Assembly: GCF_030012215.1 (NCBI RefSeq)
Contig: NZ_JASCXX010000037.1
Span: 1-37,926 of the forward strand
Source of the DNA: Anaerobaca lacustris
GTDB lineage: Bacteria; Planctomycetota; Phycisphaerae; Sedimentisphaerales; Anaerobacaceae
Length of the DNA stretch: 37,926 bases
Direction: 5' to 3'
Both the position numbers and the translations under genes were made by a program. Numbering within the stretch: the first letter of the stretch is position 1; every line of letters begins with the position of its first letter. Positions 1 through 37,926 of the stretch are shown here, one piece after another. The notes under the pieces were generated by a model. It did no database searches. It was given only the letters and a program-made list of their open reading frames with translations, and was not told the DNA's origin.

Positions 1-39
1 GCTTACCATGTGAATTCGCGATATAAGGAAAATATACTA

Positions 40-101
40 GGGACAGCCACCTATTTCTGACGGGACAATGGCGTGGTCACGGGGACAGACCCCGGTTTCT
101 G
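40..101. repeat. Two imperfect direct copies of a REP-like 20-21 bp unit
   Basis: Two related units lie about 41 bp apart: GGGACAGCCACCTATTTCTG (40-59) and a version at 81-101 that begins GGGGACAGACCCC and ends GGTTTCTG. They share the GGGACAG start and the TTTCTG end. Similar GGGGACAG...TTTCTG units occur as REP-like elements near REP-associated transposases in other bacteria; that comparison is from memory. No transposase gene is present here. I see no credible gene between 1 and 364, only these and the next two repeats. Confidence 0.45.
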
Positions 102-165
102 GGGGCGGGTACGGGATGCGTTGCCCACGGGATGGGGACGACGTGGGGTGGGCCGGTGTGGCATC

Positions 166-186
166 GGTGTGCGGGGCACACCCTAC
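166..186. repeat. Intergenic hairpin repeat ending in CCTAC (GGTGTGC stem)
   Basis: A perfect 7-bp stem GGTGTGC/GCACACC with a GGG loop is followed directly by CTAC, so the right edge reads ACCCTAC. The same CCTAC edge closes the hairpins at 198-218, 8927-8951, 11080-11103 and 12482-12505, which suggests one architecture with changing stem sequences. No run of T follows, so it is not a classical terminator. Confidence 0.5.
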
Positions 187-197
187 GGGAGTTCGGC

Positions 198-218
198 ATG
201 GGCTCAAGCCCATCCTAC
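198..218. repeat. Intergenic hairpin repeat ATGGGCTCAAGCCCAT-CCTAC
   Basis: A 7-bp stem ATGGGCT/AGCCCAT with a two-base centre is followed by CCTAC. Half of the same unit (GCATGGGCTCAAGC) recurs at 1001-1014. This supports a dispersed element rather than a chance palindrome. Confidence 0.5.
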
Positions 219-364
219 ACTGCCCTCGTCGGCGCCGGAGGAGTTCGCGGGCTTGAAATCACCCATTGTGACTTCAAGCTGGGGCTTGCCGAGGAAGCCG
301 GCCAGGGCGTTCAGCGAGCAGGGCGACGATCGAACAGGATTGGCTCTGTCCCTATCATCCGCGG

Positions 365-901
365 TCACTCGACGTCCCGATGCCGTTGGGCCGTGAAGGT
401 TCCGTCCGTGATCGGCTTGCGCGTCGAATCCAACTGATCGACCAGCATCCCGGAGAACGTGCCTTTCACCGAGCCACCGGCCTTTCCGTAGGACGACACG
501 GTGATGGTGACGGCTTCGGAGTCGTACATGTTGAAGGGAGGCTTGACGAACGAACAGGTTGCGCCGGCCTTCTCGTCGAACGTACCGGCGGCCGTGCCGG
601 GAATCTCCAGCATCAGCGACCACTCGCCTTCGTCGGCTCCACTGGTGATGCTCGTGCTGTTTTCGCCCGGAAACGAATTCGCTATACAGGTTGTGCCGCT
701 GTACTGCGTGCCGTCGATCGTGAAACTGACGTGCCCGGCCACGACGCCGTCACGGCCCGCCGGCCCACCGCCTCCGGCGCTGTTGCCGTCGTCGGTAGTG
801 CCGTCCCCGCCTTTGCCGCAGCCAAGACCAAGTCCCACAGCCATCAGGAGCGCCACCAGAAGCAGACCGCATCGTCTAACGAAACCCAACTCTGAACGCA
901 T
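365..901 (-). CDS. Putative exported lipoprotein of unknown function
   Basis: A 178-residue protein with a classical N-terminal export signal: arginines at positions 9-10, a hydrophobic run over residues 12-27, then Cys28 and a Gly/Asp/Ser-rich linker. The residues before Cys28 are Gly-Leu-Gly, which is not an ideal lipobox, so lipidation is probable but not certain. The mature part (about 50-178) looks like a small beta-sandwich, rich in Thr, Ser and Gly, with two further Cys in short strands and a C-terminal KPITDGTFTA segment. I do not recognise a specific family. The start at 901 is supported by AAAGGGA about seven bases upstream and by a promoter at 957-986. It stands alone with repeat-rich DNA on both sides. 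Confidence 0.7.
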   Translation of the reverse strand: MRSELGFVRRCGLLLVALLMAVGLGLGCGKGGDGTTDDGNSAGGGGPAGRDGVVAGHVSFTIDGTQYSGTTCIANSFPGENSTSITSGADEGEWSLMLEIPGTAAGTFDEKAGATCSFVKPPFNMYDSEAVTITVSSYGKAGGSVKGTFSGMLVDQLDSTRKPITDGTFTAQRHRDVE

Positions 902-956
902 GGTGTGTCCCTTTCTCTGATTCTGATAGGAAATTGGATTTTACAGGCGTGCTGCG

Positions 957-986
957 ACTATATCCGCTACGGGGATAACAGTTCAA
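957..986 (-). promoter_or_regulatory. Sigma-70-type promoter of the lipoprotein gene
   Basis: On the minus strand TTGAAC (981-986) and TATAGT (957-962) are separated by 18 bases. Transcription would begin near 950 and leave a leader of about 50 nt before the start codon at 901. Confidence 0.5.
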
Positions 987-1000
987 GGAAGAAATCAGCA

Positions 1001-1014
1001 GCATGGGCTCAAGC
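1001..1014. repeat. Partial copy of the ATGGGCTCAAGC repeat
   Basis: GCATGGGCTCAAGC matches the left part of the hairpin unit at 197-218, but the right arm and the CCTAC edge are missing. It lies directly beside the family-2 repeat at 1026-1071. The gene-free stretch 902-1229 therefore holds two repeat fragments and two promoters. Confidence 0.4.
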
Positions 1015-1025
1015 GATATGGCAGC

Positions 1026-1071
1026 CCGATCCGCCATCGCCGAACGCTACCGCGTTTGAGGCCGCCACGCC
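1026..1071 (-). repeat. Family-2 dispersed repeat, copy 1
   Basis: Read on the minus strand, these 46 bases align without gaps to 10701-10746, 38 of 46 identical (about 83 percent, counted by eye). The conserved core is GCCTCAAACGC, a short spacer, GCGTT, then GATGGCG and ATCGG. The core forms an imperfect hairpin between CTCAAACGC and its GCGTT-containing partner. Neither copy lies inside a gene. Confidence 0.6.
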
Positions 1072-1131
1072 TCACGCCAGGAACTTTTCACACACACCGG
1101 CCCGCCGGCCCGCGCTGCCTCATGGATCCTG

Positions 1132-1160
1132 TTGCAGAATCGGCCCGTTCGGTGTAGACT
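1132..1160 (+). promoter_or_regulatory. Promoter of tRNA-Ser
   Basis: TTGCAG (1132-1137) and TAGACT (1155-1160) are exactly 17 bases apart. Transcription would start near 1167, about 60 nt before the mature 5' end of tRNA-Ser at 1230. Confidence 0.5.
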
Positions 1161-1229
1161 GGGGGGTGAGCGCATCGCAACGTGTCGCGCCGGTCGGCGG
1201 GGCCGTGAGCGATTGCGAACGACTTTCTT

Positions 1230-1314
1230 GGAGCAGTGGCCGAGCGGCTTAAGGCGACGGTCTTGAAAACCGTTTTACCGAAAGGTAACGGGGGTTCGAA
1301 TCCCTCCTGCTCCG
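1230..1314 (+). tRNA. tRNA-Ser (anticodon UGA)
   Basis: The 7-bp acceptor stem pairs GGAGCAG (1230-1236) with CTGCTCC (1307-1313), with discriminator G1314. The anticodon stem is ACGGT/ACCGT and the loop CTTGAAA places UGA at 1264-1266, which reads UCA and related Ser codons. A long variable arm (TACCGAAAGGTA region) marks a class II tRNA, and GGTTCGAATCC forms the T arm. CCA is not encoded. The 3' end lies only seven bases from the stop codon of the convergent folD gene. Confidence 0.96.
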
Positions 1315-1321
1315 TTGGGTC

Positions 1322-2215
1322 TCAGAGCGGTTCGATGCCGGCGGCGCGTTTGGCGGACAGGACGGTGTTGACCATGAGCATGGTGATGGTCATCGGTCCG
1401 ACGCCGCCGGGGACGGGGGTGATGAGGGATGCCTTCTCCTTGACCGCCTCGAAATCGACGTCACCGACGAGGCGATAGCCGGACTTCTTGCCGGCGTCCT
1501 CGATGCGATTGACGCCGACGTCGATGACGACCGCGCCGTCCTTGACCATGTCGGCGGTGATGGTGTTCGGCCGGCCGGCGGCGGCGACGAGGATGTCGGC
1601 CTGTCGCGTGTGGCAGGCGAGGTCCTTCGTCCGGGTGTGGCAGACCGTGACCGTCGCGTTGCCGGTGGGGCTCTTCTGGATGAGCATGTTGGCCAGGGGC
1701 TTGCCGACGATGTTGCTGCGGCCGACGATCACGACGTGCGCGCCATCGATCTTCACGCCACTTCGGATCAGCAGGTGCAGCACGCCGTGGGGCGTGCACG
1801 AGAGGAACGCCTTCTCGCCCACCACCATCTTGCCCACGCTGACCGGGTGGAACCCATCGACGTCCTTGTCGGGATTGATGGCGAAGAGCACCTCGGACTC
1901 GTTCATGTGTTTGGGCAGCGGCAACTGGACCAGGATGCCGTTGATCTTCGGGTCGGCGTTCATCTTGCCGATCAACGCCATCAGCTCGTCCTGTGACGTC
2001 TCGGCCGGCAATCGATTATCGTCGGAATAGATGCCCAGTTCCTCGCAGGTCCGCTCCTTGGCGGTCACGTACGAATTGCTGGCAGGGTCGTCACCGACCA
2101 GGATGACGCCCAGGCCGGGCACGATGCCTTTGGCCTTGAGACTTGCCACCTCCGCCTTGAGTTCGGCCCGAATATCGGCCGCCACTTGCTTGCCATCGAT
2201 AATCGTCGCGGTCAT
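1322..2215 (-). CDS. folD: Bifunctional methylenetetrahydrofolate dehydrogenase/cyclohydrolase
   Basis: Interconverts 5,10-methylene-, 5,10-methenyl- and 10-formyl-tetrahydrofolate in the cytoplasm using NAD(P). The 297-residue protein has the usual family length and all landmarks: the YVTAK motif with catalytic Lys, VQLPLP, DGFHP, the nucleotide-binding [10 protein letters not shown] loop, [16 protein letters not shown] and the C-terminal [10 protein letters not shown] signature. I chose the ATG at 2215 because GAAGGAG lies seven bases upstream and MTATIIDGK matches the family N-terminus; an in-frame extension upstream adds only unconserved residues. It lies 126 bases downstream of fhs, which makes the next substrate in the pathway. 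A weak internal promoter (TTGACA at 2302-2307 on the minus strand, poor -10) is possible in that gap. Confidence 0.96.
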
Positions 2216-2341
2216 TGACACTCCTTCACAGACGTTGCTTTGGCCCAATCAATTCGCCCCGGCTGAGCCGGAGATGCCGATTTTCGACGGTTGGCGACGG
2301 ATGTCAAGGATGTTCCGAGCAAGTGCGACGCGAAGGGGTGT

Positions 2342-4105
2342 TTAGAAGAGGCCGCGGACCTTGCCGGTCTCGACGTCGACGTCGATGCGGCGGAAGGCGG
2401 GGTTGGAGCCGGTGCCGGGCATCAGGCGGATCGAGCCGGCCACGGGGACGACGAAACCCGCCCCCTTATAGACGAGGATGTCGTTGATCGGCAGCACCCA
2501 GTCGGTGGGTCGGCCCTTCAGTTCGGGATCGTGCGACAGGCTGAGTTGCGTCTTGGCCATGCAGGTGCCCAGCCGCGTCCCATAGGACTCCGCTTCCAGC
2601 CGCTTGGCCTTGGCCAGTGCCTCGTCGGTGTACGTCACGCCCTTGGCCCCGTAGACCTCTTTGGCGATCAGCTCGATCCGCTGCCGCAGGGGCATCGTCA
2701 GGTCGTAGAGAAACTGGAAATGGCTCGGCTCGTTGCAGGTCTCGATGACCGCCTCCGCCAGTTCGAGGGCTCCCTGGCCGCCCTTGAGCCAGTGCTCCGA
2801 GCAGACGGCCCGCGCTCCGGCGGCTTCGGCGATTCGGCGGACCAGGTCGATCTCGGCCTGCGCGTCGGTGTGGAAGCTGTTGATGCAGACGATGGGCCGC
2901 ACGCCGCTCTTCCTGACGATGTCGATGTGGGCGAGGAGGTTCTCGCAGCCGGCCTCGACCAGGCCGAGGTTCTCGGTGACGTACTCGTCGGCCAGAGGCA
3001 CGCCGGCTTTGACGGCGGGACCGCCGCCGTGCATTTTCAACGCACGGATCGTGGCGACGAGCACCACGGCGTCGGGCGAAAGTCCCGACATGCGGCACTT
3101 GAGGTTCCAGAACTTCTCGAAGCCGATATCGGCGCCGAAGCCGCTCTCGGTGATATGATACTCGCCAAGTCTGGTCCCGAGACGGTCGGCGATGATGGAG
3201 CTTTGGCCGATGGCGATATTGGCGAACGGTCCGGCGTGCACGAAGACGGGCTGGCCTTCCAGCGTCTGGACAAGATTCGGGTTGATCGCATCGACGAGCC
3301 AGGCGGTCATGGCGCCGTCGACGTCGAGATCGCCGGTGGTGACCTCATTGCCTTGCCTGTCATACGCCACGACCATGTGAGCGATCCGCTCGCGCAGGTC
3401 CCGCAGATCCGTCGCCACGGACAGAATCGCCATCACCTCGCTGGCCACCGACATCTGGAAGCCGGAGTCCATCTCGAAACCGTCCATCTTGCCGCCGCGA
3501 CCGATGCGAATGCTCCGCAGGCTCTGGGCGCAGAAATCCATCGCCCAGCCGATCTGAACGCGGTCGGGGTCGATGTCGAGGCGCCGCAGATGGCTCTGGG
3601 CCAGGCGGGCGTCGTCGTAGTTTCGCTCGTGCTGCATCCGGGCGGTCATGGCGACCATCGCCAGATTGTGGGCGTTGGTCACGCAGTCGATATCGCCCGT
3701 GAAGCGAATCGACAGCGGTGTCAGGGGAATGCACTGGGCCAGCCCCCCGCCGGCGGCCGAACCTTTGATATTGAACGTCGGCCCGCCGCTGGGCTGGCGA
3801 ATCGCCCCGCAAACGCGCTTGCCGAGGACGCCAAGCCCCTGAATCAGGCCGAGCGTCGTGGTGGTCTTACCCTCTCCCAGAGGGGTGGGCGTGATGGCGG
3901 TCACATCGATGTACTTGGCGCGGGGCGCGCCGTCCAGGCGTTCCAGGGCCTTGGCGTAGTGTACCTTGGCGAGCTTGGCGCCGTAGGGGACCAACTCGTC
4001 GTCGCGCAGGCCCAACTCGGCCGCGAGGCGCCCGATCGGCTTCATCTGCTCTTCGGCGGCCTCGGCGATCTGCCAGTCCTGCATTCGTCGCGGGTCGAGT
4101 TCCAT
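2342..4105 (-). CDS. fhs: Formate--tetrahydrofolate ligase
   Basis: ATP-dependent ligation of formate to tetrahydrofolate, the entry step of the methyl branch of C1 metabolism and of the Wood-Ljungdahl pathway. The 587-residue protein carries the P-loop [11 protein letters not shown] near residue 75, the AAGGG segment, FTGDID, and the C-terminal [15 protein letters not shown] stretch. Compared with textbook enzymes it is somewhat long and its substrate loop reads [14 protein letters not shown] rather than the usual REPSLGP...KGGAAGGG form, so it belongs to a divergent branch. Start choice is open. ATG 4105 gives MELDPRR but its GGGAG is only two bases upstream; an in-frame TTG at 4114 adds three residues and has GGGG six bases upstream. 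It is first in a two-gene unit with folD, behind the promoter near 4166. Confidence 0.93.
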
Positions 4106-4165
4106 AGCTCCCAATCACAACCCCGTTGTTCATACGTCCGCCCCCTTGCGTGGGCCCGGCCCTGC

Positions 4166-4202
4166 ATTATACCACAAAACTGGCAAAATAGGTAATATTA
4201 CC
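4166..4202 (-). promoter_or_regulatory. Extended -10 promoter of fhs with an overlapping palindrome
   Basis: On the minus strand TGGTATAAT (TATAAT at 4166-4171) is a perfect extended -10. Transcription would begin near 4159, about 55 nt before the fhs start. No -35 consensus is present. Its place is taken by the perfect 12-bp palindrome GGTAATATTACC (4191-4202), a plausible binding site for a dimeric regulator. Confidence 0.55.
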
Positions 4203-4233
4203 CGGCTGTTTTCTGACGCGGTGTCTACGCCGG

Positions 4234-5517
4234 TCAGAGGATGATTCGCTCGGCGGCCAGGTCGAACCGGGCGACTTTGCCCTGCTTCCAGCCGAGCATG
4301 GCCATCTGCAGGGCCGTCTGGACGTGGTAGGCCAGGTCCATCGGGCTGGCGGTTTGCGTCGTTCGAGACCGGCAGCAGGCCAGGAGACCCCGCCAGTACT
4401 CGACGAAGTCCTCGCCGTGCTCGATGGCCACCCGCTGTGGCTTCTTCTTGGACTCCTGAGCGGGCGCAAAGACGATCTCGTTGCCCTCGACGGTCAGGGT
4501 CCCCTCCCAGCCCCGGATCGTGGGAATGCGTCCGCCGGCGCCGCGATTGGCCGAGCCGGGGTGGTCGTTGCCCTGCGTGCCCAAGACCGCGACGGTGACA
4601 CCCTCGGGGTAGTCGATCAGCATGTTGAACGTATCGGGGACCTCCCGCTCGTCGTAGCGGAACTTGCCGCCCGTGGCGACCACCGTGCTTGGCATGGTCA
4701 CGCCGAGCATGTGGACGACCGGGGTCAGGCTGTGCGGGAACAGGTCGGTGCTCGGCCCGCCGGCGTAGTCCTCGTACATCCGCCAGCGGAAGAACCGGCT
4801 GACGTCGAACGGCCGCTTCGGCGCATCGCCGAGGAACGCCTCCCAGTCGAGGTCGGGACCGGGCTTGGCGTTGGCATCGTCGATGGGCATGCCCCGCTCG
4901 CCCCAGTCGCCGACGCGGAAGTAGCCGCACTCGGCATGGATCGGTTGGCCGATCAGCCCGTCCTGGATCAGCTTTCCGATCTGACGCCACGCGCTGTCGT
5001 GCATCCCCTGGCTGCCGAGCAGGAACGCACGGCCCGATTTGCGGACCTCTTCTGCCAGCCGCTTGGTCAGCTCGAACTGTCGCCAGTGCGTCACGGGCTT
5101 TTCGCAGTAGACATCCTTGCCCGCCCGGACCGCGTCGATGGCCTGATAGCCGTGCACGTGGTCCGGCGTCGAAATGCAGACCACGTCTACGCCGGGATCG
5201 GCCAGCAGGTCGCGATAGTCCATGTAGGCCTTGCCGCCGTAGCCGTCGACGCGATGCTTGAGCCGGGGCCGGTAGACATCGCAGGCCGCGACGATCTCCA
5301 CCGCCTCCTTGCCCTGAGTCTTGAGCCAGTGCACCGCCTGGAAGTGCGCCCCGCTGCGCCCGCCGCAACCGATGAAGCCCACGCCGATCCGGTCGTTGGC
5401 TCCGCGCACCTGCCCTGTCGCCGGCTTGCCGGAAGTCCCGACAAACACCGCTGCCGCCAGCGCGCCGGCCCCGTGCATAAATCCTCGTCGCGTCACCTTC
5501 GAATTGCTGTCGCTCAT
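4234..5517 (-). CDS. Tat-exported Gfo/Idh/MocA-family oxidoreductase
   Basis: NAD(P)-dependent sugar or inositol dehydrogenase-type protein of 427 residues. The N-terminus has a twin-arginine export signal (Arg10-Arg11-Gly-Phe, then an Ala-rich hydrophobic stretch to about residue 32), so the folded enzyme is probably moved to the periplasm with its cofactor bound. The Rossmann motif GVGFIGCGGRSG lies near residues 46-57, and the family EKPVTH motif, with the conserved Lys, lies near residue 145. The C-terminal half is the alpha/beta substrate-binding domain. Start 5517 is supported by AGGAG nine bases upstream. It is the last of four tightly spaced minus-strand genes, 14 bases after the DUF6807 gene, a pairing common in Planctomycetota sugar-degradation loci. 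The substrate cannot be read from sequence. Confidence 0.92.
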   Translation of the reverse strand: MSDSNSKVTRRGFMHGAGALAAAVFVGTSGKPATGQVRGANDRIGVGFIGCGGRSGAHFQAVHWLKTQGKEAVEIVAACDVYRPRLKHRVDGYGGKAYMDYRDLLADPGVDVVCISTPDHVHGYQAIDAVRAGKDVYCEKPVTHWRQFELTKRLAEEVRKSGRAFLLGSQGMHDSAWRQIGKLIQDGLIGQPIHAECGYFRVGDWGERGMPIDDANAKPGPDLDWEAFLGDAPKRPFDVSRFFRWRMYEDYAGGPSTDLFPHSLTPVVHMLGVTMPSTVVATGGKFRYDEREVPDTFNMLIDYPEGVTVAVLGTQGNDHPGSANRGAGGRIPTIRGWEGTLTVEGNEIVFAPAQESKKKPQRVAIEHGEDFVEYWRGLLACCRSRTTQTASPMDLAYHVQTALQMAMLGWKQGKVARFDLAAERIIL

Positions 5518-5531
5518 GTCAGGTCACTCCT

Positions 5532-6473
5532 CTATCGGTTGGACTCGCTCTTCTGTGTCGAAACCCATTGTCGGTACAACGCGTCGATTTCCTCGGTCTG
5601 TGCCCGCCGGTCCCACAGGACCACGGCGTACCGCAGGTCCAGGCGATTGCCTTCGACCAGTTTTAGCGGTTCCTCGTGGAGCCCGAGGGTTGCGGAAAGA
5701 TAGGCGAAGGGCTCGGTCATCGTGAACCAGGTGGTGGGATGTCGCGGGTTGCTCGGATGACCGAACATCGCGACCGTCACATCGTCGCCGTCGACGCCGG
5801 CGGTGTAGGCGCACCAGTTGGATCGGACGAGACGCTCTGCGCCACGGAAGACCGTGCCGGGGTTGTCGGCGGCGTTGCGGAACTGCCCCTTGGCATCCAT
5901 CGCCCGAATGAACCGCATGCCCAATCCGAAATAGTGCGCCCCCGTCAACGTCACGGAGCCTTTGCCTGTCGGCACGGAAAGGCGGCTCTCCCAGGTCAGC
6001 ATGGTCACCCGTGGCACAACAGGTCGTGCGACAGTAATCGCGCGCTGCTCGGCCAGCAGCCGCTCGCCGGATGGATCGAGCCAGTCCAGTCGCTCCATGA
6101 AGCCGACATGGGGCGGCTCGTCCGCAAGCTCGGCGAAACTGACGTGCTTCTGTCGGCCGGCCGCCGGGGTCTCTTCCCAAAAGTTCACGGCGTCGGCCCC
6201 TACGGCGAACATCAGCGCGTGGTGGTGCAGATGGTCGTGCGGCGCATCGAGCAGGACGTTCAGGCCGTTCGACGTGAACAACCTCTTGACGTACGGCTTG
6301 AACGGGACATCGCCGTAGCGATACTCCGCGACCTCAACATCGCCCGCCTTCACCAATACCCTGTTGGCGTCCACGATGGCCCGCATCGGCTGACCGGCCG
6401 GCGTGCTATCCGCTACTGCCGACAGAGTCAGCGAGCCAAGAACAATGGCGTACACAATGCTTCGCCTGCCCAT
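5532..6473 (-). CDS. Secreted PmoA-like (DUF6807) family protein
   Basis: A 313-residue exported protein. A signal peptide covers about residues 1-22 (GRRSIVYAIVLGSLTLSAVA). The mature part shows the family pattern: RYGDVPFKPYVKRLFTSNG, the histidine-rich HDHLHHHALMFAVG segment near residue 85 and a FWEE motif, followed by a beta-rich region and a conserved YAVVLWD near the end. The family is labelled 'methane oxygenase PmoA' in databases but is not a methane monooxygenase; it resembles carbohydrate-active beta-sandwich proteins and its activity is not established here. Start 6473 is chosen because GGAGG sits seven bases upstream and the protein then begins directly with its signal peptide; a longer in-frame start at 6500 would overlap the upstream gene. 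Its neighbours suggest a role in glycoside processing. Confidence 0.82.
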   Translation of the reverse strand: MGRRSIVYAIVLGSLTLSAVADSTPAGQPMRAIVDANRVLVKAGDVEVAEYRYGDVPFKPYVKRLFTSNGLNVLLDAPHDHLHHHALMFAVGADAVNFWEETPAAGRQKHVSFAELADEPPHVGFMERLDWLDPSGERLLAEQRAITVARPVVPRVTMLTWESRLSVPTGKGSVTLTGAHYFGLGMRFIRAMDAKGQFRNAADNPGTVFRGAERLVRSNWCAYTAGVDGDDVTVAMFGHPSNPRHPTTWFTMTEPFAYLSATLGLHEEPLKLVEGNRLDLRYAVVLWDRRAQTEEIDALYRQWVSTQKSESNR

Positions 6474-6492
6474 CCCTCGTCCTCCAGAGCTA

Positions 6493-7317
6493 TCAGACAA
6501 ACTGTTTGAGATGTTTGATGCTGCGCTCGGCCTGAGCGACCGTGCCGCACTCGACGCTCAGGACGATGTCGCGCGGCGCCTTCTTGCACAGATCGATGAC
6601 CTTCTTCCAGTCGTTGACGCCGTCGCCACAGGCGCAGCCGGCGGGCGTGCCGGTGACTTTGCCTCGTTCGTCTTTGGATTGCTGGATGGAGATGTCCTTG
6701 GCGTGCAGGTGCACGAGGCGCTCCTTGACGCGATCGAGCCAGACGAGCGGGTCGTGGCCGCAAAGGTAGCTGTTGCCCGTGTCAAAGTTGATCCCGATAG
6801 CGGGCGAATCGACCAATCCATAGATGCGATCCAGTCCTTCCGGCGTCTGGCTGTACTGCTGGTGGGGCTCCAGGCCGATCAGGATGCCGCGATTCTCGGC
6901 AAACAGGGCCGCCTCGGCCAAGACATAGCGCATGAGAACGAAATCCTCGCTCTCGGTCGTCCACTTCGGCTTGGGCCCTTCGTCGGTATTCACCACGGGC
7001 GCGCCGCACTCGGCGGCGAAGCGAATCGCCTGTTTGAGGTAGTTGCCGCTGATGTCCGGCTTGCACAACGGCGTGTGCGCCGAGAGACCCGACATCTTCA
7101 CACCGGCCTTCTCGCAGATCTTGCGGATGCGGATCGGGTCCTCCGACATCGAGATCGTCGCAAAGTACCCCGCCTCGCTGATCAGCTCGCGCCCGAGATG
7201 CACCCAGGGCTCGACGTACTCATACCCCAATTCAGCGGCCTTGGCGACGCCCCACTCGAACGATTTGTCCTCGTGACGCACGAATTCCATGTTGACCCCG
7301 ATCGATACCTTGCCCAT
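6493..7317 (-). CDS. Sugar phosphate isomerase/epimerase (xylose isomerase-like TIM barrel)
   Basis: A 274-residue cytoplasmic TIM-barrel protein of the AP endonuclease family 2/xylose isomerase-like superfamily. Visible landmarks are the N-terminal strand KVSIGVNMEFVR, EPWVHLGRE, the metal-ligand glutamates in LIGLEPHQQY (about 150) and VLSVECGT near the end, GINFDTGNSYLCGHDP (about 180), and the LVHLHAKDI strand with its histidine. These fit keto-sugar isomerases and epimerases, but the substrate is unknown. An internal Cys/Gly-rich stretch (TPAGCACGDGVND) replaces the usual Gly-rich VPxGxG loop. The start at 7317 has a textbook AAGGAGG nine bases upstream. The next gene begins 19 bases after its stop, so it is probably co-transcribed with the DUF6807 protein and oxidoreductase. 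Confidence 0.88.
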   Translation of the reverse strand: MGKVSIGVNMEFVRHEDKSFEWGVAKAAELGYEYVEPWVHLGRELISEAGYFATISMSEDPIRIRKICEKAGVKMSGLSAHTPLCKPDISGNYLKQAIRFAAECGAPVVNTDEGPKPKWTTESEDFVLMRYVLAEAALFAENRGILIGLEPHQQYSQTPEGLDRIYGLVDSPAIGINFDTGNSYLCGHDPLVWLDRVKERLVHLHAKDISIQQSKDERGKVTGTPAGCACGDGVNDWKKVIDLCKKAPRDIVLSVECGTVAQAERSIKHLKQFV

Positions 7318-7384
7318 TGCGTTACCTCCTTGGCTATGTACCTGTTTGCAGTGTGCCCGTCAGGGCATATGGCAAGACAACGCC

Positions 7385-8710
7385 TCACGGCGTCACTACG
7401 AACCATTCGATCAGACCCGGCAGTTGCTCGAGACTGAGAAACGTCACCGATAGGACCGCGATGACCCACATGGCGGGCCTGACCTGTCGGGCCCGCCCGG
7501 AAACCAGATTGATCACGACGAACGAGACGAAACCGAACGCCAGGCCCGTGCTGATGCTGTAGCTCAGCGCGATCATCACGATGAGGATGAACGACGGGAA
7601 CGCCTCCGCCAGGTCGCCGAAGTCGATCCGCTTGACCTCCCGCATCATGAACAGGCCGACCATGATCAGCGCCGGCGCCGTGGCGTACTTGGGCACCATC
7701 GCAACGACCGGGATGAACAGCAGCGCCACGAGAAAGAGGACCCCGGTGACGACCGCCGTCAGGCCGGAGCGGCCGCCCTGCTCGATGCCCGAGGCCGATT
7801 CGGCGAACGACGTCGTCGTCGAGGTCCCCAGCAGAGCGCCGATCATCGTCGCAACCGCGTCGACGCCCAGCAGCCGGTCCAGGCCGCGAATTTTGCCGCG
7901 TTCGTCGAGCATATCCGCCTTGTGACAGCAGGCGACCAGCGTCCCGATGCTGTCGAACATATCGACGAACATCAGCGTGAAGATGCTGCCCATAAAGCCC
8001 CACTTCAAAGCGCCGAGGATGTTCAGCTTGAAGGCGATGGGACGGATGTTCACGTCGAGAGAGATCACCCGTTCGGGCAAAGCCACCTGGCCGGTCGCCG
8101 CCGCCAGCAGGGTCGAGACGGCGATGCCGATCAACAGCGAGCCGCGCACGTTCCGGCTCTCCAGAAAAACCATCGTCAGCAGGCCCGCCAGGCCGATCAG
8201 CACCTTGGCTGTGATCGGGCCGGCCGAGACCATTGTGAACGGGTCGGCCACGACGATGCCCAGATCGGTCAGGCCGATAAACGTGATGAATAGCCCGATC
8301 CCGACGCCGATGGCCGCGATCAGCGAGCCGGGGATCGCCTCGACGATCCGCTGCCGCAGCCCGACCAGCGTCAGCACCAAAAAGAACACGCCCGACAGAA
8401 ACACCACCCCCAGCGCCGTCTGCCAGTCCATCTTGCCCGAGACCACCAGCACCGTGAAGATCGAGTTGAGCCCCAGGCCCGGCGCCATCGCGATCGGGGC
8501 CTTGCCGAACAAGCCCGTCGCAATCGTCGCCAATGCCGAGATGATGCACGTCACCGCGATCAGCGCCGTCTTGTCCATCCCGGTCGGTTCGAGGATGTTG
8601 GGGTGCGTGAAGATGATGTAGGCCATCGTCAGGAAGGTGGTGGTCCCCGCAACCACCTCGACCCGCACGTTCGTCCGCCGCCTGTCGAGCTCGAAGTAAT
8701 CCCTTGGCAT
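7385..8710 (-). CDS. NCS2-family (AzgA-type) purine/nucleobase permease
   Basis: A 441-residue inner-membrane proton symporter with about 12-14 hydrophobic segments. It carries AzgA-type signatures: GTTTFLTMAYIIFTHPNIL at the N-terminus, APGLGLNSIF near residue 80, and GTSTTTSFAESASGIEQGG near residue 285 with GRSGLTAVVTG after it. Characterised relatives carry adenine, guanine or hypoxanthine. Start 8710 gives the conserved MPRDYFELD-type N-terminus with GAGGGG upstream; a longer frame would begin inside the 8741-8766 repeat. It opens a cluster whose other members look like sugar enzymes, an odd partner for a purine carrier. No promoter was seen between it and tRNA-Leu 62 bases upstream, so read-through from the tRNA promoter is possible. 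Confidence 0.9.
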   Translation of the reverse strand: MPRDYFELDRRRTNVRVEVVAGTTTFLTMAYIIFTHPNILEPTGMDKTALIAVTCIISALATIATGLFGKAPIAMAPGLGLNSIFTVLVVSGKMDWQTALGVVFLSGVFFLVLTLVGLRQRIVEAIPGSLIAAIGVGIGLFITFIGLTDLGIVVADPFTMVSAGPITAKVLIGLAGLLTMVFLESRNVRGSLLIGIAVSTLLAAATGQVALPERVISLDVNIRPIAFKLNILGALKWGFMGSIFTLMFVDMFDSIGTLVACCHKADMLDERGKIRGLDRLLGVDAVATMIGALLGTSTTTSFAESASGIEQGGRSGLTAVVTGVLFLVALLFIPVVAMVPKYATAPALIMVGLFMMREVKRIDFGDLAEAFPSFILIVMIALSYSISTGLAFGFVSFVVINLVSGRARQVRPAMWVIAVLSVTFLSLEQLPGLIEWFVVTP

Positions 8711-8740
8711 TTCGCCCCTCGCATCGCGCGCCGTCTGCCC

Positions 8741-8766
8741 GTAGGGGCGAATCATCATTCGCCCCC
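8741..8766 (+). repeat. Family-1 hairpin repeat (GTAGGGGCGAAT core)
   Basis: A 9-bp stem GGGGCGAAT (8744-8752) / ATTCGCCCC (8757-8765) with loop CATC is preceded by CCCGTA. It is the same element as 11080-11103 and 12482-12505 but in the opposite orientation, and it lies between tRNA-Leu and the NCS2 permease gene. Confidence 0.75.
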
Positions 8767-8772
8767 ATCAAA

Positions 8773-8855
8773 TGCGAGCGAGAGGAGTCGAACCTCCACG
8801 TCCGAAGGACACCAGGACCTAAACCTGGCGCGTCTGCCAATTCCGCCACGCTCGC
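8773..8855 (-). tRNA. tRNA-Leu (anticodon UAG)
   Basis: The acceptor stem pairs GCGAGCG (8855-8849) with CGCTCGC (8780-8774), discriminator A at 8773. The anticodon stem is CCAGG/CCTGG and loop TTTAGGT gives UAG at 8821-8819, reading CUN leucine codons. A long variable arm (TGTCCTTCGGACG) and the D-arm GGCGGAATTGGCAGACG are typical of bacterial tRNA-Leu. The T arm is GGTTCGACTCC. CCA is not encoded. Confidence 0.96.
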
Positions 8856-8868
8856 AACGGACGGCCCC

Positions 8869-8897
8869 ATTATGCGCCCGCCGGCGGCGCCAGGCAA
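8869..8897 (-). promoter_or_regulatory. Promoter of tRNA-Leu
   Basis: On the minus strand TTGCCT (8892-8897) and CATAAT (8869-8874) are exactly 17 bases apart. Transcription would start near 8862, seven bases before the mature tRNA 5' end. It may also serve the downstream NCS2 operon. Confidence 0.6.
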
Positions 8898-8926
8898 CCC
8901 AAATCCCCCTCGTCCGAGCGGGGTGG

Positions 8927-8951
8927 GGGGCGACGCATGCGTCGCCCCTAC
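8927..8951 (-). repeat. Family-1 hairpin repeat, CATGCG-centre variant
   Basis: Positions 8927-8948 form a perfect 22-bp palindrome with arms GGGGCGACGCA / TGCGTCGCCCC, followed by TAC on the plus strand. On the minus strand it begins CCGTAGGGGCGA, the same left edge as the copies at 11080 and 12482, and that edge contains the TAG stop codon of the membrane-protein gene ending at 8948. It separates that gene from the tRNA-Leu promoter. Confidence 0.7.
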
Positions 8952-9730
8952 GGCGTTCTGCGCCGGTTGCGCGAGACGGCACTGCACAGCAGATGCGACA
9001 GGACGACCAGCAGAGGCAAAGTCGCGATTCCCAAAAACGTCAGCAACGGCGCCGGCACGCGTCCGACCGCTCGAAAGATGAGGCCGCCCACGACGACGTA
9101 GGCGTTGCCCCAGGCCTCGGCGCGAAAGAAGGCCACGGGCGCCTCGGGATTGCCGATGAACGGTCGCAGGACCCAGCCCATCTGGACCCCCACGAAGGCA
9201 TACAGGACAAACCACGCCCAGAGCAGATGCCGATGCCTCGGCTCGCGGGCGATCAGCGGGCGATAGTAACGCCGGACGACGATCTGGGCGGCCAGGGTGG
9301 CGACGCCGAACATGACCATGTTGAACAGCAGGACCAGGCCGTAATCGCGACACGAGATGTACCAGAACGCCGTGATCGGCGCCAGGGCGGCCAGCACGAC
9401 GGTGACGCAGGACTGCGTCGCGACGAGCGCCCGCAGGACCTGCCCGAAATCGTCGCGCAGTCCCGCCAGCGTGTTGACTACGAAGAAGCTGGGCAGGCAC
9501 AGCACGAACGTCGCCAGCAACAGGATGGGCACCTTCACGCCGGAGTAGAGCAACTGGTGCAGCCGCCCCGCCTTCAGCCCGCTGAACGTCCCCATCACCG
9601 CGCCGTAGAACAATCCGCAGACAAGCATGAGAGCCAGCAGCCAGCGCAGGCGTCCCATCAAGGGCGCATCGACCGCGAAAACGCCCCTGCCGCGCAGAAA
9701 ATCGTCAGCCGCCCGAAAGAACGCGCGCAT
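8948..9730 (-). CDS. Polytopic membrane protein, paralogue B of a tandem pair
   Basis: A 260-residue protein with about six hydrophobic segments, at roughly 27-50, 60-85, 95-120, 128-150, 170-195 and 225-250. The fifth carries [14 protein letters not shown], almost identical to [14 protein letters not shown] in the neighbouring gene; [10 protein letters not shown] and LAPITAFW are also shared, so the two genes are clear paralogues. I do not recognise a characterised family and assign no function. Start 9730 is set by the TGATG overlap: the A of this ATG is the last base of the upstream stop, so translation is probably coupled and the products may act together. The stop codon lies in the 8927-8951 repeat, which supplies the final Pro-stop. 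Confidence 0.8.
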
Positions 9731-10521
9731 CACGCACCGAATAGAGCGACGATCGTACGGAACAGATCGATGAAGATGTTGGCTTCGCGGTCGCGAAACC
9801 ACTCGAACGCGAGGTTCGGCGCCCCGACAAACGGCCGCAGCACCCAGCCCATCTGGGCGCCCACCAGACCGTAGATCACCAGCCAGAGACGAAACGTGGT
9901 GCCCAGGATGTCGCCCGAGGGCGACAGCGCAACAGGCATGACGGTCACAGTGGGCCCAGGACCGTCGGTGGGCTCGGCGGCGGGCGCGGAGTTCCCCGTT
10001 GCTTTGGCCGGTCCGGCCTGCGCCGCATCGAGTCGCGACAGCATGGTCAACAGGACTTTGAGCCCGATGACGCCCGAGACTGCGAAGAAAAGGAAGTTCA
10101 GCAGTTTCATGAACGGATAGCTCGACGTGCTGAGCGTGAAGAACGCGGTGATCGGTCCGAGCGAGGCCAGAACGGCCAGATTGGCCGAGACCGGGGCGAG
10201 GATCAGCCGCAGCGTGTCTTTCGGGCCCAGTCGAATGCCCAGCAGCGCGCTGAAGACGTACAGCGACGGGAATGTGATGACGAGCGTCAGGATGAACAGG
10301 ATCGGCACCTTGACGGCCGAGGCGAACATCTGGGCGAAACACGGGGGCGTTCGCGTCAGTACCGCGTAGAGCCCCATGCACAGACCGTAGACGATCCCCA
10401 GCACGATCGACACAGCCACGAGCGGCTTGATGCGGATGTGCCCCGTGCCGCCTGCCAGAAGCTGCGGATCGCCCTTGTGCCCGCGCAGAACCTCATCCAA
10501 CTCCTTCAACCACCGAATCAT
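9730..10521 (-). CDS. Polytopic membrane protein, paralogue A of a tandem pair
   Basis: A 263-residue protein with a short charged N-terminus (KELDEVLRGHKGD) and five or six hydrophobic segments: about 32-55, 68-95, 105-130, 138-160 and 205-230. A Pro/Ala/Gly-rich, probably extramembrane linker lies at about 168-200. The conserved [14 protein letters not shown] motif follows the fifth segment and SAVKVPILFI and LGPITAFF match paralogue B; B lacks the long linker. AGGGGA nine bases before the ATG supports the start at 10521. No catalytic residues are evident and no function is assigned. Its stop overlaps the start of paralogue B by one base. Confidence 0.8.
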   Translation of the reverse strand: MIRWLKELDEVLRGHKGDPQLLAGGTGHIRIKPLVAVSIVLGIVYGLCMGLYAVLTRTPPCFAQMFASAVKVPILFILTLVITFPSLYVFSALLGIRLGPKDTLRLILAPVSANLAVLASLGPITAFFTLSTSSYPFMKLLNFLFFAVSGVIGLKVLLTMLSRLDAAQAGPAKATGNSAPAAEPTDGPGPTVTVMPVALSPSGDILGTTFRLWLVIYGLVGAQMGWVLRPFVGAPNLAFEWFRDREANIFIDLFRTIVALFGA

Positions 10522-10700
10522 CGCTGTCGTCCCCTTCCCTTACAACCCGATTCAAGCCGTCCGCAACGGCCGCCGTGTCACGCGTAGACGTCTCCCCGCC
10601 GCGACACTTCCCATCGGAGAGAATTGTCGCCGACCCCACAGGAGAATGCAAGAGAAAAACCAGCGGCCCGACCTCTCGCGGAGCGAAGATTCCCAGGCAC

Positions 10701-10746
10701 GGGGTGGTAGCCTCAAACGCAGTGGCGTTTGGGGATGGCGAATCGG
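10701..10746 (+). repeat. Family-2 dispersed repeat, copy 2
   Basis: Aligns gaplessly to the reverse complement of 1026-1071 (38 of 46 identical). The core CCTCAAACGC-AGTG-GCGTTTGGGG forms a 10-bp stem with one wobble pair. Similarity trails on to about 10753 (ATCGGGC, then GCC), so the element reaches the xseB stop codon at 10755-10757. Confidence 0.6.
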
Positions 10747-10754
10747 GCGGCCGT

Positions 10755-11039
10755 TCAGAAGAGGGCTTCTTCGTCGGAGCCGGGCGCTTCGTCGGCGGGT
10801 TCGGGGGTTGCGGCGGACGGCTCCTCGTCGGTCTTGCTGATCTTCTCGATTCGCTTCTCGGCCTTCTGGAGGATCTGGCGACAGTGCTGGATCAGGGCCA
10901 TCCCCTGCTCGTACTGTTCGAGGCTGTCCTGCAGCGGGATCTGACCCTGCTCGATCTTGTCCACGATGGTTCGGAGCTGCTTGATCGCGTCCTCAAAGTT
11001 CAGTTTGCTGATCTCGTCTTCGGTCTTCTTCTGGGCCAT
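10755..11039 (-). CDS. xseB: Exodeoxyribonuclease VII small subunit
   Basis: Small subunit of exonuclease VII, which degrades single-stranded DNA from both ends to oligonucleotides; several XseB chains bind one XseA. The 94-residue protein has the conserved core LNFEDAIKQLRTIVDKIEQG, then LQDSLEQYEQGMALIQHCRQIL, a two-helix coiled coil. An acidic, Pro/Ala-rich C-terminal tail of about 25 residues follows, longer than in many homologues. Start 11039 gives MAQKKTEDE with AGGA nine bases upstream; upstream in-frame codons would begin in the 11080 repeat. It follows xseA by 60 bases, an interval mostly filled by that repeat, and its stop abuts the family-2 repeat. Confidence 0.93.
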   Translation of the reverse strand: MAQKKTEDEISKLNFEDAIKQLRTIVDKIEQGQIPLQDSLEQYEQGMALIQHCRQILQKAEKRIEKISKTDEEPSAATPEPADEAPGSDEEALF

Positions 11040-11079
11040 GGTCTTGTTTCCTGTCGCGTCTGGATATCGTCGTCCATGA

Positions 11080-11103
11080 GGGCGAATCATGATTCGCCCC
11101 TAC
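11080..11103 (-). repeat. Family-1 hairpin repeat between xseA and xseB
   Basis: GGGCGAATCATGATTCGCCC (11080-11099) is a perfect 20-bp palindrome, followed on the plus strand by CTAC. On the minus strand the edge reads CCGTAGGGGCGA and contains the TAG that ends xseA. With no T-run it is unlikely to terminate transcription; it could affect mRNA stability or the XseA:XseB ratio. Confidence 0.8.
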
Positions 11104-12458
11104 GGCATATTATACACCTTGCTTTCGATGACGGTCTTGCCGGCCAGTTCGGTGAGCATCGCATCGCCGACCCGGATGTCGTCGAGCGTGCGGACGACCT
11201 TGCCGGTCGTCTTGTTCGTCGTGATCGTGTAGCCGCGCGCCAGCACGCTGCGCGGATCGAGCGCCGCCAGACGGCCTTCGCGTGCGGCCAGGTCCATCTT
11301 CCGGGCGTTCACGACGGCCGTGATCGCCGCCCGCGCCCGGCTCGTCAGCTCGTTGAGCCGAACGGTCATCGCGCCGAGCAGCCGGTGCGGCTCGATCCGG
11401 GCGATATGCTCGTGGCAGTCCTGCAGCATCGCCCGCCGCTGCGCCAGAAGGGACTGGACCGATGCGGATAAGTCCGACGCCAGTTCATCGACGTGCTGCT
11501 CCCGCATCCGCACGGCCAGCAGCGGATTGCGAAACGCCGAACTGGCGAGAATCGTTTGCAGATACTCGCCGCCCAGCTCGACGCGGGATCGGACACTGCG
11601 CATCAGGCGGCTGCCCTGATGGTCCAGGTCGCTCAGCACGTCACGCATGTCGGGGACCGCGACCACGCCGGCCTTCGTCGGCGTCGAGGCCCGCCGGTCC
11701 GCCACGAGGTCGGCGATCGTCGTATCCACCTCGTGCCCGACGGCGCTGATGATCGGGATCTTCGACGCGAAGATCGCCCGCGCGAGCACCTCCTCGTTGA
11801 AGGCCCAGAGGTCCTCCAGCGAGCCGCCGCCGCGCCCGACGATCAGCAGATCGAGCTTGAGCCTGGCGTTGCGCCGGTTGACGTCGGCAATCGCGGCGGC
11901 GATCTGCCGGGCCGCGCCCTCGCCCTGGACCGGCACGGGATAGAGAGCCAGCCGCGTGCAGGGCCAGCGGTTGTGCACGCTGTCGGCGATGTCGTGGACC
12001 GCGGCGCCGGACTCGCTCGTCAGGATGCCGATCCGCTGCGGGTACGTCGGGATCGGTATCTTGTGCGCGTCGTCGAAGAGGCCCTCGGCCCGCAGCTTGC
12101 GAACCAACTGCTCGAACGCCAGTTGCAGCGCCCCGACGCCCTCCGGCGCCATCTCCTCGACGACCAGCGAATAGCGGCCCTGCGGGACGTAGACGCTGAC
12201 GAAGCCGGTCGCGATCACGGCCAGTCCGTTCTCCGGGCGGAACCGCACGCGGGCGAAGTTCGGTTTCCACATCGCACAGGGCAGCACCGAGCCCTCATCC
12301 TTCAGCGAGAAATAGCAGTGGCCGCTTCCATGCTGCTTCCAGCCGGTGATCTCGCCCTTGACCATCACCCGGGCGGGGAGGCTCGTCTCCAGAACCTCCT
12401 TGACCAGGGCGTTGACCTGGCTGACCGTGTAGATCGTCGGCGTTGTCTTCGTTTGCAT
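11100..12458 (-). CDS. xseA: Exodeoxyribonuclease VII large subunit
   Basis: Catalytic subunit of exonuclease VII, a cytoplasmic single-strand DNA nuclease used in repair. The 452-residue protein has an N-terminal OB-fold (about 8-110: VSQVNALVKEVLE, VKGEITGWKQHGSGHCYFSLKD), then the nuclease domain with TSESGAAVHDI, LLIVGRGGGSLEDLWAFNEE near residue 207 and VGHEVDTTIADLVADRRASTP near 242, all hallmark segments. A long coiled-coil region follows (about 270-400), then a C-terminal strand domain with LDPRSVLARGYTI. AAGGAGG is well placed before the ATG at 12458. The last codons are ATG-CCG-TAG, and CCGTAG is the edge of the 11080 repeat, so the C-terminal Pro and stop come from the repeat. Confidence 0.96.
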   Translation of the reverse strand: MQTKTTPTIYTVSQVNALVKEVLETSLPARVMVKGEITGWKQHGSGHCYFSLKDEGSVLPCAMWKPNFARVRFRPENGLAVIATGFVSVYVPQGRYSLVVEEMAPEGVGALQLAFEQLVRKLRAEGLFDDAHKIPIPTYPQRIGILTSESGAAVHDIADSVHNRWPCTRLALYPVPVQGEGAARQIAAAIADVNRRNARLKLDLLIVGRGGGSLEDLWAFNEEVLARAIFASKIPIISAVGHEVDTTIADLVADRRASTPTKAGVVAVPDMRDVLSDLDHQGSRLMRSVRSRVELGGEYLQTILASSAFRNPLLAVRMREQHVDELASDLSASVQSLLAQRRAMLQDCHEHIARIEPHRLLGAMTVRLNELTSRARAAITAVVNARKMDLAAREGRLAALDPRSVLARGYTITTNKTTGKVVRTLDDIRVGDAMLTELAGKTVIESKVYNMP

Positions 12459-12481
12459 CCGTCCTCCTTGACCTCTTGTGT

Positions 12482-12505
12482 GGGCGAATGATGATTCGCC
12501 CCTAC
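12482..12505 (-). repeat. Family-1 hairpin repeat upstream of xseA
   Basis: An 8-bp stem GGGCGAAT/ATTCGCCC with loop GATG (12482-12501) is followed by CTAC on the plus strand. On the minus strand it begins CCGTAGGGGCGA and supplies the TAG stop of the GH-like gene. It ends 23 bases before the xseA start codon, so a folded hairpin in the mRNA would lie just upstream of the xseA ribosome binding site. Confidence 0.8.
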
Positions 12506-13878
12506 GGGCGCACCAGGACGACCCAATAGTCCTTCGAGGGACATTCCAGCGTCAGAGCGCCGGGCTCTGCGACGCGCTGCGGCTTCGACCATTCGGATTT
12601 GAGCACGTTGAGCCACTGCACGGTCGCCGGACCCTTCAGCGCGCGGGCGTCGAGCGTCACCTTGCCGCCGTCGGGAAAGTAGACCGCGTACTCGGTGCCC
12701 GGATTCGCGAAGCAATAGGCCTCGTTCGCTTCGCGCTCGCCGAGCAGATCGTTGTGCGGCTCGCACGCAAAGACCCGCATCCGATCGGTGATCATTCGCA
12801 TGCTGCGGATATTGGCCTGGGCCTTGTCGCCCAGCCCCAGCCCGGAGTCGGGCCGGTGGAACCGCGCCGAGGCCAGCCCGCCGAAGATGTTGCGCCAGAA
12901 CCGCTCCATCGCGTCGCGGTCGTTGCCGTAGCGACCGGTGTCGGCGCCGTAGATCTTGGTGTTGTTCAGCGGTCGCGGCCGGTCGGCGATCCGCGCCCGC
13001 TGCGTCTGCGCGTTGTCCCAGTGGGCCTGGCCCTTCTGATGGTTGTTCTGCGAGATGTCGATGAACGAGTACAGCTCCGGATGGTCGAACGTCGCGCGGT
13101 GCGAGGCGTGCGAGAGGTCCCAGGCATCCCACATCTCGGTGGTGTGGACCTTCACGCCGGCGGCCTTGGCCCTGGCCTGGATGAAGCGGGCCCAGTAGGC
13201 GCCCCAGGCCGGCTGGCCGGAGGTCTCGTTGTCCATGCAGTACAGCACGTTGCCGCGCTTCAGCGAATGGATGAGCATCTTGTCCACGAAGCGCTGCTGG
13301 TACGGCAGCACGACGGCGTTGTTTCGCTGCTCCGGCGTGGTGAAGAAGAACGGCTGCTCGTTGCTGCCCGGATGGTTCGGATACCGCTCGGCCAGGCCCG
13401 AGGCCTCGAACGTGTAGTTGACGTTGTTCTTCGGATTGTAGGGGCTCACGTCCCAATGCTCGCGCGAGTAGTCGAAGCGGTCCCAGACCTCGATCTGGAC
13501 GATGATGTCACGCTCTTGCGTCAGCGCCATCAGGCTCTCGAACCGCCGCCAGTACTCGTCGTTCCAGCGGTCCAGGTCGTACTTGCCGTCGGGCCGCTTC
13601 GCGAACGCCTGGACCTCGAAGCCCTTGTCGATCCGCGCGCTCATCGTGTTGCGGATGTAGTTGCCGCCGACGCTCTGGAGCAGGTCGAGATGCTCTTTCA
13701 GATCGGGAATCTGAAACAGGTTGTCGTCCTTGCTGCCCCCGATCAGCAGGACCGGCTCGCCCTTGTACTGCCAATACCGCGGATTCGCCGCATAGACGTC
13801 GATCGCCCCTTGGGCAAAAGCTCCGCCGCAGACGCAAAGCAAACCGACAACCCACACGCACGCAAATCGAGATATCAT
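12502..13878 (-). CDS. Secreted glycoside hydrolase-like protein (DUF4038/apiosidase-type barrel suspected)
   Basis: A 458-residue exported protein. Residues 1-23 form a signal peptide (SRFACVWVVGLLCVCGGAFAQ). The mature part opens with NPRYWQYKGEPVLLIGGSKDD and DLLQSVGGNYIRNTMS, the pattern by which DUF4038-type TIM-barrel glycosidases begin. VQIEVWDRFDYS (about 150), YCMDNETSG (about 210) and HTTEMWDAWD (about 245) place acidic residues at barrel-strand ends as expected for acid/base and nucleophile. The last 90 residues look like a beta-sandwich. Family membership is inferred from pattern only; substrate unknown. Start 13878 has AGGAGG eight bases upstream, and an upstream in-frame extension is low-complexity and lacks a signal. 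It ends Arg-Pro-TAG inside the 12482 repeat and lies 43 bases before xseA. Confidence 0.75.
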   Translation of the reverse strand: MISRFACVWVVGLLCVCGGAFAQGAIDVYAANPRYWQYKGEPVLLIGGSKDDNLFQIPDLKEHLDLLQSVGGNYIRNTMSARIDKGFEVQAFAKRPDGKYDLDRWNDEYWRRFESLMALTQERDIIVQIEVWDRFDYSREHWDVSPYNPKNNVNYTFEASGLAERYPNHPGSNEQPFFFTTPEQRNNAVVLPYQQRFVDKMLIHSLKRGNVLYCMDNETSGQPAWGAYWARFIQARAKAAGVKVHTTEMWDAWDLSHASHRATFDHPELYSFIDISQNNHQKGQAHWDNAQTQRARIADRPRPLNNTKIYGADTGRYGNDRDAMERFWRNIFGGLASARFHRPDSGLGLGDKAQANIRSMRMITDRMRVFACEPHNDLLGEREANEAYCFANPGTEYAVYFPDGGKVTLDARALKGPATVQWLNVLKSEWSKPQRVAEPGALTLECPSKDYWVVLVRP

Positions 13879-14025
13879 GGCGTTTCCTCCTGACCAGAAT
13901 TCCATTGACGACGGCTCAATAACCGTATCCCGCCGATTATACGCCCCCCCGCCGCCCCCATCAATCCCCCTTCTCCGCCCCGAACCCGCCAGCCGTGCGC
14001 CCCTCCACACCCAAGCCCCATCCAC

Positions 14026-14472
14026 TCAGTTCATGCGGGTTACGATATGACTGACGACTGTGTTCTTTCGCATTCGTACGTACCCCCGCGATCCAGCCAG
14101 CTTCTCCCAACTGCGCTTGTCCGATTGGAAGAAATAGAACTCATCGCCCGCTTCATAGCTGTTCGTGAACTCATTCCATGCCTTGGCGAAACTGTCCCTG
14201 GCCAATAGCCCGGCCATATCGCCAGAGTTCAAAGGCCGTCCGAAGACCTCCACTTCAACTTGGACGATGGTCAATGGTCCCCGGACCTCGTATCGACATC
14301 CATAGGTGTTCATCGCCCTGCGCACGTCGGCTCGTCTCTTCATCGAGTACAGGCCATATGTGATCTCATGAGGCCAATACACCAAGAGAGCTGCACATAG
14401 CCCTGCAAGACACAGCAGGATGATCCTCTTGCGCTTCGCCAAAGCCCTAAAACAAGCATGTTTCCACGTCAT
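14026..14472 (-). CDS. Small membrane-anchored protein of unknown function
   Basis: A 148-residue protein with a basic N-terminus (FRALAKRKR), one hydrophobic segment at about 18-34 (LLCLAGLCAALLVYW) and a soluble domain, so probably a single-pass inner-membrane protein with most of its mass outside the cytoplasm. The soluble part has charged helices and a VQVEVEVFG strand. I recognise no family. Start 14472 is supported by GAGGAG eight bases upstream; an in-frame extension would overlap the prepilin-like gene. It ends about 150 bases before the GH-like gene; that interval holds a C-rich stretch (13936-13990) and no evident signal. It begins 58 bases after the prepilin-like gene and may be co-transcribed with it. 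Confidence 0.6.
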   Translation of the reverse strand: MTWKHACFRALAKRKRIILLCLAGLCAALLVYWPHEITYGLYSMKRRADVRRAMNTYGCRYEVRGPLTIVQVEVEVFGRPLNSGDMAGLLARDSFAKAWNEFTNSYEAGDEFYFFQSDKRSWEKLAGSRGYVRMRKNTVVSHIVTRMN

Positions 14473-14530
14473 GTGTGTCGCTCCTCGGCCTTCTGGTCTT
14501 TCTGGGGCCTGCCCTGGAAATGCCACTGCC

Positions 14531-15715
<1,185 letters not shown>

Positions 15716-16196
15716 TCTCGCGCACGGCCTCCTGTCGTTGTCGCAGGTGAAATCGATCTTGACGCGATCGGCCCTTGAACGCAACACCGCCACTGGCAAT
15801 CCGATCGAACAGCCATCCCATTCGTGCGTTCTCGTGCGTTTGTGGATTCGCATAGCTCTCGGTCCTCTCATCGCAATTCGGCGCCGATGCGTCGTCGGCG
15901 AGCGGGTCGAGGATAAGCGGTCTCTGCATCGTCTCGTCCTCGATGCACGCCGGAGCGCTTCTTCGCCCGGCTCTCGTTGCGACCATTATCAACCAAGGAT
16001 GGGGGCGGGGCAAGGGCAAAAGGCCGCATCTACGCTTCTGCCCTTCGCGCGCAAGATGCTGACGGTGACGTGGGGGATGTGGACGTGTCCACGTCCGTTC
16101 GACGCCGCGTGGTGTTAAGGTCCGCCGGGCCCGTCGAGGACGCCTGTGGATATTTGCCTCGGTCAGGTCGCCGAGTGGCGATGAACTCGCCGGCGG
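15716..16196. other. Gene-free 480-bp interval with a promoter and an inverted repeat
   Basis: No reading frame here looks like protein. It holds the probable promoter of the prepilin-like gene (15985-16013) and an inverted repeat, GGACGTG-TC-CACGTCC, at 16081-16096. The repeat lies upstream of the promoter relative to the prepilin-like gene, where an activator could bind, but nothing else supports that. Confidence 0.4.
15985..16013 (-). promoter_or_regulatory. Promoter of the prepilin-like gene
   Basis: On the minus strand TTGCCC (16008-16013) and GATAAT (15985-15990) are exactly 17 bases apart. The start would be near 15978, giving an unusually long leader of about 260 nt before the start codon at 15715. 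Confidence 0.5.
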
Positions 16197-16628
16197 TCAG
16201 AGCATCTCTTCAAGGATCTCGGCGGCGTCTTTGACCAGGTTGGGGCAGATCGTGCGAAACAGGCCCTCGCGGTTGGCCTTTCGGGCCCCGTCGGGGGTGC
16301 TGATGTCGCAGCCGAGCAGCTCCCGACAGATGACCACGCGGTTGCGCTGCTCGAATTTCCTGACGAAATCGGCCAAGGCGGCATACACCGCGTCGCGCCC
16401 GTCTCGCGTCTCGCAGTCGGCCCCGGCGAACTTGAGCCCCAGAACCATGAACGCTCCGGTCACGGCGCCGCAGGTCTCGCCCAGGCGCATCCCGCCGGCA
16501 AAGCCCGAAGCCACCTTCATCGCCTGCTCTCGCGCGAGCCCGAAGTCCGGCCCATAGGTCGCCGCAATCGCCTGCGAACAGGCCGCCCCGCCACAGAAGC
16601 ACTCCACTGCCTGATCCACCTTGCCCAT
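16197..16628 (-). CDS. C_GCAxxG_C_C family (redox-active cysteine) protein
   Basis: A 143-residue soluble protein of the C_GCAxxG_C_C family, named for its cysteine pattern; members are thought to bind a metal or cluster or do redox chemistry, but no reaction is established. Visible are CFCGGAACSQAIAATYG at the N-terminus, GFAGGMRLGETCGAVTGAFMVLGL (two pieces of the central helix region, Cys near 53), then Cys in DCETRD, VICRELLGCDIS and ICPNLVKDAAEIL near the end. Glycine between the first Cys pair fits the motif loosely (CGGAACSQ instead of GCAQxx). Start 16628 has AAGGAG about seven bases upstream; a longer in-frame start would pass through the promoter at 16683-16711. It is divergent from tsaD. 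Confidence 0.85.
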   Translation of the reverse strand: MGKVDQAVECFCGGAACSQAIAATYGPDFGLAREQAMKVASGFAGGMRLGETCGAVTGAFMVLGLKFAGADCETRDGRDAVYAALADFVRKFEQRNRVVICRELLGCDISTPDGARKANREGLFRTICPNLVKDAAEILEEML

Positions 16629-16682
16629 ATGCCCACTCCTTTGGCCTGAAGTCCACATATCCGTCCAACCACATCGAGAGCT

Positions 16683-16711
16683 ATTGTAGACGGACCGTGA
16701 CGACAGGACAA
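16683..16711 (-). promoter_or_regulatory. Promoter of the C_GCAxxG_C_C gene
   Basis: On the minus strand TTGTCC (16706-16711) and TACAAT (16683-16688) are exactly 17 bases apart, a strong match. The start would be near 16676, giving a leader of about 48 nt with a normal Shine-Dalgarno. Confidence 0.65.
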
Positions 16712-16751
16712 CCACCAGGTCCGGAACGGTTGCACATCCTCGCGCCGACAA

Positions 16752-16780
16752 TTGACACGGAGACGGGACTGGGCTAACAT
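16752..16780 (+). promoter_or_regulatory. Promoter of tsaD, predicting a leaderless mRNA
   Basis: TTGACA (16752-16757, perfect consensus) and TAACAT (16775-16780) are exactly 17 bases apart. Only nine bases separate the -10 from the tsaD ATG at 16790, so transcription should begin at about 16786-16790 and the mRNA would have a leader of 0-4 nt. No Shine-Dalgarno is present. Confidence 0.7.
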
Positions 16781-16789
16781 CGGCGTCCG

Positions 16790-17833
16790 ATGATGTCAGA
16801 AGAAGGTCACATTACGGTCCTCGGGATCGAGACGAGTTGCGATGAAACGGCGGCCGCCGTCGTCACGGACGGACGGCAGGTTCGCTCGTCTGTGGTCGCC
16901 AGCCAAACGGAGCTGCACCGCAAGTACGGGGGTGTGGTGCCCGAAATCGCTTCGCGGGCCCATATCGAGAACATCTATCCGGTCATCGCAGAGGCGATGA
17001 GCCAGGCCGAGGTCGGCAAGGACGACATCGACGCGGTCGCCATCGCCAACCAGCCGGGATTGACCATCGCCCTGGTCGTGGGCGTCACCGCCGCCAAGAC
17101 GCTGAGCTTCATGTGGGGCAAGCCGCTCGTCGCGATCAACCATCTTCACGCCCATTTGCAGTCGGCGCTGCTCAACGAGGAACGGATCGATCTGCCGGCC
17201 GTGGCCCTGGTCGTCTCCGGCGGCCATACCTCGCTGTACGACTGCGAGTCGCCGCTGGATCTGACGCTGCTGGGCTCGACCATCGACGATGCGGCCGGCG
17301 AGGCGTTCGACAAGGTCGCGACCATCCTCAAGCTACCCTATCCGGGCGGTCCCAGCATCGAGAAGCTCGCGCGCACGGGCGACGCGAAAGCCATCCGTTT
17401 TCCGCGTTCGATGCTCGGACGCGACTCGCTGGATTTCTCGTTCAGCGGACTCAAGACCGCCGTTCTCTACCACTGCCGGGGCCAGGACATGAAGGGCGCC
17501 GACCGCGTCGACGAGATGGACGAGCGGGAGATTGCCGACATTGCGGCGTCGTTTCAGGCGGCCGTCATCGACGTGCTGGTCAGGAAGACCAAGCGGGCGG
17601 CCGGCCGCATCGGGGCCCGAACGGTCCTGCTCGGTGGCGGCGTGGCGGCCAACGGCACGCTCCGTGAGGCGATGGAGGCCATGTGCCGCCGACACAGGCC
17701 CCCGCTGAGGCTGTTGGTCGCTCCGAAACAGTATTGCACGGACAATGCGGTTATGGTAGCTTCACTGGCCTATCACAAGATCAAGGCCGGGCTGCTGGCG
17801 GACCTGACGCTGGAGCCGAGTTCGACCGGCTGA
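16790..17833 (+). CDS. tsaD: tRNA N6-adenosine threonylcarbamoyltransferase
   Basis: Transfers threonylcarbamoyl from TC-AMP to A37 of tRNAs reading ANN codons; a cytoplasmic, universally conserved enzyme that works with TsaB and TsaE (not in this window). The 347-residue protein has the ASKHA fold with VLGIETSCDETAAAVV at the N-terminus, the metal-binding INHLHAH motif near residue 117, VSGGHTSLY near 140, FDKVATILKLPYPGGP, FSFSGLKTAV and LLGGGVAANGTLRE, followed by the conserved CTDNAVMVA with the last metal-ligand Asp. Start 16790 is the first ATG and another ATG follows directly. The promoter position argues for leaderless translation. larB follows after a 43-base gap. Confidence 0.96.
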   Translation: MMSEEGHITVLGIETSCDETAAAVVTDGRQVRSSVVASQTELHRKYGGVVPEIASRAHIENIYPVIAEAMSQAEVGKDDIDAVAIANQPGLTIALVVGVTAAKTLSFMWGKPLVAINHLHAHLQSALLNEERIDLPAVALVVSGGHTSLYDCESPLDLTLLGSTIDDAAGEAFDKVATILKLPYPGGPSIEKLARTGDAKAIRFPRSMLGRDSLDFSFSGLKTAVLYHCRGQDMKGADRVDEMDEREIADIAASFQAAVIDVLVRKTKRAAGRIGARTVLLGGGVAANGTLREAMEAMCRRHRPPLRLLVAPKQYCTDNAVMVASLAYHKIKAGLLADLTLEPSSTG

Positions 17834-17864
17834 TCGCAGCACACGCCGATCCAAGCAGACAATC

Positions 17865-17870
17865 AGGAGG
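17865..17870 (+). promoter_or_regulatory. Perfect Shine-Dalgarno that sets an AUA start for larB
   Basis: AGGAGG is followed by six bases (TGCCCC) and then ATA at 17877. No ATG, GTG or TTG occurs at a usable distance in the larB frame; the first alternative, TTG 17901, is 30 bases from this site. Confidence 0.7.
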
Positions 17871-17876
17871 TGCCCC

Positions 17877-18644
17877 ATACAGGCTGAACATCTAAGAGAG
17901 TTGCTCGAGCAGGTCAAGGCAGGTCATATCGGAATCGACCAGGCCCTGGATAAGCTGCGGCACTTGCCGTTCGAGGACCTCGGTTTCGCCAACGTCGATC
18001 ACCACAGGCAGATCCGACAGGGCTTTCCCGAGGTCATCTTCTGTCCGGGCAAGACCACCGAGCAGATCATCGCCATCTTCGAATCACTGGCTGCCAGGGG
18101 CAACAATGTACTGGCGACCCGCGCGACCGTCGAGGCGTTCGAGACGCTGGCGGCGACGGGCAAATTTCCCCAGGCGCGCTACGAGGCCCTGGCCCGGGCG
18201 ATCGTGCTCGAACAGAAATCGCCTCCCGCTTCGAAGAGCGTCCTGCCGATCGTCACGGCCGGCACGGCCGATCTGGCCGTCGCCATGGAAGCCAAGGTCA
18301 CCGCCGAGATCATGGGCCAGCGCACCGAGCTGATCTGCGACGTCGGCGTCGCGGGCCTGCACCGCCTGCTCGGACACCTGCCCAAGCTCCGGGAGGCCAA
18401 TATCGTCATCGTTGTGGCCGGGATGGAAGGCGCGCTGGCCAGCGTCGTCGGCGGACTGGTGAGCGGCCCGGTGATCGCGGTGCCGACCAGCGTCGGCTAT
18501 GGCGCAAGCTTCCAGGGGCTTTCCGCACTGCTGACGATGCTCAATAGTTGCGCTTCCGGCGTGACGACCGTCAATATCGACAACGGATTCTCCGCCGCCG
18601 TGACCGCTACACTGATTAACCGAAGAATCGACGGAGTCGCATGA
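17877..18644 (+). CDS. larB: LarB, nickel-pincer cofactor biosynthesis (NaAD carboxylase), apparent AUA start
   Basis: LarB carboxylates the pyridinium ring of nicotinic acid adenine dinucleotide and hydrolyses it to P2CMN, the first step to the nickel-pincer nucleotide of lactate racemase-type enzymes. Family features are EQVKAG, LPFEDLGFANVDHHR, QGFPEVIFCPGKT near residue 45, and a PurE-like C-terminal half with CDVGVAGLHRLLGHL, VVAGMEGALASVVGGL and PTSVGYGASFQGL, ending in VNIDNGFSAA. Starting at ATA 17877 gives 255 residues with an N-terminus (QAEHLRELLEQVKAG) matching the family pattern; a TTG start at 17901 would drop eight residues and sit far from the AGGAGG. The stop overlaps nnrD by four bases (ATGA). 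larC and larE are not in this window. Confidence 0.9.
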   Translation: MQAEHLRELLEQVKAGHIGIDQALDKLRHLPFEDLGFANVDHHRQIRQGFPEVIFCPGKTTEQIIAIFESLAARGNNVLATRATVEAFETLAATGKFPQARYEALARAIVLEQKSPPASKSVLPIVTAGTADLAVAMEAKVTAEIMGQRTELICDVGVAGLHRLLGHLPKLREANIVIVVAGMEGALASVVGGLVSGPVIAVPTSVGYGASFQGLSALLTMLNSCASGVTTVNIDNGFSAAVTATLINRRIDGVA

Positions 18645-19516
18645 GAATGGACATCGTGCGCGAGGTGCCAAGACTCAAGCCTCGCCCTGCCGATGGACAC
18701 AAAGGAACGTTCGGCAAGGTCTGCATCGTCGCCGGCAGCGTGGGCATGGCCGGCGCCGCGGCGCTGGCGGGCCGCGCCGCACTGCGCTCCGGTGCGGGGC
18801 TGGTTCGCGTGGCCACCGCGCGCAGCGCTCTGCCCACGGTCGCCGCCCTTGAACCCTGCTACACAACGATCGCCCTGCCCGAGGACTCGGCTGGACGCAT
18901 CAGCGGCAAGGCAATTGGTGTCATCCTCGACGCGGCGAGCCAGAACGATGCTCTGGCCATCGGGCCGGGTCTGGGTACCAGCGCCGGTCTGCGTTCGGTG
19001 GTCGGAACCCTCGTGCAACAAGACGGCCTGCGGCTGGTCATCGACGGAGACGGCCTGAACAACCTGAGCCGACTTCCCGACTGGCCCGGCAAACACAGGG
19101 CCGAAGTGGTCCTGACGCCGCATCCGGGAGAGATGAAGCGGCTCTGGTCGGGTCTGTTCCGCGAGGCGCTGCCGTCCGATCGCCAGGAGGCGGCCGGACG
19201 CATGGCCCAGGCCACCGGAAGCGTTGTCGCCTTCAAAGGCGCCGGCACCGTCGTCACCGACGGACGACGCGCCTACGTCAACAGTACGGGCAATCCAGGA
19301 ATGGGAACGGCCGGCTCCGGCGACGTGCTGACCGGCATCATCACGGCCCTGATGGGCCAGGGACTCGCCTGCTTCGAGGCCACGGTGCTGGGCGTCTACA
19401 TCCACGGCGCCGCCGGCGACATTGCCGCCGACGCCTGCGGCCAGATCAGCCTGACAGCGACCGACATCATCGAAGCGCTGCCCGAAGCATTTCGCAAGAG
19501 CCACAAACGGATATGA
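18641..19516 (+). CDS. nnrD: ADP-dependent (S)-NAD(P)H-hydrate dehydratase
   Basis: Repairs hydrated NADH and NADPH by ADP-driven dehydration, in the cytoplasm. The 291-residue protein is the single-domain form, lacking the fused epimerase (NnrE) half. It shows the ribokinase-like pattern: VCIVAGSVGMAGAAALAGRA (as two pieces near residues 27-46), ALAIGPGLG near 106, VIDGDGLNNL near 129, VVLTPHPGEMKRL near 149, FKGAGTVVTDG, and the nucleotide-binding GTAGSGDVLTG near 222. The ATG at 18641 overlaps the larB stop (ATGA), implying translational coupling; ATG 18647 is an alternative two codons on. Its neighbour larB also acts on a nicotinamide-type dinucleotide, so a shared NAD theme is possible, though inferred. 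Confidence 0.94.
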   Translation: MRMDIVREVPRLKPRPADGHKGTFGKVCIVAGSVGMAGAAALAGRAALRSGAGLVRVATARSALPTVAALEPCYTTIALPEDSAGRISGKAIGVILDAASQNDALAIGPGLGTSAGLRSVVGTLVQQDGLRLVIDGDGLNNLSRLPDWPGKHRAEVVLTPHPGEMKRLWSGLFREALPSDRQEAAGRMAQATGSVVAFKGAGTVVTDGRRAYVNSTGNPGMGTAGSGDVLTGIITALMGQGLACFEATVLGVYIHGAAGDIAADACGQISLTATDIIEALPEAFRKSHKRI

Positions 19517-19530
19517 AGAAAGGGAACGCA

Positions 19531-19872
19531 ATGGCAGAAGACGTAAAAGCATGGTTTGAAGATTTTGGCGCAAGCGCCGCTAAGGTGAAGGAGCAGGTCC
19601 CGAACACGATCAACGGGTTCGGCGGGATGTTCGCGAAGATCATGCAGGACGGCGCCGTCTCGCTGAAGACCAAGGAACTGATCGCGGTCTCGATCGGCGT
19701 GGCGATCCAGTGCGAGCCGTGCATTCGTTTGCACGTGAAGAAGTGCCTCGAAATCGGCTGCACGAAGCAGGAGATCCTCGAAGCGACGTCGGTAGCCGTG
19801 ATGATGAGCGGCGGCCCGGCCTACACCCACATGCCGATGGTGCTCGATACCATCGACGGGCTCCAGTCCTGA
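19531..19872 (+). CDS. Carboxymuconolactone decarboxylase/AhpD-like protein
   Basis: A 113-residue all-helical protein of the AhpD-like fold. LKTKELIAVSIGVAIQCEPC leads to the family's CxxC-x3-H redox motif (Cys-Glu-Pro-Cys-Ile-Arg-Leu-His near residues 66-73), then GCTKQEILEATSVAVMMSGGPAY, the expected second helix pair. Members act as small thiol peroxidase partners or decarboxylases; the CEPC motif favours a redox role. An ATG at 19513 overlaps the nnrD stop, but AAAGGG six bases before ATG 19531 favours the shorter start. It is last in the tsaD-larB-nnrD run. No convincing terminator follows, only a CCGCGCGG palindrome before TTTT at about 19886. Confidence 0.88.
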   Translation: MAEDVKAWFEDFGASAAKVKEQVPNTINGFGGMFAKIMQDGAVSLKTKELIAVSIGVAIQCEPCIRLHVKKCLEIGCTKQEILEATSVAVMMSGGPAYTHMPMVLDTIDGLQS

Positions 19873-19900
19873 AACACCCCACACCGCGCGGAGGTTTTCG

Positions 19901-19928
19901 TTGCGGCTCGTAGCGCGCCGGCTATAAT
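19901..19928 (+). promoter_or_regulatory. Promoter of the SSS symporter gene
   Basis: TTGCGG (19901-19906) and a perfect TATAAT (19923-19928) are separated by 16 bases. Transcription would start near 19935, about 50 nt before the ATG at 19985. Confidence 0.6.
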
Positions 19929-19984
19929 GCGCAGGTTCGTGTGTGGCTGAGAGTTCGGGGAGAAATGCAAGGAAAGGATTGGCT

Positions 19985-22063
19985 ATGAGCTTCAACTGGC
20001 TCGACGTAACGGTGTTCGTCGGTTTCGTCGCGGCGGTGGTTTCGGTCGGCCTGTACAAGAGCCGCCACGAGAAGACCGGAGAAGACTACTTCCTGGCCGG
20101 TCGCGGGTTGAAATGGTGGCTCATCGGCTTCTCGCTGATCGCCGCCAACATCTCGTCGGAGCAATTCGTCGGCATGAGCGGCGATGCGGCCAAACACGTG
20201 GGTCTGGCGATTGCCAGCTACGAATGGATGGCCGCCATCACACTGGTCGTGGTGGCGTTTGCTTTCCTGCCCTACTTCCTCCGAGCCGGCATTTACACCA
20301 TGCCCGAGTTTCTCGAGTACCGGTACAACGCCGCGGCGCGAACCATCATGGCCGTGCTCACGCTGCTGGTCTATATGCTTCTGCTCGGCTCTGTGACCTA
20401 TTCGGGCGCGCTGACGATCAGCACGATGGCCGCCAAGATGGATCCGGCAAGGAGCATCTCCATTCAGAACGCCGCCCTGGTGATCGGCATCATCGCGATG
20501 GTCTACGTCGCGGCCGGCGGCCTGAAGGCCTGCGCCTGGGCCGACCTGATCCAGGGAAGCGCTCTCATTCTCGGGGGCGCCTGTATCATGGTCTTCGCGT
20601 TCAAGAAGCTCGGCGCAGCGACCGAACCTCTGGCTTTCGTCGAAGACGTCAGAACCGGCGCTGTCGGATTCAAAACCTTCGCTCAGGATACCGGGGCCAT
20701 CGACCGCTTCTGGGAGCTGAACAAGGTCCGCATGAATATGTTCCTTCCCAAGGACGACAAGATCCTTCCCTGGACCGCCCTCATGCTCGGCCTGTGGATT
20801 CCCAACTTCTACTACTGGGGCCTGAATCAGTACATCACCCAACGGACGCTCGGGTCTGCTTCCTTGTCCGAGGGACAGAAGGGCATCGTCTTCAGCGCCT
20901 TTATGAAACTGCTGATTCCGTTCGTGATCGTGGTTCCCGGCATCATCGCCTTCAACCTGTTCGCCAATGACATGCAGAACCAGTCGGCGGGTGACAACGC
21001 GGCCACCATCGCCAAGTATGCCCAGGCCAATCCGGAGACCCGGCTGATCGATGTCGTCGAGGCGCCGACAGAGGACGCCGTTGCCGCCTGGCCGGCGGGG
21101 CGATTTATGATCGCCGTTTACGCCGACGAGGCGAGCATGAAGGCCGCCAGGATGCAGAACCCGTTCGTCCTGCCCCTGACCAAGGACACGTACGACGCTT
21201 TGAAGATCGGCGAGTACACCGTGTTCGATTCCGATGACAAGGCCTGGCAGACCATCTTCCCAGCCCTGGCCAGTGAACTGGAACCCTACAACCGCTTCGT
21301 GCGAGACGCCGCCAAAGCCGCCGGCGCAACCGTCACGACCGAGAAGTTCATCGCGTACAAGTACGACACGGCCCTGGGCCAGTTGCTCAGCAGCGTGCTA
21401 CCGGCGCGGACCGGGCTGGTCGGCTTCGTGCTGGCCGCATTGCTGGGCGCGATCGTCAGTTCGCTGGCCGCCATGCTCAACGCCGCCTCGACGATCTTCA
21501 CGATGGACATTTTCAAGAAGTACATTCATCCCGGCGCTGGGCAGAAGACCATTGTTACGCTCGGACGCATCTGTGTGATTGCCTTCTCGTTTGTTGCTGT
21601 GTTCCTGGCTCCCCAACTGGGCAATCCGAAGATTGGCCCGGGCATCTTCACCATCATCCAGGCGAGTCAGGGGTTCCTTTCTCCCGGCATCCTGGCTGTG
21701 TTTGCTTTTGGCCTTCTGGTCCGAAAGGCCCCGCCCATCGCCGGCGTGGTCGGCCTGGTCCTTAACGTCGTCGCGTACGGTCTTCTGTGGTATCTGTCCA
21801 CTCTGCCCGGCTTTATGGCCCTCCCGAAGATGGATATCATTATTGGGAACTTCCTGAACCGCATGGCGATCTGCTTTGGGCTCTGCCTCGTCGTGATGAC
21901 GATGATCACAATCGTCAAGCCACTGGCGCAACCGGTCGAGTTCCACAGCAAGACCGACCTGAATCTGACCTCTTCCGGTGGGGCGAAGCTGGCCGGCATC
22001 GTGGTGGTCGTCATCACGCTGGTTCTGTACGTGCTCTTCAGTCCGCTCGGGCTGGCGAAGTAG
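19985..22063 (+). CDS. SSS-family sodium/solute (sugar-type) symporter with a large extra loop
   Basis: Inner-membrane Na+-driven importer, 692 residues with about 14 hydrophobic segments. The N-terminal third is SGLT-like: GRGLKWWLIGFSLIAANISSEQ (two pieces, about 39-60), SGDAAKHVGLAIASYEW, and TMPEFLEYRYN near residue 106. The SSS signature GAIVSSLAAMLNAASTIFTMD is at about 487-508. Between about residues 325 and 455 lies a hydrophilic insertion of some 130 residues (ATIAKYAQANPETRLIDV through PYNRFVRDAAKAAG), absent from classic SGLTs and probably extracytoplasmic. Start 19985 follows AAGGA with a good spacer. It has its own promoter and a terminator-like hairpin after it. Sugar is the likely substrate given the local genes, but this is inference. 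Confidence 0.9.
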   Translation: MSFNWLDVTVFVGFVAAVVSVGLYKSRHEKTGEDYFLAGRGLKWWLIGFSLIAANISSEQFVGMSGDAAKHVGLAIASYEWMAAITLVVVAFAFLPYFLRAGIYTMPEFLEYRYNAAARTIMAVLTLLVYMLLLGSVTYSGALTISTMAAKMDPARSISIQNAALVIGIIAMVYVAAGGLKACAWADLIQGSALILGGACIMVFAFKKLGAATEPLAFVEDVRTGAVGFKTFAQDTGAIDRFWELNKVRMNMFLPKDDKILPWTALMLGLWIPNFYYWGLNQYITQRTLGSASLSEGQKGIVFSAFMKLLIPFVIVVPGIIAFNLFANDMQNQSAGDNAATIAKYAQANPETRLIDVVEAPTEDAVAAWPAGRFMIAVYADEASMKAARMQNPFVLPLTKDTYDALKIGEYTVFDSDDKAWQTIFPALASELEPYNRFVRDAAKAAGATVTTEKFIAYKYDTALGQLLSSVLPARTGLVGFVLAALLGAIVSSLAAMLNAASTIFTMDIFKKYIHPGAGQKTIVTLGRICVIAFSFVAVFLAPQLGNPKIGPGIFTIIQASQGFLSPGILAVFAFGLLVRKAPPIAGVVGLVLNVVAYGLLWYLSTLPGFMALPKMDIIIGNFLNRMAICFGLCLVVMTMITIVKPLAQPVEFHSKTDLNLTSSGGAKLAGIVVVVITLVLYVLFSPLGLAK

Positions 22064-22093
22064 TCGGTTCGACTGGCCCATTCGAGCTTCCAG

Positions 22094-22126
22094 GCGGCTC
22101 CGAGGTTCCGACCTCGGGGCCGCTTT
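22094..22126 (+). terminator. Terminator-like hairpin after the SSS symporter
   Basis: A 13-bp stem GCGGCTCCGAGGT / ACCTCGGGGCCGC with one wobble pair and loop TCCG (22094-22123) starts 31 bases after the symporter stop. Only TTT follows before CC, so termination may be partial. Confidence 0.6.
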
Positions 22127-22164
22127 CCATTCCGGGGGACGCCGCCGGCGGGTGCGAAATGCCA

Positions 22165-22193
22165 TTGTGCGGAAGGTCCGAATCTGGTATATG
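22165..22193 (+). promoter_or_regulatory. Candidate promoter of the first large secreted protein
   Basis: TTGTGC (22165-22170) and TATATG (22188-22193) are exactly 17 bases apart, leaving a leader of about 130 nt to the ATG at 22329. Confidence 0.4.
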
Positions 22194-22328
22194 TGTACGC
22201 AGGAGACCCCGGCGGCATCCGCAGTCGAGCCCCATCGTGGTGCAGGAGCCAATGACTGGTGCGTGCGGCCGGAGCCGGAATGTGACAGTCGAACGCAAAG
22301 CGGACGTATCACAACTGGAGGACGAGAG

Positions 22329-24602
22329 ATGGTTTCCAAGAGACGCGCGACGTTCCCAATGTTTGTAGCCCTGGTTCTGGTCCTGCCCTGGACCTTGCCC
22401 GTCGGGGCGCAGCTCTACTTCTCCGACGATTTCGAGGACCCGGCGGCCTCCGCGCTCAAATGGGAAGTGATCAGCGGCGACTGGCAGGTGGCTGACGGCC
22501 TGTATCAGCAGCTCAGCACGGCCAGTCCGTGGCAGGCGTCGATGGTGGCTTCGGATCACTGGAGGGACGAATGGGTCGAGTACACCATCGAGTTCAAGGT
22601 CCGGTCGCTGACGGCCGGCGACGCGCCGGTCAACGTGCTGTTCCGCGTCCAGGACCCCGCGCCGGTGACCTGGGACGACCGCAACGGACCGAACACCCAC
22701 ATGTACCGCTGGATCATCAACGGCTGGACGAACACGGAGTCGCGCTTGTACATCTACAACGAAGGCACCGCCACGATGCTGACGCAGACGAACAACGCGC
22801 TGGAGGTGGGCGCGTGGTATCACGTCAAGCTGGTGGTGGCCGCAACCGGGCTCGCCGGCTACATAGATGACATCGAGATGTTCCGCGTCCAGCACGCGCA
22901 ATGGACCACGGGGCGCGTGGGCCTCCACGCCTACAGCGGCGTGATGGACTTCGACGACTTCATCGTGTATGGACCGCTGGGTCTGGTGAGCGCCGCAACG
23001 CCCCTCCCCCAGGATGGAGCCGGCGACGTCCCGCGCGACGGTGCGCTGAGCTGGACGCCGGGCGCGCTGGCGGAAACACACGATGTGTATCTGGGCACTC
23101 GATTCGCCGACGTCAACGACGCCAGCCGAACCAACCCGATGGGTGTGCTGGTCAGCCAGGGGCAGACGGCGGCGACCTACGATCCCGGTCAGCTCGAACT
23201 GGGCCAGACGTACTACTGGCGCGTCGATGAAGTGAACGGTCCGCCGGATTACACCATCTTCAAGGGCCAGGTGTGGAGCTTCGAGGTCGAGCCCTTCGCC
23301 TATCCGTTGGAGGCCATTGCGGTCGCCGCCTCCAGCTTCGAAACCGACGCGCGGCCTGAGAACACGATCAACGGTTCCGGCCTCGATGAGGACGACGGGC
23401 ATTCGACCCGGACCTCCGACATGTGGCTCAGCAGCGCTGCCGGAGACCAGCCGACCTTCATTGAGTTCACATTTGACCGCCTCTACAAGCTCCACCAGAT
23501 GCTCGTCTGGAACTACAACATTCAGTTCGAAGCGTTTCTGGGCTACGGTTTGAAGGACGTAACGGTGGAGTACTCGGAGAACGGCGTCGAGTGGATGGTG
23601 CTCGGAGATTTCGAGTTCGCTCAAGCCACCTCCGTCGCCGGCTACACCTCCAACACCACGATCGATTTCGCAGGCCGTGCCGTGCAGGCGGTGCGTCTGA
23701 CGGCCAACAGCAATTGGGGTGGCGTTCTGCCGCAGTACGGCCTGAGCGAGGTCCGCTTCCTGTACATCCCCACCTTCGCTCGTGAGCCGCAGCCCGCGGA
23801 CGGCGACCTCGATGTGCCTCTCGATGCGATCCTGAACTGGCGGCCCGGACGCGAGGCGGCCGTGCACGAGGTCTATCTCGGGGCCGATCCCGGCGTCCTG
23901 ACGCTCGTGGGCACCACGGATCGGCCGACCCTGCCGACGGAGACACTCGAGTTCGGAAGGGCCTACTATTGGCGGGTCGATGAGGTCAACGAGGCCGAGC
24001 CGATCAGCCTCTGGCAAAGCAGTGTCTGGACCTTCCGGACGCTCGAATACGCCGTCATCGACGACTTCGAGAGTTACACCGACGACATCGACGCAGGCGA
24101 GGCCATTTTCGACACTTGGCTCGACGGCTGGGTCAACAACACCGGCTCGACCGTTGGGTACCTCGATGCGCCGTTCGCCGAGAGAACGGTCGTCCACAGC
24201 GGCGCCCAGTCAATGCCTCTGATCTACGACAACTCGTCGGCCCCCTTCTACTCGGAGGCCGAGCGTGACCTGGGCGGGATGGCCTGGAACGTCCACGGCG
24301 CCGACAGCCTGAGACTGTTCGTCTCGGGTCGGGCAGATGGGAGCAACGATCCCGAGCCGTTCTACGTGGCGGTGGAAGACGCCGCCGGACGCGTGGCCGT
24401 AGTGACGCATCCCGACATCGCCGTCCGCCCGGGCTGGAACGAATGGCGCATCCCGTTCAGCGATCTGACCGGCGTGAACCTCGGCAACGTTCGCGCGATG
24501 TATATGGGCCTGGGCGACCGTGACAATCCCAGGGCCGGCGGCGCCGGCTTGGTCTTCATCGACGACATCGGCTACGGGCGTTCGGTCCCTGCCGATGACT
24601 GA
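22329..24602 (+). CDS. Large secreted multidomain protein (concanavalin-like, discoidin, carbohydrate-binding)
   Basis: A 757-residue exported protein: signal peptide about 1-27 (FVALVLVLPWTLPVGAQ); concanavalin/DUF1080-like beta-sandwich at 28-217; a fibronectin III-like segment at 218-320 ending TYYWRVDEVN; an F5/8 type C (discoidin) domain at about 325-480 with PENTINGSGL and FDRLYKLHQMLVWNYN; a second FN3-like repeat at about 483-575; and a C-terminal beta-sandwich at 577-757 opening with VIDDFESYTDDID. The order suggests a cell-surface or secreted glycan-binding protein; no catalytic residues are recognisable. Start 22329 has GGAGG seven bases upstream. The middle and C-terminal regions are closely similar to the next gene, indicating tandem duplication. 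No PEP-CTERM or dockerin is visible at the end. Confidence 0.85.
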   Translation: MVSKRRATFPMFVALVLVLPWTLPVGAQLYFSDDFEDPAASALKWEVISGDWQVADGLYQQLSTASPWQASMVASDHWRDEWVEYTIEFKVRSLTAGDAPVNVLFRVQDPAPVTWDDRNGPNTHMYRWIINGWTNTESRLYIYNEGTATMLTQTNNALEVGAWYHVKLVVAATGLAGYIDDIEMFRVQHAQWTTGRVGLHAYSGVMDFDDFIVYGPLGLVSAATPLPQDGAGDVPRDGALSWTPGALAETHDVYLGTRFADVNDASRTNPMGVLVSQGQTAATYDPGQLELGQTYYWRVDEVNGPPDYTIFKGQVWSFEVEPFAYPLEAIAVAASSFETDARPENTINGSGLDEDDGHSTRTSDMWLSSAAGDQPTFIEFTFDRLYKLHQMLVWNYNIQFEAFLGYGLKDVTVEYSENGVEWMVLGDFEFAQATSVAGYTSNTTIDFAGRAVQAVRLTANSNWGGVLPQYGLSEVRFLYIPTFAREPQPADGDLDVPLDAILNWRPGREAAVHEVYLGADPGVLTLVGTTDRPTLPTETLEFGRAYYWRVDEVNEAEPISLWQSSVWTFRTLEYAVIDDFESYTDDIDAGEAIFDTWLDGWVNNTGSTVGYLDAPFAERTVVHSGAQSMPLIYDNSSAPFYSEAERDLGGMAWNVHGADSLRLFVSGRADGSNDPEPFYVAVEDAAGRVAVVTHPDIAVRPGWNEWRIPFSDLTGVNLGNVRAMYMGLGDRDNPRAGGAGLVFIDDIGYGRSVPADD

Positions 24603-24877
24603 GCCGGAACGGTCGCATTCTGGCGGCAGAAAGACGCAATATGGTGGCTCTCAGGCGGCTTTTCTGCTAACATAGAAGAGGGTCGTCCTGTAACGCGATC
24701 CCGAACGGGCCGAGTCGGCATCGACGGCGGCGCGACCGGCCGTGCCGAGGAGGGTTTATCTGTGGTCAGGCACGCCCCCGGCGGCACAAGATCCGATGAC
24801 GTATATTCCTGTGAGAGGCATGTCTTGGGGCGTGGCCGAGACATGGCCGTGTGGGTTCAGTCTGAAGGAGGACGTTC

Positions 24878-27800
24878 ATGTTCACGAGACGATTCTGTTT
24901 GTACGCCATCGCTATCGCCCTGGTGGGATTTGCACCCGTGCAGGGAGCAGTGGTCACGGATCACTTCGAGCAGCCCCACGATTTTGTCGCCGACGGCGTT
25001 GCGGGGACGATTTGGGATGGATTCCTCGGTCTCGATGCGGGTGAAACCGTCACCGCGCTGAATGCGTCGATGGATCGACCCGGCCAGTTGTACGTCGAGT
25101 CGGCGGACGCTTTCTGGCACGAGCCCTGGACACCACTGGGCCCCTTCCTCTATAAGATGGTCGAGGGAGACTTCATCGCGACGGTCAAGGTGACGGATTA
25201 CGCCGGCACGGCCGCAGCGCCGGTCTATCACAACAACGGCGGACTGATGGCCAGGGCATTGCCCGACGACGCCGGACCGGGCGAGGACTGGGTCGCGCTG
25301 GACTACTTCCCCATCTGGAGCTGTGGCAATTTCGTGCGAACCGCCAACGACGGGGTCCGCACCGAGAACGGCCATAACGGCAAGCAGTTCGACCTCGATC
25401 CCTATCTCCAGATCGAACGGATTGGGAACGTCTTCCACTTCCGGACCAGCACCGATGGGGTCACGTGGACGGACATGGCCGTCTCGCCGATCACGAGAGA
25501 CGATCTGGCCGACGTACCAGTGCAGGTCGGAGTGTATCAGGCCACATACTCGTCCGATGCCGGCTATCTGGCCTTTGACGAGTTCACCCTTGAGGGGCCG
25601 CTTGTCGTGCCGCTCATGAAGTCGTACAACCCGACCCCTGCCGACGGGGCCGCCGACGTCGAGCGTGACACCGTGCTCGGCTGGCTGGTGCCCGAAGGCG
25701 TGGCGGCACAGGATGTCTACTTCGGAACCTCCGCCGAGGATGTCGCCGCTGCCGACAGGGTCAATCCCCTGGGCGTGCTGGTCGCTGAGGGGCAAAGCGA
25801 TACGACGTTCGTTCCGGCCGAAGGGTTGGAATACGGGCAGACCTATTATTGGCGCGTTGACGTCGTCGAGGCCGACGGCGTCACCACGCACGCGGGCGAT
25901 CTGTGGAGCTTCACCGCCGAGCCGTATGCGTACCCCATCGCCAACGTTGTCGCGACCAGCAACGCCGCCTCGGAAGCGGAGACCGGTCCGGAGAACACCG
26001 TCAATGGTTCGGGCCTGGACGGCCTCGGTCGGCATTCGACCGAGCCGACGGACATGTGGCTCGGCGAGCCCGTCGATGAACCCGTGTGGATCCAGTTCGA
26101 ATTCGATACGAGCTACAAGCTCCACGAAATGCGGGTCTGGAACTACAACGTGATGTTCGAGAAGCTGCTCGGCCTGGGACTCAAGGACGTCACGGTGGAG
26201 TACTCGACCAACGGGACCGACTGGACGACCCTCGGAGACGTTCAGCTCAACCAGGCGACGGCACGGGCCGACTACACGCACAACACGACCGTCGATCTGG
26301 GCGGCGCGATCGCCCGATTCGTCCGTCTGACGGTCAACAGCGGCTACAGCACGAGAGGCCAGTACGGATTGAGCGAGGTCCGCTTCTTCTACAAGCCGGT
26401 CGTGGCGCGGGGCCCCCAGCCGGCGAACCAAGCAACGAATGTGGCCCCGGATGCCATGCTTCGTTGGCGCCCCGGCAGAGAAGCCGTGAGCCATGAGGTC
26501 TACTTCGACACCAGCATGACCGCCGTTGTCAGCGGTGCAAGCCCGGCCAATGCCGTGACCGAGAGCCGCTATGCTCCGGGCGAGCTGAATCTGGGCACAA
26601 CGTACTACTGGAAGGTGAACGAAGTCAACGAGGCCGCCGACCCGAGCGTGTGGGAAGGCAACCTCTGGAGCTTCTCCACGCTGGAGTTCTTCATCGTCGA
26701 CGACTTCGAGAGCTACACGGACGATATCGACGCCGGCCGGGCCATCTTCGACACGTGGCTTGACGGGTGGGTCAACGAAACCGGCTCGACGGTCGGCTAT
26801 CTCAACTCGCCGTTCGCCGAAAGGACCATCGTTCACGGCGGACGCCAGTCGATGCCCCTGCAGTACGACAATGCTTCGGCCCCGTGGAAATCCGAGGCCG
26901 AACGCGCGTGGAGCACCCCGCAGGACTGGACACGGAACGGCATCGACACTCTGCGGCTGTTCTTCCGGGGCCCATCGCCCGAAGAAGGCCAGGCCGGCAA
27001 TGCACCGGATGGCTTGTACGTGGCGATTCATGACAACAACGGACAGTCTGCGATCGTCAAGCACCCTGATCCGCAGGCGACCCTGATCGACGCATGGCAG
27101 CAGTGGCAGATTCCGCTCAGTCCGTTCAGTGCCGCCGGCGTGGCTCTCAACCGCGTCGCGAAGATGGTCATCGGCATCGGCGATCCGGACAACCCGTCGG
27201 CCGGGGGTGAGGGTCTGGTCTTCATCGACACCATCAGCGTCGGTCATCCACTCAGTTCAATGCCGATGGTCACGGAGATCGAGAGCTTCGATAACTCGCG
27301 CGATTTCCTCACGGAAGGCACCGACGGAACGTTTTGGGACGGCTTTCTGGGGCTGGGCGACAACGAGACGGTCGATGCGCTGAATGCGTCACTCGACCGC
27401 CCGGGCCAGTTGTTCATCCAATCCACCGGGGCCTTCTTCCACGAGCCCTGGTCGCCCATCGGACCGTTCCTCTACAAGGTGGTCGAGGGCAACTTCATCG
27501 CGACGGTGAAGGTCGCCGAGTATGCCGGGACCGCCGAAGAGCCGGTCTATCACAATACCTGCGGCCTGATGGCCAGAGCACTGCCCGACGAGGCGGGGCC
27601 GGGCGAAGACTGGGTCTCCCTGGACTACTTCCCCATCTGGAACTGCGGCAACTTCGTCCGCAGCGCCAATGACGACGCGCGCACGGAGAACGGTCACAAC
27701 GGCAAGGCCTTTGCGGCCGATCGGTATCTCCAGATCGAGCGCATCGGCAACGTGTTCCACTTCCGGACGAGTCCGGACGGCGCGTCGTGGACGGAGATGG

Positions 27801-27925
27801 CGGTCTCACCGCTGACACGAGACGATCTGGAGGGACTGGCGTTGCAGGTGGGTCTGTTCCAGGCGACATATTCGGACAATCTGGGCTATGCCGCGTTTGA
27901 CGACTTCATCCTCGAAACGCCTTGA
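24878..27925 (+). CDS. Very large secreted multidomain protein with duplicated terminal domains
   Basis: A 1015-residue exported protein, signal peptide about 1-23. The N-terminal domain (about 27-243) is a DUF1349/concanavalin-like beta-sandwich with YFPIWSCGNFVRTAND and LQIERIGNVFHFRTS. Then come an FN3-like segment (about 245-345, TYYWRVDVVE), a discoidin domain (about 348-508), another FN3-like repeat (about 510-603), a C-terminal beta-sandwich as in the previous gene (about 604-793, DDFESYTDDIDAG), and finally a second copy of the N-terminal domain at about 797-1015 (YFPIWNCGNFVRSAND, LQIERIGNVFHFRTS). The ATG at 24878 has GAAGGAGG seven bases upstream. The 275-base gap before it shows no strong signal beyond a possible TATATT at 24802-24807. 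Likely a multivalent glycan-binding protein; no catalytic motif is visible. Confidence 0.85.
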   Translation: MFTRRFCLYAIAIALVGFAPVQGAVVTDHFEQPHDFVADGVAGTIWDGFLGLDAGETVTALNASMDRPGQLYVESADAFWHEPWTPLGPFLYKMVEGDFIATVKVTDYAGTAAAPVYHNNGGLMARALPDDAGPGEDWVALDYFPIWSCGNFVRTANDGVRTENGHNGKQFDLDPYLQIERIGNVFHFRTSTDGVTWTDMAVSPITRDDLADVPVQVGVYQATYSSDAGYLAFDEFTLEGPLVVPLMKSYNPTPADGAADVERDTVLGWLVPEGVAAQDVYFGTSAEDVAAADRVNPLGVLVAEGQSDTTFVPAEGLEYGQTYYWRVDVVEADGVTTHAGDLWSFTAEPYAYPIANVVATSNAASEAETGPENTVNGSGLDGLGRHSTEPTDMWLGEPVDEPVWIQFEFDTSYKLHEMRVWNYNVMFEKLLGLGLKDVTVEYSTNGTDWTTLGDVQLNQATARADYTHNTTVDLGGAIARFVRLTVNSGYSTRGQYGLSEVRFFYKPVVARGPQPANQATNVAPDAMLRWRPGREAVSHEVYFDTSMTAVVSGASPANAVTESRYAPGELNLGTTYYWKVNEVNEAADPSVWEGNLWSFSTLEFFIVDDFESYTDDIDAGRAIFDTWLDGWVNETGSTVGYLNSPFAERTIVHGGRQSMPLQYDNASAPWKSEAERAWSTPQDWTRNGIDTLRLFFRGPSPEEGQAGNAPDGLYVAIHDNNGQSAIVKHPDPQATLIDAWQQWQIPLSPFSAAGVALNRVAKMVIGIGDPDNPSAGGEGLVFIDTISVGHPLSSMPMVTEIESFDNSRDFLTEGTDGTFWDGFLGLGDNETVDALNASLDRPGQLFIQSTGAFFHEPWSPIGPFLYKVVEGNFIATVKVAEYAGTAEEPVYHNTCGLMARALPDEAGPGEDWVSLDYFPIWNCGNFVRSANDDARTENGHNGKAFAADRYLQIERIGNVFHFRTSPDGASWTEMAVSPLTRDDLEGLALQVGLFQATYSDNLGYAAFDDFILETP

Positions 27926-27980
27926 CCGCCAAGCCCGGCCGGGGCCTTCGAATGTCCCGGACCGGTTTTCCATAGTCTCG

Positions 27981-28015
27981 GGGGTCTGTGCCCATGCGAC
28001 ACAGGCCCCTTTTTT
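27981..28015 (+). terminator. Strong intrinsic terminator
   Basis: A 10-bp stem GGGGTCTGTG (27981-27990) / CACAGGCCCC (28000-28009), with one wobble pair and a 9-nt loop, is followed by six T (28010-28015). It lies 56 bases after the stop of the large secreted protein. Confidence 0.85.
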
Positions 28016-28057
28016 ACGCGCCCCGGACGACCGCATCTCCCTGCCGGAGATAGGACC

Positions 28058-28086
28058 TTGATGTTTGCCTGAGGCCCGGCTATATT
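28058..28086 (+). promoter_or_regulatory. Promoter of the galactokinase-like/pyrKD gene run
   Basis: TTGATG (28058-28063) and TATATT (28081-28086) are exactly 17 bases apart, with transcription starting near 28093. The first in-frame ATG at 28106 would have a leader of only about 13 nt and no Shine-Dalgarno. Confidence 0.6.
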
Positions 28087-28105
28087 CAGCCGAGTCGTTT
28101 GCCGG

Positions 28106-29392
28106 ATGAGAAAAGTAGCTTTTGCCATTGGGGAACTGCGCAAGAAGATGAAACTGACACAAGAAGGCCAGGCCGCACTGGAGAAGATTCGGCAGTGGGC
28201 GAAAGAACATAGACTGGACGTTGCCGGCGGCAGGGTCCGGCGGACGTCGTCGCGATTCTGCCTGGGCGTCGAGCACGGTGACTACAACGGCACCGAGTTG
28301 TTCGGCGTGGGCACCGACCGCTTCATCTGGATGGCCTACAAGCCCAACGGGACCAGTCGCATCCGTCTGTTCAGCGGCAACTTCCCCGACGACGGGGTCA
28401 TCGAGCACACCATCGGGCATGTCCCGGAGCCCAAGTCGGCGGCTATCGCGCAGACGTGGGGCCGGTTCCCCTACGGCGTCGACTACATCCTGCGGCGTGA
28501 GGGGTTCCAACTCACCCAGGGGATCGACGCAGTCCTCTACGGCAACATCCCCGGCGGCGGCATGAGCCGCTCGGCGTCGCTGTGCATCAACCTGATCCTC
28601 TCGCTGTTCGATGCGAACAAAATCCAGGTCGCCAGAGATATCCAGATCGTGGACCTGGCCCAGGCGGTCGAGAACGACTACATCGGCTCACCCTGCGGCA
28701 AGCTCGACCAGACGATGGTCCTGTTCGCCCGCGAAGGTATGGGAACATACTACAATCCGTCCGACCGCTCGATCGAGTATGTGCCGATGGGCGCGGGCGC
28801 AACCGATTTCCGGATCATGGTGCTCGACACGGGCACCGACCGTCCCGGCCTGGAGAAATCGACGTACGCTGTGCGCCGACGCGAATGCGAAGAGCTGGTC
28901 GCCATCCTGAAAAGGACCGAATTCCCGGTCTCCTGCCTGGCCGACATCAAGGACGAGGCGGTCTACCGGAAGATCGTGACGCAGTTCGGTGCCAAGTTCC
29001 CCGACCTCTGCGCGCGACTGACGTACATCTTTGGCGCCCAGCAGCGGTTCTACCAGATGCTCGAGGCGTGGAAGGCCGGTGACATCGAAACCGTCGGCGC
29101 GATCTTCCGCCAGGACGGCATCGGCCTGCGGGATGACTACAAGATCTCGGGCCCGGAACTGGAGACCATGTGTGACATCGTCCGCACGGTTCCCGGCGTG
29201 CTGGGCGAGCGGATGTTGGGCGGCGGCGACAAAGGCGCCTCCGGCGCGCTGGTGCGGGCCGAGGGCGTCGAGGCGGTGCGCGAGGCAGTCCAGACCGCCT
29301 ATCCGCGCAGCCGGCCCGATTTCGCCGACAAGTTCGCCGTCCACACGTGCAAGGTCGTCGACGGCGTCAAGGTCTTCGACGGCGAACTCTGA
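28106..29392 (+). CDS. Galactokinase-like GHMP kinase
   Basis: Phosphorylates a sugar at C1 using ATP; galactose is the family default but not proven here. The 428-residue protein has the galactokinase layout: VEHGDYNG near residue 56 (compare GEHTDYNGG), the GHMP ATP loop GNIPGGGMSRSASLC near 150, GSPCGKLDQTM near 193 with the catalytic Asp, and the third GHMP motif RMLGGGDKGASGAL near 371. Differences from textbook galactokinase are the altered first signature and DKGAS instead of FGGCT in motif 3, so it may act on another sugar. Start 28106 is the first ATG after a good promoter; ATG 28148 (MKLTQEG) is an equally plausible start. pyrK follows after 20 bases. Confidence 0.83.
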   Translation: MRKVAFAIGELRKKMKLTQEGQAALEKIRQWAKEHRLDVAGGRVRRTSSRFCLGVEHGDYNGTELFGVGTDRFIWMAYKPNGTSRIRLFSGNFPDDGVIEHTIGHVPEPKSAAIAQTWGRFPYGVDYILRREGFQLTQGIDAVLYGNIPGGGMSRSASLCINLILSLFDANKIQVARDIQIVDLAQAVENDYIGSPCGKLDQTMVLFAREGMGTYYNPSDRSIEYVPMGAGATDFRIMVLDTGTDRPGLEKSTYAVRRRECEELVAILKRTEFPVSCLADIKDEAVYRKIVTQFGAKFPDLCARLTYIFGAQQRFYQMLEAWKAGDIETVGAIFRQDGIGLRDDYKISGPELETMCDIVRTVPGVLGERMLGGGDKGASGALVRAEGVEAVREAVQTAYPRSRPDFADKFAVHTCKVVDGVKVFDGEL

Positions 29393-29412
29393 CGCACCGG
29401 AAAGCCATTGGC

Positions 29413-30375
29413 ATGACGCAAGAACGCGCATCACGGAAGAAAGGCTCGCACACGGCCACCGTTCTCTCGAACGTTCAGGCGGGCGAGTGTTTCTGGAAGC
29501 TGCGGCTTCGGTTCGATGGCGAAGCGGCCAAGGCGTTCGCCGGGTTCACGCCGGGCCAGTTCGTTCAGTTCGACGTCTCGGATCTGGCGATCCCCTCGAC
29601 AGACAGCATTCCGACGGCCCTTCTGGACGGTGCGCGACGCAGTGTCCTGCTGCGCCGGCCGTTCAGCTTCTCCGATGTCACAGCCGATGGCGACACGACC
29701 ACAGCCGACCTGCTCTATTGCATCGTCGGCCCGGCGAGCCTGCGAATGACCACGCTCCGCGAAGGCGATACCACCCATCTCATCGGACCGCTGGGCAATG
29801 GCTTTGCCGTGCCCGAAGGCAAACGGACCGCCCTGCTGGTCGTCGGCGGTATGGGTCTTCCGCCGATCCGTTGCCTGGCGAAATCGCTGAGCGTCGAGCA
29901 CCCGGACATCACGGCGGTCGCCTTCATCGGCTCGCGGACGGTGAACGCCCTGCCCCTGGAGGAACGCCCCGCCAGGTTCGATGAGGGTTTGAGCCTGTCG
30001 GTTCCGACGTTCGCGACGCTCGGCATCGCGTCGATGGTGGCCACTGACGATGGGTCGGCGGGCCATCGAGGGCCCGTCACGAAATGCCTCTCACACTGGC
30101 TGCAAGAGAACGCGGACCGTCCGCGAGAAGAGACCGTCGTCTACGCATGCGGTCCGGAACGCATGCTGGCGGCCGTCGCACGGATCGCAAACGAAACGGA
30201 CATCGACTGCCAGGTCAGTATGGAACGCCGAATGGCCTGTGGGATCGGACTGTGCCAGAGCTGTGCCGTCGAGTGCCGCGTCGCCGGCTCCGACGAGATC
30301 ATCTACAAACTCTGTTGCCAGGACGGTCCCGTCTTCGATGCAAGAGAGGTCTTTTTTGGCGCGGATGACGCCTGA
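29413..30375 (+). CDS. pyrK: Dihydroorotate dehydrogenase B, electron-transfer subunit
   Basis: FAD and [2Fe-2S] subunit that passes electrons from PyrD to NAD+ in pyrimidine synthesis. The 320-residue protein has a ferredoxin-reductase beta-barrel with FTPGQFVQFDV and LLRRPFSFSDV (FAD-binding RxPxS-type motif near residue 80), a nucleotide-binding stretch VVGGMGLPPIRCL near 155, CGPERML, and the cluster motif CGIGLCQSC...CQDGPVF near the end, supplying the four cysteines. It carries a short insertion (about 15 residues, DLAIPSTDSIPTALLDG) before the FAD motif, making it longer than the roughly 260-residue usual form. GGAAAG lies before ATG 29413. pyrD begins 28 bases after the stop. Confidence 0.92.
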   Translation: MTQERASRKKGSHTATVLSNVQAGECFWKLRLRFDGEAAKAFAGFTPGQFVQFDVSDLAIPSTDSIPTALLDGARRSVLLRRPFSFSDVTADGDTTTADLLYCIVGPASLRMTTLREGDTTHLIGPLGNGFAVPEGKRTALLVVGGMGLPPIRCLAKSLSVEHPDITAVAFIGSRTVNALPLEERPARFDEGLSLSVPTFATLGIASMVATDDGSAGHRGPVTKCLSHWLQENADRPREETVVYACGPERMLAAVARIANETDIDCQVSMERRMACGIGLCQSCAVECRVAGSDEIIYKLCCQDGPVFDAREVFFGADDA

Positions 30376-30403
30376 TATCTTCCTGGATCACAAGCAAGCA
30401 CAA

Positions 30404-31345
30404 ATGACTGAGCGATTCGACATGTCGGTGGAGTTTGCCGGGCTGACGCTGGCGAATCCGGTGTTCACGGCGTCGGGCACGTGCGGGTACGCCGACGAGC
30501 TGGCGGATTTCATGGACGTCGATGCGTTGGGCGGGTTCATCACCAAGAGCATCACGCTCAAGCCGCGCAAGGGCAACCCGACGCCGCGAATCGTCGAGAC
30601 CGACGCCGGCATGCTCAACGCCATCGGTCTGGCCAATGTGGGCCTGGAGCGATTCGTCGCCGAGAAGCTGCCGGTAATCGCACACATGAAGTCGGCCGTT
30701 TTCGTCAACGTTGCCGGCACGACCATCGAGGAATACGTCGCCGTTGTCGAGCGGCTGGCGGACGAGAAGGCCCTTGCCGGCTTCGAGTTGAACATCAGTT
30801 GCCCAAACGTCAAGAGAGGCGGCATCAGCTTCGGGACCGACCCGACCCAGGTCGAGGAGATCACCCGGGCGGTGAAGAAGGCGTGCGGCTCGAAGGTGTT
30901 GATCGTCAAGCTCGCCCCGGCGGTGACCGACATCAGCGTTACCGCACGGGCGGCGGTGGCCGGCGGCGCCGATGCCCTGAGCCTGATCAATACGTTCACG
31001 GCGATGGTCATCGATATCGAGACGCGGCGGCCCGTGCTGGCGAATCGGACCGGAGGTCTGTCCGGCCCCGCGATCAAGCCGGTGGCGGTCTACCTCGTCA
31101 ACAAGGTCTACCGCGAAGTGGCCCGAGAGGCGGGAATTCCCCTGCTCGGCTTGGGTGGCATCCGCACCGCCGCCGACGCCATTGAGTTTTTGATCGCCGG
31201 CGCGACGGCCGTTGCGGTCGGGACGGCCAGCTTTGTTGAGCCGGATTGCGCCGTGCAGATCGTCGCCGGGCTTCGCGACTACTGCGACAGAAAGAAGATC
31301 AACCGGCTTGCCGAACTGACAGGATCGCTCGATAGACCAGTCTGA
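30404..31345 (+). CDS. pyrD: Dihydroorotate dehydrogenase B, catalytic subunit
   Basis: FMN enzyme that oxidises dihydroorotate to orotate with PyrK. The 313-residue (class 1B) protein shows VFTASGTCGYADE, the substrate-binding NAIGLANVGL, the active-site NISCPNVKRGG with the class 1 catalytic Cys, VKLAPAVTDIS, LINTFTAMVIDIE, GGLSGPAIKPVA, and the phosphate-binding GLGGIRTAADAIEFLIAGAT plus VGTASF. Start choice is open: ATG 30404 (MTERFD) is favoured, but ATG 30365, overlapping pyrK, and ATG 30422 are in frame, and none has a strong Shine-Dalgarno. The sulfatase gene follows after 50 bases with no terminator seen. Confidence 0.95.
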   Translation: MTERFDMSVEFAGLTLANPVFTASGTCGYADELADFMDVDALGGFITKSITLKPRKGNPTPRIVETDAGMLNAIGLANVGLERFVAEKLPVIAHMKSAVFVNVAGTTIEEYVAVVERLADEKALAGFELNISCPNVKRGGISFGTDPTQVEEITRAVKKACGSKVLIVKLAPAVTDISVTARAAVAGGADALSLINTFTAMVIDIETRRPVLANRTGGLSGPAIKPVAVYLVNKVYREVAREAGIPLLGLGGIRTAADAIEFLIAGATAVAVGTASFVEPDCAVQIVAGLRDYCDRKKINRLAELTGSLDRPV

Positions 31346-31395
31346 TACGGGCGACAATCGGACAGCGTTTCGCGAAAGAGAAGGGAGACTCGAAC

Positions 31396-32880
31396 ATGGA
31401 ACGACGTGACTTTCTCAGGGCCGCCGGCGGTGCTGCCGCGGCAGCCTGCCTCTGCGGATGCAGCGCCGCCCCTTCGAAGAACGCGACGGCGACCGGGACG
31501 CGGCGACCGAACATCCTCTGGATCATCTCCGAGGACACCTCGCCGGACCTTGGCTGTTACGGCCATCCCGTCGTCAGGACGCCGAACCTCGACAGGCTGG
31601 CCGCCGAGGGGGCCCGCTTTGCCAACGCGTTCGTCACCGCCCCGGTCTGCTCGGCCGCCCGGTCGGCTTTCATGACGGGCATGTACCAGACCAGCATCGG
31701 GGCCCACAACCATCGCAGCCATCGCAGCGACGGATACACGCTGCCGGCCCCCGTGAACGTCATCACGGAGTACTTTCGGCAGGCGGGCTACTACACCAGC
31801 AACTGCGCGGGCCTGAACTACAAGCGGCCGGGCAAGACCGACTGGAACTTCACGCCAAAGGGCGATCCGTTCGACGGCACGGACTGGTCGCAGCGCAAGC
31901 CGGGCCAGCCGTTCTTCGCCCAGATCAACCTCAGTCTGACCCATCGGGACTTCAAACGCGATGAGAGGAACCCGATCGACCCGACGGCCGTGCAACTGCC
32001 GCCCTGCTACCCCGACCATCCGGTGGCCCGGCGCGACTGGGCCGACTACCTCGAATCCATCCAGAACCTCGACACCGAGGTTGGCGTCGTACTGGCCTGG
32101 CTGGAAAAGGAAGGTCTGGCAGACAGCACCATCGTCATGTACTTCGGCGACCACGGCCGCCCGCACGTGTGGGACAAGCAGTGGCTCTACGACGGAGGCA
32201 TTCACGTCCCGATGATGATCCGCTGGCCCGGCCACATCGCGCCCGGCACGGTTGTCGATGACCTGGTCAGCAGCGTCGATTTCGCCCCGACCTTTATGTC
32301 GCTGGCCGGCATCACGCCGCCAAAGCACCTTCACGGGCACGCGTTTCTCGGTCGCGACAAGAGGACCCGCAAGTATGTCTTCGCCGCGCGCGACCGATGC
32401 GACGGCACGGTCGATCGCATCCGCTGCGTCCGCTCGAAGCGGTACAAGTACATCCGCAACTACCACCCCGAACGGCCCTACACGCAGTTCAACGCGTACA
32501 AGAAGCTGCAATACCCCGTCGTGACGCTGTTGGAGGTCCTGCACAAGCGCGGGCAGTTGACGCCGGCCCAGGCGCGGTTCATGGCGCCGACCCGGCCGAC
32601 CGAGGAGTTCTACGATCTCGAGAAGGACCCGTTCGAGACGCGCAATATCGCCGACGATCCCGCCTATGGCAAGGCCCTCGCGGAGCATCGCGGCAAGCTC
32701 GACGAGTGGATCAAGGCCAGCGGGGACCAGGGCCGGACGCCGGAACCACTGGAGGTGGTCGCCTACTGGCAGAAGGACATGGCCGACCATTACGAGCGGC
32801 AGATGGCGAATCGGAGTTTGTCCCCCGACATCCTGGACGAGGACTATCTGAGCTGGTGGGTCAGGAAGCTGCTCGTCTGA
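31396..32880 (+). CDS. Exported sulfatase (SGSH/heparan N-sulfatase-like, type I)
   Basis: Removes sulfate from glycans in the periplasm or on the surface. The 494-residue protein begins with a twin-arginine signal (ERRDFLRAAGGAAAAAC) followed by a LCGC lipobox-like site, so it may be a Tat-exported lipoprotein. NILWIISEDTSPDLGCYG provides the metal-binding Asp pair, and VCSAARSAFMTG near 85 holds the cysteine that is matured to formylglycine (CxAxR, a variant of CxPxR), which needs a sulfatase-maturating enzyme from elsewhere. YFGDHGRPH near 253 adds further metal ligands, and YDLEKDPFETRNIADDP is the family C-terminal signature. It resembles SGSH (heparan N-sulfatase) more than arylsulfatases. 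Start 31396 has AGGGAG eight bases upstream. A heparinase-like lyase lies two genes on. Confidence 0.9.
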   Translation: MERRDFLRAAGGAAAAACLCGCSAAPSKNATATGTRRPNILWIISEDTSPDLGCYGHPVVRTPNLDRLAAEGARFANAFVTAPVCSAARSAFMTGMYQTSIGAHNHRSHRSDGYTLPAPVNVITEYFRQAGYYTSNCAGLNYKRPGKTDWNFTPKGDPFDGTDWSQRKPGQPFFAQINLSLTHRDFKRDERNPIDPTAVQLPPCYPDHPVARRDWADYLESIQNLDTEVGVVLAWLEKEGLADSTIVMYFGDHGRPHVWDKQWLYDGGIHVPMMIRWPGHIAPGTVVDDLVSSVDFAPTFMSLAGITPPKHLHGHAFLGRDKRTRKYVFAARDRCDGTVDRIRCVRSKRYKYIRNYHPERPYTQFNAYKKLQYPVVTLLEVLHKRGQLTPAQARFMAPTRPTEEFYDLEKDPFETRNIADDPAYGKALAEHRGKLDEWIKASGDQGRTPEPLEVVAYWQKDMADHYERQMANRSLSPDILDEDYLSWWVRKLLV

Positions 32881-32916
32881 GCCGGCCCGGACCCGCTCGA
32901 CGTATTGGAGGTGAGT

Positions 32917-34074
32917 ATGAGCAAGGTCATATCACACGCGACGCACATCGTTGTGCTGACCGCTCTTGTCGCTCCGTCGTTCTGTGTGCCAGCTCGCGCG
33001 GCCGGCGATTCCGAACGCATGACCTATGCCCAGGCCAAGGCGCGAATCGTGCCACGTCCGTTGCCCGACTTCTGGATCGGTGACGTCAAGGGCCTTGCGG
33101 CACGGTTCGAGAGATTGACGAAAGGGGCGGTCAGCGTCATCGCGATCGCTCCCAGCGGCAGGCCCATGCATCTGGTCACCTATGGTGAGAAAGAGCCCGT
33201 CGAACGCAAAGCGAATTTCAACTCCGCCATTGGCGCCCGCCTGCCCGCCGCCTATCTGGACAAGGCCGCGAGAAGGAAGCCCGTGGTGTTCTTCATGGGC
33301 CCCGTCCACGGCCACGAAGTCGAGGCGCTGACCGGTCTGGTCAACCTCATCGAGATCATGGAGACGGGCAAGGACCTGCGCGGAAGGGACCAGAGCCGCC
33401 TGCAACAACTCGGCCTGCAATGCCGTCTCCTGATCCTCCCGGCCGGCAACCCCGACGGCATCGCACGCTTCGAGCCTCGGTCGCTGCAAGGGATGGAACG
33501 GAACGATCTTCGCTTCTGGGGCCAGGGCACCTGGAGCGACGATACGCTGTGTGGCTGGCCCCACGTCAAGCGACAGCATCCGCTTGTGGGCGGCAACGTC
33601 GGCTTCCTGGGCTGTTACTTCAATGACGCCGGCATCAACCCGATGCATGACGAGTTCTTCGCCCCGATGGGGCCGGAAGCACCCGCCATCCTGAAGCTGG
33701 CCTTTGAGGAGGGTCCTGATTTGGCCGTTTCGCTGCACAGCCACGAGCCGGTGCCGGCGTTGCTGAGGCCCGCCTATGTGCCGATGTCCGTCCAGCAAGA
33801 CGTACGCTCGCTGGCCGAGAGGTATTACGCCCTGTTGGAAGAGCGGAACCTGCCGCACAGCAGCCTGCCCCAGGTCCGCGCTGAAGACAGCGAGTCGCCC
33901 AGCGCCTTCAACCTCACCAGTGCGCTGTACCATATCAGCGGCGCGACGCCGTTCACGTTCGAGTGCCCGCATGGAATCCAGGGCTTCTGCGAAGTGACGC
34001 ACGAGCAGATCCTCGACATCCAACTGACCCTCTATGAGGCCATGCTGCAACATGAACTCGACAAGAAGAGGTGA
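32917..34074 (+). CDS. Secreted M14-family zinc carboxypeptidase-like protein
   Basis: A 385-residue exported zinc peptidase-like protein: signal peptide about 1-30 (VISHATHIVVLTALVAPSF). The M14 pattern is FMGPVHGHEVEALTGLVNL near residue 130 (HxxE zinc ligands), NPDGIARFEPR near 185 with the typical NPDG turn, and the third zinc ligand in SLHSHEPVP near 275. FTFECPHGIQGF near 350 supplies the candidate catalytic Glu. M14 enzymes cleave C-terminal residues or cross-linking peptides; the substrate here could be proteoglycan core or peptidoglycan peptides, which is inference. Start 32917 is chosen for GGAGG directly upstream (an ATG at 32905 precedes that site). The stop overlaps the start of the next gene by 23 bases. 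Confidence 0.82.
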   Translation: MSKVISHATHIVVLTALVAPSFCVPARAAGDSERMTYAQAKARIVPRPLPDFWIGDVKGLAARFERLTKGAVSVIAIAPSGRPMHLVTYGEKEPVERKANFNSAIGARLPAAYLDKAARRKPVVFFMGPVHGHEVEALTGLVNLIEIMETGKDLRGRDQSRLQQLGLQCRLLILPAGNPDGIARFEPRSLQGMERNDLRFWGQGTWSDDTLCGWPHVKRQHPLVGGNVGFLGCYFNDAGINPMHDEFFAPMGPEAPAILKLAFEEGPDLAVSLHSHEPVPALLRPAYVPMSVQQDVRSLAERYYALLEERNLPHSSLPQVRAEDSESPSAFNLTSALYHISGATPFTFECPHGIQGFCEVTHEQILDIQLTLYEAMLQHELDKKR

Positions 34075-36490
34075 CATCATCGTCCGGGCGCTGTGGTCGA
34101 TTCCGCTGTCTGCGGTTCTGCTCTGCGGTCTGGCCTGGGCTGAGGCACTCACACTGAACCAGAGCCCTGCTCAGCCGAGTGAATGGGGGTATCGTCCCGC
34201 CGAGGGCGTCGTCTCACCAACCGATCCGCCGAGCTTCAGTTGGCGTCCGGCTGACGGCCTGACTTGGGAGATCGAGTGCGCTCGCGCGCAAGACCCTCAC
34301 GAGAGCGTCTACCGCGCCAGCGGCATCGAGTTCAGCGTGCACTGCCCGCCGCAGGTCTTCGGGCCGGGGCAATATACCTGGCGCTATCGCGGCCGGGACA
34401 GGGCCGGCCGTTACACGAACTGGAGCCAATCGCGTTCGTTCACGATCGCGCCCGATGCGGCCAAGATGCCGCTGCCTCGGCGCGCCGAACTTCTGGCTCG
34501 CATCCCCACGACCCATCCACGTCTGTTCCTGCGACCCGAGAATCTGCCCAGGCTCCGCGCGCTGGCCCAGGGCGAGATGAAGGCCGAATACGAGGCCCTC
34601 GTCCGGCAGTGCGACCGGATCCTGGCCGACCCGCCGCCCACCGCCGAGCCCCCGAAGTACCCGCCGGAAATGGAACGAAAGAGCGAGGAATGGCGCGTTA
34701 TGTGGTGGGGCAATCGAACGTATACGATCAAGGCGCTCGACAGCGCCGCGACGCTGGCCTTCACACGCCTTCTGGGCGGTCAAGAGAAGTACGGCCACGA
34801 GGCAAAGCGCATCCTGCTTGAATGCGCCAAGTGGGACCCGAAGGGCAGCACCGGCTACCGCTACAACGACGAGGCGGGCATGCCGTATAACTACTATTTC
34901 GCGCGGACCTACAGCTTTGTCAACGATCTGCTCAGCGAGGATGAGAAGCAGATTTGCCGCGATTTGATGAAGATTCGCGGCGACGAGATGTACAACCACC
35001 TGCACCCGCGACACCTCTGGCGGCCCTATGCCAGCCACTCCAACCGCGCCTGGCACTTCCTCGGCGAGGTCGGCATCGCCTTCCTGGGCGAGGTCGAGGG
35101 GGCCGAGGACTGGGTCTGGTTCGCAACGAATGTGTTCTTCAACGTCTATCCCGTATGGAGCGACGACGACGGCGGCTGGCACGAAGGCACCTCCTACTGG
35201 GCCAGCTATCTGAACCGCTTCACCTGGTGGGCTGACGTCATGCGCGAGGCGATGGGCATCGACGTTTACAGGAAGCCCTTCTTCTCGAACGTGGGGTACT
35301 ACGCGATGTACCTGATGCCGCCGGGCAAGGTCGGCGGCGGCTTCGGCGATCTGACGGCCCGACGCACGGCCGCACAGAATCGGCAACTGATGACCGTCCT
35401 GGCCACGCAAGCCCAGAACCCGCACTGGCAATGGTACGTCGAACAGGTCGGTGGCCCTGATTCGGCAGGAGGCTACATCGGTTTTGTCCGAGGCCTGCTT
35501 CCGGCGGTGCAACCCGAGGCCCCCGACGATCTGCCGACCTCTCGGCTGTTCGCGGGGACGGGCCAGGCCTATCTCAACACCGACCTCACCGACGCCGCCG
35601 AAAGCGTGCAAGTCGTCTTTAAGTCGAGCCCCTTCGGCACGCAGTCGCACGGCTACGAGGCGAACAACTCGTTCCTCCTGTGGGCCTACGGCCAGCGGCT
35701 GCTGATCCGCTCGGGCTACCGCGACATCTACGGCAGCGACCACCATCAGAACTGGATGTGGAGCACCCGCTCGACCAACTGTATCACCGTCAACGGCCGG
35801 GGCCAGCGCAAGCACACCGCCACCGCCCAGGGGCAGATTACGGCATTCGAAACAACACCGACCATTGACGTCGTCGTCGGTAACGCCGGCGACGCCTACG
35901 AGCCCGAAGCGGGTGTCGAGCTGTTCAAACGCGCGATGCTCTTCGTCAAGCCCGATCTGATCGTCGTCTACGACCGTCTGAGAACATCCGAGCCTTCGAC
36001 GTTCGAGTACTGGCTCCACGCAATCAACGAGTTTGACGTCGGCGGCGCGAACCACATCCACGTCAAGAATGGAGACGTCGGCTGCGCGATCAGCATGCAC
36101 TGCCGCAGCCCGCTGGCGTTCGAACAGACCAACGAATACGACCCCAACCCGCGTCCGAGGATCACGCTTCGCGAGTGGCACCTGACGGCCCGGACTACAC
36201 AGAAGGCGAAGGACATGGAGTTCATCACCGTCTACCGCCCATACAGGACAGCGGAAGGATACATGGGCACCTCCGGCTTCCAGGCCATCCCCGGCGGCTA
36301 CCTCTTCACCGCCAGTTCGGCCACCGGCCAGCTCACCGCCCTGCTGCCCACCGACGACACGACGACGATGGAGTCCGGCGATCTCCGCACCACCGGCGCC
36401 ATCCAACTCAAACTCGACCGCCCCGGCCACGAGCCCCAAATCCTCACGGTTGCTGAACGCGTTTCAGGCGGGCGAGGTCAGATGCAATGA
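34052..36490 (+). CDS. Secreted heparinase II/III-like polysaccharide lyase (DUF4962 N-terminus)
   Basis: A candidate glycosaminoglycan or uronate lyase, 812 residues. Signal peptide about 10-30 (ALWSIPLSAVLLCGLAWA). A beta-rich DUF4962-like segment follows (about 35-145, PPSFSWRPADGLTWE), then an alpha/alpha toroid (about 150-440) with HPRLFLRPENLPRLRALA, PYASHSNRAWHFLGE and GGWHEGTSYWASYLN, then the heparinase II/III beta-sandwich (about 510-800) with FGTQSHGYEANNSFLLWAYG and GSDHHQNWM. His and Tyr candidates for beta-elimination are in these segments. ATG 34052 (MNSTRR) is chosen; ATG 34034 is an alternative and both overlap the M14 gene. It is the last gene of the plus-strand run and convergent with the SLC12-like gene. 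Confidence 0.86.
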   Translation: MNSTRRGDIIVRALWSIPLSAVLLCGLAWAEALTLNQSPAQPSEWGYRPAEGVVSPTDPPSFSWRPADGLTWEIECARAQDPHESVYRASGIEFSVHCPPQVFGPGQYTWRYRGRDRAGRYTNWSQSRSFTIAPDAAKMPLPRRAELLARIPTTHPRLFLRPENLPRLRALAQGEMKAEYEALVRQCDRILADPPPTAEPPKYPPEMERKSEEWRVMWWGNRTYTIKALDSAATLAFTRLLGGQEKYGHEAKRILLECAKWDPKGSTGYRYNDEAGMPYNYYFARTYSFVNDLLSEDEKQICRDLMKIRGDEMYNHLHPRHLWRPYASHSNRAWHFLGEVGIAFLGEVEGAEDWVWFATNVFFNVYPVWSDDDGGWHEGTSYWASYLNRFTWWADVMREAMGIDVYRKPFFSNVGYYAMYLMPPGKVGGGFGDLTARRTAAQNRQLMTVLATQAQNPHWQWYVEQVGGPDSAGGYIGFVRGLLPAVQPEAPDDLPTSRLFAGTGQAYLNTDLTDAAESVQVVFKSSPFGTQSHGYEANNSFLLWAYGQRLLIRSGYRDIYGSDHHQNWMWSTRSTNCITVNGRGQRKHTATAQGQITAFETTPTIDVVVGNAGDAYEPEAGVELFKRAMLFVKPDLIVVYDRLRTSEPSTFEYWLHAINEFDVGGANHIHVKNGDVGCAISMHCRSPLAFEQTNEYDPNPRPRITLREWHLTARTTQKAKDMEFITVYRPYRTAEGYMGTSGFQAIPGGYLFTASSATGQLTALLPTDDTTTMESGDLRTTGAIQLKLDRPGHEPQILTVAERVSGGRGQMQ

Positions 36491-36548
36491 CCACGATTCG
36501 AATCGCTAAAGAACGGGCAAAGCATAACCACTGCAGATGACCGCCATG

Positions 36549-37926
36549 TCAGGCGTCCAGGGAGACGTCGCCGGCGTTGTAGACGAGAATTACGTCGCCG
36601 GGGAGATCGACAATCGGCTGAAACTGGGGAATGAAGGGATCGGAGTCTTCGTCGGGCAGTTCGAACCCAACGAAGAGCACGGCCGAGGGTTGCATCGCGG
36701 CGCGCACAGCGTCGAGGGCGGTTTCCGTCGGCACGATGACAAGGTCGGCTTCGATGCGGGCCCGTGAAAGCAACTCGTCCATCTCTTTCTCGATATTCTG
36801 GATATCGGCCTTTGGCGCAACGGGGCGAATGATGCGCAGCGGGCGATCTCGCCATTCATTGTTTCGCGTCAGCAAATAGGCGAGCAGAAGCATCAGCGCG
36901 CCGTTCTTCTGCGAGGTCCACCACACGTTGATGGCGCCGTCGGGAATATAGGCTTTCTCCTGCTCCTGCTGGCAGGCGATGATGATGAGGCTTCGTTTCA
37001 TTCGCTTCGTGATGGCGAGGGTCTCCGAGAAGACGCCCATATTGTCGGGGTCCTCGCTCCAGCCGAGCATCACGGTGTTCGGACGCATCCCGCCGATGCC
37101 GTGGCATTGCAGCAGCGCCTTGATGGCTGCATGGATATCTTCCTCGACCACGACCACGGGAAAGGCGGGAACGTCTGCTTCGAGGATCGACTTGCGGAGA
37201 ATGTTCTCCGCCTCCCGGCGGCGGTCGAGAAGATCCTCGAGTTCCCCGCGAATGACCTGCGCGATGGAGACAATCCCCCGGTCGGTCGTGAACCACGAGG
37301 CATATTCACAGAGGTGCAGACGGTTCCTGGCCCCGCCGGCGAGGACGAGAACGGACGGACGCCAGTTCTTCGGATGGTAGCGCTCCCGCTCCAGACGCAG
37401 AAGCGCCTTGCGGGCGCGCTGGTAGGCCAGTCCGCTGCCCACGTCGCCCCACTTCACCTGGACCTCGTGACGTGCGATGAAGAAATAGAGCGCGCCGGCA
37501 AGGACAATCGAGACAGCCGCCCAGACGGCATTGATCAGGAACATAACCCCCAAACACCCGATAGCACCGAACAGGGCGACTGACCAGTGGTTCAGCCGGA
37601 ACGTGGGCCGAAAGCTCGGGTTGTTCGAGCGACCCTCGTAGAAACACGCCAGGTTCACAGTCCCGTAGGTCATCAGGAAGAACATCGTGATGACAGGTGC
37701 GACCGTGTCGAGGTCGCCGGCCAGGATGCCGACCTGAGCGATGAGGAAGGTCAGAACGGTGGCGCGCCGAGGCTCATCCCTGCGCCGGCTGCCCCTTCCG
37801 AACCAGTACAGAGGTCGAAAGACCTTGTCGCGAGCAAATGCCTGCAAAATCCGGGGGGCGCCCATCATGCTGCCGAGGGCGGAGGAAAGTGTGGCACAAA
37901 TGACCCCGGCATAAATCAGGGCCGGG
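36549..37926 (-). CDS. SLC12-like cation-chloride cotransporter/APC-family protein, 5' end beyond window
   Basis: C-terminal 458 residues of an inner-membrane transporter; the frame is open to the window edge, so start and upstream helices are missing. The visible start GVICATLSSALGSMMGAPRI is a late transmembrane helix of APC/SLC12-type carriers, followed by LQAFARDKVF, two or three more hydrophobic segments (about 60-75, 80-100, 115-145), and a long cytoplasmic C-terminal domain with NTVMLGWSEDPDN, NVWWTSQKNGALMLLLAYLL and VGFELPDEDSDPF. That domain, with two alpha/beta lobes, is typical of bacterial SLC12-like proteins related to Na-K-Cl cotransporters. It ends 58 bases from the convergent lyase gene; that gap holds a 12-bp palindrome, CGATTCGAATCG (36494-36505), and no clear terminator. 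Confidence 0.85.
   Translation of the reverse strand, partial: PALIYAGVICATLSSALGSMMGAPRILQAFARDKVFRPLYWFGRGSRRRDEPRRATVLTFLIAQVGILAGDLDTVAPVITMFFLMTYGTVNLACFYEGRSNNPSFRPTFRLNHWSVALFGAIGCLGVMFLINAVWAAVSIVLAGALYFFIARHEVQVKWGDVGSGLAYQRARKALLRLERERYHPKNWRPSVLVLAGGARNRLHLCEYASWFTTDRGIVSIAQVIRGELEDLLDRRREAENILRKSILEADVPAFPVVVVEEDIHAAIKALLQCHGIGGMRPNTVMLGWSEDPDNMGVFSETLAITKRMKRSLIIIACQQEQEKAYIPDGAINVWWTSQKNGALMLLLAYLLTRNNEWRDRPLRIIRPVAPKADIQNIEKEMDELLSRARIEADLVIVPTETALDAVRAAMQPSAVLFVGFELPDEDSDPFIPQFQPIVDLPGDVILVYNAGDVSLDA

Follow-up and report, generated by a model that had tools for sequence, protein, structure and literature searches.

Why does the genome of Anaerobaca lacustris encode two different but related polytopic membrane proteins in overlapping genes, and do the two proteins work as one complex? 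The genes lie in a stretch of 37,926 nucleotides, here called the window; we refer to the first gene as A and to the second as B (Table 1). The first-pass annotation of this DNA had claimed that two related membrane genes overlap by one base and share three motifs, VKVPIL, PITAF, and QMGWVLRPF(V/I)G. Translation and the TGATG at the junction bore out the overlap, from which we infer translational coupling of A and B, and all three motifs were present in both proteins. The start of B at 9730 fits the alignment with 17 relatives, whereas a mechanical ORF caller overextended this gene to 477 aa (8948-10381). By BLASTP, A and B are identical at 77 of 243 positions (32% identity, E 1e-25), and a profile-profile comparison of their subfamilies gave E 3.1e-43 across 221 columns. 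Such similarity is far above chance, and A and B are true paralogues. Searching the organism's own genome (5.7 Mb, 117 contigs, 98% complete) with A and B returned no match beyond the pair itself.

Table 1. Positions in the window of the A-B pair, its motifs, and its surroundings (TM, transmembrane helix).
Feature	Position	Strand	Details
Gene A (first gene)	9730-10521	-	263 aa, about five TM helices, long variable loop TM4-TM5 (translation, alignment, model, hydropathy scan)
Gene B (second gene)	8948-9730	-	260 aa, ATG at 9730; five TM plus a sixth, C-terminal hydrophobic segment
TGATG overlap	9728-9732	-	stop TGA of A 9732-9730, ATG of B 9730-9728, one base common to both
VKVPIL in A	10297-10314	-	A residues 70-75; K71 and P73 invariant in the 30-row alignment A3
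PITAF in A	10141-10155	-	A residues 123-127; TM3 end
QMGWVLRPF(V/I)G in A	9823-9855	-	A residues 223-233; TM5 end
VKVPIL in B	9521-9538	-	B residues 65-70
PITAF in B	9365-9379	-	B residues 118-122
QMGWVLRPF(V/I)G in B	9152-9184	-	B residues 183-193
Extra hydrophobic C-terminal segment of B (TM6)	8990-9046	-	in 4/18 aligned B rows: window, L025, L027, L028
Exonuclease VII small subunit	10755-11090		upstream of the pair
Exonuclease VII large subunit	11100-12458		upstream of the pair
tRNA-Leu	8772-8856		downstream of the pair
Xanthine/uracil-type permease	7385-8758		downstream of the pair
DUF6807 protein	5532-6500		near the pair; recurs only in the window's closest relatives (ORF clustering)
Protein with weak Collagen_bind_2 match	12502-14025		near the pair; recurs only in the window's closest relatives

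The closest relatives of A (81-94% identity) come from records titled Phycisphaerales, Phycisphaerae, or Planctomycetota MAGs. When genome contigs were searched with A, 18 loci came up, with B directly downstream in 17; these include one locus (L032) whose A gene is truncated by the contig start and carries an in-frame stop, and the 18th (L042) holds just the first 27 residues of A. Profile searches covering two phyla found the family in both. In the window's phylum, 59 of 294 sampled genomes have it, 46 of them with at least two matches and 13 with one; in the second phylum, that of a Verrucomicrobiia-labelled MAG (G347), 9 of 145 genomes have it, as adjacent pairs in all nine. A draw around G349 recovered the family in 25 of 99 genomes, on contigs and at coordinates that repeat those of the 294-genome scan. 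Within the class, 28 of 248 genomes matched (23 have two matches side by side, 4 have one, and 1 has two fragments on different contigs). Nine of 61 near relatives, own genome included, did so as well, with seven pairs, one single gene (G017), and one fragment (G007). No match was found in two of the five other genomes of the genus, which are 75-80% complete. The distribution of the family is patchy. The estimated distance from the stop of A to the start of B lies between -30 and +30 bases in 42 of 59 pairs.

A tree of 137 rows (63 pairs and 11 singles) was built from 48 of the 59 genomes positive in the phylum scan minus G302, together with G017, eight second-phylum genomes, the window, and the genome-contig loci; two near-copies (L025 and L026) and two loci with a split gene (L032 and L103) were left out. 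It contains four paired subfamilies, and the window pair belongs to subfamily I. This subfamily comprises 38 pairs, whose first genes group together (support 84) and whose second genes form one starred clade (100), with the order A then B in 38/38, an arrangement retained over many planctomycete families; a further locus, L206, added after the tree was made, looks like one more such pair. Subfamilies II, III, and IV hold 11, 9 (order swapped in two), and 5 pairs, so that the tree has 25 pairs and 11 single-gene loci outside subfamily I, with further singles off the tree. The strict form of the QxxWxLRPF motif occurs in 35/38 A and 26/38 B proteins of subfamily I; among the 25 other pairs, a QxxWxLRP-like motif is confined to the first gene in 16 and to the second in 3; no pair has it in both genes, and 6 lack it altogether. 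When the tree was left free (97 rows), A and B of subfamily I came out as sisters (89). Since AU tests reject neither A plus intact partners (p 0.611) nor B plus intact partners (p 0.613), we make no claim of convergent pairing. One pair from a Verrucomicrobiia-labelled MAG (L034, 3986-5431) nests in subfamily I, which otherwise consists mostly of planctomycete records; its placement reflects either gene transfer or a binning error.

The surroundings of the pair vary. In 27 subfamily I loci, 96 flanking ORFs (at most two per side, at least 100 aa) matched 75 Pfam families, none of which occurred in more than three ORFs; in 33 other loci, 109 flanking ORFs matched 66 Pfam families, none in more than two. 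Gene calling was length-greedy, so that some of these ORFs are spurious and some neighbors may be missed, and clusters 1-4 of the neighbor clustering were taken, by their coordinates, as other-frame shadows of the pair. As no flanking gene recurs, the A-B pair seems to be a complete unit.

What, then, do the two proteins look like? Structure prediction from 33-row alignments gave helical bundles with moderate confidence (pLDDT 75 and pTM 0.72 for A; pLDDT 82.8 and pTM 0.77 for B), and five TM helices per protein fit these models. A hydropathy scan placed four segments above the cut in A and six in B, the fifth TM of A resting on the model and on the alignment with B; the sixth segment of B would return its C-terminus to the inside. 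In the models, the QMGWVLRPF(V/I)G motif lies at the end of the fifth predicted helix, in keeping with the earlier remark that it closes a TM segment. Lysine and arginine are carried by the N-terminus and by loops 2-3 and 4-5 in both proteins, with almost none in loop 3-4; contrary to this pattern, loop 1-2, which is assigned to the outside, also has about two. The charges favor an inside N-terminus in both A and B, and with it a parallel arrangement, and an antiparallel (dual-topology) dimer was dropped, given that the two proteins show the same pattern. The positions invariant in the 30-row alignment A3 are, in A numbering, G46, G50, K71, P73, P85, Y135, W213, W226, L228, R229, P230, F231, R243, and N248. 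The predicted outer side holds 23 of the 30 most conserved positions (alignment A4) against 115 of 263 residues overall (p 1e-4; p 0.0055 without the variable loop 4-5), with outer and inner boundaries that were set by hand after the alignment had been viewed. In TM2 it is the inner half that is more conserved (0.746 vs 0.687). The 4-5 loop is net negative in 22/38 A proteins and net positive in 38/38 B proteins. A charge zipper between these cytosolic loops was considered and set aside, being weak in subfamily I (A negative in 22/38) and absent in the 25 other pairs.

By the gene evidence, A and B stay together, and one heteromeric membrane complex is the simplest mechanism for this. Our best explanation in full, to which we give about an even chance (roughly 0.5), is a single heteromeric complex of the inner membrane whose two subunits are A and B. 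The two proteins would be made together and inserted in parallel, each with its N-terminus inside and with five TM helices, and would then join into one A-B unit. The long variable loop of A and both N-termini would remain in the cytosol. The conserved residues, located at the end of TM1, in the KxP at the start of TM2, in the turn between TM3 and TM4, and in the QxxWxLRPF-G-P stretch after TM5, followed by an R and an N, point mostly outward and might form a putative ligand- or lipid-binding face. The paralogy, the coupling, and the lack of a name for motif and family in the earlier interpretation have all stood, while the A-B heteromer that it proposed is, judged from the arrangement of the genes, probable.

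Whether such a complex belongs to a known family was addressed with several libraries. The first-pass annotation had allowed that the family might already be characterised; no match above the curated cut-off was obtained for A or B in Pfam or NCBIfam, nothing under E 0.2 in PHROGs and nothing under E 1 in PADLOC, and the best hits among PDB sequences had E 0.92 and 2.5. Pfam scans of 30 and 22 relatives gave scattered one-member matches only, the best being DUF2919 (E 0.0084) and Mce4_CUP1 (E 0.023). DUF2070 (PF09843) was rejected, with A scoring 7.1 bits vs a cut-off of 30. By structure, and among the matches listed, Foldseek against the PDB returned nothing convincing (best E 0.51 for A and 1.3 for B), VIA-align gave best Z values of 5.8 (A) and 6.0 (B), within the range that the tool calls common, and Foldseek against viral models gave no convincing fold match. 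Among plasmids, neither A nor three single-type relatives had a tblastn match, no relative was confirmed in viral contigs, and four motif strings of the family had no match in the literature searched. The pair apparently represents an undescribed family, though its kind, membrane subunits that are paired paralogues, is a familiar one.

Paired paralogues are common among small transporters, and the pair could be a small heteromeric channel, exporter, or lipid carrier, in which the outer-face K, R, Q, and W residues line a site or pathway. The conserved polar residues in and beside the TM helices, mostly on the outside, are what such a protein might show, and channel, transporter, or receptor roles are proposed for a predicted 20-TM complex in a YIPF review (PMC6682643). 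However, neither A nor B matches a transporter family, no solved fold rises above Foldseek noise, and no recurrent substrate gene adjoins the pair, so that we hold this account to be possible but doubtful. Returning to the heteromeric complex as we propose it, its likeliest role, put forward tentatively and by analogy, may be that of a membrane scaffold or adaptor without enzymatic activity, acting much as the YIPF alpha/beta heteromers do, because there is no obvious catalytic motif and there are no partner genes. As a molecular activity, a heteromeric channel or lipid carrier is about as likely as a scaffold.

Do A and B need each other? The first-pass annotation had raised the possibility that each paralogue normally occurs alone. 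For subfamily I this did not hold, as its intact genes were paired wherever seen (38/38 on the tree) and no intact A or B was seen standing alone; the lone pieces found are remnants in four loci, and single genes do occur in other subfamilies. Three of the remnants (L014 in G007, 1426-1659; L200 in G747, ~3998-4123; L204 in G212, ~4301-4095) consist of just the C-terminal end of a B-type gene, with no further match to A or B in the stretch searched. They look like the remains of decayed pairs or like chimeric contigs, and they show that uneven decay of the pair is possible. In the fourth (L042, 4001-4081 onward), which holds a start of A, this gene ends after ~27 residues and the downstream sequence resembles, by eye, the hydrophobic C-terminal end of B; a tblastn search with B gave no match there, and either a deletion or a collapse in assembly seems to have removed the middle of this pair.

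Eight of the 13 genomes with one match in the 294-genome scan correspond to single-gene loci on the tree. The remaining five were examined together with three from the class scan: in this set, G113 and G700 join the known single genes L095 and L111, G111 has one gene and G720 one very diverged gene, the matches in G184 and G220 are partial and not classed to a subfamily, and G212 and G747 have the B-type ends described above. The 11 single genes cluster as one group in the careful-model trees (79, not starred, with 137 rows; 69 with 97 rows) but lie dispersed (7 changes) in a quick FastTree to which 20 rows, several of them fragments, were added. Inspection by eye showed a Cys-rich N-terminal stretch in one single-gene relative (L107, 4854-5642), a long TM1-TM2 insert in another (L099, 4865-5926), and long charged, coiled-coil-like C-terminal tails in two more (L095, 4397-5674; L096, 4807-6099). 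Certain cyanobacterial single-copy proteins of similar size, which carry the NCBI label 'actin-binding WH2 domain-containing protein' and a similar Q-x-x-W-x-L-R-P-F ending, are perhaps a single-gene branch of the A/B family; the label, which was not found in the literature searched, is uninformative on function.

Tandem duplicates often stay close by chance and co-regulation, and A and B could function separately, as homomers between which the functions are split or graded, the overlap serving just to co-regulate them. The 11 single-gene loci agree with this and count against a need for a heteromer, as they suggest that the fold is possible without a partner in principle, and B-type pieces without A are found in three loci. 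On the other side stand the absence of lone intact genes from subfamily I, the fixed order in 38/38 pairs while the flanking genes differ, and the divergence between A and B (32% identity), and we consider two independent homomers unlikely.

For the heteromer, the closest comparison is with the YIPF proteins, which span the membrane five times and of which an alpha subunit joins a beta that is its paralogue (PMC6682643; PMC13398756). The YIPF heteromers, such as Yip1p-Yif1p, consist of two paralogues with five predicted TM helices, a cytosolic N-terminus, and a C-terminus on the opposite side (PMC6682643; PMC13398756). A is predicted to have the same topology, with five TM helices and its C-terminus outside, but the B protein of the window has its sixth segment. 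The two eukaryotic YIPF motifs (near TM1 and in TM3) are present in 0/137 rows of the family, but also in 0/11 bacterial Yip1 rows. The systems differ in the nature of the evidence, alpha-beta pairing having been measured whereas we infer A-B pairing from gene arrangement. We know of no YIPF counterpart of the QxxWxLRPF motif. The archaeal Yip1-like (COG2881) cassettes likewise encode a small polytopic membrane protein with further membrane proteins, but their partners come from other families in three- or four-gene cassettes (PMC5898192), whereas A and B are paralogues of each other and have no further recurrent gene beside them.

That the family descends from Yip1/YIPF as a very diverged branch, A and B being the bacterial counterparts of alpha and beta, is improbable. 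In its favor, the predicted plan is the same (five TM helices, N-terminus inside, C-terminus outside, paralogous partners; PMC6682643; PMC13398756), and the best hhalign stretch, a weak one, occupies a common site in both, in the loop before TM3. Against it, the hhalign probability is 0.3-0.4%, below that of a reversed Yip1 control (1.3%; Yip1 profile of 11 rows) and equaled or exceeded by two of 12 shuffles (one at 0.4%, one at 0.9%). Yip1 (PF04893) was not listed for A or B (E up to 10) nor for any of 30 members (E up to 1) and appeared for one of 22 diverse members at E 2.5, and the window's genome has no Yip1 match. Kinship with Yip1 is thus not supported.

As a conserved pair without recurrent neighbors or a family model, A and B offer a clean target with a short list of invariant residues. 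A bolder proposal, which we rate as a long shot, is that planctomycetes and a second phylum may possess a paired five-helix complex that shapes or organizes the inner membrane in the manner of Yip1-Yif1, its outward QxxWxLRPF/KxP site binding a lipid head group or an envelope ligand. If the fold were Yip-like, there would be a paired Yip-type system for bacteria with elaborate inner membranes. The phylum is known for unusual inner membranes, and if A and B do form a heteromer, they would constitute a new paired membrane-protein family within it and would let one ask whether bacterial paired five-pass proteins do the work of YIPF pairs.
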